Shown here: positions 1 to 54,513 of the stretch, piece after piece | How positions within the stretch are numbered: the stretch's first letter is position 1 | How the letters are laid out: each line of letters starts with the position of its first letter | Virus record (IMG/VR): IMGVR_UViG_3300027741_000083 | Location: 1 to 54,513 of that record | Length of the DNA: 54,513 nt | Source: a virus | Direction: 5' to 3' (one strand) | Notes under the pieces: model-generated | Told to the model about the DNA's origin: nothing | Seen by the model: the letters and a program-made list of their open reading frames with translations, nothing else | Database searches by the model: none | Position numbers and translations under genes: made by a program

Positions 1-135
1 AAAAGAAAATATAAAAAAAGCGTTATCTATTTTTTTGGAATGTAAAAAAAATAATGAGTGGACATCTTATCAAAAAAGTATGAAGGATATATCTATGCCA
101 TATTGGGCAGAAAATAAAGTAGGACAAATGGTAAC
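1..135. repeat. Terminal direct repeat (circular genome overlap), left copy
   Basis: Bases 1-135 match 54379-54513 with a single mismatch (A at 9, G at 54387); 10-135 are identical. The repeat lies inside one reading frame that continues across the join, so it is the overlap of a circular assembly or a terminally redundant phage genome, not a pair of attachment sites. Confidence 0.95.
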
Positions 136-148
136 AGAAAGTTTTTAA
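1..148 (+). CDS. RecE-like PD-(D/E)XK exonuclease, C-terminal end (continues from 53549)
   Basis: These bases are the 3' end of the gene that starts at 53549 and leaves the window at 54513; the stop TAA is at 146-148. Joined across the overlap, the gene encodes about 325 residues. The A/G mismatch in the overlap changes one codon (Asn here, Ser in the right-hand copy). The catalytic part is in the right-hand portion. The gene ends 22 bases before the putative annealing protein at 171, with an AAGGAGA ribosome site between them, so the two form one recombination operon. Confidence 0.85.
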   Translation, partial: KENIKKALSIFLECKKNNEWTSYQKSMKDISMPYWAENKVGQMVTESF

Positions 149-170
149 TTAAATAAAAAAGGAGATAAAT

Positions 171-1022
171 ATGGAAATAATGAAGCAAGATCAAGTTACA
201 AACGAAAGTTTTTATTTACAGCAAAAAGCTGAATTAGACCAAAAGGTTAGTACAGCAAAGGCCTACCCCAGGAATTTATTAAAAGTTGTTGAAGAAGCAA
301 AGGCTATCGCAACAATGAGCGAAGAAATAGCAAAATCATGTTTTTATTGCAAGCCAATTGGTGGGAATAAAGAAGCAGAAGGCTGTAGTGTTCGGCTTGC
401 TGAAATTATAGCGGCAAGCTGGGGGAATACAAGGGGCGGTTTTAGGCAAATAAAAAATGATGGGAAACAAATAACAGTTGAGGCTGTTTTTTGGGATATG
501 GAAAAAAACAATGAATCTGTAACGCAAGTCAAAAAGTCTATTATTAAAACAACTGGAGAGCGTTATAGCTTAGATCAACAATCTGTAGTAGCTTCCGCCC
601 TTGGATCAATCGCCCTAAGAAATGCCATTTTTAAAGTAATTCCGAAGTCAATTATTGAAACTGTAGCTACAGCAGCAAAAGATTATTTAATTGAAAATCT
701 TAGGAATTCAAAGAAAAAAGCTAACGTAGGTGCTGGAGATTCATTTGATGAAAAAGTGCAAAAAGCAATAAAAGCTTTTTCTTCTTTTGGGGTATCAGAG
801 CAAGAGCTTTTAATTTGTATCGCAAAAGATTGTGTTGAAAATATAACACCAGAAGATGTTGTAGATTTGCAAGGGTTATATATGGCAATCAAAGAAAAAC
901 ATTTTTCGGTAGAAGAAGTTTTAGGGTATAAAGTTAATTTAAAAGAAAAAGTAAATAAAGCGAAATCAATACTTGAAACAATAGCAAATAAGAATAAACA
1001 AGAACAAAAAAAGGCTAAATAA
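171..1022 (+). CDS. Putative phage recombination (ssDNA-annealing partner) protein
   Basis: This 283-residue protein lies directly downstream of the RecE-like nuclease, the usual place of a RecT/Erf-type annealing protein. It lacks a clear classical RecT signature. The conserved-looking core at about residues 70-165 has the motifs CSVRLAEIIAASWGN, a tryptophan-aspartate-methionine-glutamate segment, and ASALGSIALRNAIFKVIPK, which I associate with a family of phage proteins found beside recombination nucleases. The C-terminal third is lysine-rich and helical (EEVLGYKVNLKEKV...), like a DNA-binding tail. The start follows an AAGGAGA site; an internal Met at codon 4 is an alternative. It overlaps the next gene by one base (TAATG). 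The role rests on context and remembered family resemblance. Confidence 0.55.
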   Translation: MEIMKQDQVTNESFYLQQKAELDQKVSTAKAYPRNLLKVVEEAKAIATMSEEIAKSCFYCKPIGGNKEAEGCSVRLAEIIAASWGNTRGGFRQIKNDGKQITVEAVFWDMEKNNESVTQVKKSIIKTTGERYSLDQQSVVASALGSIALRNAIFKVIPKSIIETVATAAKDYLIENLRNSKKKANVGAGDSFDEKVQKAIKAFSSFGVSEQELLICIAKDCVENITPEDVVDLQGLYMAIKEKHFSVEEVLGYKVNLKEKVNKAKSILETIANKNKQEQKKAK

Positions 1023-1510
1023 TGAATGATATATTAAAATCAAGTAAACGAAAAGATTGGGAGACGCCGGAGTGGCTATTTAATCATTTTAATAAAATTT
1101 TTAATTTTGATTTAGATGTATGCGCTACAAAAGAAACTGCTAAGTGTTCAAAATATTATACACCCGAAGATGATGCTTTCAAAAAACCTTGGAATGGTAT
1201 GATCTGGATGAATCCACCGTATGGTAAAAATATTATAGAGCCTTGGTTAAAGAAGGCTCACGACGAAGCAATAGCTGGTAATTGCACAGTAGTTGCTTTG
1301 ATCCCAGCTAGAACTGATACGGCTTGGTTTCATGATTATTGTAGTAAATTTGGGATTATCTTTATTAGAAGGAGGGTTAGATTTGTTGGTGGCGCACATT
1401 GCGCTACCTTTCCTTCTTGTGTAGTTGTTTTTTCAAGATCATCTGGAACCTCTACTAAATTTGTAGATTACGGAATAGACGGATCAAAATTAGATAACAT
1501 ATCAAAATAA
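1022..1510 (+). CDS. DNA N-6-adenine methyltransferase (phage Dam type)
   Basis: The 162-residue protein matches the phage DNA N-6-adenine methyltransferase family (PF05869). It opens with the family's typical KRKDWETPEWLF, followed by DLDVCATKE (residues 31-39) and the catalytic NPPYG tetrad region (residues 64-68). Later come IPARTDTAWFHDYC and RVRFVGGA..ATFPSCVVVF, both usual for the family. It transfers a methyl group from S-adenosylmethionine to adenine N6, probably protecting phage DNA from host restriction or altering regulation. The start overlaps the stop of the upstream gene (TAATGA). No cognate endonuclease is nearby. It is the only DNA methyltransferase I recognise in the genome, which matters for interpreting the oxygenase cassette at 40.7-43.0 kb. 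Confidence 0.9.
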   Translation: MNDILKSSKRKDWETPEWLFNHFNKIFNFDLDVCATKETAKCSKYYTPEDDAFKKPWNGMIWMNPPYGKNIIEPWLKKAHDEAIAGNCTVVALIPARTDTAWFHDYCSKFGIIFIRRRVRFVGGAHCATFPSCVVVFSRSSGTSTKFVDYGIDGSKLDNISK

Positions 1511-1600
1511 GTAAAAGAGGAAGAAAGATAAAAAAATAAAGAAATTATTTGCGCTTTTTAGAAAGCGTTGGTAAAAATCCGGTTAACGCCGACAGTATAT
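1511..1600 (+). other. Structured intergenic leader before the tRNA-like gene
   Basis: No gene is seen. CGCTTT at 1552-1557 can pair with AAAGCG at 1562-1567 across a TTAG loop. GCGTT at 1565-1569 can instead pair with AACGC near 1585-1589. CCGAC just before 1595 can pair with GTCGG at 1602-1606, which is the 5' acceptor strand of the tRNA-like element, so the leader could compete with folding of that RNA. All of this is from visual pairing. Confidence 0.4.
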
Positions 1601-1691
1601 GGTCGGGGTAGCTTAATTGACAAAGCGCGTTATAGGCATAATTAACCTAAAAAATAACGAGAACGAGGTGCGAATCCTCCCCTGACCACCA
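1601..1691 (+). tRNA. tRNA-like gene with enlarged anticodon arm, CCA encoded
   Basis: The 5' end GGTCGGG(G) pairs with (C)CCTGACC at the 3' end, followed by discriminator A and an encoded CCA. U8/A9 equivalents (TA, 1609-1610), a D stem GCTT/AAGC (1611-1614, 1623-1626) and a T arm GAGG-TGCGAAT-CCTC are present. The central arm is abnormal: CGTTAT pairs with ATAACG, but the enclosed loop is about 20 nt instead of 7 and has an inner AGG/CCT pairing. No ordinary anticodon can be assigned. It could be a tRNA with a small insertion, a degenerate tRNA, or a tRNA mimic. Confidence 0.55.
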
Positions 1692-1792
1692 ATTTACAAT
1701 TAAATAAAACATGGATCTGGCGCTGGTGATGGAGCTGGTGTAGGATATAAAATACAAATGTCTTTAGTCTGTTTATAATATAAGAGGCAAAC

Positions 1793-1987
1793 ATGAACAA
1801 ATATAACTCTAATAAAAAACTACCAAAAAATGGATCAGATTGTTTAATACAAGTATTAGACTGTGAAGATAAAATAGAGGAATTACCAGCAAAATATAAT
1901 AATGGTTTATTTATATGTTTGCGTTATATTTCTGCGCTTAGACCTTGTGATGTAATCGGCTGGAAAGAAATATCAGGAGCTATTTAA
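1793..1987 (+). CDS. Small DUF551-like phage protein
   Basis: The 64-residue protein has the pattern LPKNGSDCLIQV, then KYNNGLFI, then VIGWKEI. This recalls the small DUF551-type phage proteins that read 'P.DG..VLV...W..G.F......W.pLP'. No function is established for that family. AAGAGG upstream is a usable ribosome site. Its stop overlaps an 18-codon frame (1987-2043) that may or may not be expressed. A broken relative appears at 46316-46484 on the other strand. Confidence 0.6.
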   Translation: MNKYNSNKKLPKNGSDCLIQVLDCEDKIEELPAKYNNGLFICLRYISALRPCDVIGWKEISGAI

Positions 1988-2165
1988 TGAGTGAATTTAA
2001 AAAAGGCATTACGCCCTACTATTTTAAAAATTTAATAAAATAAATTAATGACATCAGGAAAGACTGACGGGATGCAAACGCCGAAACGGATAGACTGTTA
2101 TATGAGATGATAACTCCGCACAAAAGTAAGCGGAACATAAAAACAAAATAGATAGAGAAGAGCTA
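1988..2165 (+). other. Gap with possible structured RNA
   Basis: No convincing gene apart from an 18-codon frame (1987-2043) that overlaps the upstream stop. From about 2048 the base composition becomes more even than its surroundings. Two hairpins are visible: GTTAT/ATAAC flanking ATGAGATG (about 2097-2114) and TCCGC/GCGGA (about 2115-2134). The stretch may be a structured transcript segment; I recognise no RNA family. Confidence 0.3.
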
Positions 2166-2693
2166 ATGAACGCCATATTATTAATTGTACTGATAATCTT
2201 CATGATGAGTTGTTTTGCGCTGATCACATCTTTTCTTGTATTAAATAAAGCTAAAAAAACAGAAGAAAAATATTTAAAACAATATAAAGATTTTATAAAT
2301 TTAGAAATAGAAAAAAATAAATTAACTAGATTAATTCCAACAGAATGCTTAAAAGAAATCTCAAAAGTTCTTGATCATGGCGCAAAAAAATATAGTCCGA
2401 ATGGTTGGAAAGAAAAAATTAATAGAGTTATTGAGCCGTTAGGAGAATATGAGCCTATTTTTTATTATGCAATGAAGTCAAAATCTCACGTCGCAAAATT
2501 TCAAACAAGCAAGTTTGATTTTTCGGATGAGAAAAAGCAAATAAAATATTGCCGAATAGAAGGCGACCCCAATGAAAAAGAATCCGGCTGTCATCACCTA
2601 GCCCATGCAATCGTAAATTTGATGTTTGCTTATTGGCATGATATTCAGGCAACGCAACGTTTAAAGTTTATTGGAAAAAATAATCAGAATTAA
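2166..2693 (+). CDS. Membrane-anchored dATP/dGTP pyrophosphohydrolase-like protein (DUF5664 type)
   Basis: Residues 1-28 form a hydrophobic transmembrane helix followed by a charged linker. Residues 55-85 (RLIPTECLKEISKVLDHGAKKYSPNGW) and 145-160 (HLAHAIVNLMFAYWHD) match the signature of the phage DUF5664 / dATP-dGTP diphosphohydrolase N-terminal family: a 'GAKKY.P.NW' loop and an 'HL.HA..NL.F' metal-helix segment. Members are thought to hydrolyse purine deoxynucleotides, shaping the pool during phage replication. A membrane anchor is unusual; the usual protein is soluble. GAGAAGAG upstream serves as ribosome site. Family call is fairly firm; activity and substrate are inferred. Confidence 0.65.
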   Translation: MNAILLIVLIIFMMSCFALITSFLVLNKAKKTEEKYLKQYKDFINLEIEKNKLTRLIPTECLKEISKVLDHGAKKYSPNGWKEKINRVIEPLGEYEPIFYYAMKSKSHVAKFQTSKFDFSDEKKQIKYCRIEGDPNEKESGCHHLAHAIVNLMFAYWHDIQATQRLKFIGKNNQN

Positions 2694-2701
2694 ATAAAAA
2701 A

Positions 2702-2992
2702 ATGATGGATAGTCCTTTTATTCTAAATATATTTTTGATTTTATTTAATAGTATAGTTATATTTTTTGTTTTATTTTCTAGGAAAATTATAAAAGAAAAT
2801 AAAAAGTTAAAGCACGTTATTAATTTCCAAGATAAAACAATTAAATTTTATGAGACTGTTTACGTAGATAATATGATTTATTGCTATATTTGTTGTAAAA
2901 AGATAAATCAAGCCGCAATGAAGGCAGAAGGGAAAAATGTTATTGACATAAAATATGCTAAAACGTTGAATAATATTAAAAAAGAGAGGTAG
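2702..2992 (+). CDS. Small membrane protein with a CxxC motif
   Basis: 96 residues. Residues 5-27 form a transmembrane helix, then a lysine-rich amphipathic segment. A CYICC motif near residue 61 could bind metal or form a disulfide. It follows the dNTPase-like gene after 8 bases and both begin with membrane helices, so they are probably co-transcribed. Function unknown. Confidence 0.5.
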   Translation: MMDSPFILNIFLILFNSIVIFFVLFSRKIIKENKKLKHVINFQDKTIKFYETVYVDNMIYCYICCKKINQAAMKAEGKNVIDIKYAKTLNNIKKER

Positions 2993-2994
2993 TA

Positions 2995-3184
2995 ATGCGT
3001 ATATTTATTTTAATATTTTTTTAATCTATTTATCAGCGAGGATATTCTGTTTAGAAGTTTTGAAGAATGTAAAGAAGCAGCAATAAATAGGCTCGGGAAT
3101 TTATTAAAACAAGTAGACTATGAATTAGCTCAGACATTAAGAAAATTAGCAGCTTTAAAATTACAAAATAATGGAGGCAATTAA
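2995..3184 (+). pseudogene. Small ORF apparently frameshifted in a T7 run
   Basis: ATG at 2995 opens a signal-like peptide (MRIFILIFF) that stops at once after a run of seven T (3016-3022). Removing one T joins it to a downstream open frame (EDILFRSFEECKEAAINR...ending GGN) closing at 3184, giving about 62 residues. The downstream part reads like a normal helical phage protein and ends just before the next start. A homopolymer sequencing error or a real frameshift is likely. Confidence 0.45.
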
Positions 3185-3185
3185 A

Positions 3186-3302
3186 ATGGAAGATAGATGG
3201 GATCGTATTAATGATTCAGAACAATATGAAGATATGTTATATAAATCTAAAGATAATAAAGATCCAGATGATCAAAGAGAGTATCAGTTATCGCAAGAGT
3301 AA
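3186..3302 (+). CDS. Small acidic protein, 38 aa
   Basis: A 38-residue charged peptide (MEDRWDRINDSEQYEDML...) preceded by a strong GGAGG site 9 bases before ATG at 3186. Last gene of the rightward early block before the terminator. Function unknown. Confidence 0.55.
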   Translation: MEDRWDRINDSEQYEDMLYKSKDNKDPDDQREYQLSQE

Positions 3303-3341
3303 GAATATTATTAAAAAATAGGTAACCCTGATTTTAGATAA

Positions 3342-3370
3342 GCCTCTACAATATAAACTATTGTAGAGGC
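3342..3370. terminator. Strong hairpin between convergent genes
   Basis: GCCTCTACAATA (3342-3353) and TATTGTAGAGGC (3359-3370) form a perfect 12-bp stem with a 5-base loop. A second stem, AGATAACA/TGTTATCT, follows at about 3371-3408, and TTTAGATAA/TTATCTAAA can embrace the whole. The element separates the rightward early genes from the leftward lipoprotein gene, whose stop lies in it, so a bidirectional terminator is the likely role; a U tract is weak. Confidence 0.7.
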
Positions 3371-3403
3371 AGATAACACAATAAATATTTCTTCTTGCAT
3401 ATG

Positions 3404-3874
3404 TTATCTAAAGAAATTTAAGACTTGACATCCTTCTAGAACTCCTTCTGGCTGATTAGTTAAATCATAAGGGGGTTTACATGTAGAAGTCTCTGTAATT
3501 CTATAGCCCCTAGTGTCCCAATTTGCTGTCATAATTATAGTTTTTTGTTCAACTGATGTTGATACAAAATTACTACGATAATAAGCCGCCATTGTTTTTG
3601 TAGCTGGTCTTTCTTCTAATTTATAAAGCGTATAGATCCCTTCTGTTAATTCTTTTGAAGATCCTGGCTGCGGCAAAGAAGTCATTAATGTTTGGCTTTC
3701 GCAAAACATTATCATTTGGTAAGGAGAGCCGGGAGGTGAATTTGGTTTTTTTTCACACTTAATATGTGATTTTGGATAAAAAAACTGACCGTCTGGATTT
3801 GGAATATATTGTGCCGAACAAGAAGATGTTATCAATCCTGACAATGCTATAGTTAATAAAGCCTTTAATTTCAT
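3404..3874 (-). CDS. Predicted lipoprotein, possible superinfection-exclusion or conversion factor
   Basis: 156 residues with a lipoprotein signal: MKLKALLTIALSGLI then the lipobox TSSC at residues 16-19. The mature part has five further cysteines (CEKK, FCES, TCKP, GCQV) and no family I recognise. It is the last gene of the leftward tail block but is separated from the tail genes by about 105 bases and has its own possible promoter, which fits a moron expressed independently. Secreted lipoproteins in such places are often exclusion or conversion factors; that is inference. Confidence 0.6.
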   Translation of the reverse strand: MKLKALLTIALSGLITSSCSAQYIPNPDGQFFYPKSHIKCEKKPNSPPGSPYQMIMFCESQTLMTSLPQPGSSKELTEGIYTLYKLEERPATKTMAAYYRSNFVSTSVEQKTIIMTANWDTRGYRITETSTCKPPYDLTNQPEGVLEGCQVLNFFR

Positions 3875-3921
3875 TTTAAACTCTCCGTTTTTGGTTAATT
3901 AAGAGAGTTTATTGTATAGTT

Positions 3922-3950
3922 CAAATATTAAGGTTTTATTAAAAAGTAAA
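3922..3950 (-). promoter_or_regulatory. Possible TTTACT-type promoter for the lipoprotein gene
   Basis: On the minus strand TTTACT (3945-3950) overlaps an AAAAGTAAAG operator half-site. Seventeen bases on, the -10 position reads TATTTG, a weak match. It belongs to the repeated promoter/operator class described at 15654, but is its poorest member. Confidence 0.4.
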
Positions 3951-3979
3951 GTATTTTTTTAGCGTAATTGATATTTTTT

Positions 3980-4636
3980 CTATAAATTTAAAGTTATTTC
4001 TTTTAATTCTTTTAATTCTGTACAATTATTAATTTCTTTTATTTTAATTTCTAAAGATTTAGATAATTTATATTTTTTATTTTCTAAAAAACTTAAGAAA
4101 TCAATAAATTCTTTTGCGTTTTCTTTAGTAAAAGTTAGATCGTATCCAGATTTACTGGTAAATTTAAAATTTTCTGGAAATTGTTTTGAGATATAAAAAA
4201 CAAGAAAATCATTTGTATTATAAAAAAAAGAATATTGTTCGCCTTTCCACTCAAAACCTTTTTCTATTTCTTGCTCAAAAATATCATTAATTGAATTTAT
4301 TACTAATTGCTTTTCTTGTTCTAATGTTTTTTCTGGGTTTTTAATTCTGTGCTGATAAACAGAAGCCCTAGAAATATAATAGTCTCCTTTTTCCCACTTA
4401 ATCGGAAAATCAGAATTATCTTTTTTTTGGTTAAGTGAAACAAAATTGCCAAATTGATTTTCACCGTCATTAACAATGTGCCTTTTACCTTGTATATATT
4501 GTCTCCAAACCCAAGGGCTAGGCAAATTATAACTAGGCTCCCATTTTTGAAATAAATTTAAAGGAATATTTTGAACAGTTATATTTTTTTCTTTATTTTC
4601 TATAGTAATCCAATTATCAGGGTGATGAAAAAACAT
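3980..4636 (-). CDS. Tail-fibre assembly/chaperone-like protein with DUF4376-like C-terminus
   Basis: 218 residues. The C-terminal half (about residues 115-215) has the DUF4376 pattern: a helix INDIFEQEIEKGFEW followed by KGEQYSFFYNTNDF, then FTKENAKEFIDFLSFLENKKY and a final helix ending ELKEL. Such domains end tail-fibre assembly proteins or fibre-associated proteins. It lies immediately downstream of the collar fibre gene (13-base gap), the normal place of a fibre chaperone. The N-terminal part (WEPSYNLPSPWVWRQYIQG) is unassigned. Confidence 0.6.
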   Translation of the reverse strand: MFFHHPDNWITIENKEKNITVQNIPLNLFQKWEPSYNLPSPWVWRQYIQGKRHIVNDGENQFGNFVSLNQKKDNSDFPIKWEKGDYYISRASVYQHRIKNPEKTLEQEKQLVINSINDIFEQEIEKGFEWKGEQYSFFYNTNDFLVFYISKQFPENFKFTSKSGYDLTFTKENAKEFIDFLSFLENKKYKLSKSLEIKIKEINNCTELKELKEITLNL

Positions 4637-4649
4637 AATTATCCTCTAC

Positions 4650-5891
4650 TTAAAATTTTAAAATTGGTAACTCAACGACAAACGGGTTTCTGATGCTGAA
4701 AGGTTGGCCGCCCCCTTCTACTTGAACTGAAGGACCTAATGCTTGAAGCCTGCCTGATCCACCTCCGGGGTTATTAAGTGTCCCTGAAGGTGGAGAATAA
4801 ACTGTAATTGGGTTTCCATTTAATTGATATAAATGGTCGTGAGTAGCTAAAGAAGTTTTAGGTTGTGTATATTGTTCAGCACCTCCAAATTCGCCAATTT
4901 CGTAAATAGTTAAGCCGGGAGGAGCTGAACCTACTCCTCCTCCAATTGCTGATCTAGATAGGTAATTCGGTAAAACAAAACGATTTGATGTTGAGGCCGT
5001 TCCCCATAATCCATTTTGCCCTCCATATAATGCAGATAAAGCAGGATATGAAGCAGTTAGCTGCTCAGAGCCGTCTGGAACAATAAATCCAGCCGGAATA
5101 TTAGCTAGCAACCCTGTAAAACCTATTTTCATCCCGGGAGTGAAAGGGCTTGAAGCAGGAATAATAGAAAAAAACAATACAGTATCTGATAAGGCAATCC
5201 CTACTTGAACAGCATTAAGCCCTGGTTTTAAATTAGTAATCGCTCCAGGAGTTGTAATAGATAAATAATAAAGATCTCCTTTTGATAATCCAGAAAATAA
5301 AGCGCAATTACCAAACTGAATAACACGGCCATTTGTTAAATCTGCTATTCCTATGGCATTTTGAGCAAAAGCACCGTTAGCCAAAGCTTGATTATATGTA
5401 TTTGAAGAAGGGTTCCAATAAACAATATCCCCTTTATTTACATTCTCGTCAAACACAGCTGCAGCTTGAGAAACAGAATTACTTGTACCGTCATCTAAAG
5501 TCCAAAATTTATTGTTAATTGCTGGATCTGTATTAGTTTCTGCTAATGTTTTGAAAGGTAAGATTAATCCATCTCGCAGTTGTAATGCTTTTGACCATTT
5601 TGGATATAGATACGGAAGAGAATCAATAGTTTGGCTTGGATCAATAAAATTAGGCGTACCCCATACTTGATATTGTTTCAATATTTCTGTGATATAATTG
5701 TATAATTGATTCGTTTGAGGCCTTGGTATTGCTTTTGCAGGAGAACCAGAGATAAGATCTAATTCATAATCTGGGGTAAAGCCTTGGTTAAAACTGATAT
5801 CTCCATTGGGTTGTTCTGAATCAGGTATAGGTACTAAATCAGCTCCGCTACCAGAGGCAAAAGGAGTATTAATAAATTTATATGGGTACAT
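4650..5891 (-). CDS. Tail collar fibre / receptor-binding protein
   Basis: 413 residues. Residues about 255-320 form a phage tail collar domain (PF07484): GMKIGFTGLLANIPAGFIVPDG, then YPALSALYGG, WGTASTSNRFVLPNYLSRS. The tail after it, with SLATHDHLYQ and a glycine-rich segment near GGGSGRLQ, is typical of fibre tips. The N-terminal 120 residues probably attach to the baseplate. It sits between a small membrane protein and the DUF4376-type chaperone, in the fibre position of the tail operon. It should determine host range. Confidence 0.85.
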   Translation of the reverse strand: MYPYKFINTPFASGSGADLVPIPDSEQPNGDISFNQGFTPDYELDLISGSPAKAIPRPQTNQLYNYITEILKQYQVWGTPNFIDPSQTIDSLPYLYPKWSKALQLRDGLILPFKTLAETNTDPAINNKFWTLDDGTSNSVSQAAAVFDENVNKGDIVYWNPSSNTYNQALANGAFAQNAIGIADLTNGRVIQFGNCALFSGLSKGDLYYLSITTPGAITNLKPGLNAVQVGIALSDTVLFFSIIPASSPFTPGMKIGFTGLLANIPAGFIVPDGSEQLTASYPALSALYGGQNGLWGTASTSNRFVLPNYLSRSAIGGGVGSAPPGLTIYEIGEFGGAEQYTQPKTSLATHDHLYQLNGNPITVYSPPSGTLNNPGGGSGRLQALGPSVQVEGGGQPFSIRNPFVVELPILKF

Positions 5892-5910
5892 TGTTGGACT
5901 CTTATTTTTT

Positions 5911-6291
5911 TTAAACTAAAGATACTAGTCCCAGTATACAGCATAAAGGGCTAATAATATTCAAGTAGTAACATAATTTACTATAAATATTTTTTCCATT
6001 AAAATATTCATCTTTATTTTCAATATAATATTGATAAGCATTTTTTTCCCCTTGTAAACAAGATAATTCCCGGCAATAAAAATTTAAAAAATTTAAAATA
6101 ATTGAAGCTAAGAATAAAAACAATGAATATTTTTGTTGAATTCCTATTGAAACAATAAAACCCATTGCACAAAAAATAATAATAGAAATTTGTCTATATT
6201 TTTCGTTAATTGCTATATTTTTATTTGCAATTTTAATATATTCATTATATTTATTATAAGATTCTAATCTTTCTTGTTCTTTATTTTCCAT
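5911..6291 (-). CDS. Small polytopic membrane protein
   Basis: 126 residues with an N-terminal charged helix, a hydrophobic pair at about residues 35-72 (ISIIIFCAMGFIVSIG, LFLFLASIILNFL) and a C-terminal hydrophobic segment (IISPLCCILGLVSLV). Three membrane passes are plausible. Its place in the fibre/baseplate operon does not explain a membrane protein; a holin or exclusion protein is possible. Function unknown. Confidence 0.5.
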   Translation of the reverse strand: MENKEQERLESYNKYNEYIKIANKNIAINEKYRQISIIIFCAMGFIVSIGIQQKYSLFLFLASIILNFLNFYCRELSCLQGEKNAYQYYIENKDEYFNGKNIYSKLCYYLNIISPLCCILGLVSLV

Positions 6292-6306
6292 TTCGCCTCT
6301 CTTTTT

Positions 6307-6939
6307 TTATAAAATAGTTATAAATAACTTTACCCCTACAGGCCTAGGAATTAAATTATATAATGCTTCATTATAAACTTGTAATATTCTTATTAATTTA
6401 TCGCCTGGGTCTTCTGTAAAAAATAAAGTCAAAGTCATATCTTTATTGTCTACTAAATACATTTGTCCTGGATATCCCGCTTCAGGATAAACTTTTAAAA
6501 AAAATTGATTTGCATCAGGAATAGTTCCACGTGAAACAAAAGAAAAATAACGTAATCTTAATATAAATCTCTTTTCTTCTGTAGATAAATTAAAACCTTG
6601 TCCTGTTGTTGTAAAATTTCCATGATTAAAGTTTTGATTGTTACTAATAGGGGCGGCCGGAGGATTTATATCAAAACCCCATAATTTTTTTTCTGGGCTA
6701 TCTGGTTCATTCCCCATTGAAAGAGGTAAATTTAATATAATAGACCAAACATCTAACCCAAAATCATTTGCTGTTAGCAAGTTAAATACATTGTTATACC
6801 AGTCTCTATATGTTTGCGTTATGATATCTTCATACCATTTATTTTTACTTTTAATTAATCCACCAAGAGCTTTAGTTTGGTCATATTGCCATATTAAAAC
6901 TCCAGGTAAAATATTTATTTTAGGGTTAAATGGGTACAT
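6307..6939 (-). CDS. Baseplate protein, DUF2612 family
   Basis: 210 residues match DUF2612 (PF11041). YRDWYNNVFNLLTANDFGLDVWSIIL at about 43-68 and FILRLRYFSFVSRGTIPDANQFF at about 125-147 are the family's hallmark, followed by YLVDNKDMTLTLFF and a C-terminal LIPRPVGVKL. The family sits after baseplate protein J in many contractile phages and corresponds positionally to gpI/wedge components linking baseplate to fibre. Start ATG at 6939 lies 10 bases after the gpJ stop. Confidence 0.85.
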   Translation of the reverse strand: MYPFNPKINILPGVLIWQYDQTKALGGLIKSKNKWYEDIITQTYRDWYNNVFNLLTANDFGLDVWSIILNLPLSMGNEPDSPEKKLWGFDINPPAAPISNNQNFNHGNFTTTGQGFNLSTEEKRFILRLRYFSFVSRGTIPDANQFFLKVYPEAGYPGQMYLVDNKDMTLTLFFTEDPGDKLIRILQVYNEALYNLIPRPVGVKLFITIL

Positions 6940-6949
6940 TATTAATTAT

Positions 6950-8209
6950 TTATGAAGTTTGTATTAGTGTTATAGATGACGGCTGGGTTTTAGCGATTTC
7001 AAAAGGTTTAATAAATATCAAATCGCTTGAAAAAGAAGGAGACCCACTTGCTACTGCGCATTGTAATGATTTTATATTTATTCCTGGAATTTGTCCTAAA
7101 ACTGCGCCTGAAATATCAAAACTTGAAACGCTTGTGCCAACAATAAAACCAGGTTGATTTTGATAAAGTCCATTTGCGTAATTAATAATAGCATCTTGTA
7201 TTTGTTTTAAAGGTGAGGTGATTGTTGAGTTAATTTGTATTACAACCTGAATTAATATTTGCACAATATTAGGTGTATCGAATAAAACTGTTTGAATTTG
7301 TCCGCTTGCAGGATCTGTCACATCAATAGAGCGAGGACTATCAGAGAAACCATTATTATAATTACAGCCTCCAGATTTACTTGCGTAAATTGCTTTTGCA
7401 ACAGAAAGTAGCCAATCGTTATCATCGTTTTTACCATTTATTGAATTAACACACATATAAATTGAATTCTTAGCAATTGTTATACTTGAAGAATCAGGGA
7501 AAGTAATAACAAGAGGTTCACTTTTTGGATTTTCATAAAAATAAGGAGGTGCTTGAACTTCAGGAACAGAAGATACAGCTGCAATCATATTTTGTGCCAA
7601 TGTAGATCCTTGAACCCCTAATATTGTATTTCTATAAATTCTTGCTTGTTGATCTGTTTGAGAGGGAGACCCAACAAGAAACGGCGCTGCGCTATTATTT
7701 ACAGATTCTAAGCCAACATAAGGCATTACGATTTGATTAACAGTATCTGGGTTTGCATTTATCTGTCCGGAATTAACAGCTACAAAAACAACAACAGCTT
7801 CACCCTCACTATCAAAAGTAAAAGAATTTGGATTTACAAATAGTTGAAAAGTTTCGTTTGACTGTATTTGAATTCCAGCTGGTATGGTAGTTAGCGGTAT
7901 ACCTATACATTGGATTTCAATCATAGTATTAGATGCGCCGATTCTTTGCCCACCAAGCAATGAAATTATAGCATCTAAAAAAACGCCTTCTGCAATATTT
8001 GGGTTTAATTGATTTAAAGCACTAGCAACTAATTCTCCGCAAGAGTTTCTTGCTGTTGTTTCAGCAGAGATTAATACGCCCTGCGGAGATTCTGGTGTAG
8101 TAACCAAATTCTCACCAAATGCTTGTTTATATTCAGACTTAACTTCTGCAAGAGTTTGCTCTGAGTCAAATAAGACAATTCCGCTTGGTGTTAAATAATT
8201 AAAACTCAT
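6950..8209 (-). CDS. Baseplate J-like protein
   Basis: 419 residues, the usual length of Mu-like/P2-like gpJ proteins (PF04865). The N-terminus (FDSEQTLAEVKSEYKQAFG, then TPESPQGVLISAETTARN) and EGVFLDAIISLLGGQR are typical, as are ANPDTVNQI and QARIYRNTILG in the middle. It forms the baseplate wedge. It follows the gp25-like gene after 8 bases and precedes DUF2612. Confidence 0.9.
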   Translation of the reverse strand: MSFNYLTPSGIVLFDSEQTLAEVKSEYKQAFGENLVTTPESPQGVLISAETTARNSCGELVASALNQLNPNIAEGVFLDAIISLLGGQRIGASNTMIEIQCIGIPLTTIPAGIQIQSNETFQLFVNPNSFTFDSEGEAVVVFVAVNSGQINANPDTVNQIVMPYVGLESVNNSAAPFLVGSPSQTDQQARIYRNTILGVQGSTLAQNMIAAVSSVPEVQAPPYFYENPKSEPLVITFPDSSSITIAKNSIYMCVNSINGKNDDNDWLLSVAKAIYASKSGGCNYNNGFSDSPRSIDVTDPASGQIQTVLFDTPNIVQILIQVVIQINSTITSPLKQIQDAIINYANGLYQNQPGFIVGTSVSSFDISGAVLGQIPGINIKSLQCAVASGSPSFSSDLIFIKPFEIAKTQPSSITLIQTS

Positions 8210-8217
8210 AATTTACC

Positions 8218-8610
8218 TTAGATTGTGATCAAGTCATTAAATGATTGAGGACCATATATAGTTCTTATTTTAGCATAATAAGTTAATTGTCCTTCTAAAA
8301 AAGAAACATTAATAGAAACTACTTCTTGTACGCCTGTTATTGTTATAAATATTCTTCTTAAAAAATATCTAAATTGATTTATATTGGGACTTCCAGAAAA
8401 AACACTATCATCAAAAGGTATGCCACGGTTTACAGAATACTTTAATTCACCAATTTTAGTTTGTGCAGCATTCCTGCATAATTGTGATACAGCGTTATTA
8501 TCTAGTCCAATAGCAATATTTCCAAATTCATCAAGATATAGATCATTCCCTTGGGATTCTCTTTGTGAATTTAAACTATTTTGTGTTGTTAAGAAGCTGA
8601 TTACTGTCAT
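8218..8610 (-). CDS. Baseplate wedge protein, gp25/W-like
   Basis: 130 residues. The opening DLYLDEFGNIAIGLDNNAVSQLCRNAAQT and the later RGIPFDDSVFSG...NQFRYFLRRIFITITGVQEVVSINV resemble the gp25-like (PF04965) or DUF2634 wedge proteins, which bind the sheath/tube initiator and gpJ. Its position immediately before gpJ is the usual one. The two related families cannot be told apart by eye. Confidence 0.75.
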   Translation of the reverse strand: MTVISFLTTQNSLNSQRESQGNDLYLDEFGNIAIGLDNNAVSQLCRNAAQTKIGELKYSVNRGIPFDDSVFSGSPNINQFRYFLRRIFITITGVQEVVSINVSFLEGQLTYYAKIRTIYGPQSFNDLITI

Positions 8611-8619
8611 TTTTTATAA

Positions 8620-9354
8620 TTAAACTACGCCCGGTGTTATAGTCCCGGTTGCTGTTATATTCCCCGTTACTGCCAAAACTGGCGTTACCATAGATACGTT
8701 ACCTGTAGAGCTAATTGTCGTTTCTCCCCCCGAATTTACTGTTACAGCCCCTGCAGTTATACTTGCGGATCCGCTTATAGATGCGATTAAACTTGCTGCA
8801 TTTAAAGTCGTGTTTCCGACAGAAATAATATTAATATTTTGAGCGTTTATTGTTATCGTATTTTGACTTAATGTTAATTTTGTTGATCCGTCTATTGATT
8901 GTATAACAAGATTTTCCTGATCACCACTAGATATTGTATAATTATTTAATGGAGCTGGTCTAAAAACACCAAAGGCAAATTGTTTAAATATTTCAGATGC
9001 TGGCCTTGCTTGTTGCCCATTAATCAAGTAATTTGTTGGATCCCTATCGCCAGCTATAATATACCCAAGATCCCCTATTTTTAAAGGAAAGTTAATAATA
9101 AACCCACCGCCACCGGGCTGGTCTACTGGCAAATTCAAGATTGGGTTTCTAGGGATTGTTCTATTTTGTTGATCTATTAACGTAATAGCAGGCCTAACAT
9201 TTACTCTATTTGTTGACCTATTATAAGACATAACAATGGCAGGTATCATTCCATCTGTGTTTTGCCTTTCTTTTTTTAAAATCTCTTTAAACGAACCTGT
9301 TAATGAATCAAGATTAGTAGGGTTAACAGTAGTATTATTTCCGCTAAAACTCAT
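8620..9354 (-). CDS. Tail spike/central needle, Gp138-like with beta-helix tail
   Basis: 244 residues. Residues about 30-125 form an OB-fold domain like the Gp138 N-terminal domain (PF18352): GMIPAIVMSYNRSTNRVNV, PVDQPGGGGFIINFPLKIGDLGYII. The rest is a repetitive T/S/N/I-rich segment (NTITINAQNINIISVGN, SGSASITAGAVTVNSGG) that should form a trimeric beta-helix, as in membrane-piercing spikes of contractile tails. Overlaps the hub gene start/stop (ATGA type, 9354). Confidence 0.85.
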   Translation of the reverse strand: MSFSGNNTTVNPTNLDSLTGSFKEILKKERQNTDGMIPAIVMSYNRSTNRVNVRPAITLIDQQNRTIPRNPILNLPVDQPGGGGFIINFPLKIGDLGYIIAGDRDPTNYLINGQQARPASEIFKQFAFGVFRPAPLNNYTISSGDQENLVIQSIDGSTKLTLSQNTITINAQNINIISVGNTTLNAASLIASISGSASITAGAVTVNSGGETTISSTGNVSMVTPVLAVTGNITATGTITPGVV

Positions 9355-10238
9355 TATAGTATCACTCCGTTTCTTTGGGCTTCGGCAATCCAGTAAAAAT
9401 TATTTTCTCTACTAGAAATATCAAATGCAAGTTTATATACAATATAAGAGCCATTAGCTGTAGGTACTCTATCACTTTTTACAGTTAACAGAGTACCTAA
9501 CCTAGTATAATTGTCAAGCATAAATGTAACTTTTACGCCAAAATTTGTTATTTCCGGAAGATCAATCATTCCTGTTTCTGCACTTACTATTTTTGTTCCG
9601 GCTGAAACTAGAGCTGTATTTTTATTTTTTACAACTAAAACATTGTTTTCTATATATGCGCTGACTCCGCCAATGCTATTTATTCTATCAATTTGTTTTA
9701 AAGCTGCTCCTATAAAGTTGTAATTAGTTAAAGGTTTATCTGTTGCTTCAAACTGTAACGGGATACCAAGGCTCCCTGCAACTTGTTTTGCTATATTTGA
9801 AATTAAATTTGTTGGTACAGCAGCAGGAGTTATTATATTTCCATTTTGAAAAAAGAACGTTAAACAATTTAACGTAACTATATTGTCAGGAGGCTTTGTA
9901 ATAGAGGCTTTAACAACGTCCCCAGAGTATATTAATGATAGCCCAGTAGAAACTCTACCTGCACTAACTGTAATTTGTTTTGCTACTCTATTTGCGTTCC
10001 AAGGGCTTGTCTCTGATAATAAAAACTCTCTTGTCTCTCTTGATAGCCCAGCAATGCTAACTTCACACTCTTGCGGGTTTTCATTGTCAAATTTTGTTCC
10101 TCTCGCAGTGATCCAAAGGCCGTTAGTTCTTAAAACTTGCCCAGCAGAATTTAGCTGTGTTTGCGTCTCATAGTTATAAATTTGATTGTTTACCTGTAGA
10201 GTAACTCTAATTATTTTTGGATCTAATTGATCAAGCAT
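9354..10238 (-). CDS. Baseplate hub protein (gp27/gp44-like)
   Basis: 294 residues, beta-rich. Segment VTLQVNNQIYNYETQTQL opens the protein, followed by ECEVSIAGLSRETREFLLSETSP and a late domain AALKQIDRINSIGGVSAYIENNVLVV, typical of hub proteins that sit between tube and spike. Located between the plug-like and spike genes, as in Pam3-like and other small myovirus baseplates. It overlaps the plug gene by 8 bases. Confidence 0.75.
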   Translation of the reverse strand: MLDQLDPKIIRVTLQVNNQIYNYETQTQLNSAGQVLRTNGLWITARGTKFDNENPQECEVSIAGLSRETREFLLSETSPWNANRVAKQITVSAGRVSTGLSLIYSGDVVKASITKPPDNIVTLNCLTFFFQNGNIITPAAVPTNLISNIAKQVAGSLGIPLQFEATDKPLTNYNFIGAALKQIDRINSIGGVSAYIENNVLVVKNKNTALVSAGTKIVSAETGMIDLPEITNFGVKVTFMLDNYTRLGTLLTVKSDRVPTANGSYIVYKLAFDISSRENNFYWIAEAQRNGVIL

Positions 10239-10557
10239 TTTCTATTGCCTGCCGCAATTCTTTATTGCTTATATAAATTAAAACTTGAGAATCTCCAAAT
10301 TTTGTATAATCTGGGTTTTCATCGTCATTAGCTAATAGCATAAAATTACCATTAAACAAATATAAATAACCTAAGATTAAAGTACCAGATGTTAATACTT
10401 GATTAATAATAAGAGGGGTATTATTTAAACTTATACTGATTAAAACAAGATTTTTAGCTCCGTTATTTACTGTTCTTAAAGTAATAGCAAAAAAACCATT
10501 ATCTAATATTATAGTAGCAGTTTGATTTGCGTTATTTTGTAATGGTATCTGTATCAT
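10231..10557 (-). CDS. Baseplate plug protein (Pam3 gp18-like)
   Basis: 108 residues beginning MIQIPLQNNANQTATIILD, then GFFAITLRTVNN, LVLISISLNNTPLI, GTLILGYLYLFNGNFMLLAND. This matches the small phage 'baseplate plug' family (the Pam3 plug gp18 domain, formerly DUF6983), which occludes the tube below the tape measure. The position between Dit-like and hub genes agrees. Confidence 0.8.
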   Translation of the reverse strand: MIQIPLQNNANQTATIILDNGFFAITLRTVNNGAKNLVLISISLNNTPLIINQVLTSGTLILGYLYLFNGNFMLLANDDENPDYTKFGDSQVLIYISNKELRQAIENA

Positions 10558-10565
10558 TTTTATTA

Positions 10566-11135
10566 TTAAAATATTTTTTTTATTAAATTGTTTCCGCCTT
10601 CAACTATATTTTGGAAAGTAGTTTGTCTTTGTTTTGGCGTTGCAGGCGTTGGCTGTAAATTTCCTCTATTAGATTGCTGTTTGTCTAAAGGATCTTTTGG
10701 CTGGTATTCTGTAACTAATGTTGTTGCAAACTGAATTTCTATTGTTTTTATATTTATAATACTAGCATTAATCATTTCTGCTGTTCTTTCGTACGGTATA
10801 GAATAAATAAATTGACTTTCAAAAGTTCTTTCTTGCGTTTGAATTATTAACGGGGTTGCATTTAAATATAATGCTTCTATCTGCTGATATAAATTTTCTA
10901 CTTGCCCTGGTGGAATAAATAAATCTATCTCTATTTCTGTTTGATTTAATACTCGGTTATCTGAGACTGTCGATATGTTTTGAACAGTTTCAATCGGATG
11001 TTTTGTAAAAGTAGCATTTGGTTTTGGCTGAACTCTTAAGATTGTGCAATCAATTAAAATTTGAAAAAAGTCTTTATCAAATATACCTATTGGAGTTAGC
11101 GGCTCTCCCTGCCCTAGTGAAAGATTAAAACTCAT
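10566..11135 (-). CDS. Dit-like baseplate/tail protein
   Basis: 189 residues. Residues 12-130 (PLTPIGIFDKDFFQILIDCTILRVQPKPNATFTKHPIE, then QTEIEIDLFIPPGQVENLYQQIEALYLN, IQTQERTFESQFI) match the N-terminal Dit-like domain of myoviral tail proteins. The C-terminus is a Gln/Pro/Thr-rich linker with a short basic end. It lies between the tape measure and the plug, as expected for a tube-to-baseplate adaptor. Confidence 0.7.
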   Translation of the reverse strand: MSFNLSLGQGEPLTPIGIFDKDFFQILIDCTILRVQPKPNATFTKHPIETVQNISTVSDNRVLNQTEIEIDLFIPPGQVENLYQQIEALYLNATPLIIQTQERTFESQFIYSIPYERTAEMINASIINIKTIEIQFATTLVTEYQPKDPLDKQQSNRGNLQPTPATPKQRQTTFQNIVEGGNNLIKKIF

Positions 11136-11136
11136 T

Positions 11137-12666
11137 TTAAGCCCTCAATCCGTCTGCATAAGATAATTGCGCATTATTAAATTTATCATTTAAAGCCGAA
11201 GCAATATTAGAAGCAATATCATCAACGCTTGTTGCTTGCGTGCTAATATTTATTTTATCAACTGTTACATTATTACTTGAGCTCCTATTATTTTGAGAAT
11301 TTGCATAAGAAATAGAATTTGAATTAATAGAAGAAAGAGGATTTTGATTTATACTATTCATTGTTTTTCCGGCAGAATTCATTGCTTCTTTTGATCTGTC
11401 ATCTTTTAAAATTGAAAAAATAGATTGGGTTCCATTTGCTTCAAATTTTTTGCTGGAAGAAAATAAATTACTAACAAATTCTACTGCTTTAAAAATACCT
11501 CCAACAATAGCAGACACAGCATTAAAAACATCTTTTAAAGCACTAATTAAATATGAAAATAAAAGTTGCGCAGTCTCCCAAAGAAAACCAAAAACATTTG
11601 AAAGTGTTTCAAAAACATCTATTAAAGCGGGAAATTCTTTTACCATATCGCCTATAAAAGAACTATCGCCCCTAGAAAAAGCTTGCCAATCTTCATAAAA
11701 TATAGCAAAAGCAGCGGTTAATAAAGCAACAATTCCAATAACCGCATAAAATGGAGAAGCTAGTGTAACTGCCGCAATTGCCGCTCTAATTAAGGGTGGA
11801 ATCAAATATAAAGTAATTGCTGATCCAGCAGCTATAGCAAAACCAATAATAAGATCTTTGTGCGTACTAACATAAGTGCCTACTTTTTCTAAAGCTTTTC
11901 CTATTTTTGAAAATATGGGTAAAACCATACTTCCAACTATTCCAAAAAATTTATTAAAAGATCTACTTGTATCTTCCCATTGCTGATTAAACTTACGTGA
12001 TAATTCAGCATCTTCTTTTGTTACAACACCTAGTTCTTTTTGCCTTTTAATAGCGACATCTACTTCTGCCCTTCCTTTTTGAAGCAATGCTATTGTTCCT
12101 TGATCTAGCCCAAGCCTCATTCCAAGACTATTAGCCCTCTGCCTATCTAAACCTTGGAAAGCGTCTGCAAGCTGAGGGAGAACCTGCAGAACGTCTTTTG
12201 CCTTCCCACTTGCGTCTGTCATTGAGACGCCAAGAGACCTAAACAAAATGGATTGTTCGCTACTCACTTTGTTTGCAAATTGCCCAAATGTATTTGATAG
12301 TCTTTCTACTGTAGATTGAAATTCTTGAGCAGATCCGCCTTCTCGTTTAACAGCCCCTCCCCAAGCATCTAGATCTTCAACATTTACATTTAATCTTTTT
12401 GATATAATTCCTAAGTTATCTGCATATTTTGTATATGCAGCAGTACCCGCAATAAGTCCACCAAGACTTGCAGCTCCTAAAATAACTCCAGTATAAGATT
12501 TTGCTAAATTTAATAAAGAACTAGAAAGGCTTTTAGAAGCTCCTTCTGTTTTTTCTAATGTTTTTTCTAGCTCTTGAGTTTTATTTTTTGCAACAACTGT
12601 TTTGGATATTAACTCTTCAGTATTTGCAGTTAAAACTAAGGCAAAACTTTCTACAACACTTGTCAC
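11137..12666 (-). CDS. Tail tape measure protein
   Basis: 509 residues. The N-terminal coil (ISKTVVAKNKTQELEKTLEKTEGAS) and glycine/alanine hydrophobic region at about residues 50-78, the long helical middle, and a strongly hydrophobic stretch at about 272-345 (IIGFAIAAGSAITLYLI, YAVIGIVALLTAAFAIFY) are typical. The start is GTG at 12666, three bases after the frameshifted chaperone stop. Tape measures give about 0.15 nm of tail per residue, so the tail should be short, of the order of 75 nm. No lytic domain is seen. Confidence 0.85.
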   Translation of the reverse strand: MTSVVESFALVLTANTEELISKTVVAKNKTQELEKTLEKTEGASKSLSSSLLNLAKSYTGVILGAASLGGLIAGTAAYTKYADNLGIISKRLNVNVEDLDAWGGAVKREGGSAQEFQSTVERLSNTFGQFANKVSSEQSILFRSLGVSMTDASGKAKDVLQVLPQLADAFQGLDRQRANSLGMRLGLDQGTIALLQKGRAEVDVAIKRQKELGVVTKEDAELSRKFNQQWEDTSRSFNKFFGIVGSMVLPIFSKIGKALEKVGTYVSTHKDLIIGFAIAAGSAITLYLIPPLIRAAIAAVTLASPFYAVIGIVALLTAAFAIFYEDWQAFSRGDSSFIGDMVKEFPALIDVFETLSNVFGFLWETAQLLFSYLISALKDVFNAVSAIVGGIFKAVEFVSNLFSSSKKFEANGTQSIFSILKDDRSKEAMNSAGKTMNSINQNPLSSINSNSISYANSQNNRSSSNNVTVDKINISTQATSVDDIASNIASALNDKFNNAQLSYADGLRA

Positions 12667-12668
12667 TA

Positions 12669-13330
12669 TTATCCACCTTTTGCTTTTGCTTGATCTTGCG
12701 CGTATTTTGAAGCTGTATACTCATTAAATTTCATAGTAGCTACTGCTTCATAAATATCTATTGCATCTTCAAGGGTATATACAGTATTTAGTTCATGTAG
12801 AGTTGCTTTACCCTCTGCTATTAAAGATCCAATTAAACTGTTAACATTTTTAAATTCTTGGTAAGGCGCATTATGGCAAAACCTTTTTAAGAAAGTTAGG
12901 CTTTGCCTTTTGGAAAAAAACCAAAATTAAATAACTGTATTTCTTGTTCAAGCTCAATAAGACTTAAAACATTAAAATGAGTATCGATTAAAGAATCTGT
13001 TAACATATTAATAACACCAGGAGATATTTCTACTGACGCAAATGTTCTTAGTTCTGATGTGATTTTTTCTAATTCTGATAAAGATGAATTTCCGCTTTGT
13101 TGTAAAAACTGAATAGCGTGGATATATTTTGATGCTTTAGTAGCAGGTATTTTATAGATTGTTACTTTTTTCCCAGTCCCGGGAATCTTTTTTAATTTTG
13201 CTGCCATCACTGGGTTAGTATTAACTTCTAAAAGTTCTTCTTCAGTAAGACTTGAAATATCTCTTTCGCAGCCGACTTCTACTTCTTTAAAACCAAGACT
13301 TCTTAGTGTATCTAAGTTATAAGTATTCAT
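12669..13330 (-). CDS. Tail assembly chaperone, -1 frameshifted (gpGT-like) product
   Basis: On the minus strand the slippery sequence T-TTT-TTT lies at 12920-12914. A -1 shift there leaves the short frame 18-20 bases before its stop and enters an open frame of 77 codons (SKRQSLTFLKRFCHN... to ...AKAKGG) that stops at 12669-12671, three bases before the tape measure GTG. Hairpins AGGC-AAA-GCCT or GGCAAA/TTTGCC follow the site and could stimulate the shift. The extension has normal codons and no start of its own, so programmed frameshifting, as in lambda G/GT, is the best reading. Confidence 0.8.
12896..13330 (-). CDS. Tail assembly chaperone, short (gpG-like) product
   Basis: 144 residues between tail tube and tape measure, the invariable place of the tail chaperone. 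Sequence EVEVGCERDISSLTEEELLEVN and the helical C-terminal half are compatible with this class but not diagnostic. The gene ends ...FGFFPKGKA, where the two Phe codons are part of a T7 slippery run. The short form binds the extended form and the tape measure during tail assembly. Confidence 0.8.
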   Translation of the reverse strand: MNTYNLDTLRSLGFKEVEVGCERDISSLTEEELLEVNTNPVMAAKLKKIPGTGKKVTIYKIPATKASKYIHAIQFLQQSGNSSLSELEKITSELRTFASVEISPGVINMLTDSLIDTHFNVLSLIELEQEIQLFNFGFFPKGKA

Positions 13331-13352
13331 TTTGCTCCCCCAAAATTAAAAA

Positions 13353-13844
13353 TTAAACTGGTAAATTTGTTATAGGTAAATTCCCTACAGGCACATTAAT
13401 AACAGAAATAGAACCAAATTTCATCGTATAAGGTTTAGTTTGATACCGGCCATCTTGACCCAGTGTATGACCTGGTTTTGCATTTGTTAAAGTTCCATTT
13501 TTCAATGTAATAATTTGTGTTCCTGTTGAATTTGTTATAATTACTTCAATTAAATCATTTGTTGAAACTTTACCTTTAAAAATTAAATTATTTGCTACTA
13601 GTTGACTCATAATTAAATCGCCGGCACTATTAGGCATTAAATTAATTGTTAAAGTTACTACGGATGCTTTTACCCAACGACCTGTGTCTCCGTTTGGGCC
13701 AATTACCATATCACCCATATCAATAGCAGGAAGGTCATATGAGTTTGCATCATCAGCAAAAGAAGAGATAAGAACAGGTATATTTCTGAATGTATTACTT
13801 GCTTTTAATACTATCTGTGACCCGCTGCCTGAAATATCATACAT
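13353..13844 (-). CDS. Tail tube protein
   Basis: 163 residues, beta-rich, directly downstream of the sheath. It has the features of contractile-tail tube proteins of the DUF3277 type: a short N-terminus, IDMGDMVIGPNGDTGRWVKA, VTLTINLMPNSAGDLIMSQL, and a central 'NGTLTNAKPGHTLGQDGRYQT' turn. It polymerises into the inner tube. The family name is less certain than the role. Confidence 0.75.
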   Translation of the reverse strand: MYDISGSGSQIVLKASNTFRNIPVLISSFADDANSYDLPAIDMGDMVIGPNGDTGRWVKASVVTLTINLMPNSAGDLIMSQLVANNLIFKGKVSTNDLIEVIITNSTGTQIITLKNGTLTNAKPGHTLGQDGRYQTKPYTMKFGSISVINVPVGNLPITNLPV

Positions 13845-13859
13845 AATTTAATCCTCTTT

Positions 13860-15419
13860 TTATACAATAGCGTGTATACCGTTAATTTTACTGATTGAGT
13901 TATCTGCACCATAAATTAGTATATAATCAGCGTTATAAGTTGTTTTTCCGCTTGTAGCGTCTGCGACTTGATTAATTGTAACTCCAAGCCAATAGCCATT
14001 ATTTTGAACAGATAAATAAGCATTTTCATCGCCAGACAAATTGGTTATTTGTTGGATATCATTGTTTGATAATTGATTCCCAATACTAGTCACGCCATTT
14101 GTTAATGCTTGATCTATAACGCTCTCTAATGTTCCACGTATAATTGCTTCCCCGCTTGGGTTTGCAGATATAATCGAGCTGCTTATTAGGTTTGTCATTA
14201 AAGCTGCTTCCATAGCTGCTTTTAACCACATTTCATTTGCGTATAAGTTCATCATTACAGGCGGTTGACCAGCAGCCCTTAAGCCAAATAATTGGCCTTG
14301 TTGAAAAAATGATGTTGGGGTTGATAACTGAACAAGCCCATAATAGTTTATCCCCAACGCATTGTAAGAATTAGCTACAGTTTGGCTATTAACAGAAGGA
14401 GTTAAAGTAGGATCTGGTTGATAATTATAACTACTTGTTGATTTTCTATTGGCAGAATAATTAGTTGAAGCCAAAATTTTCATTGGTAGCATTTCAGAAT
14501 AGCCCGTAGAAGGGTCTGCTATTTCCATGCCTGTTCCATACGCTGTATTTTTTAATTCTGTTGCCCAAGTGACTGCGTTTGCATTTGAGCTGTTAAACAA
14601 AAACATAAAATAAATATTATATGAAGCATTCCAAGCGCATATTTCTTTATATTGTTCTAAAGTTAATTGATCTTGAAACAAGAAAGAACCAAAGTTAACT
14701 CCCCCGGGAAGTCCGATATTTGTAGTTAAGCAATCTGTTAAGCTTTCTGTTAAGCTGCCATTTGCCCATATTGCACCGGTTGACCCGTTTAATGATTGTG
14801 GTAAAAAACCAAAAGTAACAGCTATATCCGTTCCTGTTGTTCCGTTTGTAATAGAAACAGCATCAGCGATAGTATTGCCGCCAGTTAAAACAAAAGCTCC
14901 AGCTACAGAATCCCAGGCTACGGTAGCATCAGCAAATTGAGGTACTGCAGGATATGATGCATTTAAAGCAGTTTCAATAACAGAAGCAATTTCACTATAG
15001 CTAGTTGCAGCAGAAAAATCTAAAGATGCAAGCTCTGCTGTGTTAGCGCCTAAAGTGATATTTATGGATCCATCAGTAATCAGCTGCATATTAGTTAAGC
15101 TAATAGATGGTTTTGCTGCAAAAATCATAGGAGCTATATCAGAACTAACCCAGCGCCCAAAAGAAATAAATGGGGGGGAAGTTAATTGCTTACTCATAAA
15201 ACTAAAATAAGAAACGGCTCGGCTATACTCAACAGAAGAAGTTCCAAAATAATTTCCAACTGCTTGTGCATTTGAAAAGTTTAAATAAGTTTGGGGAGGG
15301 AGTAATTCATTTGAAGTGAAAAGCCTTCCAACTAAAGCTCTTACAGCTATAGTTTGACCAGCAAGCATGCCAGATTTAATATCAATATATTGCTGAATAG
15401 GAATAGCAGAAAAGCTCAT
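13860..15419 (-). CDS. Contractile tail sheath protein (DUF3383)
   Basis: 519 residues matching DUF3383 (PF11863): SAIPIQQYIDIKSGML at the start, SNELLPPQTYLNFSNAQAVGNYFG, EYSRAVSYFSFMSKQ, ISFGRWV, then the late FGLRAAGQPPVMMNLYANEMWLKAAMEAALM and a C-terminal 'NADYILIYGADNSISKINGIHAIV'. It is the outer, contracting tube and defines the phage as a myovirus morphotype. First gene of the leftward tail operon; ATG at 15419 follows an AAGGTGA ribosome site. Confidence 0.9.
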   Translation of the reverse strand: MSFSAIPIQQYIDIKSGMLAGQTIAVRALVGRLFTSNELLPPQTYLNFSNAQAVGNYFGTSSVEYSRAVSYFSFMSKQLTSPPFISFGRWVSSDIAPMIFAAKPSISLTNMQLITDGSINITLGANTAELASLDFSAATSYSEIASVIETALNASYPAVPQFADATVAWDSVAGAFVLTGGNTIADAVSITNGTTGTDIAVTFGFLPQSLNGSTGAIWANGSLTESLTDCLTTNIGLPGGVNFGSFLFQDQLTLEQYKEICAWNASYNIYFMFLFNSSNANAVTWATELKNTAYGTGMEIADPSTGYSEMLPMKILASTNYSANRKSTSSYNYQPDPTLTPSVNSQTVANSYNALGINYYGLVQLSTPTSFFQQGQLFGLRAAGQPPVMMNLYANEMWLKAAMEAALMTNLISSSIISANPSGEAIIRGTLESVIDQALTNGVTSIGNQLSNNDIQQITNLSGDENAYLSVQNNGYWLGVTINQVADATSGKTTYNADYILIYGADNSISKINGIHAIV

Positions 15420-15728
15420 GTTTCACCTTATTATTTTTATTATTTTTAAAGGATGATCATTGCGTCATCTTTTTTTTATTTTTATAAATAGATATTATCA
15501 CTTTTCTTTATTAAATTGCAAGTTAATATTTTTTATTTTTTAAAACATAATTATGTTTTAAAGAAACCAAAATAGTTTAAAAAATATACTATCATAGATC
15601 CTATAAATTATTAAAAGTAAAGTAATTTATTATTATTTATTTTAAAGAATTACTTTACTTTTTGTTAAGTTATAGTATAATTACTTTATCAAAGCAGTAA
15701 AATTTTAATTAAAAAAGGAGAATATAAA
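15420..15728. promoter_or_regulatory. Divergent control region between sheath operon and early genes
   Basis: No gene is seen. TAAAACATAATTATGTTTTA at 15541-15560 is a perfect 20-bp palindrome, probably an operator. AAAAGTAAAGTAATT (15613-15627) and AATTACTTTACTTTT (15648-15662) form a perfect 15-bp inverted repeat. The rightward early promoter lies over its right half. The 118 bases from 15613 to the start codon are very similar to 37191-37308, so the same control block was duplicated or conserved in front of both early operons. Confidence 0.7.
15654..15681 (+). promoter_or_regulatory. Early promoter of the repeated TTTACT class
   Basis: TTTACT (15654-15659), 16-bp spacer, TATAAT (15676-15681). 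The -35 box lies inside the inverted AAAGTAAAG operator, so a bound regulator should block polymerase. A third half-site-like ATTACTTTATC overlaps and follows the -10. Confidence 0.7.
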
Positions 15729-15992
15729 ATGACAATTAAAAAAGAATATGAATTTAAGTGCAGCGTAGGCAACTCAAGATTAAATCATTACGCAGTAGAT
15801 TTTTATGTATCTAGACTAGATGACAATAAAATCATGCTTAAGCTTGAGAAAAACACTATATATACAAATAAACATATAGTACTAGATAGACGAAATTATA
15901 AACACGCAGTAGGCGAGTTGGAAGGAGCTTCGAGATTAGCTTTTGTGTTAAATAAGTATTTCGATTTTGAGTTTGATATTCCCAATGAATGA
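15729..15992 (+). CDS. Hypothetical early protein
   Basis: 87 residues, mixed alpha/beta (SRLNHYAVDFYVSRLDDNKIML), no recognised family. Ribosome site AAAGGAGA 9 bases upstream. First gene behind the early promoter at 15654. Its stop overlaps a 24-codon frame (15985-16059) whose status is unclear. Confidence 0.6.
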   Translation: MTIKKEYEFKCSVGNSRLNHYAVDFYVSRLDDNKIMLKLEKNTIYTNKHIVLDRRNYKHAVGELEGASRLAFVLNKYFDFEFDIPNE

Positions 15993-16102
15993 AGCTGAAA
16001 TCCATATTTTTGATACTGCTGTGGCTGGATGTGTTAAATATAAAATAAAATACGGTTAATAAAATTTTGCTTTTTGCTTGGGTGAATTAAAACAAAAAAG
16101 AG

Positions 16103-16375
16103 ATGGAAATGACGCAATTATCACAATATGGAAAAACAAAAATGAAACTAGAATTTGGAAGAACATTTGACGATCATGGTTTTATAATTGAATCAGTTGA
16201 ATTTAAAACTGATGATGGAAGAAGCGGAACAGTGCAATTAAGTAAACGTGAAGAGTCCTTACATTGCGAGTTTTGCACTGATGATGAATTTAGCGAAGAA
16301 GAGAGGGATTTTGCTATGGGAAAATTTATGGAAATGCTTGAGATAATAGCTTGTAACACCTATTCAGTGGCTTAA
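16103..16375 (+). CDS. Hypothetical acidic early protein
   Basis: 90 residues, rich in Glu/Asp (TDDEFSEEERDFAMGKFMEMLEII). No family recognised. AAGAG upstream of ATG at 16103; a second in-frame Met two codons on is an alternative. Confidence 0.55.
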   Translation: MEMTQLSQYGKTKMKLEFGRTFDDHGFIIESVEFKTDDGRSGTVQLSKREESLHCEFCTDDEFSEEERDFAMGKFMEMLEIIACNTYSVA

Positions 16376-17023
16376 TTAAAAATTTGAGATTTTACGTTTT
16401 AAAAACGGGAATCAATTATAATTACTTTATCGCAGCAATCAAGCTGTTTAAAAAGCGGGTTAAATAATGTACGGATTAATTTTTGATTCAGGGAAAAAAG
16501 TTTTAACTAGAAAAGGCCAGAAATATGTCTTTAACGCAACCCCAACAGAAGAATTTTGGGAAGCTTGGCGAAGCGATAAAGGATCGGTAAAAAATAAAGG
16601 ATTTAGTGTAAGCAAAAAAGGTGACGGGTATGATTCTGCATGGTTTGTAAATCGCTGGGAAGACGTACCCGATCACGTTAAAAAATTAGATAAAGAATTT
16701 AATCGGCTTTCAAAACAGGAAGAATTAACAACAGAAGATGTACTATTAAAACCTGACAATTTAAATTATTTAGGTTATCAAAAAGTAGGGATCACTTATG
16801 CTCTTCAAAAAAAGTCATGTTTGATCGGAGATGAGATGGGGCTTGGTAAAACAATACAGGCAATTGGCGTAATGAATAACATTTCTGATTTTAAAACAGC
16901 AATTATAATTTGTCCTGCTTCATTAAAAGTTAATTGGTATAGAGAGATTAAGAAATGGCTGATAAATCAAGATTTAACTATTGAAATTATAACATCAAAA
17001 TCTTTAGATCAAAGTTTTGATAA

Positions 17024-17031
17024 AAATATTT
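17024..17031. repeat. Target-site duplication of the IS, left copy
   Basis: AAATATTT here and at 19482-19489 flank the element directly. Eight bases is the duplication length usual for IS1595-family elements. Confidence 0.85.
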
Positions 17032-17152
17032 CGGAAGTATGTATTTAACTAAACTAGCATAAAATATAATCAAAATAAGATTTATTTAATATTTTACTTG
17101 ACTAAAACTTTATTTAAGTATAAAATTATACTCATAAACTCAGGGTGTAATC

Positions 17153-18103
17153 ATGAAAACTAAAATACAAAATCGCTCTACTAAAGACGATATTATCACA
17201 AAAGAAATTCCAATGGCTTGTTCTAATGAAAAACTAGCTGTTGAATTTATGGAAGCTAAAAGATGGGGCGATCATCCTTTTTGCCCATGCTGTGCAAGCC
17301 TTGATGTTTATCAAATGCGAAGTTTAGATGGTGTGCGTCAAGAAAACTTTCGTTGGCGTTGTCGTGATTGCAGGAAGCAATATACTGTGCGTACAGGCAC
17401 TGTATTTGAAGATAGCAAAATAGAATTACGTCATTGGTGTTTTGGCTTTTGGCGTGCCTCTACTTCTAAGAAAGGCGTAAGTGCTTTAGAAGTTCATCGT
17501 CAAACAGGTTTATCTTATAAATCCTCTTTATTCATGTTAAATCGTATTCGTTTTGCGATGGCTGATAGCGTGCAAGATCCACTTAAAGGTGATGTTGAAG
17601 TAGATGAAACATACGTTGGTGGAAAACCTCGTTATAAGGGGCAAAGCAAGCGTGGACGTGGAACTAACAAACAACCCGTGGTTGCTCTAGTAGAGCGTCA
17701 GGGACGGGTTAAAACCAAGCCAGTGGCTAACGTAACAGGTAAAACTTTGAAGACTCTAATACTGGATAATGTTTGCAAGACTTCACGTATCATTACAGAT
17801 GAAAACCCTTCTTATAATGGGATAGGTCAACATTACGAAGGAGGTCACGAATCAGTATGTCATAGTGCAAAAGAGTATGTGCGTGGGGATATCCACTCAA
17901 ATACTATTGAAAGCTTCTTTGCTATTGTTAAAAGGGGTTTAAATGGCATCTATCATGCTGTTAGCAAAGAGCATCTACATCGCTATATGGCTGAATATGA
18001 ATTTAGATACAATTTTAGGGAAATGGAAGACGGAGAACGCACCATTCAGGCTATACACTCTTCACAAGGAAAGAGATTAATGTACAAAGAATGTATAGCA
18101 TGA
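17153..18103 (+). CDS. IS1595-family (ISXO2-like) transposase
   Basis: 316 residues. N-terminal zinc ribbon at about residues 43-76 (CPCC ... CRDCRKQY). The DDE-type catalytic core reads VEVDETYVGG (first Asp, ~residue 146), TDENPSYNGI (second Asp, ~220) and HSNTIESFFAIVKRGLNGIYH with the Asn/Glu position (~245-265), then RYMAEYEFRYNFRE, all usual for ISXO2-like transposases. It cuts and joins the element's ends. The frame is complete, so the insertion may still be active. TGGTGCG..-type codon use and higher GC contrast with phage genes. Confidence 0.92.
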   Translation: MKTKIQNRSTKDDIITKEIPMACSNEKLAVEFMEAKRWGDHPFCPCCASLDVYQMRSLDGVRQENFRWRCRDCRKQYTVRTGTVFEDSKIELRHWCFGFWRASTSKKGVSALEVHRQTGLSYKSSLFMLNRIRFAMADSVQDPLKGDVEVDETYVGGKPRYKGQSKRGRGTNKQPVVALVERQGRVKTKPVANVTGKTLKTLILDNVCKTSRIITDENPSYNGIGQHYEGGHESVCHSAKEYVRGDIHSNTIESFFAIVKRGLNGIYHAVSKEHLHRYMAEYEFRYNFREMEDGERTIQAIHSSQGKRLMYKECIA

Positions 18104-18159
18104 TCTAATTTTGTTTATTAAAACCGAACTTTAAAATTTCTAAAGATCGGCTCCCTCGT

Positions 18160-18270
18160 TTAGTGTGGGTAACTGCGGCAGTGCTCACGTACATGCTCTA
18201 TTTTGCCTTTTTTAAAGCGCAAATATGGACATACGTGAACTCCCTTTGGCAAATTACAAATAATAGCCAT
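18160..18270 (-). CDS. Small IS passenger protein, 36 aa
   Basis: 36 residues (MAIICNLPKGVHVCPYLRF...HVREHCRSYPH) with a good GGAGG site six to eight bases before ATG. Three cysteines and three histidines could bind zinc. Function unknown; it belongs to the IS cargo because both ends of the element enclose it. Confidence 0.6.
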   Translation of the reverse strand: MAIICNLPKGVHVCPYLRFKKGKIEHVREHCRSYPH

Positions 18271-18414
18271 AATAAGTCCTCCTACTTGAAGATTAAAAGT
18301 ATGAGTGGAAGTTGACTTATACTGAGGAAGGTGTAAGAATTACGACGTAGTATCTTGTGAAAGCCTTCATCAGTGATCATTAAATTCCGCTCATGATGGT
18401 TGATATGTCTAGGT

Positions 18415-18456
18415 CGGTAATGATAAACGCACTCACGAAAGGGTTTATCATTACCG
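18415..18456. terminator. Long hairpin inside the IS
   Basis: CGGTAATGATAAAC (18415-18428) pairs perfectly with GTTTATCATTACCG (18443-18456) across a 14-base loop. It lies between the two leftward passenger genes. It has no U tract, so it could be a transcript-processing or protein-binding site instead. Confidence 0.45.
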
Positions 18457-18521
18457 CTTGGTTTTGGCTGCTAGATCAGCCTTAAATTCTTTTCATAAAA
18501 ATTCCTCTTTAAGTATAAAAC

Positions 18522-19007
18522 TTAAAAATATATGTAAGTTCCTTTGCTGATGTTAATAAGCATATTTTTTTTACACATATTAAAGATACGTGTTGAAAGA
18601 GTGGCTTCTTTCAATTCTATATTGAACCTTTGTCTTAAAATCGTACTAATTTCCTTTATGTGTATTCCAGAAGAGTGTTCCTTAACTATGTTGTAGATAT
18701 TATTTTCTATTTCTAAAGTTTTAGAGCGAGGTTTTTTAGGGATAGTAGATTTTGATATGCTAGTCTGAGTCATTCCATTATGTGAGGGAATATAGGCTGA
18801 TTCAGTTTTACGGGTTATGAATTGACCATTCAATGATGAGGTGGATTCTACAGCTTGTTGTTTCTCTAAATATTCTAAAAGCTTCTCAAATTCATATTTT
18901 AGAGGCCAGAATTTAGCTTGTATTTCAGTCCTTTTTGGCTCCCTAGATAAAATATGATCAAAATAGCTTATTTGATGCTTTACAGTTTTAATGTAATCGT
19001 GTACCAT
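18522..19007 (-). CDS. IS passenger protein with C-terminal winged-helix-like domain
   Basis: 161 residues. The N-terminal 60 are helical and charged (YDH..SREPKRTEIQAKFWPLKYEFEKLLEYLEK). The C-terminal 65 (IENNIYNIVKEHSSGIHIKEISTILRQRF, TLSTRIFNMCKKNMLINISKGTYIYF) look like a winged helix-turn-helix. It could regulate or target the element, or be an unrelated cargo regulator. Confidence 0.6.
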   Translation of the reverse strand: MVHDYIKTVKHQISYFDHILSREPKRTEIQAKFWPLKYEFEKLLEYLEKQQAVESTSSLNGQFITRKTESAYIPSHNGMTQTSISKSTIPKKPRSKTLEIENNIYNIVKEHSSGIHIKEISTILRQRFNIELKEATLSTRIFNMCKKNMLINISKGTYIYF

Positions 19008-19096
19008 AACATTTCTCGTAGTTGCAGTTTAAGATAAAAGGGGTGTGAACAAGATTCACTTAATAGCCCTGATTTTTATATTTTGTTGTAATGGTT

Positions 19097-19163
19097 TGGA
19101 GCGCTCCGGTATCGAACCGGATTTGTGGCCCTATCAAAGACTCAATCCCACCTGGGGCGCCCC
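19097..19163 (-). ncRNA. tRNA-like remnant (tRNA-Gln-like) in the IS
   Basis: On the minus strand GGGGCGC pairs with GCGCTCC, and TCCGG-TTCGATA-CCGGA is a perfect T arm. The middle contains GTCTTTGATA, recalling a Gln (UUG) anticodon loop, but the D arm and anticodon stem are short by several bases and poorly paired. It is probably a degenerate tRNA gene carried off a host chromosome by the element, not a working tRNA. Confidence 0.5.
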
Positions 19164-19287
19164 AAATTCTACAACTTGAGCAGTTTATCAGTCCTTTTTA
19201 AAAAGATCCAGAAAATATTTTACTTTTTGAAAATAACTTTTTACTTTTTCGTCAAAAACGCTAACTTTTATTTTGAAATTAAAAAAT

Positions 19288-19422
19288 ATGAACAAAAAAA
19301 AATCTGGCGCAGAACCTCAACGGGTCAAGATTGATCTTAATTGGGAAAGTGCGATAGGGAAAGCTTTAAAAAAACCGCCCCAAAAAGAGGAGTTTGATAA
19401 ATTGAAAACCTCAAAAAAATAA
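19288..19422 (+). CDS. Small basic IS passenger protein, 44 aa
   Basis: 44 residues (MNKKKSGAEPQRVKIDLNWESAIGKALKK...). The core 'VKID.NWE.AI.KALKKP' resembles small lysine-rich proteins I have seen in low-GC intracellular bacteria, usually of unknown role. It lies close to the tRNA-like remnant, so the two may have been picked up together from a bacterial chromosome. Confidence 0.5.
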   Translation: MNKKKSGAEPQRVKIDLNWESAIGKALKKPPQKEEFDKLKTSKK

Positions 19423-19481
19423 GTATCTTCCTCAGTTATCAATATAAATTAAATACACGTTTACTTAAGTACATACTTCCG

Positions 19482-19489
19482 AAATATTT
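19482..19489. repeat. Target-site duplication of the IS, right copy
   Basis: AAATATTT, the direct copy of 17024-17031; joining either copy restores the helicase frame. Confidence 0.85.
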
Positions 19490-20577
19490 TAATAATGAAT
19501 TATGAAATAGCTAAAAAAATTCAAGGGAAACTATCTAATAAAACTCGCAATCTATTAATTTGCGATGAATCACATTATTTAAAAAACTATAAATCAGAAA
19601 GAACAAAAGCTGTTTTAAAAATCTCAAAAAAGTGTATAAAAGTAATCTGCATGACTGGGACGCCGATCATGAACCGTCCTGTAGAATTATTAACGCAATT
19701 AGAAATTCTCGGAAACAACGCAATGGAAGGGTTTAATAAAAGTAGGAGAACTTTTTTGAATAGATATTGTTTAGATGATGACGGTCATTACGCAGGAGCT
19801 AGGAACTTAGAAGAATTACAGGAAATACTTAGATCTAATGTAATGGTTATGCGTCACAAAAAAGATGTACTAAAAGATCTACCGCCAAAAATGAGGAAAA
19901 TAATAACACTCGAAAAGAACGAAGCTGTTTTAAAAGAGCAAAAAGAGCTATAAAAATACAAACAAGGAATCGAAGAGTATAAAAAATCACTTTCAAAAAT
20001 CAAAAAATTAGAGAAAAATAATAAGGAAGAATTTGATTCTGCGTTAGCGGCTATCAAATCATTAAAGCATAGCGAAATAGGGTTAATAACAACCCTTAGA
20101 AAAAAAACATCCATCTCAAAAATACCTTATTTAATAGATTTTATAAATGAATTTTTTAATTCTACGAATAGAAAATTAGTTTTATTTTGTCATCACAATG
20201 AAGTGGCAACAAAGATTGAAGAAGAATTTAAAAAAATATGCGTAAAAATAACTGGCTCTGTTGACGTTTCGAAGAGACAAGCTTTAGTAGATAAATTCCA
20301 AGATGATTCTAGTTGTAAATTATTTATCGGAACGTTACATAGCTGCGGGCAAGGAATAACATTAACACCATCAAGCGATGTTTTATTTGCAGAAATAGAT
20401 TGGACTCCTGCAACATTATGTCAAGCGGAAGATAGATGCCACAGGATAGGTCAAAAAAATTACGTAAGTATTACGCATATGGTTTTTGATGAAAGTATAG
20501 ACGGGATGTTAATTGAGAAAATTATAGAAAAGCAAGAAATAATAGATCAAGTGACAAAATAAAATAAAAAATAAAGC

Positions 20578-20606
20578 TTTACTATTTATTAAAATTAAAG
20601 TAGTAT
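20578..20606 (+). promoter_or_regulatory. TTTACT-class promoter before the phosphoesterase
   Basis: TTTACT (20578-20583), 17-bp spacer, TAGTAT (20601-20606). AAAGCTTTACT over the -35 and TTAAAGTAG in the spacer are operator-like. The -10 is weaker than in the other members. Confidence 0.5.
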
Positions 20607-20634
20607 TCGGTTTCTTATTAAACAGGAGGAATTA

Positions 20635-20652
20635 TGGATAAAATAACATGAG
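20635..20652 (+). promoter_or_regulatory. Five-codon leader frame coupled to the phosphoesterase start
   Basis: The strong AGGAGG site before 20635 serves an ATG that encodes only MDKIT and stops (TGA 20650-20652) in an ATGA overlap with the phosphoesterase start at 20648. This looks like translational coupling through a mini-frame. Confidence 0.45.
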
Positions 20653-21169
20653 CCATGAAACCTACGTAATCGCAGACACTCACTTTGGCCACGCCGGAGT
20701 CTGTAATTTTGAAGACTCCAATGGCAAGAAAATTAGGCCTTGGAGCACTCCGGAAGAGATGGACGAGGTCTTGGTAGATAATTGGAATAAAACGGTCAGG
20801 GACGTTGACAAGGTGTATTTGCTTGGGGATGTGGCTATCAATAGGCGGTGTTTGCCCACGCTAGGAAGGCTGAAAGGAAATATCATTCTTGTTGCGGGTA
20901 ACCATGACGTTTTCAGACTTGAAGAATATATCCCTTATTTCAAAGATATTAAAGGATGTGTAATTTATAAAGATTATATTTTGTCTCACATGCCGGTTCA
21001 CCCGTCGCAAAAAGAGCGATTCAAAGGCAATATTCATGGGCATTTACATCATAATAAAATATTTTATGATGGTATTGATATTCCGATTATAGATGATTGG
21101 TACCGCTGTGTTTCAGTCGAGCAGATAGATTATAGCCCGATTAATTTTAATTCGGTAATAGGAGGTTAG
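20648..21169 (+). CDS. Calcineurin-like metallophosphoesterase
   Basis: 173 residues with the metallophosphoesterase motifs in order: ADTHFGH (D-x-H, residues 8-14), LLGDVA (GD, ~58-63), AGNHD (GNHD, ~81-85), LSHMPVH (~113-119) and HGHLHH (~130-135). These bind two metal ions and cleave phosphodiesters or phosphomonoesters; phage members may act on nucleotides, RNA or signalling molecules. Base composition falls sharply from the GC-richer first half to phage-like AT-richness near 20930, suggesting recombination within the gene. Confidence 0.88.
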   Translation: MSHETYVIADTHFGHAGVCNFEDSNGKKIRPWSTPEEMDEVLVDNWNKTVRDVDKVYLLGDVAINRRCLPTLGRLKGNIILVAGNHDVFRLEEYIPYFKDIKGCVIYKDYILSHMPVHPSQKERFKGNIHGHLHHNKIFYDGIDIPIIDDWYRCVSVEQIDYSPINFNSVIGG

Positions 21170-21170
21170 A

Positions 21171-21506
21171 ATGGGAAAAGAGGAAACTTATTATTTTAAA
21201 TGCCCGGAAACAGAAGAAGAAAAAATTAATGATTCTGTTCATTTTGATACCAGCATACATATTATTAATCTTTCATTTAAGGAAGGAAATAAGTGGTATG
21301 TTAATGATGGCCAATCTAGTTTTTACGCAATTGTTGAAGATGAATCTTTCTTGAAAAAAGTAAAATCTGGGGACGTATCGTTTGCAATTAATGATATCTT
21401 AAGAGTAAAAATCAGAAGGGAGCAGTTCCTTAATACATCTCAAAATAAGCTTAAAACAAAAAATTTCATAGAAGAAGTAAAAAGACATCAAAAACCACCT
21501 ATGTAA
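21171..21506 (+). CDS. Hypothetical protein downstream of the phosphoesterase
   Basis: 111 residues. The region WYVNDGQSSFYAIVEDESF ... KVKSGDVSFAINDILRVKIR is a compact beta-rich domain that I recall at the C-termini of some mobile-element proteins of unknown role. It follows the phosphoesterase after one base with an AGGAGG site, so the two are co-expressed. Confidence 0.55.
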   Translation: MGKEETYYFKCPETEEEKINDSVHFDTSIHIINLSFKEGNKWYVNDGQSSFYAIVEDESFLKKVKSGDVSFAINDILRVKIRREQFLNTSQNKLKTKNFIEEVKRHQKPPM

Positions 21507-21809
21507 TCGCTAATGCTCTTGCTTCCCCACCACGACATTTCCCTGTTTTTTGACTCATTTTTTGCCTCTTTGTTTGTTGTTAAAGCTCGTTTTAGCTTGC
21601 ATAATGATAAAAAACAAGCATTTTTATAAAAATGCTTTCTAACTGTTTTTTCTAACCCTAATGATGAACTTAGGTGCTTTTTTAATGGGAAAGAATTTTC
21701 TGTTGTCGTATTACACGCTACAATCTATTTTCATTATATTAAAAATAAAGTTTTATATTTGGATGCGGGTAAAATATTGGCTAATTCTGAATTTTTTATA
21801 GATTAATTT
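21507..21809. other. Intergenic gap between convergent blocks, with a perfect palindrome
   Basis: AAGCATTTTTATAAAAATGCTT at 21616-21637 is a perfect palindrome and the likely terminator for the converging early (+) and head (-) units. A minus-strand 19-codon frame (MSQKTGKCRGG...) begins near 21555 behind an AAGAGG site; it may be a gene remnant. Nothing else is recognised. Confidence 0.45.
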
Positions 21810-22388
21810 TTAAAACCCATAAACGCCTTGCTGCTGAATTCCTGAAATAACAGGTATTTCGTATTTAAATGTTCTGTTATAAGTTAGATCAAAAGTAAAA
21901 ACCGGGTTAAATTCATTCCTGTCTTTATCATCAATAAAAGGTATATTTTGAACGTCACTTGGCTTTAAAATTCCAAGACCATTTTCATATAGGCTGTATA
22001 TTGTTCTATCGCTGTAAAGTAGTAATTTTGCTGAATTAACTAAATCAGAAGCGGTAAATGAAATGTCTTCGGGATCCTGAATTTGAAGCCCTGATATTTG
22101 AAAAGTAGATTGGTATTTTTGTGTTTCGGTATGAAACATTTTTTCTTCATCTTCATCCCACGTATCTTTCTTTGAAGGCATTCCATAAGCGTGATCGCCA
22201 GGTATCTTCTGAACAAAAATAATGGTTGAGGGATCGTCCGGCAAGCCCTGCCTTGTCGGTTGATAAGATTGCCAAGTTTGAAAATTAGAATAACCCATTA
22301 AAGTTAAACCTTCATTAAGTATTATTTTTAATAAGCTAAATATATCATTATCAGATATATTTGTAGTGTCTATATTTTTTATTTTCAT
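21810..22388 (-). CDS. Neck/tail terminator protein
   Basis: 192 residues with the pattern ILNEGLTLMGYSNFQTWQSYQPTRQG, then PSTIIFVQKIPGDHAYGMP and the later STFQISGLQIQDP, FTASDLVNSAKLLLYSDRTI. This matches the myoviral neck/tail-terminator family (gp12-like 'phage neck terminator', LIC_12616-type). It caps the tube and sheath. It is the last gene of the head-neck operon, as expected. Confidence 0.75.
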   Translation of the reverse strand: MKIKNIDTTNISDNDIFSLLKIILNEGLTLMGYSNFQTWQSYQPTRQGLPDDPSTIIFVQKIPGDHAYGMPSKKDTWDEDEEKMFHTETQKYQSTFQISGLQIQDPEDISFTASDLVNSAKLLLYSDRTIYSLYENGLGILKPSDVQNIPFIDDKDRNEFNPVFTFDLTYNRTFKYEIPVISGIQQQGVYGF

Positions 22389-22391
22389 TTT

Positions 22392-22865
22392 TTATAGCTG
22401 CCTATTCCAAGCAATATACGATTTTTCTTTTATTTGTTTTGATATTTTTTTTTGATATTCTTCTAATTTTAACTTAAAACCTTTATCAGTATTAATTTTA
22501 AAAACAGAACAAAGCATCCCTATCCACCCATCCATTTTAAAAATATCGGGAACAGATGATTCACATTGTAAAATTTGATCTTTAAATACAAGTTTATCTC
22601 CTGCACTATTCCTTTGAACATCCGTTAATTCTGCGTTTATATAAAAAATATAAAGTATTTTGTTTTGATCAAAGCCATATTGCTCATAAAGATTTCTGTT
22701 TACAGGTTGCAAGCTTCCGCTTATAGTCATAGGATCATCATATTGTGAAATTTCTTGCATCACATCATTATTTATTCTGCTTATAAACTTAAACCATAAA
22801 ACCTCTGTATCGCCTAAAACTTGCATTGCTAGATCATAATTATTAGACCCGTACGTCATAAACAT
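22392..22865 (-). CDS. Phage collar / head-tail connector protein
   Basis: 157 residues. Segment VLWFKFISRINNDVMQEISQYDDPMTISGSLQPVNRNLYEQYGFDQN ... FKDQILQCESSVPDIFKMDGWIGMLCSVF is typical of the small 'phage collar protein' found between gp10-like and neck-terminator genes in T1/Mu-like myovirus modules. It likely joins head and tail. Recognition is from family memory and order. Confidence 0.65.
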   Translation of the reverse strand: MFMTYGSNNYDLAMQVLGDTEVLWFKFISRINNDVMQEISQYDDPMTISGSLQPVNRNLYEQYGFDQNKILYIFYINAELTDVQRNSAGDKLVFKDQILQCESSVPDIFKMDGWIGMLCSVFKINTDKGFKLKLEEYQKKISKQIKEKSYIAWNRQL

Positions 22866-22928
22866 ATTAATATCTCAATTAGGTGGGGCTGCATTGTTTA
22901 TTATTATTATAATACAAGCCCCAAATTC

Positions 22929-23468
22929 TTATTTTTTAGAAACAACATGTGTTAGTGAGCTTAGCATAAAACCAGAATCAACAAGAGGTTTTCTTAATGA
23001 CGCTGTTATCTTTTTATTGCTTAACTTTTTAGCTCTTGCTTTTACTGTTGCCTCTTTTAATGGAGGCTCTTGTATTTGCGTTATTTTTTTGCTTATTAAT
23101 TTTGAAGCTCTTAGCCCGACTCCTTCATAAACATTTTCTATAGTTTCTTTTTCTTTTAATACGGATTTTAAACCTGAAGAAAATAATTTCGCAATATCTT
23201 GTCTATTTTCTTTTATAGATGATCGAATAAAAGATCTAGATGGTATTCCCTGTTTTGGGCTTCCGTATTCTTGTATGATCGCAATACTAGCGACAGTAGG
23301 AGATTCTTTTTTAGATAACAACTTTGATTTATTTTTTTTATTGTTATTTATATTTTCTTGTTTTTCCGGGTATCTTAACCCGTCAAACCAACCTACTTCT
23401 ATTTTAAGTTTTTGAAGATCTTTTGCTTTTTTTATAATATTATCAAAACCAGAACCTGATTTTTTCAT
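22929..23468 (-). CDS. Head-tail completion protein, HK97 gp10-like
   Basis: 179 residues. KIEVGWFDGLRYP near the start, VASIAIIQEYGSPKQGIPSRSFIRSSIKENRQDI in the middle and a C-terminal KPLVDSGFMLSSLTHVV are the pattern of gp10-like minor head/tail joining proteins. A lysine/asparagine-rich insert (residues ~38-55) is extra. Neighbours are the DUF4054 adaptor and collar genes. Confidence 0.75.
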   Translation of the reverse strand: MKKSGSGFDNIIKKAKDLQKLKIEVGWFDGLRYPEKQENINNNKKNKSKLLSKKESPTVASIAIIQEYGSPKQGIPSRSFIRSSIKENRQDIAKLFSSGLKSVLKEKETIENVYEGVGLRASKLISKKITQIQEPPLKEATVKARAKKLSNKKITASLRKPLVDSGFMLSSLTHVVSKK

Positions 23469-23914
23469 TATGAGTAATTACCGTTAAAGCCACGTATCGC
23501 TAAACTATTTGGAACCCCATTTACTATAAAACCACCAGCAGAAGCTGACTGTAGTAAAGCCAAATAAGCTTGGCCATAAGGTGTTGAACTCATGAAAAAT
23601 TGCCAAGAATTACTTACAGGTGGGGCTAATAATGAGACAGCAATTTTATCTACTGTAGACTGCGTGATAGGAAGGCTTCTTTTCCCTTTTGTTGTATTAT
23701 AAAAATATTGGGTAATATGGGCAGTAATATATTGTAGTGCTAGTAGCCTTTTTGCGTTATTTAACCTGCCAAAATTTATATTTGAACAATAACAAGCTGC
23801 CTGATCCCAATTACCCTGTAATATTAATTCTGGAAAAGTTACAGGGTTGTTGAATTCAGGAAAAAGAGAAATAAAAGCTTCATAATCAAATGTAAAAACA
23901 CTTGCATAAGACAT
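23468..23914 (-). CDS. Head completion adaptor, DUF4054
   Basis: 148 residues matching DUF4054 (PF13262): FDYEAFISLFPEFNNP, then WDQAACYCSN...GRLNNAKRLLALQYITAHITQY, SQSTVDKIAVSLLAPP and the C-terminal TPYGQAYLALLQSASAGGFIV. This gp6-like adaptor docks under the portal. It overlaps the next gene's start by one base. Confidence 0.85.
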   Translation of the reverse strand: MSYASVFTFDYEAFISLFPEFNNPVTFPELILQGNWDQAACYCSNINFGRLNNAKRLLALQYITAHITQYFYNTTKGKRSLPITQSTVDKIAVSLLAPPVSNSWQFFMSSTPYGQAYLALLQSASAGGFIVNGVPNSLAIRGFNGNYS

Positions 23915-23915
23915 A

Positions 23916-24392
23916 TTATTTATAGTTTCTAATTACTTCGTTTGTTAATTCCAATGGTACAGGCGCTTTTTCTGTATCGATAATTGAAGCTCCTTTTGTT
24001 TGATTAATTTTTTTTAATCTTTCTGGGGTGATAGGTGAAAACTCATCTCTTTCAACTAAATCTTTTAAAACTTTTTCTTTTTTTTCTCCGCTTTTTGAGA
24101 AAGTAATTAAACCATTAGCAAATAATTGTCTAAATGTACTGTCTTGCCTTACTAAATCAAAATCTTCTCTTGATAAAACAGTTTCTATAATATTTCGAGT
24201 ATTAACACCATTATTATCACGCATTGCAACATTTGCGCCGCCATTTATTTTAATTCTTTTTTTTACAGCTAATTGATTAAACCTAGGATTATTTTTGATA
24301 GATCCAGCTTCCATTATTAATGGCAATTGTTCATAAACACAAACTAAAAAAGAATGGGTTGCTGTGGAGTATACATGTATTTTTTCACTCAT
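23916..24392 (-). CDS. Hypothetical head-region protein
   Basis: 158 residues, basic middle (FNQLAVKKRIKINGGANVAMRD) and a helical C-terminus. Its place between the major capsid and DUF4054 genes suggests a small head protein, possibly a capsid-associated or adaptor factor. Family not recognised. Confidence 0.55.
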   Translation of the reverse strand: MSEKIHVYSTATHSFLVCVYEQLPLIMEAGSIKNNPRFNQLAVKKRIKINGGANVAMRDNNGVNTRNIIETVLSREDFDLVRQDSTFRQLFANGLITFSKSGEKKEKVLKDLVERDEFSPITPERLKKINQTKGASIIDTEKAPVPLELTNEVIRNYK

Positions 24393-24413
24393 TTTTATCC
24401 CTCATTTTTTATA

Positions 24414-24445
24414 TTGCCTAGCTATAATATATTATAGCTAGGCAA
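24414..24445. terminator. Perfect 32-nt palindrome after the major capsid gene
   Basis: TTGCCTAGCTATAATA (24414-24429) and its exact complement (24430-24445) form a 16-bp hairpin just beyond the capsid stop. There is no clear U tract. It could terminate part of the transcripts so that capsid is made in excess of downstream genes, or protect the 3' end. Confidence 0.65.
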
Positions 24446-24451
24446 ATATTT

Positions 24452-25750
24452 TTAAGCTGCATCTAATATTGATAAATTTTGTTTTTCATCAGTAGATGCT
24501 TGTGTGCCTTTAGAATTACCAAAGCCAGGTCCATTATCAGCAGTTGCAACAACAACTAATATAGGACGTTTTGCTTTAGTACCTGCTGTAGCCATACCAT
24601 CTAATTCAATAAAACCATTAATTTCAGGTTTTACGCCGATAGTAAAAAATTCAGCAGGAACAGCTTGCAGCCATGTTTTACCGCCGTCTGTTGATCCGTC
24701 ATCTTTAATGTGATCAGCATAGCAATATACAGCATTTAAGCCAGAAATACCATCTGTAAATTCAGGTGAATATTCAACACGACAATTTTTATAAGTTTTG
24801 TTAATCCATTCATTAACACTAATACCAATTCCGGGTTGTTCTGCTGGTCGATCCAAAGCTTGTTTAAAAGATGAAGGAATAGCAAGAATTATTTCATCTT
24901 TGTTAGGGTCAATATTACTACCAGACTGAACTAATAAAGTAGATGTTAAAAATATAATATCGTTAATTATCTCAATAAAAGTTTTATTATTCCAGTTAGA
25001 GTATCCAGAAACACCAGGAGCAAGAGTTACAGGAGCTGGTAAGCTAGGATCATTTAATATACCTGTCGTAGTATTAAGTCCGTTATTATAACCGTAAAAA
25101 CAAATTTGGTTACGAAGAATTGCCAAGCCACGCATAACGCCAAGACGTTTGTTTGCAGTTACATTTTGCTTCATTTTTGCGTATGTTTCTTCTTCTTGCA
25201 AAAATGATTGCAAACCTAATGCGAAACGAACAATAGACATATAGCCAAAATTTAAGTTTTGACCGGTCAAGTTGTAATTAGAATAATCTTGGTACGGAGT
25301 AGGAGAACCAGATACTTCTAATTGAGTCAAAACAACTTGGTTATCCCATTGATCGCCAGTTACTGTGCGACCCACTAAAGCATCACCTTTCCTTGTTTTA
25401 GTAATATTAAGTATAAAACCCGGATCCCAAAATTGAGTAAATTGAACAGGAACGCCGATACTAGGAATAGTATTAGGAGCTTGTATAAACCCGTTCGTAG
25501 GAGCAACATCTTGTGCATAAAAATTAACACCAGGTTTTAATGCAGAATAAGCTCTTTCATTAATGTGGTATCCTAATTTTTTTTGTGCATTTAATTTATC
25601 TGAAAAATCAGCTGAATCAGTTGCACTTGCAAAATCAAAACAATTTAATTTTGGAGCATTTTCTAAAGAAATTAATTCTGATGCTTTTTTTGCTGATATA
25701 AAACTTTTTGGTATTGGATCGTAGATTATTCCTGTTTGTTGTTGATTCAT
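24452..25750 (-). CDS. Major capsid protein (DUF2184)
   Basis: 432 residues. Long protein in the capsid position with the DUF2184 (PF09950) look: an N-terminal arm, YALKPGVNFYAQDVAP-like loop, QVVLTQLEVSGSPTPYQDYSN, LGVMRGLAILRNQICFYGYNNGLN, then DEIILAIPSSFKQALDR and a late VPAEFFTIGVKPEINGFIELDGMA, forming an HK97-like fold. Built into procapsids with the DUF2213 protein. RBS AGAGGCG precedes ATG at 25750. Confidence 0.85.
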   Translation of the reverse strand: MNQQQTGIIYDPIPKSFISAKKASELISLENAPKLNCFDFASATDSADFSDKLNAQKKLGYHINERAYSALKPGVNFYAQDVAPTNGFIQAPNTIPSIGVPVQFTQFWDPGFILNITKTRKGDALVGRTVTGDQWDNQVVLTQLEVSGSPTPYQDYSNYNLTGQNLNFGYMSIVRFALGLQSFLQEEETYAKMKQNVTANKRLGVMRGLAILRNQICFYGYNNGLNTTTGILNDPSLPAPVTLAPGVSGYSNWNNKTFIEIINDIIFLTSTLLVQSGSNIDPNKDEIILAIPSSFKQALDRPAEQPGIGISVNEWINKTYKNCRVEYSPEFTDGISGLNAVYCYADHIKDDGSTDGGKTWLQAVPAEFFTIGVKPEINGFIELDGMATAGTKAKRPILVVVATADNGPGFGNSKGTQASTDEKQNLSILDAA

Positions 25751-25797
25751 TTAACGCCTCTTTATTTTTATTTTTAAGTTATTTACAAAATATTTTT

Positions 25798-26400
25798 TTA
25801 TTTTATTGTTTTTTCTTTTGTACTTAATCCTGTAGGAGAATAATAAGCTGCGACAGTATTATTAATATTAATAATACATTCAGTTGGCCCAGATCCAGTC
25901 GGATTATTAAAATATTTAATTTCAGCATTACAAGGGGTTTGGGTCGCAGTAGGCGCTGTAAATCTAGGTATAGATGACAATTGCCCTGTTGTATTATTCA
26001 TTACTATTAAATCTCCAATATTTGCTGGAAAATTTGATATAGTAACCGCAACATCGCCTTGCGTAGCCAAAGTAGCCGTAGATCCGTTTGGTAATTTCAT
26101 TGTTGGTGCTAATGGGTTAAAAGCCGTACCAAAAGAAACATGATCATCTTTATTTACTAAAATACCTGCAAAAGGATCGGGGCTTGTTAAATAATTTGGA
26201 TTTCCAGCTTGAACTGTTCCATTTTGATTTTTTACATTAGTATAGCCTGTTGATCCAATAACATTATCAACTGCGTCTCCAGCTAAATTTATTGACCAAA
26301 GTAAATAACTATAAGCAGTCATTGGTGCTGTTGAAAATTTACTACCAGGAAATGCGGTAGGCTGAAAAGTATTTACCTTTAATTGACCTGAAAAACTCAT
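25798..26400 (-). CDS. Head structural (decoration/cement-like) protein
   Basis: 200 residues from ATG at 26400; the frame is open further to TTG at 26415, but a TTGGAGG site nine bases before the ATG decides the start. Beta-rich with GNPNYLTSPDPFAGILVNKDDHVSFG and ATQGDVAVTISNFPANIGDLIVMNN. It lies between the DUF2213 and capsid genes, the usual position of a decoration protein. Two bases separate it from the DUF2213 stop. Confidence 0.65.
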   Translation of the reverse strand: MSFSGQLKVNTFQPTAFPGSKFSTAPMTAYSYLLWSINLAGDAVDNVIGSTGYTNVKNQNGTVQAGNPNYLTSPDPFAGILVNKDDHVSFGTAFNPLAPTMKLPNGSTATLATQGDVAVTISNFPANIGDLIVMNNTTGQLSSIPRFTAPTATQTPCNAEIKYFNNPTGSGPTECIININNTVAAYYSPTGLSTKEKTIK

Positions 26401-26401
26401 A

Positions 26402-27700
26402 TTATTTGCCTCCAAATAGAGAATCTATTTCTGTTTGATATTTATTAGAAACTGCAGAATCCATAGCAGCAGTAGAACTTTCTAAAGAACGAGCTGGAAT
26501 AGCTTGTAAATAAGCGTCTAATGCTATTTCTTCTGCGCCCTTAGGGACGTTTTTAATTTTTAATTCTTTAATACCTTTATTAAGAACATCTAAAAAGCTC
26601 ATTGAATCTGTTGCAAAATGCCCAATATGCTGTTCTAACCTTTTTGCAAAAGATTCTTTTTTTGTAAAATCTTGTTTGCTTTTCATAATTGCTTCGCTTA
26701 CTTGCTTATCAACAAGATTTTTTAATTCAGCAGAGTCCATAGCTTTATAAGCTCCGCTATCTTTTGACTTAGTCATTTCTGAAGATTCATCTTTAGCGAT
26801 TTCTTTTTCTGCTTTTTTCATTTCTTTTTCATCTTCTTTCATATCTTCGTCTTTTACTATAACTTCTTCAGCATCTAATGTTGCTTCTTTTTTCTCCATA
26901 GAAACAATTTTTAACAAAAGATCTATTGCTTTATCTAATTTTTCTTCTATTGTTTTGCTTGTATTAAGTTCAACATCGTCAGTTTTTTCGCCTTCATTTT
27001 CTTCAGCTAAAATTTTGACTTCAACGACTTCTTCTTGTTTTTGTTCTTCTTTATCGTTTAACATCTTTTTCTCCAATCCTGTAATTGAATCACAGGAAAA
27101 GTTTATATAATCCCAGACAGCTATTTTATTTTTAACTTCCCCATTTTTACTATCTAAAGCAAAGTCAAGGCAGTCTAAACTAATAGCAACATCTGACCCA
27201 TTTCTACCTACATCAACAATTGCCTCATGGTTTAATTTTATGTTTTTTTGTCTAACCTTATAAGGTATGCCATTAAAAACACCCGATGAGAGCACATAAA
27301 TACAGCGGTAACCAGCAGATAACTGCCTTTTACCAGAATCAATTAAATCTTTAAATTTTTTTGTATAACCTGTTATTCCGTTTCTTATATATTCGCCATC
27401 AAAATATGGCTTATCAGCTGAAACTCCTTCTATCTGGACATCGTCTGGTAATGTAAGTCCGTCTTTAAAACCAACCATTGTGTGATCGTTAAATAATGGT
27501 TTGCGTTTAAAAGACTCAATACATTCTTCTTTACTTAATTCTTCAGCTGACCTATATACATTTACAATTTCGTTTTCATCAAAAGGATATGAACCGTCTT
27601 CTAGTCGTATTTGAGATCCAGAATAAGGAAAAACGCCAACTTTTATAAGCGGAACATTTTCAAATTCTAAATACCCATTAATATCTTCTTTAAATGCCAC
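26402..27700 (-). CDS. DUF2213 prohead protease with scaffold-like C-terminus
   Basis: 432 residues. N-terminal ~175 residues match DUF2213 (PF09979): VPLIKVGVFPYSGSQIR, FNDHTMVGFKDG, GEYIRNGITGYTKKFKDLIDSGKRQLSAGYRC, IKLNHEAIVDVGR. The rest is a highly charged coiled-coil region (EEVVEVKILAEENEGEK, KDEDMKEDEKEMKKAEKEIAKDES) that looks like scaffold. Such proteins cut and leave the procapsid. The layout protease plus scaffold in one chain is normal for the family. Confidence 0.85.
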   Translation of the reverse strand: MAFKEDINGYLEFENVPLIKVGVFPYSGSQIRLEDGSYPFDENEIVNVYRSAEELSKEECIESFKRKPLFNDHTMVGFKDGLTLPDDVQIEGVSADKPYFDGEYIRNGITGYTKKFKDLIDSGKRQLSAGYRCIYVLSSGVFNGIPYKVRQKNIKLNHEAIVDVGRNGSDVAISLDCLDFALDSKNGEVKNKIAVWDYINFSCDSITGLEKKMLNDKEEQKQEEVVEVKILAEENEGEKTDDVELNTSKTIEEKLDKAIDLLLKIVSMEKKEATLDAEEVIVKDEDMKEDEKEMKKAEKEIAKDESSEMTKSKDSGAYKAMDSAELKNLVDKQVSEAIMKSKQDFTKKESFAKRLEQHIGHFATDSMSFLDVLNKGIKELKIKNVPKGAEEIALDAYLQAIPARSLESSTAAMDSAVSNKYQTEIDSLFGGK

Positions 27701-27771
27701 TTTAAGCCTTTATTATTGTTTTAATTTATTGTAGGCATTTTAAAACAATATTGCAAGTTTTTATTAAAATA

Positions 27772-29607
27772 TTAATCATTATTATACTCAATAACTGGCA
27801 ACATAATACACTTGCAATTCTTGCTTATTATGTTTGCAGATGATACACTATACCAGCCATTATAACTTTGCATTGTATAAACATGACCGCTAAATACACT
27901 CTTGATTTTTTGACTTACTCTAAAGAGATTCTTGAAGCTGGAGAATCTATTAGGAAATTTGCAGCTAAACATGGGTGCAGCCCTGGAAGGCTCTCTCAGG
28001 CTCTTTATAAATTCATCGGGTACAAAATTCCTATCACTAGGAAAGTCGACTATATAAACTCGAATAAAACTAACATCGTCACAAGTTATGAAAAAGGTGA
28101 AAGCATTCTTAGTATTTCTAAGAGGTACAATATTAGTAGAAGTTCCATACTGAATATCATTAAAGAGTTCGGAATCCTGATCAGGGATAGCAGCAAGGCT
28201 ACTAAAATCAGAATGTCTAAACTTACCACCGACGAAAGAAAAAAACTTTCCGAAATGGCTAGGAAAGCTAGGCTTAAAAACCTTGGAATTAAAGCTAGGG
28301 ATAAAATCATTAGTTATGATATCGGAGAGTGCGAGAACGAACTTTTCAATCTGCTTCTCACTCATGGATTCAATCCAATTCGGCAAAATATTATCGGGGC
28401 TTATAGCGTCGACATCCGTTTCAGGAATGTAGCCGTGGAAGTTAAAATCAGAACTAAGAAGTCTCTTAGCGTTGAAAGTAATATGGAGAGAATTAAAAGT
28501 ATCTTTAAAAGTGACCTTATCCCGTGTTACTTTATTACTAACAGCAAAATCGTTGTTGAAATTATCCCCGATCAAATAATCGCTCTCCTTGATTTCGTTA
28601 GCAGGCAACCACCCCCTAAGGGTCAGTATTGGGTGATTCGGTGTACACTGGAAGACATGCCCTCCGCTCAAGATTATATTAATAATATCTCCACTATAAA
28701 AGTGCCTCCACAAATCAACACAACCATTAGCAAGAGATATTTCTGTTGATCCAACAAAGCAATTAATAGCCTGTGAAGGGAAACCACGTACGCCTGTTTT
28801 TTTATCAATTATAGGTGGGTTATCTATATTATATATTTTACCATTCATCGCAATATGATCTTCCCTTGGATGTTGTCCTCCGCCGCTATGAACCCACTCA
28901 AACTTTTTTTGCCCTATTTCTTTCATTCTTTGAATATTAATACTTGTAAAAACTTTTCTTGTTTGATCTAAAGCTACATTTTTAGCTTTATTATGATGCG
29001 TTTTATATTGTTTTTTTAAGAAACCTTGAATTTCGGGTACCAAATCTTTTAAGCCTTTACCGGTTGTTATAGATCTATAAACAGCTTTTTCAACATTAGT
29101 TAAATAATTTTCTCCTATTGTTTTTATTAAAGCTACATTTTCTTCAATATTAGCTTTCATTATTTGTTTTAAATTTTGGCTAATATTTGAAGTTTTTATT
29201 GTTACAGCACCCGTTAATTTTTTTAGGCTACTATGTAAAGATGCTTTACTAAGTTTTTCTGCTTCTTTTACCATCCTTGTTGAAAAAAGAATACTTTTTT
29301 TATCAAGCCACGGCATAACTCTATTCATTAATTTATTCATAAATATTCTTGATTGGCTGGATATCGCTTCATCCATTGCAATTGATTGGCTTTCAAAAAA
29401 ATCTTCTGAAACGTCAGAATTAAAAAACTTGATCACTGATTTTTCAACATATTCCATTAATGGATCTATAATGCTTTGAACCTTTTTAATATAATAAGTT
29501 TTAAAGCCGGCGTTATAATTTAAAGGAGAACCTTTAAGTATAGTATTTTTTCTACTACTTAACCGATCTCTTTTTTTTTTAGAAATAGAAATTTCTTTTC
29601 TCTTCAT
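27772..29607 (-). CDS. MuF-like head morphogenesis protein interrupted by an intein
   Basis: 611-residue precursor. Exteins: residues 1-282 and 598-611; splicing would give a 296-residue protein. The N-extein ends with the MuF core (NVALDQTRKVFTSINIQRMKEIG, HPREDHIAMNGKIYNI, GFPSQAIN) and the C-extein starts CKCIMLPVIE, so the intein sits exactly in the conserved 'IN-CxC' metal-binding turn of Mu gpF-like proteins. MuF is packed at the portal inside the head. The upstream neighbour is the portal gene. The intein is described separately. Confidence 0.9.
   Translation of the reverse strand: MKRKEISISKKKRDRLSSRKNTILKGSPLNYNAGFKTYYIKKVQSIIDPLMEYVEKSVIKFFNSDVSEDFFESQSIAMDEAISSQSRIFMNKLMNRVMPWLDKKSILFSTRMVKEAEKLSKASLHSSLKKLTGAVTIKTSNISQNLKQIMKANIEENVALIKTIGENYLTNVEKAVYRSITTGKGLKDLVPEIQGFLKKQYKTHHNKAKNVALDQTRKVFTSINIQRMKEIGQKKFEWVHSGGGQHPREDHIAMNGKIYNIDNPPIIDKKTGVRGFPSQAINCFVGSTEISLANGCVDLWRHFYSGDIINIILSGGHVFQCTPNHPILTLRGWLPANEIKESDYLIGDNFNNDFAVSNKVTRDKVTFKDTFNSLHITFNAKRLLSSDFNFHGYIPETDVDAISPDNILPNWIESMSEKQIEKFVLALSDIITNDFIPSFNSKVFKPSFPSHFGKFFSFVGGKFRHSDFSSLAAIPDQDSELFNDIQYGTSTNIVPLRNTKNAFTFFITCDDVSFIRVYIVDFPSDRNFVPDEFIKSLREPSRAAPMFSCKFPNRFSSFKNLFRVSQKIKSVFSGHVYTMQSYNGWYSVSSANIISKNCKCIMLPVIEYNND
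27817..28761 (-). other. Intein (Hint domain) in the MuF protein
   Basis: 315 residues from Cys283 to Asn597 of the precursor, followed by Cys598. Block A is CFVGSTEISLANG; block B is GHVFQCTPNHPILTLRGW with the TxxH catalytic motif; block F/G is GHVYTMQSYNGWYSV...IISKN before +1 Cys. The penultimate residue is Lys, not His, which some inteins tolerate. The 200-residue middle has FNFHGYIPETDVDAI, a feature I recall from other MuF-linked Hint proteins, but no LAGLIDADG or HNH endonuclease in this frame. The endonuclease appears on the opposite strand. GC is visibly higher than in the exteins. Confidence 0.9.
27883..28749 (+). CDS. Putative homing endonuclease encoded antisense within the intein
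   Basis: 288 residues from ATG at 27883 (frame open from TTG 27868). Residues ~10-45 and ~68-100 are helix-turn-helix units (GESIRKFAAKHGCSPGRLSQALY; GESILSISKRYNISRSSILNIIKEFG). A basic linker follows. Residues ~155-215 look like a PD-(D/E)XK nuclease: ELFNLLLTHGFNPIRQN, then YSVDIRF (Asp) and VAVEVKI (ExK), as in VSR/DUF559-type endonucleases. Every codon is the exact complement of an intein codon. No good ribosome site is seen and expression is unproven; but long openness and motif content argue for a gene. Confidence 0.7.
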   Translation: MTAKYTLDFLTYSKEILEAGESIRKFAAKHGCSPGRLSQALYKFIGYKIPITRKVDYINSNKTNIVTSYEKGESILSISKRYNISRSSILNIIKEFGILIRDSSKATKIRMSKLTTDERKKLSEMARKARLKNLGIKARDKIISYDIGECENELFNLLLTHGFNPIRQNIIGAYSVDIRFRNVAVEVKIRTKKSLSVESNMERIKSIFKSDLIPCYFITNSKIVVEIIPDQIIALLDFVSRQPPPKGQYWVIRCTLEDMPSAQDYINNISTIKVPPQINTTISKRYFC

Positions 29608-29615
29608 ATTTTTAT

Positions 29616-31301
29616 TTATAAATTATTATTTAAACTTAATTCTTCAAGCTCTTCAATTTCATTTTTCCCTTCGTTTCCATTTTGATTATTTAATTCTTCG
29701 TTTTCTTGTTCTATCCCATTAAACCCACTATTAGGGTTATTAATTAAACGTTTTCTTGCTTCATCCGGCATTATAATTCCAGTATTTACTAAAACAGAAT
29801 CTGTCTCAGCATCTATCTTATTAATTTCTGCTTGTTCTTTTGAAGTTAGCTCATCTAAAGGATTCCATTTAATATCAACAGAAAATTCTTTAACTTCAAA
29901 CTCTGGTAATATTTCTGATTTTATTATTAGTAAGTGGTGCCTATGTAAAACAGGATTGCATCTTAAAACTCTTAAATCTGTTAAATATTCTTTATAACTA
30001 TTTTCACTATAAGATCCTGAAGATTGGAAACCTGTGGGCTCTGAACCCATAAGTTTTACTGCCGGGACATTAGCAGAAGCGGCAACAAGTTGATAATTAT
30101 TCATAATTACTTTATCAACATCAGATAAAGCTGTATCTATATGCTGTATATCATCAGACTCTTTATCAACAACATGATAAGAGTAATTATTAAGCGTATT
30201 AGCTATAAACTGTAAATTTGCTTGAAAATCTGCTTGATTTTGAACAGCTAGCTTTAAATCTGTTTTATATATTTTAGCTCTTTTAGATAACATTAATTTT
30301 GATGCGTCATTTGCGCAGTATTCTGCTTGATAAACTCTTTCAAATATTTGTTGCGTTTTAGGTACCCCCCCATAATAATAAGTTGGTTTTAAAACATCAG
30401 GAACTTTGTTTGTTGTTATAATAACAAGATGAGATCGATGATATCTTTTACCGGCTATAGTCCAATAAGTAGGGTTATAGAAATTTAAACTACCAGGATT
30501 AGTTACATCTTCAGATTCAAGAGAAGGGGTACACCAATACGGATCAACTTGTTTTATTCCTTTATAAGACCCGGGTGTAATTCCATCAATATTAAATATT
30601 TTTTCATAATATTTTGGATCTTTGCTTTCAACAATAAAAAGACATAGTCTAATTCCAAAAATATCACAATTTCTAACTACTTCTACTAATTGCCTATGTA
30701 TATCAAATTTTTTATCAAAATCTTTTAATTTATTTAGCGCTTCTAAAGGTACTTCTTTCCCATCATTAACTGTTATTTCGTAACCATTTCGCACACAATC
30801 TTGGGCTGGAATACTACAAGCTTTATCAATTAGCCAATGTTGCGATAATATTGCGCAAGCTTGCCAGCCTATAAATGATTGTTTTGCAAAAAAATTAAAC
30901 TCTTGAATTGAGTAACCTATTTGATTATTTTGCATACTTGCAAAACTATTTTGATTTTGTATATTAATATTTTGTTCCAATGAAAGTGCAATAGTCTTAT
31001 CTCTAGAGTCCATTGCGACAACAAGACCATCTTTATTCTTTATATTAATTGGTTGTATATCATTACTTGCGTTTCTTCTAAAATTGTTATTAATAGCTAT
31101 AGCTAATAACTTCTCTCTTGTTTTTTCTTCTAATTCATTGTTATTAAAAAAATCTTCTTGTTTTGTTTTGTCGTTAAAAAACGCAGAAAAAACCTGTTCA
31201 TTTCTTTTTTCAATTTCATTTTTTTCAGGAATTTTACTTTTAATTTTAGATTTAAAAATTGATTTTATTTTTTTTATTATTTTCATTTTTTTATTTACCA
31301 T
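29616..31301 (-). CDS. Portal protein (DUF1073-type)
   Basis: 561 residues from ATG at 31301, which overlaps the TerL stop (ATGGTAA); the frame extends five codons further to a TTG, and Met at 31286 is another option. AKQSFIGWQACAILSQHWLIDKACSIPAQDCVRNGYEI is the family hallmark, with IKQVDPYWCTPSLESEDVTNP, YHRSHLVIITTNKVPDVLKPTYYYGGVPKTQQIFERVYQAEYC and late LMGSEPTGFQSSG. Forms the dodecameric DNA channel. Lies between TerL and MuF as in most phages. Confidence 0.85.
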   Translation of the reverse strand: MVNKKMKIIKKIKSIFKSKIKSKIPEKNEIEKRNEQVFSAFFNDKTKQEDFFNNNELEEKTREKLLAIAINNNFRRNASNDIQPINIKNKDGLVVAMDSRDKTIALSLEQNINIQNQNSFASMQNNQIGYSIQEFNFFAKQSFIGWQACAILSQHWLIDKACSIPAQDCVRNGYEITVNDGKEVPLEALNKLKDFDKKFDIHRQLVEVVRNCDIFGIRLCLFIVESKDPKYYEKIFNIDGITPGSYKGIKQVDPYWCTPSLESEDVTNPGSLNFYNPTYWTIAGKRYHRSHLVIITTNKVPDVLKPTYYYGGVPKTQQIFERVYQAEYCANDASKLMLSKRAKIYKTDLKLAVQNQADFQANLQFIANTLNNYSYHVVDKESDDIQHIDTALSDVDKVIMNNYQLVAASANVPAVKLMGSEPTGFQSSGSYSENSYKEYLTDLRVLRCNPVLHRHHLLIIKSEILPEFEVKEFSVDIKWNPLDELTSKEQAEINKIDAETDSVLVNTGIIMPDEARKRLINNPNSGFNGIEQENEELNNQNGNEGKNEIEELEELSLNNNL

Positions 31302-32959
31302 TTTGCATTTGCCCAATAAGGAAGTTCTTTACCTTTTGCAAAAGCCATCATCAAAGCATCGGACAAATTTGGCGATTTTGTACTATTAGGCTTTTTATCA
31401 ATTATAAATTTACCTTCTGGTGTCTGTATTGCAACAGGCTGAGAAATTTCTCTTACAAGTTTTAAGTGTAAATTTGAAGATGAGCTAATTGAAATAATAT
31501 TCCCCTCTTCAAAACTTTCTCCATTTACTACTGCTTTATATGTATTTTCAAACCTTCTTCTTAAATCAAAATAAGCTTGCGCCTTCCTGTTTTTATAATA
31601 ATCTTTGTTTTTTCTTGATATAGATTTTTGCATAGAATTAATAGTGCTTTTATCAGGAAAAACTTCTTTCTCAGGATCTATAATAGCACCAGAACCTCTA
31701 AAAGGCTCGAAAATTAATTGAGAGTCTTTAGGTCTTTTTTTATTTATTTCTTCTGCGTCACCTCTAGCTCCTGCTCCAAGCCCGTCACTATCAAATATTA
31801 TTTTTTCGTAACCTTCTCTATCTGATATTTCAAATGCTTTTTCTACCGTTTTAAATAAGTTACTACCAACGCCAGACCACTCTTCAAGGTATTCTACCAA
31901 GAATCCATATATACCACATATTGCATTTTTGTCTATACCTTCGTCGGCTAAATCTAACGCAGCCCACCTTGACCCGCTTGGTTGTATATTTAATTTAATA
32001 TGCGCATCTATGGATGCTTTTACCCATTCAGTAGGTATTAGTATACCTTCAGCAGAAGCATCTAAATCCATATCAAGTTCTTGCGCTTTAATCACTGGGT
32101 TATCAATTTTTTCTACTTCTCTTTTATACCATTCTTCATTTTTTCTTGGATCATCAGTCCACGGAAATTCAAAAAGCCTTTCTTTTTCTGATTCTTGTGG
32201 AGATTCTTTAATTGCTAAAATTTTTTTTGCGAACTCATTCGCACTACCTCTTACTGTAGACCCAAATATTTTTGTATTCGTTGCAGAAACTAAAGAGCTT
32301 TCCATCGAAGAAGCAACAGAAGGTTCAAAAGCAGCGTGTTCATCAATATGAATCCAACTATAACGACTGCCTCGGAATGGCATATTTCCGCCATCCCCCA
32401 TAATTAATGAAGAGCTTTTATTAAAACTAATTTGCATTAATTTTGAGTTTTTACCTTGCTCCCAATTATTTGAAAATTCACGAGGTACGTTTTCAATAAA
32501 AGATCTGCATTTTCCTAAAATTGAATCTGTACTTCCTATCTTATCTATATAAGATGATTTATAAGATGTTATTCCAGCTTTGAAGCCTTCATTAAACATA
32601 CACATTGACGAATCTAATGCAGCTAATTGACTAGTAAACCCTATCTCTCTCGTCTTTACAAAAACGCCGTCTAGTTCATTTTCTAATAAATAAATTTGCC
32701 AATTTATAGCTTGTATTTGCCTGGGGAATAAAATAAAAGGTAATAATGTCGAACTTCCTTTATTAACGCTTCGAGGATCTATTGTTGTTCCCCAGTCAAT
32801 AATAAACCTAGCTATATTTTTTCTATAAAAAGCTTTTAAATTTGGGAAAGTAGAAGGCCTTGTTTTTGAAAGTTTCCTTAAATATTCTATTCTTTCAAAA
32901 CGATCAACAAATATTTTTCCGTATTCTGGATTTTTAAAGTCAAAATTATTTTCAATCAT
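31295..32959 (-). CDS. terL: Terminase large subunit
   Basis: 554 residues. ATPase: FPRQIQAINW (Q/adenine region), FVKTREIGFTSQLAA (Walker A of the deviant 'K.R..G.T' type, ~residues 100-112), YSWIHIDEHAAF (Walker B with catalytic Glu, ~205-215). Nuclease: RWAALDLADEG (first Asp, ~325), IIFDSDGLGAGARG (~370) and NLSDALMMAFAKG (~540). It packages DNA through the portal and cuts it. The start overlaps the stop of the small lipoprotein gene (TAATG). Confidence 0.92.
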   Translation of the reverse strand: MIENNFDFKNPEYGKIFVDRFERIEYLRKLSKTRPSTFPNLKAFYRKNIARFIIDWGTTIDPRSVNKGSSTLLPFILFPRQIQAINWQIYLLENELDGVFVKTREIGFTSQLAALDSSMCMFNEGFKAGITSYKSSYIDKIGSTDSILGKCRSFIENVPREFSNNWEQGKNSKLMQISFNKSSSLIMGDGGNMPFRGSRYSWIHIDEHAAFEPSVASSMESSLVSATNTKIFGSTVRGSANEFAKKILAIKESPQESEKERLFEFPWTDDPRKNEEWYKREVEKIDNPVIKAQELDMDLDASAEGILIPTEWVKASIDAHIKLNIQPSGSRWAALDLADEGIDKNAICGIYGFLVEYLEEWSGVGSNLFKTVEKAFEISDREGYEKIIFDSDGLGAGARGDAEEINKKRPKDSQLIFEPFRGSGAIIDPEKEVFPDKSTINSMQKSISRKNKDYYKNRKAQAYFDLRRRFENTYKAVVNGESFEEGNIISISSSSNLHLKLVREISQPVAIQTPEGKFIIDKKPNSTKSPNLSDALMMAFAKGKELPYWANAKW

Positions 32960-33093
32960 TATTTATTTTTTATTGCTGCATTTATACAGCTAGAGGCTAA
33001 CTTTGATAATTCACAGACAATTTCTGGTTGAGATAAAATTGAGCAGCCAGAAAATAAGAAACAAAATGGGATTATTAATAATAATTTTTTCAT
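32959..33093 (-). CDS. Small lipoprotein, o-spanin-like
   Basis: 44 residues with a lipoprotein signal (MKKLLLIIPFCFLFSGC; lipobox LFSGC, residues 13-17) and a 27-residue mature part with two Cys. Its ATG overlaps the stop of the upstream membrane gene (ATGA) and its own stop overlaps TerL. The pairing of a small TM protein and a small lipoprotein resembles an Rz/Rz1 spanin pair, although both are shorter than typical. Confidence 0.6.
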   Translation of the reverse strand: MKKLLLIIPFCFLFSGCSILSQPEIVCELSKLASSCINAAIKNK

Positions 33094-33227
33094 TTTTTAA
33101 TACTAGAATATTCGTAAATATTTGTCTGTAATTTTAGCTTAGATTGTATTGTTGAAAATGCAAATGCAAGGCTTACTGAAATAAAAAAAAATAAACTATG
33201 TTTTGCTGCTAATTTTATTACACTCAC
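33090..33227 (-). CDS. Small single-span membrane protein, i-spanin-like
   Basis: 45 residues from GTG at 33227 with an AAGGAG site. Residues 11-27 (SLFFFISVSLAFAFS) are a membrane anchor; the rest is a short polar tail (TIQSKLKLQTNIYEYSS). Its stop overlaps the next gene's start. Too short for a classical i-spanin, hence the caution. Confidence 0.5.
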   Translation of the reverse strand: MSVIKLAAKHSLFFFISVSLAFAFSTIQSKLKLQTNIYEYSSIKK

Positions 33228-33229
33228 TT

Positions 33230-33442
33230 TTATTCTCCTTTTGTTGATTTTTCTGCTATTTTTGTGAAAATTTTTGCTGCTAAACCAAAAACAAGAATTA
33301 AACCATTCTGTTCTTGATCATTTATAAAAACTTTGTGCATTTCTAAAAAAACACTAATGTATAAACAAAGATTACCGGCAGATCTCCATTCTTTAGCTTC
33401 TATTGATTTGTATATTTTAATTATTTTATTTATAAAGTTCAT
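33230..33442 (-). CDS. Small protein, holin candidate
   Basis: 70 residues with two moderately hydrophobic stretches (NLCLYISVFLEMHKVF, ~24-39; GLILVFGLAAKIFTKI, ~47-62) and a lysine-rich end. Size, topology and location just before the spanin-like pair suit a class II holin, but hydrophobicity is marginal. No endolysin lies next to it. Confidence 0.4.
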   Translation of the reverse strand: MNFINKIIKIYKSIEAKEWRSAGNLCLYISVFLEMHKVFINDQEQNGLILVFGLAAKIFTKIAEKSTKGE

Positions 33443-33444
33443 TT

Positions 33445-36234
33445 TTAACTATCTGTTTGCATTTTAGATACTATTAAAAACCCGCCCACTCCTGACACAG
33501 GTTTCGAATAAACGTTAGTACCTCCCGATGTTAAAAATACATTTCCATAGTAGCTAAAGATACTATTATTACCCGCAACGCTTTGGATTGGCACAAAAGC
33601 AGCTGAACCAGTGGCGTTTGCACTAATTGAATTGTAGGTTGCAAGCAATACAGAGCTAGAGCCTAAGTAAATCATAGGATTGGCGATTTGAGCGACACCA
33701 CCTAAGCTGGTTACACTGCAATTATTTAAACTTAAATTAAAACTTGCACCAAGTTGAATCATGGCGTTTGTTCCACCGCCTCCAATCGGAGCCCCTTGGA
33801 TTAAGCTTTGGCTAAATACAGCAATAATGGATTTATTATTTGACCCTGTAAAATTTAAAACTATTCCTGTTGACGAAAAAGTACTATTAATAGCAGAATA
33901 AATAGCAACATTATTGCTGTTTGCGATTAAAGCAGCTCCGTTTGTGCTGGTTGCTTGGCTGTTTCTAAAATCCCATAATTCTCCACGATTAAATCGCATA
34001 GCGACCCCTGTACCAAGCACATTGATTGACGAGTTATTTATATAAAGTCGACTGCTATCCGCAACATTCATAACGATACCATCGATATTTATGTTGTTGC
34101 TGATCAATACATCATTTAAGCTTAAAAAAAGATTAGAAGCGGTATAAGATATTGCGTAAGTTTCCAACCCAGTCCTAGCGGTTAAAGTAATGTTTGAAAT
34201 TGAGACGCCATTATCGACATAATCCCCCGCATTACTTCCAGTTGTTGTTATTGAGATGCTTGGGAATTTAACTGCTTTTGGTTGTGATGAGGGAGCTTCC
34301 ATGCCGATAATATCAACCCTTTGTTTATTTATAACGATATTTTCAGTATAGGTTCCGGGCGCAACATAAATTGTTACATTTGTTGCATTGTTGACAGGAA
34401 TCAAGGAAATTACTTTATTCACAGTTGAATAAGGAGAAGATTGAGAACCGGTCGCAGTTGCATCATTACCCGTCGTCGAAACGTAATATACTTTTTCTAG
34501 TTGCTTAGTTGCTTGCCCTACTGTAGCTGAATCTGAAAGTAAAATGCCTGGTTTTAAATTATTAATTTGATAATTATTCAACGATACGTTTGCAATTGGT
34601 GCCGCAATATTATTTAAAGGAGTTTCGGCCGGCAGGTATCCCTGCAATTGACCTACTGTAGCTGCGTCCCCAGTACTTATCCCTTTAGCTAGATTTGTTA
34701 TTTTTTTTGAATTTAAAGATACATCATTTGTAGGTGCCGCAATAGAATTTAAAGGGGTTGTGGAAAGTAAAATATTTTGAGGCGTTGGGGCATCTGAAGT
34801 ATTACCCACTAAAGCTTGGCCGGATAACAAAACCGGCGTTATCATGCGATAATCATTATCAAGATAAACAACTCCGTTTTTATTTGTGTTGTGATTAAAA
34901 GCCATTGGCTGTGTAGTATTTCCATCACCAATTTGTAGCCAGCTTTGCCCATCAACAGTTTTTATCGACAAATATTCAGAAAATAATCCGGTTTCAGAAT
35001 CTATTATTCCTAAAGACCCATTATCTTTATTCCAGACTCCCAATGTAATATCCGTGTCTTTATTTTTCAAAATTAAACTAGCATTAATTTCAACATTTTC
35101 ATTTGCGATTAATTTTATTTCATTTTGTGAAGTTGCAATAAGATCATGATTGTCATCAGTGCTCAAAGTTGATTGTGCAGTTTGATCGGCGCTTTGTAAT
35201 TTTAAACTTGTTCCGTTTTTAATTAATAAATTTGAATCAAACGTATAATTTGTTGGCCCCGTAAAATTTAAATTGCCTAGGTCATCTAAAGAAACACGAG
35301 TACTACTACTATTTGTTGAATTTTGAAAATTAATATTAGAACCATAACCTAATAAAAAACTTCCGGGAGACGCTCCGTCATCGCCAGTTATAATTGTATT
35401 ATTTGATGATATTGACATTGCAGGAACAAGGCCTCCAAGTAATTTTTTTGAAATAGACCCAAAATATGTATTTGTAGGATCTGTTAATAAAATTGGGGCA
35501 TCATACTTATAATTATTAGCCCCTAAATTATTTAAATTTCCTGAAGCATCTAAATTTGTTGTTGCTAATTTTGTATTGTTTGGATTAAAATATCTTGTTT
35601 TTTTGCCAGCTAACATTGTTACGTCATCACTAAATACAGCCCCTTTTTCTGCAACAATTGCACCCGCTGTAGTAATTGTTCCAATGCTTCCGTTTTCGCC
35701 TGTTACTTCTAAATTTCCTTGATTATTTTTTAATTTAACTTTACTAGTATCTGTACTATCAGACAATATTACTGATGATCCTGTATCAACTTGTACACCG
35801 TTCATTGGCGAATTCAAATAAGGCGAAAAATGCCAGATATAATTATTATCTAAATACTGATATATTTTTCCAATTAAATTAGCTGAAGTAAAAGTTAATC
35901 CAGTTCCATATGTAAAATGCATATCGCTTGTTGGTCCAATCGATACATAAGGTCCACCACTAATACTTCCTGCTGGCGGAACACCAAAAGCTTGCTGATA
36001 AGCAAGTAAAGATCCTGTTGTACAAGTTGGGCATGAAATATTATAACCTCCAGTAACTTCTGTTGAAACAATAGGTGTTGAAGCAGTTACAATTGTTGAT
36101 CCACCACCGCCTCCATTAGGAGGATAAACTTTTAAAGCAGTAAGTGGAGCGATTAATTCTGAAACAGGAATAGAAAATAAAACTGAAGGAATTAAAAATA
36201 TAGAAACTGTTAAATATTTTAATAAATTACGCAT
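33445..36234 (-). CDS. Secreted fibre-like protein with C-terminal beta-helix
   Basis: 929 residues. Residues 1-21 are a Sec signal peptide (MRNLLKYLTVSIFLIPSVLF-S). Residues ~40-480 are fibre-like, Asn/Ser/Thr-rich beta repeats. Residues ~490-575 carry two tail-fibre stalk repeats (SLNSKKITNLAKGISTGDAATVGQL; SLNNYQINNLKPGILLSDSATVGQ). Residues ~585-920 start YYVSTTGNDATATGSQSSPYSTV and YVAPGTYTEN, the opening of a right-handed beta-helix of pectate-lyase/DUF1565 type. It looks like a tail fibre/spike but has an export signal, and sits between TerS and TerL, not with tail genes. Possibly a surface-conversion protein. Confidence 0.75.
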   Translation of the reverse strand: MRNLLKYLTVSIFLIPSVLFSIPVSELIAPLTALKVYPPNGGGGGSTIVTASTPIVSTEVTGGYNISCPTCTTGSLLAYQQAFGVPPAGSISGGPYVSIGPTSDMHFTYGTGLTFTSANLIGKIYQYLDNNYIWHFSPYLNSPMNGVQVDTGSSVILSDSTDTSKVKLKNNQGNLEVTGENGSIGTITTAGAIVAEKGAVFSDDVTMLAGKKTRYFNPNNTKLATTNLDASGNLNNLGANNYKYDAPILLTDPTNTYFGSISKKLLGGLVPAMSISSNNTIITGDDGASPGSFLLGYGSNINFQNSTNSSSTRVSLDDLGNLNFTGPTNYTFDSNLLIKNGTSLKLQSADQTAQSTLSTDDNHDLIATSQNEIKLIANENVEINASLILKNKDTDITLGVWNKDNGSLGIIDSETGLFSEYLSIKTVDGQSWLQIGDGNTTQPMAFNHNTNKNGVVYLDNDYRMITPVLLSGQALVGNTSDAPTPQNILLSTTPLNSIAAPTNDVSLNSKKITNLAKGISTGDAATVGQLQGYLPAETPLNNIAAPIANVSLNNYQINNLKPGILLSDSATVGQATKQLEKVYYVSTTGNDATATGSQSSPYSTVNKVISLIPVNNATNVTIYVAPGTYTENIVINKQRVDIIGMEAPSSQPKAVKFPSISITTTGSNAGDYVDNGVSISNITLTARTGLETYAISYTASNLFLSLNDVLISNNINIDGIVMNVADSSRLYINNSSINVLGTGVAMRFNRGELWDFRNSQATSTNGAALIANSNNVAIYSAINSTFSSTGIVLNFTGSNNKSIIAVFSQSLIQGAPIGGGGTNAMIQLGASFNLSLNNCSVTSLGGVAQIANPMIYLGSSSVLLATYNSISANATGSAAFVPIQSVAGNNSIFSYYGNVFLTSGGTNVYSKPVSGVGGFLIVSKMQTDS

Positions 36235-36246
36235 AGGAACTCTTAT

Positions 36247-36537
36247 TTATTTTTTAAGTAAGGATGAAACAGGGCTACCCATGATCCATTGAGAAGTTGA
36301 AATTAAAGCAGCTCCAGAATATTCTAAAGTTTGAGTATAATATGTAGGAACTCTTGTTTGCTTGGACACAGCAATTACTGTATCAGATATTAAATTTGGA
36401 CCATTGTAGTTAAAAGAATGTACTACTGAGTCTAGATCAATTTGTGTTGCATCAGGTACGCTTACTACAATTGAATTTGCAAACGCAAAGCAGGGAATAC
36501 ATAAAAACATAATTTTTATTTTTTTATATAATTTCAT
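36247..36537 (-). CDS. Small secreted protein
   Basis: 96 residues with a signal peptide (MKLYKKIKIMFLCIPCFAFA, cleavage before NSIVVS). The mature part is beta-rich (VPDATQIDLDSVVHSFNYNG). It precedes the large secreted fibre-like gene by 12 bases, so the two exported products are probably co-expressed and may interact. No family recognised. Confidence 0.6.
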   Translation of the reverse strand: MKLYKKIKIMFLCIPCFAFANSIVVSVPDATQIDLDSVVHSFNYNGPNLISDTVIAVSKQTRVPTYYTQTLEYSGAALISTSQWIMGSPVSSLLKK

Positions 36538-37064
36538 TTTTTTACCTTGTTTTTAGATTTTGTTATTTCTATTTTTTTACCGCCATTCATGACTGATTGA
36601 TAATGAATAGCAGATTCTTTTGCGCTAATATTTTCATTTAATTTTAGAGCCTCCCCTTCTTCATCGCTATCTTCAATTTTCTTATTAGCTGTTTCTTGCC
36701 ATCTTCCACGGCATTTTAAAATAAACATGTTAGAAACAGGATCTGGGGGGTATATCCAATCACCTAGAACTTTAGAAATCTTTCCATTTTCATCTACAAT
36801 TTGTTTGGGTGGTTTTCTGATTCCGTTTGCACGAATCATCAAATTTGATGCGCATGCATAAATAACACTTGGCGTACCAGCAGATAGTTCCGTTTTAAAT
36901 TTATTTTTTAAAGTAGTTTCTGAAACGCCAATGATCAAGGCAATTTGCTGTTGAGTAAGACCAAAACCAGCCATTTGCTTAACTTGCGTAGCAACATTAT
37001 CGCCAAATTGTATGCGGGGCTTTCCCGGAGATCTTTTGGCTTCTTTTATTATTTTTTTAGCCAT
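36534..37064 (-). CDS. Terminase small subunit-like DNA-binding protein
   Basis: 176 residues from ATG at 37064; the frame is open to a TTG at 37103. A basic N-terminus (AKKIIKEAKRSPGKPRI) precedes a helix-turn-helix QVKQMAGFGLTQQQIALIIGVSETTLKNKF (~25-55), the usual TerS recognition domain. YPPDPVSNMFILKCRGRWQETANKK (~110-135) is also seen in TerS-like proteins of such phages. It is the first gene of the leftward packaging/head operon. Confidence 0.7.
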   Translation of the reverse strand: MAKKIIKEAKRSPGKPRIQFGDNVATQVKQMAGFGLTQQQIALIIGVSETTLKNKFKTELSAGTPSVIYACASNLMIRANGIRKPPKQIVDENGKISKVLGDWIYPPDPVSNMFILKCRGRWQETANKKIEDSDEEGEALKLNENISAKESAIHYQSVMNGGKKIEITKSKNKVKK

Positions 37065-37190
37065 AACGTAAAATGTAACATCCTTTTTAAAATGTTGCAA
37101 CAATCTATAAAATAAACTAATAAACTTTTACTAATTCCTACTAATATTAGTAGTATATATTTTATACTAAATAGAACTATATTATTTTAA

Positions 37191-37259
37191 AAAAGTAAAG
37201 CAATTTATTATCATTTATTTTAAATAATTACTTTACTTTTTATTAAGTTATAGTATACT
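37191..37259 (+). promoter_or_regulatory. Early promoter and operator, near-copy of the 15.6-kb block
   Basis: AAAAGTAAAG (37191-37200) and CTTTACTTTT (37231-37240) are the inverted operator arms. TTTACT (37232-37237), 16-bp spacer, TATACT (37254-37259). The whole segment to the start codon at 37306 is nearly the same as 15613-15731. Confidence 0.7.
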
Positions 37260-37305
37260 TACTTTACTAAATAAGTAAAAATTAACTAAAAAAAGAGAAT
37301 ATAGA

Positions 37306-37599
37306 ATGATAAAACTAGAAAAACTAAAAGGCGAAATAGGATATAGATTATTAATTAACGGTATAGATGTTAGACCAGAAATTTGCTACAACGAATATCA
37401 GTTTGCAGCAATTGGTAAAAACGCAAACGGTTTACGTTTTAATCAAGCTGAAGAATTAGAATTAGAAAAACAATCTAATGGTGATTATATCGTTACAAAC
37501 TTATCAAAATTTGACGACTTTATAGCAACTCCGCCTTCAAAAGGCCCTTTTTCAATCTGGGGTGCTAGTGAAACTGGGGAGGTTATAAATTATGTATAA
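37306..37599 (+). CDS. Hypothetical early protein
   Basis: 97 residues (MIKLEKLKGEIGYRLLINGIDV...), no recognised family. First gene behind the duplicated early promoter, at the place held by the unrelated-looking 87-residue protein at 15729 in the other copy. Overlaps the next gene by 8 bases. Confidence 0.6.
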   Translation: MIKLEKLKGEIGYRLLINGIDVRPEICYNEYQFAAIGKNANGLRFNQAEELELEKQSNGDYIVTNLSKFDDFIATPPSKGPFSIWGASETGEVINYV

Positions 37600-37831
37600 G
37601 ATTAATAAAAAGTTTAAACCTACGTGGCTTTTTGCTCAAAAAATACCAGATGGGTTTGAATTATTAGGATTAATTACGCGCGATGGGTGGGATAGTGGAT
37701 TATTAATACAAGACCAGAGAACTAAAATATTTATGCAATTAAATCATACTTCTTTGCGTAGTCTTGATCAAAGTGTAGTAAAAAGTATTTTAGATTGTTG
37801 TGCTGGATTAACTAAACGTGATAGCGCTTAA
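37592..37831 (+). CDS. Hypothetical early protein
   Basis: 79 residues, with aromatic N-terminus (FKPTWLFAQKIPDGFELLGLITRDGWDSGLL). The start lies in the upstream gene's end behind GGGGAGG. No family recognised. Confidence 0.55.
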   Translation: MYKINKKFKPTWLFAQKIPDGFELLGLITRDGWDSGLLIQDQRTKIFMQLNHTSLRSLDQSVVKSILDCCAGLTKRDSA

Positions 37832-37861
37832 ATTTGAATTTACTTCAACGGAGAATATAAA

Positions 37862-38173
37862 ATGAAAATTGAACTACAAAAAAATAACGAAATAGCTGTA
37901 TCATTATTTTTAATTGAATTTGGTCATACACCAATTTTAATAGCAAAATCAAATAATTTTGATAAAGAAATAATGAAGCAAATAATCAAGCAATTTTACG
38001 TTAAAAATTTTAAAGGTGGCCTTTTTAAAATGTACTCAAATTTTGGCTTTAAAAATGAAAAATATTTAGCCAAGTTTTATTGCCTTACCGAAGAATTTAT
38101 TTCAAGCCCAAAATTAAACGAATTTGATTTTAAATATTATGAAAAAGAAAAAAGCATTTGCTGTATTGTTTAA
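37862..38173 (+). CDS. Hypothetical early protein
   Basis: 103 residues, lysine/phenylalanine-rich, ending CCIV. Ribosome site ACGGAGA shared by neighbouring early genes. No family recognised. Confidence 0.55.
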   Translation: MKIELQKNNEIAVSLFLIEFGHTPILIAKSNNFDKEIMKQIIKQFYVKNFKGGLFKMYSNFGFKNEKYLAKFYCLTEEFISSPKLNEFDFKYYEKEKSICCIV

Positions 38174-38233
38174 ATATAAAATAAATAGCAGATAAATACA
38201 AACTGGCTAGACTAATTAAAACGGAGAGATAAA

Positions 38234-38500
38234 ATGAAAAGATTTAAAATAAGTAATATTTGCACAAAATACAATCTTGTTTTTTTTGAGGCTGAACAAG
38301 AAGCAAAAATATATTTTAATAAATACAATCTGGGGGCTTTTGGATTATCAATTGTTGAGCTGAATCCCAACGACTTTAACACATTTGTTGGTGATAATTG
38401 GTTAAAAAGTGAATCAGAATATGAAGGGAAATTAACCGCACTTTTAATGAAAGAATATTTAGGGGAATTACAAAAAATTATAGCTAAACATGAAGACTAG
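38234..38500 (+). CDS. Hypothetical early protein
   Basis: 88 residues (MKRFKISNICTKYNLVFFEAEQEAK...). ACGGAGAG site upstream. No family recognised. Confidence 0.55.
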   Translation: MKRFKISNICTKYNLVFFEAEQEAKIYFNKYNLGAFGLSIVELNPNDFNTFVGDNWLKSESEYEGKLTALLMKEYLGELQKIIAKHED

Positions 38501-38554
38501 ATTAAAATTTTACAACTGAATATGAAACTTAAAAATTAACAAGGAGGTTACAAA

Positions 38555-38659
38555 ATGAGTATTAAACTAAGTAAAGTTCAATATAAAAAACGTGGTCATA
38601 AAATCGAAGCTATTTATCCAGAATTTAGAATTTTTGGACTTAGCTTTTATAAAAAATAA
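38555..38659 (+). CDS. Small basic early protein, 34 aa
   Basis: 34 residues (MSIKLSKVQYKKRGHKIEA...) behind an AAGGAGG site seven bases from ATG. Eleven bases separate its stop from the next start. Function unknown. Confidence 0.5.
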   Translation: MSIKLSKVQYKKRGHKIEAIYPEFRIFGLSFYKK

Positions 38660-38669
38660 GGAGGATAAA

Positions 38670-38936
38670 ATGAAAATAGAAAATTTAAATTTTAAATTTA
38701 GGACTTATAATAAAAAATTAACAATAGTAGCAGATATAAAACAAGGGGGTGAAAGTTGGATCTGTATAGAATTAAAAACAATAAATTCATATGAAATTAG
38801 ATTATCCGACGGATTTGGACAGCCTGCAAAAGGGGTTTCTGGAACGACTTTATCTTTAAAAGAATTAAAAATATGGATTGAAAAAAATTGTAAAATAAAA
38901 TCTGTAAAAAGAAAAATAATACCTGTTTTAATATAG
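38670..38936 (+). CDS. Hypothetical early protein
   Basis: 88 residues from ATG at 38670, chosen over an upstream in-frame start because AAGGAGG lies just before it and the preceding small gene occupies the earlier bases. MKIENLNFKFRTYNKKLTIV..., basic C-terminus. No family recognised. Confidence 0.55.
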   Translation: MKIENLNFKFRTYNKKLTIVADIKQGGESWICIELKTINSYEIRLSDGFGQPAKGVSGTTLSLKELKIWIEKNCKIKSVKRKIIPVLI

Positions 38937-38994
38937 TAATTTATAAATAAGTTATAAAATAAAAACATAAGTCATATCAACTAGGAGTACTAAA

Positions 38995-39282
38995 ATGAAC
39001 GGGCTAGACATAAAAAAAATAAGGGAATCTTTAGACGTAACACAAGCACAATTTGCTTATTATATTGGAAAAACAGTAACGACAATAACATTATATGAAG
39101 CAAATAAACTTAAACCAACTAAAAAATCTATAGAAAAGATAATGCAAGCAGCAAATATTATTAATGAACATAAAAAGCAATTTCTTAGATTTAAATCTGA
39201 TTTAAGAATGGTTGCTAAAAATAAAGGATACGACAAAGGAGCTAACCTTTTCATTATGGAATTACTAGACACAAAAATATAA
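38995..39282 (+). CDS. XRE/Cro-type helix-turn-helix regulator
   Basis: 95 residues. Residues 5-50 are a standard XRE helix-turn-helix: IKKIRESLDVTQAQFAYYIGKTVTTITLYEANKLKP. The C-terminal 40 residues are a basic helical extension. It is followed at 39304 by a promoter of the TTTACT operator class, so it is one of two good candidates for the regulator of that class (the other is at 52926). AGGAG lies upstream of ATG. Confidence 0.85.
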   Translation: MNGLDIKKIRESLDVTQAQFAYYIGKTVTTITLYEANKLKPTKKSIEKIMQAANIINEHKKQFLRFKSDLRMVAKNKGYDKGANLFIMELLDTKI

Positions 39283-39303
39283 CAATATAATACGATAAAG
39301 TAC

Positions 39304-39332
39304 TTTACTTTGTGTTATTTGTACTTTATAAT
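39304..39332 (+). promoter_or_regulatory. TTTACT-class promoter
   Basis: TTTACT (39304-39309), 17-bp spacer, TATAAT (39327-39332). AAAGTACTTTACTTT overlaps the -35 and GTACTTTA abuts the -10, both operator-like. It should drive the small genes from 39366. Confidence 0.7.
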
Positions 39333-39365
39333 ATTTTTTTAATTATAAATGGAGGTTTAACAGTT

Positions 39366-39536
39366 ATGGAAATACGTTCAAATATCAGTTTCACTGAGCA
39401 AGTAAATATCCTAGTTAATTCAATATCTGTATTTAAAGATTTAGAGTAAACAGAAATAGAAAACTTTTTAAATAAAATAAATGAAGAGTTTTTTGGTTGG
39501 AAATTAAAAAAACAAGGAGTAGATTATGGAAAATAA
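39366..39536 (+). pseudogene. Small ORF with an in-frame TAA
   Basis: From ATG 39366 (GGAGG upstream) 27 codons run to TAA at 39447-39449, then the same frame stays open to 39536 (TEIENFLNKINEEFFGWKLKK...). Read through, it is a 56-residue helical protein. The downstream part has no start of its own. A nonsense mutation, sequencing error, or read-through are the options. Confidence 0.45.
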
Positions 39537-39771
39537 AGAAAAAGAAGATTATAGAGTAACTAAGCTAAAATCAATTATCTCTGCGGGTGATTTTGATCTC
39601 GCCCTAAGCTACGCATCACAATTTAAAATTTTTACTAAAAAACTAAAATTTGCAGAAAAAGCAAATTCAGCAAATAAAAACCCTGCTTTTTATAAGCAGC
39701 TTGGCGTGGATATACAAGATCTAAACAAAGAAGCCGTTAACGAACTTAAAAAGGTGTTTGTTGAGCAATAG
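39526..39771 (+). CDS. Hypothetical small helical protein
   Basis: 81 residues, charged and helical (YRVTKLKSIISAGDFDLALSYASQFK). AAGGAG site upstream; start overlaps the end of the preceding frame. No family recognised. Confidence 0.55.
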   Translation: MENKEKEDYRVTKLKSIISAGDFDLALSYASQFKIFTKKLKFAEKANSANKNPAFYKQLGVDIQDLNKEAVNELKKVFVEQ

Positions 39772-39943
39772 AATTTACAAAGACCTTTTAAAACTTAAAG
39801 AAAAATACAAGGACAGATTGTTGGAGCTTGACCGGCTTATAGAAATAGGCGATCCAAATTGCAATATAATTGATTGCCATATAGAATTCCAAAAATTTTT
39901 ACAAAGAACACAGGAGGATATGAAAAATGAAACTAACGCTTGA
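39758..39943 (+). CDS. Hypothetical small coiled-coil protein
   Basis: 61 residues, helical (LLKLKEKYKDRLLELDRLIEIG). Start is probably TTG near 39758, overlapping the previous gene; start confidence is low. Overlaps the next gene by 17 bases. Confidence 0.45.
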   Translation: MLSNRIYKDLLKLKEKYKDRLLELDRLIEIGDPNCNIIDCHIEFQKFLQRTQEDMKNETNA

Positions 39944-40358
39944 GCAGATTTTAGAAGAGTTAAAAGGCTATAATTTTGTTTGCATTACCAATCCCGATTA
40001 CTTCATTCCCTTTAAAACGGTAGAGCTTTGTTTTCCTTTAAATAAGCCGATTTTAGATGAAAATAAAGAGGATTGGATCTATGAGAGGGGTACAAAATAC
40101 TTTCAGATCCCCGAATTTTTATTAGACTACTCCGGAGACTGGCGCAATTCGCTGAGGTCGAGGGGGGATATTAAGCCTTCTATTGTTTACGTAACAGAGA
40201 AAGACTATTTAGTTGGTCGTAATTTAGAATGCGGATATGACAGCTACGAATGCCCGAATTGTGAATGCGACGAGCTTAAAAAACCACATAGCGAATATGA
40301 CGGATTTGGAACAAAGTTCTGCCCTGATTGCGGCATAAAACTAAATTGGGTTGATTAA
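39927..40358 (+). CDS. Zinc-ribbon protein
   Basis: 143 residues. A four-cysteine zinc site is formed by CPNC (residues ~110-113, with a further Cys at 115) and CPDCG (~133-137). The N-terminal part (LEQILEELKGYNFVCITNPDYFIPFKT) is a mixed domain of unknown family. AGGAGG site upstream. Adjacent to another zinc protein at 40359. Confidence 0.6.
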   Translation: MKLTLEQILEELKGYNFVCITNPDYFIPFKTVELCFPLNKPILDENKEDWIYERGTKYFQIPEFLLDYSGDWRNSLRSRGDIKPSIVYVTEKDYLVGRNLECGYDSYECPNCECDELKKPHSEYDGFGTKFCPDCGIKLNWVD

Positions 40359-40643
40359 ATGTCAAGTAATATGTTTTCTTTAAATCAAGTTTCAAGCTTA
40401 GAATCACAATTCCCTTGTTGCGGTAGAGAATTAGAAATAGAAAGAGACCAAAGAATAGCAATAGATCATATTAGGCGTTGCTCGCATTGCAACAAAGAAT
40501 TTATATTCGAAGAGCTGCTTGACAAGGTTAAATCTGTAACAGAAAAAGAAAAGGCTGTAATTTTAATTCCTTATAATGAAGTTTACGAGCCCGCGCCATT
40601 TGAAGATCTATATAACGAACAGGATACCCGGCATTTTATTTGA
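40359..40643 (+). CDS. Small zinc-ribbon protein
   Basis: 94 residues with CCGREL (~19) and CSHCNKEF (~41), a likely four-Cys zinc ribbon; the C-terminal half is acidic. ATG directly follows the previous stop. Last gene of this rightward block. Confidence 0.6.
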   Translation: MSSNMFSLNQVSSLESQFPCCGRELEIERDQRIAIDHIRRCSHCNKEFIFEELLDKVKSVTEKEKAVILIPYNEVYEPAPFEDLYNEQDTRHFI

Positions 40644-40700
40644 AACAAAAACAGGAGAAAATGTAAAAACTTAAAGATTTCATTTATAAATAACGGTATT

Positions 40701-41492
40701 TTATTTAACAACAAAAGCCTTAAGCGGGTAGAATACCAAAGAATTTCTATATCCCCCCTCTTTCGTTGCATGAATAGGCGTCACTCCATGAATATTTTTC
40801 CATGCGGGATAAACTAGAATTGAATTGTTAGCGGAATCCATTGTGGCATTATAATCAGGAACATGAAGGTTTCCACCTGTTGCATTCATCTTTTTAGTTA
40901 TAATTACATTTACAGCCCCAACAATATTACCAGCGTCTCTGTGAAAAGGTGCTGAAATATTATAATTAGAAATTGAACTAGTAAACAAACGTCCAAACCT
41001 CCACTCTTTCGGAACTTTTTCAAATAGTTTCATTTGTTTTTCAAATTGTTCTGGAAATATTTCTTTGATTAATTCTTCACTTTCTTTTGCAAGCAACAGC
41101 ATAGCTTGCACAAACGTTTTGGCCGATGGAATCTGATGTATACTGGATCGTGTTAAATAATTCCTTCTAAGATGAGCTTTAGGTGGTATACTGCCTAAAA
41201 TCGCCGAATACTGAGCTACCTGATTTTTATATCTCCATTGTTGTTTCTCGTCATCCCAGCCATCGTTATGTTTTCGAAGCATTTTTGTTTTTGGTACATT
41301 CTTGCTTCTTAATTCTTTATTTGCTAAATCTGCCAAGTCAATCATTTTTTTTGGCATCTTTTTTATATAAAAACCGACCAAAACGCCGTCTTCATAAAAC
41401 ATACAATCTTCTGTTATGTTTGGCTCAATATCAGGGCATTGCTGCCCCATTTTTACATTGTTTCCAACTTTTATTAAATCTATTTTTTTCAA
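40701..41492 (-). CDS. TET/JBP-like 2-oxoglutarate/Fe(II) DNA-base dioxygenase
   Basis: 263 residues. The C-terminal catalytic segment reads APFHRDAGN (HxD metal pair, ~residue 185), AVNVIITKKMNATGGNLHVPDYN (double-stranded beta-helix strands), YPAWKNIHGVTPI (second metal His, ~235) and GYRNSLVFYPL (2-oxoglutarate Arg, ~250). This is the phage branch of the Tet_JBP family, which hydroxylates 5-methylcytosine or thymine in DNA. It stands directly after a glycosyltransferase and a ParB-like gene, so the hydroxylated base is probably glycosylated. Which base is oxidised is not shown by the sequence. Confidence 0.85.
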   Translation of the reverse strand: MKKIDLIKVGNNVKMGQQCPDIEPNITEDCMFYEDGVLVGFYIKKMPKKMIDLADLANKELRSKNVPKTKMLRKHNDGWDDEKQQWRYKNQVAQYSAILGSIPPKAHLRRNYLTRSSIHQIPSAKTFVQAMLLLAKESEELIKEIFPEQFEKQMKLFEKVPKEWRFGRLFTSSISNYNISAPFHRDAGNIVGAVNVIITKKMNATGGNLHVPDYNATMDSANNSILVYPAWKNIHGVTPIHATKEGGYRNSLVFYPLKAFVVK

Positions 41493-41504
41493 AGAACTAC
41501 CTTT

Positions 41505-42410
41505 TTAATTTATTAATATTTCCTTCCACATTTTGTTTTCATATTTTGTTGGTAAAAGATTGCTTTTTAATGGTTGTTTTCTTAGCGATAAAACAAGCTG
41601 TTCTTCATTTTCCACAGCATAACAATTAACCCCTTTCTTATATACACTTCCTTCAACATTACACCAATTTTCATGCAAAATTAAAGTACAATCGTGGTAC
41701 TCGGCCTCTAAAAATGTATATTGAGTCCCGCCTCCATCTTTTTTTATTGTTGACAAATCAATAAGAAATTTTGTTTGCGCATATAAAAGACTAATTTCTT
41801 CTAAATTTTTAGAGTAATATCCTTTGTAATACTGATCAAAACCTAATTGCTTCAATTTATGAAAATAGTAAATATGATTCTTATAACCATAAATTTCTAT
41901 ATCAGCCCCAATGTTATTAGCTTTGCAAATTATATCAATATTCTTGTCAAAATCTACCCTGGAAAGTGATCTATTAAAAGACTTTATGGCTTCTTGTTTC
42001 CTGTATTTAAAAAATGGATGTTTTAAAAATTTATTTTTTATGCCAATTTTATTTAACAATAAATGAACAGTCTCCCTTATTGTTATAACATTATTTTTTT
42101 TACAAAAATTTATTATTTCAGGCGAGAGTTCTGTTGGGTCATGTATTATGATTGTTGCGGAATTAAAAAAATCAAGATATTTTGTATTGGCTTTATCTAC
42201 AGCAAGAATTATCGGATTTTTAAATTTATCAATTATTGATGACTTGATGTTTTGATATTTTAAATCTCCATAAAATAAACCGCCACCGCCAAAAGTCTCT
42301 TTAACTTTTAGAATATGATTTGCACCAAGTATCTTTGCAAGATGATAAGAAAAAGAAACCCAGCCGCCATATTGGCTATTGCTTAAATAAATAAGGTTAT
42401 TATTGAACAT
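41505..42410 (-). CDS. GT-B glycosyltransferase, probable DNA-base glycosyltransferase
   Basis: 301 residues with a GT4-like C-terminal half: LSRVDFDKNIDIICKANNIG (~148-167), ADIEIYGYKN, KGYYSKNLEEISLLYAQTKFLIDLST, DGGGTQYTFLEAEYHDCTLILHENW (~225-249) with the Glu that contacts the sugar nucleotide, and KKGVNCYAVENEEQL. N-terminal YGGWVSFSYHLAKILGAN is the acceptor-side loop. Overlaps the ParB-like gene by 11 bases and precedes the oxygenase by 12, so the three are one operon. Likely to attach a sugar to the hydroxylated base. Confidence 0.82.
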   Translation of the reverse strand: MFNNNLIYLSNSQYGGWVSFSYHLAKILGANHILKVKETFGGGGLFYGDLKYQNIKSSIIDKFKNPIILAVDKANTKYLDFFNSATIIIHDPTELSPEIINFCKKNNVITIRETVHLLLNKIGIKNKFLKHPFFKYRKQEAIKSFNRSLSRVDFDKNIDIICKANNIGADIEIYGYKNHIYYFHKLKQLGFDQYYKGYYSKNLEEISLLYAQTKFLIDLSTIKKDGGGTQYTFLEAEYHDCTLILHENWCNVEGSVYKKGVNCYAVENEEQLVLSLRKQPLKSNLLPTKYENKMWKEILIN

Positions 42411-43032
42411 CTAACTTTTCTTTTTCTGACCTTAAATAATCTAAAAACATATATCCGATATAAGCATCTTTGCTTTTCCAAAATTGAACAAGATCATAAG
42501 CTTCTTTGTAATGCTCTAATTCAAAATCAATGACTATCGCCTTTCTTACTCCTTCTGACATTTCATTAGTTTTTTTGTTTAATTCATCTGCATTATCATC
42601 TAATATAGAATAATCAACCTCTTTGTTTTCTTGAAACAAACTATCAATTTCAAACTCACGAAAACCAGTGAAATCTAAGTCATATTCTAATTCTCTTAAA
42701 AGCTCTAACTCTTTTATCAATAAAGAATCGTCCCATCTTGAATATTGAGAAACTTTATTGTCTGCTATTCTAAACGCTTTAATTTGAGTTTCTGTTAAAT
42801 CATCTACAATAAGGCAAGGCACTGCTTCATATGAAAGTTTTAAGGCGGCTAAAAAGCGAGTATGCCCGTTTATTATGTTGTAATTTTCATCAATAATAAT
42901 TGGGGATCTAAAGCCAAATTCTTCTATGCTTTTTGCGACAGGATCTATCGCTGCAATATTATTGCGGGGATTGTTTTCATACGGCTTTAATTCTGTTGGG
43001 TTAATTAATATAATTTCCGGTATTTTTTTCAT
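42400..43032 (-). CDS. ParB/Srx-fold protein of the modification cassette
   Basis: 210 residues. ParB-like nuclease domain at residues 8-95: LKPYENNPRNN, SIEEFGFRSPIIID, NIINGHTRFLAALKLSYEAVPCLIVDDLTETQIKAFRIADNKV. No methyltransferase is fused. ParB domains recur in predicted DNA base-modification operons with oxygenases and glycosyltransferases, where their exact job is unclear (DNA binding, or nuclease/kinase-like). It begins the operon. Confidence 0.85.
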   Translation of the reverse strand: MKKIPEIILINPTELKPYENNPRNNIAAIDPVAKSIEEFGFRSPIIIDENYNIINGHTRFLAALKLSYEAVPCLIVDDLTETQIKAFRIADNKVSQYSRWDDSLLIKELELLRELEYDLDFTGFREFEIDSLFQENKEVDYSILDDNADELNKKTNEMSEGVRKAIVIDFELEHYKEAYDLVQFWKSKDAYIGYMFLDYLRSEKEKLDVQ

Positions 43033-43034
43033 TT

Positions 43035-43205
43035 TTATTTTTGTATGTTTTTTTTAGTTGAAATTAAAAATCTTTTACTATCAAAAGATCCAAACCTTCT
43101 TTCTAAGTGTTTAATACACCCTTCTTGTGTTTTTAAGCAAACAATATTTCTATTAACATCGCTTCTTAAAAAAGTTTTATTTTTTGAATCGTAAATCACA
43201 TTCAT
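43035..43205 (-). CDS. Small basic protein, 56 aa
   Basis: 56 residues (MNVIYDSKNKTFLRSDVNRNIVCLKTQEGC...). It ends three bases before the ParB-like gene and may be translated with the cassette. Pattern with scattered Lys/Arg suggests nucleic acid binding; unknown family. Confidence 0.5.
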   Translation of the reverse strand: MNVIYDSKNKTFLRSDVNRNIVCLKTQEGCIKHLERRFGSFDSKRFLISTKKNIQK

Positions 43206-43221
43206 TAAATAACCTATTTTT

Positions 43222-43392
43222 TTAAATTTCTTTTGTTGGTTGGTATGTGCTTTCAGATAAATGAATAATTTTATAAAGAATATCTTCTATTGTTTTACCT
43301 GTTAAAAAAGTAGCTACCTCCTCTCTTTTATAAATACCAGAATAAATATTTTTTTCTTTATTAAAATTAATTTTTATAGATTTTTCAGACAT
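43222..43392 (-). CDS. Small protein, 56 aa
   Basis: 56 residues (MSEKSIKINFNKEKNIYSG...EEVATFLTGKTIEDILYKII). The segment YKREEVATFLTGKTIEDI recalls a short helix-turn-helix but is too weak to call. 16 bases before the next small gene. Confidence 0.45.
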   Translation of the reverse strand: MSEKSIKINFNKEKNIYSGIYKREEVATFLTGKTIEDILYKIIHLSESTYQPTKEI

Positions 43393-43544
43393 TTTAATAA
43401 TTTAAATTATTTTTATATATGTTAATTTTATAGTTTATGGATATTAACACGTTTTAATTTAATTAACAATCCTTTTAAAAAATACAGAATGTTCTTTTTT
43501 TTTTATCAATCAAAAATTACAGTTAAAAATATTATTAATTGTTT
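43393..43544. other. Intergenic, nothing recognised
   Basis: AT-rich gap after the membrane-protein gene; a weak T-run near 43495. No gene or structure that I can support. Confidence 0.4.
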
Positions 43545-44681
43545 TTAACAACAAAATCTTTGTTTAACGTATTGATATAAATCATTTGATTTTTTGTAAA
43601 TAGATTCGGATAAAGCATAACCTGATAAAATAGAAGCTGGAGTAGTACCCACCACTGTTAATATTCCAAAAATTATATTTGCGATATTAGACTCTGATTG
43701 ATTAAATAAAACTGCTGAATTTTTTGATGCGCTTGATCCAAGCCCATAACTTGACATTGATTGTACAAACAAAAAAATTGCACCAAAAATAATTCTTAAA
43801 ATATTTTGAAATTTTTCTGCTCCAAAATTTAAAATTATTTCACTCATTTTTTGAGCAAACATTTTAAAACAGTTATAATATAAATCTGAAAAACCATAAC
43901 AAGCAGCTCCGCTAAGAACATAAGCTGTTATTTTTGTAAAAAGATTATCGTTAATTTTTTCAGAAACGACAGATGAGATAGAGGGGGTAAACGCAGCAAT
44001 AACAACTAAACTTGATATGTAGCACAAAACGCTCATTAATTTTATAAAAAATCTTACTGCATTGTTTTGTTGCTCAAGAAACGCTTCATAATTAATAGAT
44101 ACTTGATTTCTAGCATCGCAAAAACCTGATAATGCTAAAAAACCTGATAATCCAGACATTATTGCTAATATTACATTTAACACGTCACTTGTTTGCCCTT
44201 TATTTAAACCTAACGAATCAAATATTAAATCGGCTGATTTAGCAGATAAAAAACCTAACGCAACACTTCCAATTGGGTTTAAAATTGATAATATTTTTTG
44301 TGTTTTATCTTTTTGTATTTCTACAGCAGCCCTTCCTCTGTTAGGAGCTTCCGGTAAAGAATTTAAAGAGATTATAGATACACTTGCCATACCTACCAAT
44401 CCAAAACATAAACTCATTGGATCTGAAAAACCAAAAGATTTTGCGCTTGCATTTGCGCCAATAAATCCAGCCGAGCCTCCCAACAAAGAGGCAATTATTT
44501 TTGAAATATATAAACAGAAATTTATTTTATGTTTCCCTTCGTCAGATTCAAAATAAGAAACGACGGGAAGGCAACAAGCCATTGAAGAATTTAAATTTTG
44601 ATTTGATGCACCTACGGGAAAATAAAATGGCATGGGAATATTAAAACCCATTTCAATGTTACTTACATTTTGCCTATACAT
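43545..44681 (-). CDS. Polytopic membrane protein of unknown function
   Basis: 378 residues with about eight hydrophobic segments: ~57-75 (LYISKIIASLLGGSAGFIGA), 88-106 (MSLCFGLVGMASVSIISL), 132-150, 168-188 (VILAIMSGLSGFLALSGF), 212-236 (KLMSVLCYISSLVVIAAF), 255-270, 290-315 (ILRIIFGAIFLFVQSM) and 335-360. No phage family recognised; it resembles host-type cargo. GAGGAT ribosome site upstream. A fragment of it is duplicated at about 45600-45680. Confidence 0.55.
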   Translation of the reverse strand: MYRQNVSNIEMGFNIPMPFYFPVGASNQNLNSSMACCLPVVSYFESDEGKHKINFCLYISKIIASLLGGSAGFIGANASAKSFGFSDPMSLCFGLVGMASVSIISLNSLPEAPNRGRAAVEIQKDKTQKILSILNPIGSVALGFLSAKSADLIFDSLGLNKGQTSDVLNVILAIMSGLSGFLALSGFCDARNQVSINYEAFLEQQNNAVRFFIKLMSVLCYISSLVVIAAFTPSISSVVSEKINDNLFTKITAYVLSGAACYGFSDLYYNCFKMFAQKMSEIILNFGAEKFQNILRIIFGAIFLFVQSMSSYGLGSSASKNSAVLFNQSESNIANIIFGILTVVGTTPASILSGYALSESIYKKSNDLYQYVKQRFCC

Positions 44682-44827
44682 AATAATATCCTCTTAAGTT
44701 TTTTATTTTCATATTTTTTCAAAACCCTTTTTACCGTTTAATCTTAGTATTGTTTTATTTCGCATCAAAAAAACTTTTATCGAGTTAGATTCAATACATT
44801 TTTTTCATTAATGAGCTTATATAAAAA

Positions 44828-44947
44828 TCACTCATACCTGTCTCTTTTCTTAATTGACTTTATCCTTTTAACAAAACAGACGCCCCAAATAATACCAATT
44901 GCCCATGCTGAAATATGCAAACAAATTAAAGATAAACTTATATACAC
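44828..44947 (-). CDS. Possible small membrane protein, 39 aa
   Basis: 39 residues from GTG at 44947 with one membrane helix (SLSLICLHISAWAIGIIWGVCFV) and a basic tail (KRIKSIKKRDRYE), a positive-inside pattern. The AGAGG site is too close to the GTG to be ideal. The surrounding 44682-44965 gap holds nothing else. Confidence 0.35.
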   Translation of the reverse strand: MYISLSLICLHISAWAIGIIWGVCFVKRIKSIKKRDRYE

Positions 44948-44965
44948 CTCTTTATTTAATAACTT

Positions 44966-45394
44966 TTATCGGATATTTGATCTACTTTTTAATTCTGCTA
45001 ATTCTTTAAGTGCATACCCTCGACAATCTGCACAAATCTTAACCCTTGGAGGAAAGCATCTGAGAGATTGCCTTTCCACAGGTTTTTTACACCAGTCACA
45101 AGGTATAAGGTCTTTATAATCACTACACTCAACCTCCTTTTCGTGACAATTGCACTTACATTTTTTAAAATTAGTTTCTTCGCACTCAGAACAATAAAGA
45201 AATGCTCCGTACGAATTATAATGAATCCAAGCGTTGCAGCCTTTTATACAATTCGCACAATCACTTATAGTCATCACTTTTAAAGGGTGTGTTTTTTTAT
45301 GCTTGATCAATTTATTATGGACTGGCTTAGGATTAAAAGGTTTTAGGGGTTCAGAATTATCAAAATCTTCTTTACTTAAGTTTTTTAGTTTCAT
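44966..45394 (-). CDS. Cysteine-rich zinc-binding protein
   Basis: 142 residues with many paired cysteines: CANCIKGC (~46-53), CSECEETNFKKCKCNC (~68-83), CDWCKKP (~99) and CADCRG (~120). At least two zinc ribbons are likely. The first seven residues, MKLKNLS, and the preceding bases are shared with the gene at 47190. Confidence 0.6.
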   Translation of the reverse strand: MKLKNLSKEDFDNSEPLKPFNPKPVHNKLIKHKKTHPLKVMTISDCANCIKGCNAWIHYNSYGAFLYCSECEETNFKKCKCNCHEKEVECSDYKDLIPCDWCKKPVERQSLRCFPPRVKICADCRGYALKELAELKSRSNIR

Positions 45395-45714
45395 AATCTA
45401 TCTCCTAATTCAATAATCTTTTGAGTTGATATTAATTTAACCCTATTAAATCCGTCTGAATATGCTGGATGAGAAAGGTGATTATAACTATTAGTATTGC
45501 AGATAATACAGCTGCCACAATTATTGTGCATTTTAACAGACTCGTGGCCATGTATACTGCAAGTTAATACATATTCAAGCTCAGCATCCAATCCGATTAC
45601 AGGAGTTTCTGGTAAAGAATTTAAAGAGATTATAGATACATTTGCCATACCTACTAATCCAAAAGAGAAGCTCATTATTGGCGGGAAACTTAAGGGTATT
45701 CTCCTTATATGCAT
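45391..45714 (-). pseudogene. Chimeric ORF: duplicated membrane-gene fragment joined to a Cys/His-rich protein
   Basis: Residues ~14-38 (MSFSFGLVGMANVSIISLNS...) copy residues ~88-112 of the membrane protein at 43545-44681. The remainder (VLTCSIHGHESVKMHNNCGSCIICNT...) is unrelated and Cys/His-rich, like a small zinc protein that has lost its own start. A good promoter lies 120 bases upstream. Probably a recombination product. Confidence 0.5.
45600..45680. repeat. Duplicated fragment of the membrane-protein gene
   Basis: About 80 bases here match 44341-44421 closely with scattered differences, in the same orientation. The copy lies about 1.26 kb from the original and is embedded in the chimeric frame. 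Confidence 0.75.
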
Positions 45715-45842
45715 TCAAACTTCCGGCTATTAGCTATTTAGCCAGTCAACCCGAACTGTACGTGTGTTTTTTATTAACTCATGAAAATCATAGCTTAAGT
45801 AATTTTCACTTTCATAAAAGGAAGCAAGTTTCCCGAACTCTT

Positions 45843-45871
45843 ATTATACGCTTTTTATTGTTCCCTTTCAA
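45843..45871 (-). promoter_or_regulatory. Consensus sigma70-type promoter, leftward
   Basis: On the minus strand TTGAAA (45866-45871), 17-bp spacer, TATAAT (45843-45848). It lacks the AAAGTAAAG operator, so it differs from the TTTACT class. It points to the chimeric frame through a leader of about 120 bases. Confidence 0.65.
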
Positions 45872-45877
45872 AAAATA

Positions 45878-46111
45878 CTAATTAATAAATTCTTTCTTAT
45901 GTTTTCCACAAACTAAACATATATCTTTTATAAGCGATAAATGCTTACAATCAGAAGGACCTGGCAATAATTTTTTAAAAGCCCAGAAAGAAAATAAATC
46001 TTTTTCAAATGAAGACAAATTTTTATTTTCCTCTAATATTTTTTGCAAACATTCTTCGGGAATAAATCCCTTCATATTTTTAAACTTTTTTTTTAAATCA
46101 CTCATGCTCAC
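45878..46111 (-). CDS. Hypothetical small protein with CxxC
   Basis: 77 residues; helical N-terminus (LKKKFKNMKGFIPEECLQKILEE) and a late DCKHLSLIKDICLVCGKH that could bind zinc (C..H...C..C). No family recognised. Confidence 0.5.
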   Translation of the reverse strand: MSMSDLKKKFKNMKGFIPEECLQKILEENKNLSSFEKDLFSFWAFKKLLPGPSDCKHLSLIKDICLVCGKHKKEFIN

Positions 46112-46118
46112 CTTTTAT

Positions 46119-46292
46119 TTAACTAAATCCGTCATGAAACCTAATACCCGTTCCGTCGTTGTTATCTCCGAAGAACATAGGATATCTCGGTTTTTTAGCA
46201 TTAACTTCCTTATCTATTTTCTTGATAGCTGCGAGAGGATCTTTATGTCCTTTATTCCGTAGCATTTGATATACTTTTGATTCAACGCTCAT
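46119..46292 (-). CDS. Hypothetical small protein
   Basis: 57 residues from ATG at 46292, chosen over an upstream start (46340) because AAGAGG precedes it and the earlier bases belong to another frame. MSVESKVYQMLRNKGHKDPLAAIKKIDKEVN...; no family recognised. Confidence 0.5.
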   Translation of the reverse strand: MSVESKVYQMLRNKGHKDPLAAIKKIDKEVNAKKPRYPMFFGDNNDGTGIRFHDGFS

Positions 46293-46315
46293 AATTTTTG
46301 CCTCTTTTAGTAATT

Positions 46316-46484
46316 TTAAAAATCTGGATATTCGCTCCACGATACTATTTCAAATTGAGTATAATTTTCTCCTTCATGTGACCTGTCTAAATCGGGCAAA
46401 CCTTCTATAAAAAATTTTGAAATAATACCCTCATCGTAATGCGCAGTTTGGTTTTTTATCTTTTAGTTTAAACCACTTGCTCAT
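46316..46484 (-). pseudogene. DUF551-like small gene with a frameshift
   Basis: ATG at 46484 gives MSKWFKLKDKKPNCALR and stops; shifting by one base after about 13 codons continues HYDEGIISKFFIEGLPDL...QFEIVSWSEYPDF to TAA at 46316. The composite has the 'W..L.D..P.. (G)...HYDEGI' and '...W' layout of DUF551-like proteins. The break lies near an A6 run, so sequencing error is possible. Confidence 0.55.
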
Positions 46485-46530
46485 ATTAAATCATTCATAA
46501 TTATAAAATCCGTTTCAATTATTAAGCATA

Positions 46531-47190
46531 TTAATCTTGTATCTCAATCAAATTTCTTATGTTTATTAAAATTTGATCTTGTATTATTTGTTTTTTTTCA
46601 GCATAAGAAGCAGCAGCACAAGCAACAAAAGAAGCAGTATCAAAATCATCATCAGAAGCGACAGAAGCAGCGCCAGAAGCGGCAGAAGCGGCAAAAGCGG
46701 CAGAATAAGTAGCATTAACACCAGAAACACAAGCATTAGAAGCAGCATAAGCAGCAGAAGCGGCAGAATAAGTAGCATTAGCGGCAGAAACACAAGCAGT
46801 GGTGCGCATTGCGCCACTTTTCCGTTCAGAAGAAGCATCAGCAGCAGCACAAGCAGCATAAGCAACAGATTTCAAAAATTTTTTTGTTATAGATGTATCA
46901 CCATTACACCATTTTTCAACTGTTTCAATAGCTTCAAAAGCACTGACTTCTTCTTTTTTTACAAATTTCATAACCAATTTTGCATTTTGACAAGCTGAAT
47001 TAACAATAGCTTTATGATCTACTCCCATTTTATTAGCTAACCAATATAGCCAATGGTATATTTCACATGTATTCCAAGTTTGTTTTAAATCAAAGTTTTT
47101 TTCTTCGACCCAGTTAACAGCCTCATCGCATGCTTCAAGTTCATTTAATTTTAATAGAAATTCTTCATGGCTTAAGTTTTTTAGTTTCAT
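46531..47190 (-). CDS. Alanine/serine-rich repeat protein
   Basis: 219 residues. N-terminal helical domain (LNELEACDEAVNWVEEKNFDLKQTWNTC, YHWLYWLANKMG) followed by AFEAIETVEKWCNGDTSI and then ~90 residues of Ala/Ser-rich helix (AACAAADASS, YSAASAAYAASNACVSG twice). This layout is common in phage Ala-rich proteins of unknown role. The repeats NATYSAA..A occur twice about 29 residues apart. A GTGCGCATTGCGCCAC segment interrupts the pattern. Confidence 0.6.
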   Translation of the reverse strand: MKLKNLSHEEFLLKLNELEACDEAVNWVEEKNFDLKQTWNTCEIYHWLYWLANKMGVDHKAIVNSACQNAKLVMKFVKKEEVSAFEAIETVEKWCNGDTSITKKFLKSVAYAACAAADASSERKSGAMRTTACVSAANATYSAASAAYAASNACVSGVNATYSAAFAASAASGAASVASDDDFDTASFVACAAASYAEKKQIIQDQILINIRNLIEIQD

Positions 47191-47268
47191 AATTTATCTC
47201 TATTCAAATTCTTTTTAATAACCTTATGCTCAGAATAAGTTACTTTAATTTTTCCAATTATAATAACT

Positions 47269-47457
47269 TTAAAACGGACAAGTGTCAGTGTCAGTTTTAT
47301 TTTTATTTTTAGTATTTCTAGACCTTAACATTACTTCAGCCATTTCATATGCCTGTATAGCACGTCTTTCTATATGCGATTCTGTATCAATATCGTCATC
47401 TTTTAAAATAGTCGTAAAGATTTTAATTGCAAAATAATCTTTTAGGTCAAATCCCAT
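47269..47457 (-). CDS. Hypothetical small protein
   Basis: 62 residues (IERRAIQAYEMAEVMLRSRN). The pattern 'A..AY..A..ML..R' is common in small phage proteins without known function. Confidence 0.5.
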   Translation of the reverse strand: MGFDLKDYFAIKIFTTILKDDDIDTESHIERRAIQAYEMAEVMLRSRNTKNKNKTDTDTCPF

Positions 47458-47481
47458 ACTTTTTCCCTCTTTATATTAAAA

Positions 47482-47829
47482 TTAATACTCTTTTCTTTGT
47501 GGAAGTTCTATCCCTAGTACATATGCAACATCTGCCGCATTCGCATTAACGTGTATATTGCATTTTGCGGTTACAGATGAGGAAACTATGGCATAACAGC
47601 TTTCAGTATTAAAATACCTTTCTAAAAAGTCAATTAAACCATAATAAGAATTTTGACCATAAGACCCGTTGCTTATTATTAAAAACTTATCTTCCTCTAT
47701 TTTTACTGAAAATTCAGGTAATGCTCTATCTAAGATTAAAAGATCATTCGTTTCAATAGAGAATTCTTTTTTTAAATTAGTTTTTAATTTTGATAAACTT
47801 ATTACATATGCGTCTACATATCTTCTCAT
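47482..47829 (-). CDS. Hypothetical protein
   Basis: 115 residues from ATG at 47829, preferred to an in-frame start at 47853 because AAGGAGAG lies 8 bases before it. Alpha/beta (YVDAYVISLSKLKTNLKKEFSI ... NADAADVAYVLGIELP-like end). No family recognised. Confidence 0.55.
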   Translation of the reverse strand: MRRYVDAYVISLSKLKTNLKKEFSIETNDLLILDRALPEFSVKIEEDKFLIISNGSYGQNSYYGLIDFLERYFNTESCYAIVSSSVTAKCNIHVNANAADVAYVLGIELPQRKEY

Positions 47830-47839
47830 TTTGCTCTCC

Positions 47840-48109
47840 TTAAATTTTTCCAAACCCTTTTAATATAACGTTATAAGCTGCTAAAACACCGACTTTAATA
47901 AAGTAAATATCTCTTTCTGTTTTTTCGTCTAAAAAATGAAGAGGAAGAGAATGTCCAGATTTTTTTATAGCCTCAGACAATATCCTATTAATATAAAGTA
48001 GTGCGCCGTCATCTAATTCTGGGTTACTTATTTTAGTAAAATAAATTCTATGAGGAAAATTAATATTTATAGCGTAATCTATATCTTTATCTTTATTTAA
48101 ATTGAACAT
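47840..48109 (-). CDS. Hypothetical protein
   Basis: 89 residues (DIDYAININFPHRIYFTKISNPELDDGALLYINRIL). Ends beside the preceding small gene's ribosome site, so the genes are translated in series. No family recognised. Confidence 0.5.
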   Translation of the reverse strand: MFNLNKDKDIDYAININFPHRIYFTKISNPELDDGALLYINRILSEAIKKSGHSLPLHFLDEKTERDIYFIKVGVLAAYNVILKGFGKI

Positions 48110-48122
48110 TATTATCTCTTAT

Positions 48123-48491
48123 TTATGCTGCTTTTAAACAAATATGCCTAAAAGATGAATTTTTTGCTTCTAACTTTTTTTTAATGATTTCGGGCATATC
48201 TATAATAGATTCAAGCAAAACCCTGCTATCACCAATTGCCATATAATCACAATTCAAAACAGGGTGTGGAATACCTTTTTTTTCATATTTATTAAATAAA
48301 GAAATAGCTGCTTGCTTATTATTATCAGGGAAGGCTACATCTCGATTATGCCAGCCTGGATAAATTTGATAAGGGCCAGGATCTAAAAGCTTAGTGACAT
48401 ATTCTTGAATTAAATATTGTTTACCAGACCATCTATCAACTTCTAGTAATCTTATTCTTGCACCGTGACTATATGTTTTTTTATTTTCCAT
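48123..48491 (-). CDS. Hypothetical protein
   Basis: 122 residues from ATG at 48491, which overlaps the end of the upstream gene; an in-frame Met at 48536 is less likely because it lies well inside that gene. YSHGARIRLLEVDRWSGKQYLIQEYV, YPGWHNRDVAFPDNNKQAAISLFNKYE. No family recognised. Confidence 0.5.
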   Translation of the reverse strand: MENKKTYSHGARIRLLEVDRWSGKQYLIQEYVTKLLDPGPYQIYPGWHNRDVAFPDNNKQAAISLFNKYEKKGIPHPVLNCDYMAIGDSRVLLESIIDMPEIIKKKLEAKNSSFRHICLKAA

Positions 48492-48768
48492 TTTCGTTTT
48501 CTCTCTTTTCCGATTCAATCCCTTCACAAACCCCATTTATCATGTTTTTATCTGCCTGTTCTGTATTTCTTAATATTTCATCTATTGATTTATCAACAAG
48601 ATTGTAGATTGACTTCTCTATAGCTGTGATTTTTTTTTGAAAGTCTTTTATTTTTAAAGACATGTAATCGTTCCCAGTCTCTTTAAATGCAAAATTTAAA
48701 AAAAAAAGCTCTATTGATATTTTATCCAAGCTCTCCAAATGTATTTTTATTTCTGTTAATTCATTCAT
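48481..48768 (-). CDS. Hypothetical helical protein
   Basis: 95 residues, coiled-coil-like (IKIHLESLDKISIELFFLN, DFQKKITAIEKSIYNLVDKSIDEIL). Overlaps the next gene by 11 bases. No family recognised. Confidence 0.5.
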   Translation of the reverse strand: MNELTEIKIHLESLDKISIELFFLNFAFKETGNDYMSLKIKDFQKKITAIEKSIYNLVDKSIDEILRNTEQADKNMINGVCEGIESEKRENENGK

Positions 48769-48786
48769 TTTATATCTCCATTAAAT

Positions 48787-48884
48787 TGGTGGTCGTGGCT
48801 TGATTTGATACAAGCATGTGATGTAGCTTTCATGAGGGTTGCAACCTACTGTAGCCTCTGCGTCTTACCTTCCGCCACACGACC
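48787..48884 (-). tRNA. tRNA-like gene with unresolved anticodon arm, CCA encoded
   Basis: On the minus strand GGTCGTG pairs with CACGACC, followed by A and CCA. The D region GCGGAAGGTAAGACGC is like that of class II (Leu) tRNAs. GCTTG/CAAGC form a T stem with an eight-base loop. Between them 43 bases do not fold into a normal anticodon arm; GAGG/CCTC enclose a 17-base loop containing the palindrome GGTTGCAACC, and GTAG/CTAC can pair. It is either a degenerate long-arm tRNA or a tRNA mimic. It shares GGTCG.G and GACCACCA ends with the element at 1601. Confidence 0.5.
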
Positions 48885-48904
48885 TTAAAACTATTTATAC
48901 TACA

Positions 48905-49108
48905 TCAATTCGTAGCTAACTCTTCGTTTAAGGTAAATATTACTCCTTGTCTAAAAAAAAGTTTTAGATATTGAGTGTTTTCAAGAGGAACTAAAAGGCC
49001 TGAGCTAATTAATTCATTCAAATAATCATCAAAGGCTTTTTCAACTCTACCCTCAAAATTATTGACAACTTTCTCAGTATCACCTTTTGTTACTATATTC
49101 CCTTCCAT
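48905..49108 (-). CDS. Hypothetical small helical protein
   Basis: 67 residues (KVVNNFEGRVEKAFDDYLNELISSGLL). Lies between the two tRNA-type genes. No family recognised. Confidence 0.5.
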   Translation of the reverse strand: MEGNIVTKGDTEKVVNNFEGRVEKAFDDYLNELISSGLLVPLENTQYLKLFFRQGVIFTLNEELATN

Positions 49109-49146
49109 TTTTATTATCCTCTATACATCAATTATAAATATATCTC

Positions 49147-49223
49147 TGGTGTGCCCAAAGGGACTCGAACCCCTGACCAACGGATTATGAGTCCGATGCT
49201 CTAACCAACTGAGCTATAGGCAC
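49147..49223 (-). tRNA. tRNA with CAU anticodon (Met or Ile2 type)
   Basis: Minus strand: acceptor GTGCCTA/TGGGCAC, D arm with GCTCAGTTGGTTAGAGC, anticodon arm around CTCATAA (anticodon CAU), T arm with GGGGTTCGAGTCCC, discriminator A and encoded CCA (49147-49149). All invariant bases are in place, so it should work. The CAU anticodon could be Met or the lysidine-modified Ile(AUA) type; AUA is frequent in such an AT-rich genome, which would favour the latter. Confidence 0.93.
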
Positions 49224-49238
49224 AAATTAATTAAATTT

Positions 49239-49267
49239 AGTATACTTTACTTTAAATAAAAAGTAAA
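49239..49267 (-). promoter_or_regulatory. TTTACT-class promoter before the tRNA
   Basis: Minus strand TTTACT (49262-49267), 17-bp spacer, TATACT (49239-49244). CTTTACTTT and AAAAGTAAAG form an inverted pair (about 49245-49268) across the promoter. Transcription would start about ten bases before the tRNA. Confidence 0.65.
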
Positions 49268-49274
49268 GCTTTAT

Positions 49275-49433
49275 TTAAAAATAATTCTTAAAATCTTCTG
49301 TATGTTTCCATGCAGGCCTAGACTTCCTTTTTCGTAATACTTTATTTGATTTAGACTCATAAACTTTAATTACTAATCCGTCTTGTTCTTTAATGTAAAA
49401 CTTCTCTTCATTGTTTTTTTTATATTCTGCCAT
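49275..49433 (-). CDS. Small basic protein, 52 aa
   Basis: 52 residues (MAEYKKNNEEKFYIKEQDGLVIKVYE...RKSRPAWKHTEDF). Highly basic middle. No family recognised. Confidence 0.5.
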   Translation of the reverse strand: MAEYKKNNEEKFYIKEQDGLVIKVYESKSNKVLRKRKSRPAWKHTEDFKNYF

Positions 49434-49511
49434 TTTTTTTATTTTTCTTTTTTATAGGGGGCAAATATTGCTTAAGCTTTATTTTTTATAAATTTATTTT
49501 TTCTCTCAATT

Positions 49512-49685
49512 CTATTCATCTTCAGAAAAATTATGATCACAATTTATTTGTTTTAATTGATCAATTTTTGGTATTTTTTCCATCGGTGAATGACCTAAGG
49601 GATTAGAGCATTTCTCTTTATTACATTGCATCAAATGCGTTTCTCTGCAAATATTTCTATACTTTATTTTTTCTTGTTCATTCAT
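49512..49685 (-). CDS. Small protein with Cys/His, 57 aa
   Basis: 57 residues (IKYRNICRETHLMQCNKEKCSN). C....H...C...C spacing suggests a zinc site. Start overlaps the stop of the upstream gene (ATGAA...). No family recognised. Confidence 0.5.
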   Translation of the reverse strand: MNEQEKIKYRNICRETHLMQCNKEKCSNPLGHSPMEKIPKIDQLKQINCDHNFSEDE

Positions 49686-50050
49686 ATTTTTTTCTCTATG
49701 TAATCTATTAATAGTGAAATATTAATACTAGGTTCTTCTTTGTTTTTAGGATGTTTAGCAAAGATTTTTAATGTTGTTAATATCTCATCAGATGTTCTAA
49801 TCTTATTATTAGAAGTTTCGCTTGGATCAATTAAATATTCTTCTGGAACAGTAGTTAGATAATCCTCACTTTTAATAAAATAATGATAAAATTTTTTTTC
49901 GTCTATTAGACCAGAAAGAACGTTAACTACTTCCCATATTCTGTCTTTATCCCCATTTATAAATAACGATGAAGTAAATATCATATCTTTTATTTTTAAA
50001 AACTGCCCCTCTTTGAATTTATTCATCATTTCTTCTTGTTCGATCATCAC
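49682..50050 (-). CDS. Hypothetical protein
   Basis: 122 residues; KFKEGQFLKIKDMIFTSSLFINGDKDRIWEVVNVLSGL... resembles a small beta-barrel followed by a helical C-terminus (ISLLIDYIEKKI). First Met pair MMIEQEEMMN leaves the exact start open. AGGGGGAAT upstream. Confidence 0.5.
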   Translation of the reverse strand: MMIEQEEMMNKFKEGQFLKIKDMIFTSSLFINGDKDRIWEVVNVLSGLIDEKKFYHYFIKSEDYLTTVPEEYLIDPSETSNNKIRTSDEILTTLKIFAKHPKNKEEPSINISLLIDYIEKKI

Positions 50051-50138
50051 AATTCCCCCTGTAATATTTTAAAGCATTGTACTCTTTTATAACTACTAAG
50101 CAAGTATATTATAATATTTATACGCTTAATAATAAAGC

Positions 50139-50167
50139 TTTACTTTTTAAACGTTATAAATTAAAAT
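50139..50167 (+). promoter_or_regulatory. TTTACT-class promoter
   Basis: TTTACT (50139-50144), 17-bp spacer, TAAAAT (50162-50167), with AAAGCTTTACTTT over the -35. It serves the 90-residue gene at 50194. Confidence 0.65.
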
Positions 50168-50193
50168 AAATTTTCAATTAACAAAAAGGAGGT

Positions 50194-50466
50194 ATGATGG
50201 ATAATACAACAAAGTACAAAATAGAGGCGTTATCAAAATCACATGACTTTAGATATGCTAAATTAATTGAGGCAATCTCTGAAAAAAAATCACAAAAAAT
50301 AGATGATTTAAGCTCAATTAATCATATTAAACAAATATTATTTGATATTGAAGCGATCAGGATGGAAATAGATCAAATAACAAAACCAAAAAGTAAAAAT
50401 ATTTTTGTTGAATTAAAGGAAAAATTTATTAAACGGCTAGAGTTACAACAAAGTTTTTTTATATAA
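50194..50466 (+). CDS. Hypothetical helical protein
   Basis: 90 residues, helical and basic (LSKSHDFRYAKLIEAISEKKSQK). AAGGAGG site four to eight bases before ATG. A single-gene unit with its own promoter and terminator, pointing against its neighbours. No family recognised. Confidence 0.6.
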   Translation: MMDNTTKYKIEALSKSHDFRYAKLIEAISEKKSQKIDDLSSINHIKQILFDIEAIRMEIDQITKPKSKNIFVELKEKFIKRLELQQSFFI

Positions 50467-50477
50467 ATAATATTTTT

Positions 50478-50508
50478 GCCCAGCTTAATTTTAGCTGGGC
50501 GTTTTTTT
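50478..50508. terminator. Rho-independent terminator
   Basis: GCCCAGCT (50478-50485) and AGCTGGGC (50493-50500) form a GC-rich stem followed by GTTTTTTTA. It ends the 50194 gene; on the other strand it lies just beyond the ssb stop, with an A/T-rich tail, so it may act both ways. Confidence 0.9.
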
Positions 50509-50509
50509 A

Positions 50510-50914
50510 TTAAAATGGTATTTCATCATTAAAATCTTCGTTTCTAACGCTTTTTTCTTCGTAATTATTTTCTGATTTATATTCTTTTTTTTCACGATCC
50601 TGAGAAAGTTGCGGTAAAACTATTTCTGGATATAGTATTTTTTTTATTTCTCTTTGAACTCCATCATTATCTGTATATTTTTCAAAAGATATTGTTCCGC
50701 AAATTGTAAGACGCATACCTTTTTTAACGTATTTTTGAGCGATTTCAGCCGTTTTATCAAAACAGGCTACCACCCACCATGCTTGATCTGTTTTCTCTTT
50801 CTCTGATTTGCTCATAAGCGGTGCAACACTAAAACTAGCCCATAGCTTTCCGCTTTGAGTTGATCCGGTTTTAGGGTCTGCTCCGACATTTCCAACAATT
50901 GTTATTTTTTGCAT
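50510..50914 (-). CDS. ssb: Single-stranded DNA-binding protein
   Basis: 134 residues from ATG at 50914 (GAGGGAGAAGAA before it); the frame is open 12 codons further. OB-fold: MQKITIVGNVGADPKTG, KLWASFSVAPLMS, QAWWVVACFDKTAEIAQKYVKKGMRLTICGTISFEKYTDNDG. The acidic tail ends DEIPF, the partner-recruiting tip of bacterial SSBs. It coats ssDNA during phage replication and recombination. Confidence 0.93.
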   Translation of the reverse strand: MQKITIVGNVGADPKTGSTQSGKLWASFSVAPLMSKSEKEKTDQAWWVVACFDKTAEIAQKYVKKGMRLTICGTISFEKYTDNDGVQREIKKILYPEIVLPQLSQDREKKEYKSENNYEEKSVRNEDFNDEIPF

Positions 50915-50974
50915 TTCTTCTCCCTCGTTAAATTTTAATTCTTGATTCATTTTTAAAGTTTCAATTATAACTAT

Positions 50975-51055
50975 TCATTTATTTTTTTCTGCTTGTTCTT
51001 TAACCGATCTTTCATGACACCAAACACAATATGGTGGTTTTACACAACAATTCAT
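50975..51055 (-). CDS. Tiny Cys-rich protein, 26 aa
   Basis: 26 residues (MNCCVKPPYCVWCHERS...) behind AGGAGA nine bases before ATG. CC...C..CH could hold one zinc ion. Between ssb and the DUF1064 nuclease; expression plausible. Confidence 0.45.
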   Translation of the reverse strand: MNCCVKPPYCVWCHERSVKEQAEKNK

Positions 51056-51069
51056 TTTTTCTTCTCCTG

Positions 51070-51462
51070 TTAAATTTCTATTGGTTCTAAATTAAAAAAG
51101 TGCTTAAGTAATTTTTTTTTAAGCTTGTATACTGGAGTCATAGTAGCTTTCCCTCCTTTTACTTCCCAGAGCTCGTAAGAGTCATCTAGTTTTGTAATAC
51201 GAAAATCAATAATCATTTTAGGAGGCCTCTTACAATTAAGAGGAAATTTAAATATAACTTGCCTTTCTACCGCTTTTATTTCTTTATTTTTTAACTTATG
51301 TTCAGCTAAAATTGCCACTTTTGCTTCTTTTTTTGAATCATAAACTACCCCATTTACTGTAGTTTTTATTGCGTTATATTTATTTTTTTTTATTTTATTA
51401 GTTGATTTATAGTTATGATTCAAATTTACTAATCTTGGTTTTTTTTTATTTAATATTAACAT
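51070..51462 (-). CDS. DUF1064 nuclease-like protein
   Basis: 130 residues from ATG at 51462; a TTG ten codons earlier is possible. Core KNKYNAIKTTVNGVVYDSKKEAKVAILAEHKLKNKEI (residues ~25-62) and MIIDFRITKLDDSYELWEVKGGKAT..TPVYKLKKKL are the DUF1064 (PF06356) pattern: Glu in KKEA, Asp in IDF, ExK in WEVKGG, a PD-(D/E)XK nuclease fold. Probably a structure-specific recombination nuclease. Confidence 0.85.
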   Translation of the reverse strand: MLILNKKKPRLVNLNHNYKSTNKIKKNKYNAIKTTVNGVVYDSKKEAKVAILAEHKLKNKEIKAVERQVIFKFPLNCKRPPKMIIDFRITKLDDSYELWEVKGGKATMTPVYKLKKKLLKHFFNLEPIEI

Positions 51463-51475
51463 TTTTATTATTTTT

Positions 51476-52663
<1,188 letters not shown>

Positions 52664-52666
52664 TGA

Positions 52667-52924
52667 TTACTCCTCCTTGTGTATTTCTATTTTACAATAG
52701 CAATTTTTTAATTGCTCTCTGCAATAAAAACAAATAGAGGCTATTATAGCCTCCATTGCTAGACTTTTATTATCAAAAAAAAATAGAGTACAATTATTTT
52801 TTTTACAAATATCATTTACTTCTAATTTTTCTTGATCCGTATTTATAAAATAAATTTTATTATAAAATTTATTTTGGTTCTTAATTTTAAAAAAAAATTT
52901 TTTAAGAAAAAATCTTTGTTTCAA
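52667..52924 (-). CDS. Small Cys-rich hypothetical protein
   Basis: 85 residues, starting probably at TTG 52924 close to the previous stop. Basic/aromatic N-terminus (RFFLKKFFFKIKNQNKFYNKIYF) and a Cys-rich end (ICFYCREQLKNCYCKIEI). The start is uncertain; Met57 is the first ATG. Confidence 0.4.
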   Translation of the reverse strand: MKQRFFLKKFFFKIKNQNKFYNKIYFINTDQEKLEVNDICKKNNCTLFFFDNKSLAMEAIIASICFYCREQLKNCYCKIEIHKEE

Positions 52925-52925
52925 T

Positions 52926-53162
52926 TTAATCTATGTCAGGACGGATTTTATTTGCTTTTATTTTCCCTTTTGAGTCTTTTTCCATCCATCTCGCCCTTCG
53001 TTTTGGCACTCCTCGCCTTGTTGTAAACCAGTGAGTAATTGCTGACTCATTTATTTTTAACTTTTTAGCTAGTTTATATTGACTACCGTAATAGTCAGTA
53101 ATTATTTTTCTAACTTTTTCCAAAAATAAAAGATCAAACTTTTTTTCTTCTTTTTCGATCAT
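52926..53162 (-). CDS. YdaS/Cro-like helix-turn-helix repressor
   Basis: 78 residues. VRKIITDYYGSQYKLAKKLKINESAITHWFTTRRGVPKRRARWME plus KANKIRPDID is the YdaS/Cro-type layout, a helix-turn-helix with the typical 'RPDI' end. It lies downstream of a TTTACT-class promoter that overlaps the same operator as the csrA promoter, so it probably represses both sides, and it is a good candidate for regulator of the whole operator class. Confidence 0.82.
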   Translation of the reverse strand: MIEKEEKKFDLLFLEKVRKIITDYYGSQYKLAKKLKINESAITHWFTTRRGVPKRRARWMEKDSKGKIKANKIRPDID

Positions 53163-53194
53163 GTTTTTCTCTGTTTTATTGATAATAACTTAAA

Positions 53195-53223
53195 ATTATA
53201 TTTTAATTATTATACTAAGTAAA
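53195..53223 (-). promoter_or_regulatory. TTTACT-class promoter for the YdaS/Cro-like gene
   Basis: Minus strand TTTACT (53218-53223), 17-bp spacer, TATAAT (53195-53200), the best match of the class. AGTAAAGCTTTATTT here is the mirror of AATAAAGCTTTACTT at about 53264-53278, so two operators face each other in the divergent region. Confidence 0.75.
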
Positions 53224-53271
53224 GCTTTATTTATAATAGTTTTATTTTAATATTTATTTTTAAAATAAAGC

Positions 53272-53300
53272 TTTACTTTTTATAAATATAAGATTACAAT
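53272..53300 (+). promoter_or_regulatory. TTTACT-class promoter for csrA
   Basis: TTTACT (53272-53277), 17-bp spacer, TACAAT (53295-53300). The AAAGCTTTACTT operator covers the -35. The leader from about 53307 to the ATG is short and contains AGAGG. Confidence 0.7.
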
Positions 53301-53329
53301 TCTTTTTTATAAAAAAAGAGGCTAAAAAA

Positions 53330-53533
53330 ATGTTAATTTTAACAAGGAAAAGAAATCAAAAAGTGCTATTAAAAAAAGGAGATCTTGAAATCGGTATTAT
53401 TGTATTGGGTGCGCAAGGAGGTCAAGTTAGACTTGGTTTTGAAGCAGGTCCCGATGTAAGAATAGACAGAGAAGAGATATCAATAAAAAGAAAAAAAGTT
53501 TTTCAAAAAGAACCTATAACTATAAATCATTAA
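53330..53533 (+). CDS. csrA: CsrA-family RNA-binding regulator
   Basis: 67 residues, the full length of CsrA. MLILTRKRNQKVLLKKGDLEIGIIVLGAQGGQVRLGFEAG reads as the conserved beta1-beta4 with the RNA-binding N-terminal LTRKR; PDVRIDREEI follows with the conserved Arg. CsrA binds GGA in mRNA leaders and changes translation. A phage copy could redirect host metabolism or control phage leaders. First gene of the early operon that continues with the RecE-like gene. Confidence 0.93.
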   Translation: MLILTRKRNQKVLLKKGDLEIGIIVLGAQGGQVRLGFEAGPDVRIDREEISIKRKKVFQKEPITINH

Positions 53534-53548
53534 TAAGGAGGAAATAAA

Positions 53549-54513
53549 ATGCAAGGAAAAAAGCAAAAGACAAACTGGTTAATAAATAAATACGATCCTG
53601 AAAAGGGAATTAATTTTAAAAAAGGAGAAAATGTCAAAGTTTTTGATATGTCAATTGAAGATTATCATAATGAGATTGGCTTATCATCTTCATCAATCAA
53701 AATAATCTTACAGAACCCCCAGAAATTTTATATAAAATATATTTTAAAAAAAGAAAAAAATAAGACAGAACGAAGCGAGGCACTTAAAATTGGAAGCGCT
53801 ACGCATGCTTATTTAACAGAAAGAGAAGAATTTAAAAAAAAATATTTTATACAGTTAGAATATCTTAATAAAAATACTAATAAATATAAAGCTTTAGCAC
53901 AGGAAGTAAAAAAATCAGGGAAAGAAATATTAGATAAAGATAAATTCTTTGATTTGATGGGAATGAAGAAATCATTATTTAATAGTGTTATTTATAATAA
54001 AGAGGATTTAGAATCTGCTGGATTAAATTCTGAAAAGCCTTTGAAAGGAGATTATGTATTTACCGATGGTTACGCTGAGAAATCGATTTTTTGGAAAGAT
54101 AAAGAAACAGGTTTAATTTTAAAATCAAGACCTGATTATTTTAAAATAGACGGTTTATTTAATTTTATTAATGATTTTAAAACTGTAGCAAGCGCAGAAG
54201 AGAACGATTTTGGTAGAGCAATATATTTGTATGGCTATTATATACAGGCAGCTATGGAATTAGATGCTGTTTTTCAGTTAACTGGGATAAATGGTAATTT
54301 TTTAAATTCAACCGTTGAAAAAGAATATCCTTATTGCGCCGCTTTTTATTCTTACAATGACGCTTTAATTGAAATGGGAAAAGAAAGTATAAAAAAAGCG
54401 TTATCTATTTTTTTGGAATGTAAAAAAAATAATGAGTGGACATCTTATCAAAAAAGTATGAAGGATATATCTATGCCATATTGGGCAGAAAATAAAGTAG
54501 GACAAATGGTAAC
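53549..54513 (+). CDS. RecE-like PD-(D/E)XK exonuclease (runs across the genome join)
   Basis: ATG at 53549 with AAGGAGG seven bases upstream; the gene continues at base 136 and stops at 148, about 325 residues. Residues ~48-70 (IGLSSSSIKIILQNPQKFYIKYIL) and ~85-95 (KIGSATHAYLTE) are the RecE/DUF3799 entry, TGLILKSRPDYF (Asp, ~190-200) and FINDFKTVAS (DxK, ~208-217) the catalytic site, YLYGYYIQAAMELD the C-terminal helix. It degrades one strand of linear DNA 5' to 3' for annealing by its partner. Confidence 0.88.
   Translation, partial: MQGKKQKTNWLINKYDPEKGINFKKGENVKVFDMSIEDYHNEIGLSSSSIKIILQNPQKFYIKYILKKEKNKTERSEALKIGSATHAYLTEREEFKKKYFIQLEYLNKNTNKYKALAQEVKKSGKEILDKDKFFDLMGMKKSLFNSVIYNKEDLESAGLNSEKPLKGDYVFTDGYAEKSIFWKDKETGLILKSRPDYFKIDGLFNFINDFKTVASAEENDFGRAIYLYGYYIQAAMELDAVFQLTGINGNFLNSTVEKEYPYCAAFYSYNDALIEMGKESIKKALSIFLECKKNNEWTSYQKSMKDISMPYWAENKVGQMV
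54379..54513. repeat. Terminal direct repeat, right copy
   Basis: Copy of 1-135 with G at 54387 instead of A at 9. See the left copy. Confidence 0.95.

Follow-up and report, generated by a model that had tools for sequence, protein, structure and literature searches.

We asked whether an intein in the MuF-like head morphogenesis gene of a phage, which carries no nuclease domain in its own frame, could have its homing endonuclease encoded on the opposite strand. We consider this to be the case with a probability of about 90%: the locus would be a mobile intein coded on both strands, with a domain that would splice read from one of them and a homing endonuclease that would be separately translated, and would cut DNA, read from the other. 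This reading rests on sequence comparison and structural modelling. By the window we mean the whole stretch of DNA that was analysed, 54,513 bases of an IMG/VR-type virus record with 31% GC. The MuF gene on its minus strand has the following parts:

27772..29607, minus strand: MuF-like head morphogenesis protein precursor (N-extein, intein, C-extein); Pfam Phage_Mu_F E 2e-9, Intein_splicing E 5e-7, phrog_15127 head protein E 3e-65
28762..29607, minus strand: N-extein (MuF domain); Phage_Mu_F over residues 171-283
27817..28761, minus strand: intein of 315 residues, from C1 at 28761 to N315 at 27817; splicing domains 1-125 and 275-315 fold confidently, middle predicted to be disordered
28759..28761, minus strand: block A nucleophile Cys1
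28630..28644, minus strand: block B TPNHP; His43 faces antisense Val251
28432..28440, minus strand: FHG motif, intein residues 108-110, the mirror of antisense Ala184-Val185-Glu186
27937..28380, minus strand: sense linker, intein residues 128-275, mostly with pLDDT <55; it largely mirrors the part of the putative endonuclease that bears the helix-turn-helix units
27871..27888, minus strand: block F GHVYTM; the codon CAT of His293 is the antisense ATG
27817..27819, minus strand: block G terminal Asn315, followed by the C-extein Cys (NCKC)
27772..27816, minus strand: C-extein CKCIMLPVIEYNND and stop

MuF and intein form one continuous open reading frame, and the two intein halves do not lie in separate frames. 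Since this frame is continuous and carries intein blocks, an RNA intron at the locus is unlikely. The insertion motif in the window is AIN/C...N/CKC (slashes here and below mark the junctions). A first-pass annotation, made from the letters alone, had described an intein with complete splicing blocks and no in-frame endonuclease domain, and this description holds: all blocks are present, the AlphaFold model (poor for most of the middle) has the Hint fold and matches the Mtu RecA intein (Foldseek E 5e-4, probability 1.00) and other inteins, profile searches also return inteins, and no nuclease domain is found in the intein's own frame among the Pfam, NCBIfam and PHROGs matches. In the aligned inteins of the family described below, C1, G24, H43 (100%) and N315 are invariant (C1 and N315 in 79 members), T40 is conserved in 96%, block F reads GHVYNL and the +1 residue is Cys. 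Note that the phrog_15127 "head protein" family itself contains intein sequence (intein regions match profile positions ~236-390), so that it can mislabel other intein-bearing proteins, e.g. terminases.

Opposite the intein there is an open reading frame of 293 codons (27868-28749, plus strand), 288 of them from the conserved ATG, which, with its stop, spans 92% of the intein. The two frames are in codon-over-codon register, with antisense residue r and intein residue i related by r + i = 294; length, coverage and register agree with what had been proposed. The count of about 18 leucine and 32 serine intein codons in the overlap, none of them TTA, CTA or TCA, proved exact. Given the phage's own usage (TTA for 474 of 783 Leu, TCA for 234 of 820 Ser), the joint probability of finding none of the three is 7e-15. 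Among 37 window genes tested, the next longest open antisense run in this register is 77 codons. A chance open frame is ruled out by the codon probability together with the short antisense runs of six unrelated inteins, given below. The intein (27817-28761) has a GC content of 37%, compared with 28% in the N-extein, and its codon-position GC is flattened, as would be expected if both strands were constrained. The plus strand can be described as follows:

27883..28749, plus strand: predicted antisense homing endonuclease gene, 288 codons and stop; conserved start ATG at 27883
27901..28017, plus strand: helix-turn-helix unit 1, residues 7-45 (Pfam, AlphaFold)
28042..28167, plus strand: helix-turn-helix unit 2, residues 54-95 (Pfam, profile, AlphaFold)
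28327..28605, plus strand: predicted nuclease domain, residues 149-241, I-Bth0305I-like
28333..28335, plus strand: conserved Glu151, in 99-100% of members
28411..28413, plus strand: invariant Asp177 of a Y-N-x-D motif
28438..28440, plus strand: invariant Glu186 of a VAVE motif

What kind of protein does this frame encode? Its AlphaFold model has a mean pLDDT of 87, a value to be read with the caveat that covariation imposed by one strand may leak into the model of the other. The two helix-turn-helix units seen at first reading are recovered by Pfam (HTH_28, E 8e-7) and as helices in the model. The best structural match in the PDB is the homing endonuclease I-Bth0305I (3r3p; Foldseek E 5e-4, probability 1.00), followed by an endonuclease-like protein (3hrl). 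The family profile matches the same two entries, both at E 1e-5, with I-Bth0305I as the top nuclease match. Among 78 antisense members, Pfam finds HTH_7 in 47, the MTES_1575 restriction endonuclease domain in 46, DUF559 in 17 and Vsr in three. The first-pass annotation had read a D-ExK nuclease site here. The nuclease fold, whose lack it had named as a ground for giving up the proposal, stands; the lysine of the ExK is present in the window copy, but is not conserved across the family. The essentially invariant residues are E151, D177 and E186, and many members have a GG-xx-H motif. We therefore rejected a classical PD-(D/E)xK identity (I-Ssp6803I type), for which the catalytic lysine should be conserved; model and profiles support a relative of the EDxHD/Vsr-like homing endonucleases.

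We then looked at how widespread the arrangement is. A tblastn search with the window's antisense protein against cultured phages gave 51 records (E down to 1e-21, ~26% identity), mostly opposite MuF or head genes and including Edwardsiella MSW-3, Haemophilus Aaphi23, Klebsiella jedunaviruses, Gordonia Vivi2 and Malisha, and Vibrio and Pseudomonas phages. With a Salmonella-phage member as the query there were 96, Salmonella, Escherichia and Shigella phages among them. A search of cultured phages for close DNA relatives of the window's own region gave no match covering the intein. Alignment-based scans of IMG/VR, run with smaller alignments and one DNA motif, added ~150 loci; together with the phage records there are 117 that are non-redundant at 95% identity. 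Both frames are open in nearly all of them. Over the stretch matched on the antisense side, the sense frame in register 0 contains no stop in 151 of 154 loci, while stops, as many as 49, almost always interrupt the other two sense frames; intein blocks are found in the sense frames throughout. A scan of genome collections returned only two bacterial loci, which says little about prophages since the patterns used were narrow.

To avoid selecting on the antisense frame, we also surveyed IMG/VR from the sense side, by scanning for DNA that codes for TPNHP[ILVFM]LT. The sample comprised at least 80 loci, of which two were too short. Among the matches listed, 72 of the 78 interpretable inteins carry the antisense endonuclease (E 4e-6 to 1e-102), and in the remaining six, which served as a control, the longest antisense runs are 43-107 codons. 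Inteins of this kind may be the commonest TPNHPxLT type in phages. In cultured phages we inspected seven further MuF inteins, five of which came from matches on the sense side and two from weak matches on the antisense side; in every one the intein is spanned by an intact antisense gene (E ~1e-61 to 1e-74). That over a hundred very different phages keep both frames intact points to a widespread two-sided gene rather than to an accident of one sequence.

It would have spoken against the proposal if homologous inteins had random change or stop codons in the antisense frame. The single exception we found is one stop in the L140/L141 lineage, whose two phages have diverged in their exteins but share an identical, intact intein; incipient decay of the endonuclease would look like this. 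Intein lengths fall into two groups, ~265-281 and 297-340 residues, which correspond to antisense proteins whose profile match starts near residue 51-63 or near residue 1, i.e. to one or two helix-turn-helix units. As for existing annotations, the intein has been marked in some phages (e.g. Escherichia phage Snoke), with no antisense gene in the match listing. The intein-bearing MuF of Salmonella phages NBSal007, vB_SalS_TU03 and ZCSE7 carries the annotation NAD+--asparagine ADP-ribosyltransferase, apparently in error.

Next, we asked whether the element moves. The intein is inserted inside a highly conserved MuF motif, which its removal restores exactly, and the intein-less MuF of Klebsiella phage RCIP0047 aligns exactly, at AIN/CRC, with its intein-bearing siblings. 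In several pairs the inteins are almost the same although the surrounding genes have diverged; the two phages L140 and L141, for example, show no differences over 624 intein bases, compared with 91 over 1445 extein bases. For L113 and L114 there is one difference in 453 intein bases against 116 in 1555 extein bases; here the identity extends some hundred bases beyond the intein, as expected of co-conversion. MuF is the host gene in 53 of 75 loci scanned. It is not the exclusive host: the element also occurs at a conserved site in terminase large subunits (L043, L044, L109 and L115; of the type VY/C...N/CQEATEL in L043 and L044) and in a protein without a PHROGs match, possibly a tail or baseplate protein (L091:2763-5660, minus strand). 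Empty alleles, near-identical inteins in diverged exteins and the terminase copies indicate that the element is mobile.

There are also freestanding copies of the endonuclease, so that the antisense protein does have homologues outside the overlap, the absence of which had likewise been named as a possible refutation. They are found at L010:455-1348 and L138:3387-4397 (Acinetobacter-type phages) and at L103:3336-4328, in each case convergent with and adjoining an intein-less MuF. Their mirrored frame is broken, with 12-13 stops in L010 and L138 and two in the short stretch counted for L103. The L103 copy has an extra Cys/His-rich N-terminus, which may be a zinc finger.

Both proteins could be functional without the antisense one being the homing enzyme of this intein; it might instead be a regulator or a nuclease directed against competitor phages. 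Similar helix-turn-helix units are found in resolvases and in a CRISPR-repeat-binding protein, and phage homing enzymes can act in exclusion. On the other hand, the nuclease family is a homing family, homing is consistent with the empty sites, with the footprints of transfer and with the jumps to terminase genes, and the freestanding copies lie beside MuF genes that have no intein. We consider such a role improbable and the two-stranded mobile intein, which its antisense enzyme probably spreads, the better reading.

If both proteins matter, both frames should be under purifying selection. Because the register pairs sense position 1 with antisense position 3, a dN/dS analysis can tell the two frames apart. 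We sorted the substitutions of 19 independent pairs into four classes (sense nonsynonymous or synonymous by antisense nonsynonymous or synonymous). In the overlap dN/dS was 0.34 [0.31-0.37] for the antisense and 0.52 [0.48-0.56] for the sense frame; in the extein of the same genes it was 0.36 for the sense frame and 0.82 [0.77-0.88] for the unused antisense frame. In the four least-diverged pairs the values were 0.15 (antisense), 0.23 (sense) and 0.94 (extein antisense control). When selection on the antisense frame only was simulated, the sense value was mostly 0.70-0.85, with one run of low divergence and small counts at 0.52; compared with these simulations, the observed overall sense value speaks for a real constraint on the sense strand. 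The test of dN/dS on both strands that had been suggested thus gave purifying selection on both. The family overlaps contain 41 TTA, CTA and TCA codons taken together, where ~724 are expected.

The constraint is not evenly distributed. Sense dN/dS is lowest in the N-terminal splicing blocks (0.26) and highest in the intein middle (0.66-0.67), a region on which the endonuclease exerts most of the pressure; the latter values are near those for antisense-only selection, so that the loop may amount to hardly more than filler kept free of stops. Most columns that are invariant in one protein lie opposite variable residues of the other: antisense G72, S74, R86, R101, A126 and E151 face variable sense positions, and opposite sense Y22, G24, G34, T40 and G50 the antisense residues vary or are less conserved. 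Few columns are conserved in both (sense/antisense: FHG/AVE, N42-H43/I252-V251, L126/Q168 and His293/Met1). The first-pass annotation had taken the conserved look of the intein middle as a sign that both strands are selected. The selection itself is borne out by dN/dS; the "FNFHGY" stretch, however, faces the AVE motif of the nuclease, which means that the two strands share this conservation and that it cannot count separately in favour of the sense one.

These numbers bear on two further explanations. One is that the antisense endonuclease alone is functional, with the sense strand as read-through filler of an intein that no longer splices. The weak constraint and mostly low AlphaFold confidence of the middle of the sense strand would suit this, but the invariant C1, G24, H43 and N315, the strong constraint on the N-terminal bin, the exact restoration of a highly conserved motif on removal, and a sense frame that stays free of stops except where the intein is gone make it very unlikely. 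The converse, that the intein alone is functional and the antisense frame a by-product of codon usage or sense conservation, we hardly credit: biased genomes can keep codon-over-codon antisense frames open by chance and some conserved residues mirror each other, but dN/dS is lower for the antisense than for the sense frame and much lower than in the extein control, most antisense invariants of the helix-turn-helix region face variable sense residues, the fold matches a homing endonuclease, the freestanding copies have lost the mirrored frame, and the six unrelated inteins lack long antisense runs. An antisense similarity due solely to sense conservation is ruled out by dN/dS, the strand-specific invariant columns, the freestanding relatives and the fold.

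An antisense gene also needs a start, and the intein appears to provide one. In the conserved block F, G-H-V-Y-N-L-Q, the His codon CAT is the antisense ATG, and Leu CTC with Gln CAR gives YTGGAG just upstream of it. Among 104 inteins, the block-F His is encoded by CAT in 75 of 89 cases, where the codon usage of the individual genes predicts 38.6, and the remaining 14 yield GTG. For the block-F Leu, CTC is used in 72 of 94 cases, against an expectation of 20.1. A Shine-Dalgarno core occurs in 69 of the 104 inteins, against an expectation of 18.7. Where the His is replaced, an ATG or GTG often follows two codons later. The window copy has the ATG and no clear Shine-Dalgarno sequence; 11 of 36 genes of the same phage have one. 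No strong plus-strand promoter stands out in the window. There are phages in which all late genes are oriented against the antisense gene; in some phages, e.g. Edwardsiella MSW-3 and Klebsiella KpV79, genes of the opposite orientation form a block beside the 3' end of MuF.

Taken together, we propose the following for the two-stranded intein. The MuF strand would code for a splicing domain that contains a long and probably flexible loop. By excising itself from the MuF precursor, the intein would re-create the conserved Asn-Cys-x-Cys end of the protein. The opposite strand would be transcribed and separately translated into a homing endonuclease with one or two helix-turn-helix DNA-binding units and an EDxHD/Vsr-like nuclease domain, its frame starting at the complement of the block-F His codon and ending inside or near block A. 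This enzyme would cleave the insertion site in intein-less MuF alleles of co-infecting phages, and repair would then copy in the intein together with its antisense gene.

How does this compare with known systems? Inteins with an in-frame LAGLIDADG or HNH endonuclease likewise pair a Hint domain, inserted in an essential and conserved gene, with an endonuclease responsible for homing, whereas here the endonuclease would lie outside the intein polypeptide, on the opposite strand, and overlap the splicing domains themselves. Fractured genes, reportedly described by Dassa et al. in 2009, are said to contain split inteins with a freestanding endonuclease of a new family between the halves. Common to them and our case are an intein and an endonuclease that is translated separately and belongs to the same broad family; here, however, host gene and intein are continuous and the endonuclease is on the intein's opposite strand. 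I-Bth0305I (PDB 3r3p) belongs to the EDxHD family of phage homing endonucleases (PMC3943268) and resembles the antisense protein in its nuclease fold and in its plan of separate DNA-binding units plus a catalytic domain; it differs in that here the helix-turn-helix units are N-terminal, the conserved set is E, D, E and the gene is antisense to an intein.

Antisense coding as such has precedents. I-DsqI is an active homing endonuclease whose gene lies antisense in a nuclear group I intron (PMC9548176); it, too, is read opposite its splicing element, but that element is RNA, while here both strands code for protein, codon over codon. Ambigrammatic narnavirus RNA has a long uninterrupted reverse frame over a coding sequence, with no described function (PMC6884476), whereas the second protein here has a recognisable fold and a likely role. 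In the open-access literature searched, we were not able to find a description of an antisense endonuclease in an intein. The components are known, and what appears to be new is their arrangement on the two strands of the same codons. The proposal of a new antisense-nested composite of intein and endonuclease is in this sense largely upheld.

We consider it quite likely that these inteins represent an ancient, widespread and previously undescribed class of mobile element, in which two unrelated proteins are coded on two strands and block F doubles as ribosome-binding site and start of the endonuclease gene. As an example of codon-over-codon coding on opposite strands for two unrelated, separately recognisable proteins of full length, it appears to be among the clearest and the most widespread. 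The other strand is also a possible answer to the question why many phage inteins seem to have no endonuclease. Neither mutation nor deletion can easily separate the two functions, and the homing endonuclease may therefore decay more slowly than such enzymes usually do. Finally, the family offers a natural system with many members for the study of dual coding, of antisense gene expression in phages and of intein engineering.

Follow-up and report, generated by a model that had tools for sequence, protein, structure and literature searches.

A ParB–TET/JBP oxygenase cassette with an exchangeable middle gene, predicted to hypermodify phage DNA

The DNA analysed here (the window) is the whole 54,513-nt IMG/VR virus record IMGVR_UViG_3300027741_000083, which consists of 35.7% T and 33.3% A. 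As the initial annotation had proposed, a packed cassette of three genes lies at 40701-43032, a span that three minus-strand open reading frames (ORFs) fit exactly. The ORF of a ParB-like protein overlaps the middle ORF by 11 nt, and a 12-nt gap separates the latter from the ORF of a TET/JBP-type oxygenase (Table 1). The claims that the genome is complete and that it carries an N6-adenine methyltransferase gene were likewise borne out, the former by a direct terminal repeat and the latter by a Dam-type gene, which was the sole DNA methyltransferase detected in the window. Since the terminal repeat marks the genome as complete, a missing C5-methyltransferase (C5-MTase) is informative. Pieces of a broken SNF2 gene were seen elsewhere in the genome, outside the cassette.

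Table 1. Location of the cassette genes and of other features in the window
Feature	Position	Strand	Details
ParB-like gene, first of cassette	42400..43032	-	210 aa, Pfam ParB_N above cut-off
Middle gene, GT-B fold glycosyltransferase (predicted)	41505..42410	-	301 aa, predicted fold
TET/JBP 2-oxoglutarate/Fe(II) dioxygenase	40701..41492	-	263 aa, TTG start, Pfam Tet_JBP above cut-off
Dam-type N6-adenine methyltransferase, outside cassette	1022..1510	+	Pfam Dam E 5.3e-29
Terminal direct repeat	left 1..135, right 54379-54513		135 nt, one mismatch

The oxygenase matched the Pfam family Tet_JBP (PF12851) with an E-value of 3.5e-13 (49.5 bits against a cut-off of 34.9). Homology places its iron ligands at H184, D186 and H235 and its 2-oxoglutarate ligand at R249, and these residues, together with N189 and Y255, were invariant in all 72 rows of the alignment. 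The comparison of a structure model with TET that had been suggested returned the TET double-stranded beta-helix fold: for a model with pLDDT 93 the best match was TET2 (Z 19.1 over 240 residues, rmsd 3.5), followed by NgTET1 (Z 18.8), while FTO and AlkB scored lower (Z 14.6 and below). The closest solved folds were those of TET2, NgTET1, CcTet and CMD1, some of them solved with 5-methylcytosine (5mC) DNA. In sequence searches of the PDB, a single TET sequence gave chance matches only and a TET profile reached TET2 weakly (E 0.004). Judged by profile, ligands and fold, the protein is a member of the TET/JBP family, with oxidation of a pyrimidine 5-methyl group as its predicted reaction. Several records label this oxygenase 'queuine tRNA-ribosyltransferase' (phrog_6059), which would agree with a substrate other than phage DNA, for instance tRNA. 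The label was supported neither by Pfam nor by the fold and looks like a propagated error. Both Pfam and the fold comparison rank TET/JBP DNA oxygenases first, and the DNA-modification families ParB, ADDT and TAGT are neighbours in relatives; we therefore consider a non-DNA substrate very improbable.

For the middle protein, no family above cut-off was found in Pfam or NCBIfam, and PF20691 (TAGT) gave no match at E≤1. Its weak sequence matches were DUF7335 (E 0.041, sub-threshold) and a function-less PHROG (E 0.024), while sequence searches against phages, plasmids and the PDB yielded nothing useful. An AlphaFold2 model based on 12 sequences reached a pLDDT of 85 (66-76 for the other four models) and displayed a GT-B/GT4 fold, with VIA-align Z scores of 20.4 for HepE and 18.7 for the alpha-glucosyltransferase (AGT) of phage T4. 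The AGT match extends over 293 residues and trails the top GT4 enzymes by no more than about two Z units; a structure of this enzyme with hydroxymethyluracil-bearing DNA is among the tied fold matches. The GT-B fold is thus shared with the T4 alpha- and beta-glucosyltransferases, but the identity is 12%, the match is no better than that to GT4 enzymes, and the window protein has no Pfam match to either family. Its identity as a glycosyltransferase rests on the predicted fold, from a shallow alignment and a model of moderate confidence, and it is predicted to put a sugar on a hydroxymethyl group. The Tet_JBP match and this fold together agree with the initially predicted route of hydroxylation followed by glycosylation.

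TET relatives at 48-100% identity were found in many phages, and all 18 further relatives of the window glycosyltransferase (63-72% identity) sit between ParB and TET, which argues that the cassette is not a chance assembly. The ParB-like protein matched ParB_N (E 1.7e-7, 31.6 bits against a cut-off of 26.3) as its sole domain, and in the test for a full partition protein, TIGR00180 (ParB/RepB/Spo0J), it reached 32.2 bits, under the curated cut-off of 58.45. In each of the 54 loci with at least 2.8 kb of upstream sequence, TET and ParB shared a strand and ParB was the upstream gene. Moreover, the ParB and TET distances were correlated over 74 loci (Mantel r 0.684, with none of 999 permutations as high). 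The ParB-like protein is a fixed partner of the oxygenase, and we predict that it serves as its DNA-targeting or recruiting partner. A 213-aa protein upstream of the MED4-184 TET bears the label 'DNA methylase', which we rejected as its only match was to ParB_N (23.4 bits, cut-off 26.3); it scored E 1.5e-57 with a ParB profile built here from an alignment that had included this protein. The first genes of Serendipitous, Tonitrus, LittleMunchkin, LilMcDreamy, Adawi, Nigel and KayaCho, annotated or placed as ParB, gave no ParB_N match at E≤0.01. Terminase-like genes follow the cassette in many relatives, with a TerL-like cluster in 55 of 83 loci.

The gene between ParB and TET varied. In the 80 loci with a classified middle gene (7 of 87 had no classifiable one), this was a GT-A 'TAGT'-like gene in 37, a GT-B gene as in the window in 20, a P-loop kinase with or without an amino-acid:DNA transferase (ADDT) in 13 and an FkbM methyltransferase in 8, where family names were taken from one or few representatives and class 1, built by single linkage, mixes P-loop proteins with amidotransferase-like ones. 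The representatives matched ADDT (PF18724) and FkbM (PF05050) above cut-off, TAGT (PF20691) just below cut-off and P-loop NTPases weakly. ADDT was found in relatives L009 and L029, and no family assignment was obtained for the 309-aa middle gene of L097. Among annotated actinophages, ADDT and Ploopntkinase3 share a cluster with TET in Tonitrus, as does TAGT in Serendipitous and, there below cut-off, in Bolt007. Judged on the representatives, most alternative occupants appear to fall in families that are known to decorate, or could plausibly decorate, a hydroxyl or modified bases; one is amidotransferase-like, so not all are obvious hydroxyl-capping enzymes. On a quick TET tree of 57 of the 61 95% clusters (rows of at least 200 aa with a class), the middle gene changed 23 times, compared to 26.8 times with shuffled labels; 24 of the 54 inner branches of this tree are weakly supported, three end branches are long, and two mixed-class clusters were each represented by a single member, a choice that can reduce the change count but not raise it. 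Unrelated middle genes were present in closely related phages (the control for middle-gene identity being one shuffled sequence for one pair), and such phages also differed upstream of ParB. The middle gene is a slot exchanged between phages while ParB and TET are kept, and turnover of this cap gene may nearly keep pace with the divergence of the oxygenase.

The absence of a C5-MTase gene from the genome held up in all searches of the window, including those for a diverged enzyme: neither a six-frame PF00145 search of the complete sequence (E≤10) nor a profile built on a family of short phage C5-MTases (E≤1) gave a match, and scanning ORFs of at least 100 aa for PC/ENV motifs likewise yielded nothing. 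The HhaI-like C5-MTase of Melnitz, which overlaps a more distant phage TET, was detected as a control, and the search is therefore able to see such enzymes. A C5-MTase is not a fixed partner in related phages either. It was present in 7 of 81 IMG/VR cassette records, many of which are fragments, in 2 of the 10 that are terminally redundant and in none of 16 cultured relatives. Since most relatives lack the gene, its absence is usual for the ParB-TET family and not, as the initial annotation had implied, a peculiarity of this genome. The phage might nevertheless encode a C5-MTase missed by standard profiles, and TET would then act on the resulting 5mC in the manner of the C5-MTase-TET-TAGT pathway. 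A number of window genes are without an assigned function, and some relatives contain a short C5-MTase-like family (~220 aa, SPPC/ENV), the gene of which lies 1 nt before ParB in L064. However, PF00145 does pick up this short family in other records (E 1.6e-8 to 8.1e-11) while finding nothing in the complete window, and most complete relatives are also devoid of a C5-MTase; we regard a missed enzyme as quite improbable. A short C5-MTase occurs in L020 but none in the closely related complete genome G007 (L014); the two share 98% (ParB) and 84% (TET) protein identity and 98.8% identity in the downstream DNA. In the window, no thymidylate-synthase-like dUMP hydroxymethylase (PF00303) was found at E≤10, nor were ADDT or 5hmU-kinase-type genes among the 67 ORFs scanned with Pfam.

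That most relatives lack a C5-MTase points to thymine as the target, as had been suggested for this oxygenase. Further indirect support comes from the T4 AGT fold match and from the genes for kinases and amino-acid:DNA transferases, of the thymidine-hypermodification type, that replace the glycosyltransferase in some relatives and whose caps we take to belong to a thymidine-type route. Counting against thymine are the use of 5mC by TET2, the best fold match, the seven records with a C5-MTase, and the cytosine products described for phage TETs in PMC12730594. Pocket residues were rejected as substrate markers because they gave no clean rule. At position 257, 69 of the 72 rows have Leu and 3 have Ile, where the aligned TET2 stretch has His; N189 matches the Asn of TET2 (HRDLHN), while Asp occupies this position in Melnitz and also in the ParB-linked HTVC112P. 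As TET2 has the same Asn and uses 5mC, the pocket is without a clear thymine signature. Thymine is favoured but unproven as the substrate. Alternatively, the oxygenase could use 5mC made by a C5-MTase of the host or of a superinfecting phage, which would result in glycosylated 5hmC only at host-methylated sites. This would be in line with the 5mC-DNA structures among the fold matches, with the C5-MTase-containing records and with the description of phage TETs as working alongside C5-MTases and glycosyltransferases on cytosine (PMC12730594). However, ParB-TET pairs without a phage C5-MTase occur in Prochlorococcus, Pelagibacter, Microbacterium and Arthrobacter phages and, with ParB by record annotation only, in Mycobacterium, Gordonia and Rhodococcus phages, so that suitable 5mC would be needed in every one of these hosts. 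The kinase/ADDT caps also speak against a dependence on host 5mC, which we consider unlikely.

Thymine hydroxylation followed by glycosylation, as predicted here, would resemble the kinetoplastid base J pathway (JBP1/JBP2 and the J glucosyltransferase), which also employs the TET/JBP family. In that pathway, JBP1 has a J-binding domain. JBP2 has an SNF2 part in the same protein, whereas the window oxygenase is a stand-alone phage protein in which Tet_JBP is the sole family above cut-off and no SNF2 part was found. A phage pathway of cytosine hypermodification by C5-MTase, TET and glycosyltransferase was reportedly described by Burke et al. in 2021. It shares with the window a TET oxygenase and, as predicted here, subsequent glycosyl transfer to a hydroxymethylpyrimidine in DNA. 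Unlike the C5-MTase-TET-TAGT pathway, the window and most complete relatives lack a C5-MTase, ParB is a fixed partner, and the window transferase is of the GT-B type, not a GT-A TAGT, even though many relatives do have TAGT-like genes. The C5-linked TET of Melnitz belongs to a distant subfamily, with Asp where the window has N189. The cytosine pathway is summarised in PMC12730594, and according to PMC13216743 the TAGT of T-even phages acts on glucosylated hmC. In phage T4, hmC arises at the stage of the nucleotide (PMC8670742); the window has no thymidylate-synthase homologue.

Related clusters are known from cultured phages. Rhodococcus phage Tonitrus carries a five-gene 'thymidine hypermodification system' (PMC11955845), and its cluster and those of other actinophages likewise combine a ParB-like gene (by annotation), a TET-like oxygenase and decorating enzymes in the absence of a C5-MTase. 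Unlike the window, Tonitrus has an ADDT (aGPT-Pplase2) and the Ploopntkinase3 protein after TET and no glycosyltransferase annotated among its first eleven genes, and its TET is only 24.9% identical to that of the window. ParB and TET without a C5-MTase are also found in MED4-184 and MED4-117 (Prochlorococcus) and HTVC112P (Pelagibacter). The MED4 phages have the gene order of the window and a TET with 48% identity, but MED4-184 has an FkbM methyltransferase where the window has its glycosyltransferase; in HTVC112P, the TET of which is a more distant relative, a gene annotated as FkbM follows TET. Prochlorococcus phage P-HS2 is a further candidate relative.

We propose that the cassette serves a contractile-tailed phage as a unit for post-replicative hypermodification of DNA bases. 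In it, the TET/JBP oxygenase would hydroxylate a pyrimidine 5-methyl group in phage DNA, most likely that of thymine to give 5-hydroxymethyluracil, and the GT-B enzyme would move a sugar to the new hydroxyl; the product would be a base-J-like glycosylated hydroxymethyluracil. Recruitment of the oxygenase to DNA or to particular sites is probably the task of the ParB-like protein. Swapping of the cap gene between two glycosyltransferase kinds, a kinase with or without an amino-acid:DNA transferase and an FkbM methyltransferase would change the exposed chemistry, and may thereby allow evasion of host restriction and modification-dependent nucleases. As a whole, we hold this explanation to be moderately probable. 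The initial suggestion that modification could be extensive in a genome so rich in T was neither supported nor contradicted. Modification might instead be confined to a few ParB-marked sites and serve regulation, packaging or host takeover rather than protect the whole genome, a reading about extent and purpose that is compatible with the chemistry proposed above. This reading would agree with ParB as a fixed partner, with the TerL-like cluster that often follows the cassette and with the sparseness of base J in kinetoplastids. However, no site or motif was identified, and the rapid exchange of cap genes is more readily explained by an arms race than by a mark for regulation; we regard a few-site role as somewhat unlikely.

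Taken more broadly, ParB-TET cassettes may represent a widespread phage system for direct, C5-MTase-independent hydroxylation of thymine in finished DNA, a counterpart of base J with an exchangeable cap and at least four outcomes, a generalisation for and against which we see the case as evenly balanced. These outcomes would comprise sugar transfer of two kinds, phosphorylation or substitution by an amino acid, and FkbM-type O-methylation to a methoxymethyl base. If so, modified thymine would arise in finished DNA along a base-J-like route in a large number of phages, both cultured and uncultured, and the presence of TET would therefore not imply cytosine chemistry. The slot would provide a natural series of close phages with different cap enzymes, and these could show which host nucleases a given decoration defeats. 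Candidate new DNA glycosyltransferases also emerge, of a GT-B type that no Pfam model matches above cut-off, as do possible DNA-hydroxyl methyltransferases and a testable role for orphan phage ParB proteins.

The three-gene ParB/glycosyltransferase/TET cassette proposed in the initial annotation was confirmed: the coordinates assigned to it there are exact ORF ends, both outer genes have Pfam support, and the middle gene has a predicted GT-B fold. The ParB-like gene and the middle gene overlap by 11 nt, 12 nt separate the middle gene from TET, and the TTG start codon of TET falls in the column where the related proteins begin (Met in 61/72 rows). The genome had also been called complete, which is borne out by a 135-nt direct repeat at the window ends with one mismatch, and the N6-adenine methylase at position 1022 is a real Dam-type enzyme (Pfam). 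Because a tail sheath, baseplate and E217/Pam3-like proteins are encoded, the virus is regarded as a contractile-tailed phage. The neighbours of the cassette are unlike those in relatives: clusters spanning at least six loci contain no window gene other than ParB, glycosyltransferase (GT) and TET, whereas terminase-like genes often lie 3' of the cassette in relatives, with a TerL-like cluster in 55/83 loci.

Positions of features in the window and in TET-bearing loci of relatives (L numbers)
Feature	Sequence	Position	Strand	Remarks
ParB-like gene	window	43032-42400	-	Pfam ParB_N above cut-off
Middle gene (glycosyltransferase by fold)	window	42410-41505	-	GT-B model; no Pfam family above cut-off
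TET/JBP oxygenase	window	41492-40701	-	Pfam Tet_JBP above cut-off
SNF2 helicase gene in pieces	window	16467-17048, 19495-19953, 20203-20562		broken up around the transposase (16467-20562)
IS1595-type transposase	window	17153-18103		between SNF2 helicase pieces
Mu-F-like minor head protein	window	27772-29607		aa 296-525 resemble an intein-splicing region (E 4.5e-7; 30.2 bits vs cut-off 35.8)
dATP/dGTP diphosphohydrolase N-terminal domain match	window	2166-2693		E 4.5e-12
116-nt repeat	window	15602-15717, 37180-37295		84% identical; each copy directly precedes a run of small plus-strand ORFs
95-nt duplicated piece	window	44324-44418, 45582-45676		84% identical; one copy within ORF 43545-44681 (no family above cut-off; apparently hydrophobic), the other within ORF 45391-45714
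ORF with short-period repeats (46600-46868)	window	46531-47190		no Pfam matches
Short (~220 aa) C5-MTase-like family	L064	8043-8702		SPPC and ENV motifs; lies 1 nt before ParB
Short C5-MTase-like family	L011	1593-2267		SPPC and ENV
Short C5-MTase-like family	L019	1068-1757		SPPC and ENV
Short C5-MTase-like family	L020	2152-2841		SPPC and ENV
Short C5-MTase-like family	L069	1492-2136		SPPC and ENV
Amidotransferase-like (purF/GATase_6) gene	L010	1530-2204		in ParB-TET slot, adjoining ADDT-class gene
ParB-TET without middle gene	L098	1343-8792		Oscillatoria MAG contig; preceded by 1048-aa and 822-aa ORFs, no Pfam matches at E<=0.05
ParB, distant TET, annotated FkbM methyltransferase	L149	3162-5384		consecutive; cultured Pelagibacter phage HTVC112P
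FAD-dependent oxidoreductase (DAO) gene	L073	1826-2692		Microbacterium phage Kozie; second after TET

The AlphaFold2 model of the window TET is confident (pLDDT 93), and its nearest solved folds are TET2 (Z 19.1), NgTET1 (18.8), CcTet (17.2) and CMD1 (16.6), with FTO (14.6) and AlkB (13.4) ranking lower. The catalytic residues H184, D186, H235 and R249, as well as N189 and Y255, are invariant in 72/72 aligned phage TETs. The residue aligned to N189 is Asn also in TET2 and Asp in phages Melnitz and HTVC112P, and position 257 is Leu or Ile in the aligned phage TETs and His in the TET2 stretch aligned there; judged from sequence, these pocket residues give no decision on the substrate base. The name 'queuine tRNA-ribosyltransferase' that phrog_6059, and public records labelled after it, give to TET/JBP oxygenases is apparently a propagated error.

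The middle gene has no match in NCBIfam and a weak one in PHROGs (E 0.024) to a family of unknown function. Its model (pLDDT 85; the other four models 66-76) was built from 12 sequences that are 62-72% identical to that of the window, and it matches the GT-B/GT4 enzymes HepE (Z 20.4) and PimA (19.3) as well as T4 alpha-glucosyltransferase solved with hydroxymethyluracil-containing DNA (18.7). Because these Z differences are too small for ranking, the predicted fold identifies a GT-B glycosyltransferase and not specifically a T4-type DNA transferase. E235, which sits where GT4 enzymes have the second Glu of their EX7E motif, is invariant in 12/12 sequences. A viral-contig scan recovered L078, which is the L002 contig and identical to the window, and 18 further GT relatives; each of the 18 lies between an upstream ParB and a downstream TET.

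Foremost among the new results is a constant ParB-TET pairing around a cap gene that is exchanged rapidly. We compared 87 loci (63 IMG/VR loci from the TET scan, the 18 GT loci, MED4-184, four GTDB contigs and the window), which form 61 clusters at 95% TET identity. ParB lies upstream of TET on the same strand in 54/54 loci that have 2.8 kb or more of upstream sequence, and wherever ParB was found (77 loci) the gap never exceeds 1,927 nt; the ten loci without ParB each have at most 1,389 nt of upstream sequence. Between loci, ParB distances track TET distances (Mantel r 0.684, 74 loci, 0/999 permutations as high). Among 80 classified loci, the slot holds a TAGT-like GT-A glycosyltransferase (37), a GT-B as in the window (20, counting the window and its identical contig), a P-loop kinase with or without an amino-acid:DNA transferase (ADDT; 13), an FkbM methyltransferase (8), a 309-aa gene outside these classes (1) or no gene (1). 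The Pfam basis of these classes is representatives only: those of ADDT and FkbM are above cut-off, those of TAGT just under it (24-26 vs 27.5 bits), the P-loop proteins are weak, and one slot set includes an amidotransferase-like gene. A TAGT representative matches phrog_842, a phage glucosyl-HMC glucosyltransferase family (E 3.2e-11). A protein of phage Tonitrus annotated adenylate kinase, named a 5-hmU DNA kinase in one study (PMC11955845), falls in phrog_800 (labelled terminase small subunit) together with two P-loop representatives. The amidotransferase-like gene of L010 beside an ADDT-class gene suggests a multi-step cap, and the DAO gene of Kozie may encode another decorating enzyme.

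A TET tree with 57 rows requires 23 changes of middle-gene class, compared with a mean of 26.8 for shuffled labels (3/200 shuffles as low), so that the class clusters somewhat, but little. Five locus pairs were also compared in DNA. Identity between their middle genes is 62.7-71.2% when counted over aligned columns and 44-52% over all columns, about equal to a single shuffled control (66.8% and 49.9%). The cap is not the sole difference in the three close pairs, since their sequences 5' of ParB are also distinguished by insertions or replacements (58-67% identical, all columns).

DNA identity over aligned columns in five locus pairs with different middle genes
Pair	ParB	TET	Downstream
L037 (TAGT) vs L040 (kinase)	94.5%	95.5%	91.1%
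L014 (TAGT) vs L020 (FkbM)	95.3%	85.7%	98.8%
L057 vs L037 (TAGT, different subtypes)	95.2%	90.6%	95.6%
L003 (FkbM) vs L004 (TAGT)	78.6%	81.9%	flanks unlike
L016 (TAGT) vs L092 (GT-B)	66.7%	75.3%	flanks unlike

The initial annotation had seen no C5-METHYLTRANSFERASE (C5-MTase) in the window, and this held: none was found by a six-frame PF00145 search at E<=10, which was positive in 13/14 control genomes. A diverged enzyme, for which it had advised a search, was likewise not found by the short-family profile (E<=1) and by a PC...ENV motif scan of window ORFs of at least 100 aa, which recognised 5/5 control ORFs tried. Nor did the window yield a thymidylate-synthase homologue able to make hydroxymethylated nucleotides.

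Among relatives, PF00145 matches occur in 7/81 IMG/VR records (6/48, in a set whose 49th member, MED4-184, is not counted here, and 1/33), and many of the records are fragments; one is full length (genome G004), one has 265 aa (G063) and five are of the short family, two being near-copies. Reading the ends of 19 large records showed an end-to-end overlap at >=95% identity in ten, and an eleventh, G008, has an end repeat over 472 nt at lower identity. Two of the ten carry a C5-MTase (G004, G014), and PF00145 found none in the other eight (G007, G013, G018, G019, G031, G061, G065, G066) or in G008. The 22 cultured phages are a sample from a collection with 93 TET-matching records (E<=1e-3). Only Methylophilales phage Melnitz is positive, with a distant TET overlapping a gene annotated HhaI modification methylase; it is one of six phages outside the cassette relatives (with Cr30, S-CBWM1, P12024L, DLP_6 and C48C1). 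The 16 counted as cassette relatives, several of them close kin, have none. ParB is profile-supported in eight of these (MED4-184, itself part of the profile, MED4-117, Bolt007, Margaery, Ottawa, MementoMori, Bumble, and HTVC112P, whose TET is of the distant type), rests on record annotation in six (Serendipitous, Tonitrus, LittleMunchkin, LilMcDreamy, Adawi, KayaCho) and was not seen in Nigel or Kozie, whose TETs belong to the same group. Members of the ParB-TET family usually lack a C5-MTase.

Phage TET/ParB/glycosyltransferase neighbourhoods were reportedly proposed by Iyer in 2013; Burke (2021) is said to have tested phage TETs, and Lee (2022) is said to treat thymidine hypermodification. 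The interpretation given in the initial annotation is partly supported. The oxygenase would act first, on a methylated pyrimidine in DNA, and sugar transfer would follow; glycosylation of a DNA hydroxymethyl-pyrimidine as such is quite probable. Thymine would be the simplest methyl-pyrimidine present, since most complete genomes lack a C5-MTase, and the ADDT/kinase occupants also point to it. We favour thymine only mildly, because TET2-like enzymes are cytosine enzymes and the pocket residues do not decide. The same caution follows from published phage TET work, which concerns cytosine (PMC12730594). The authors of the Tonitrus study suggest a possible thymidine hypermodification system made up of ParB, TET, aGPT-Pplase2, 5-hmU kinase and a hypothetical protein (PMC11955845). 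ParBc proteins are described elsewhere as companions of the cytosine carboxymethyltransferase CmoX, and what they do there is called unknown (PMC12783734).

The novelty of the exchangeable middle slot is provisional, since the literature searched, in which no report of it was found, leaves out most subscription journals. One survey notes 288/753 genomes that have TAGT but no alpha- or beta-GT partner, as potential novel transferases (PMC13216743), and the ParB-TET cassette could explain part of these.
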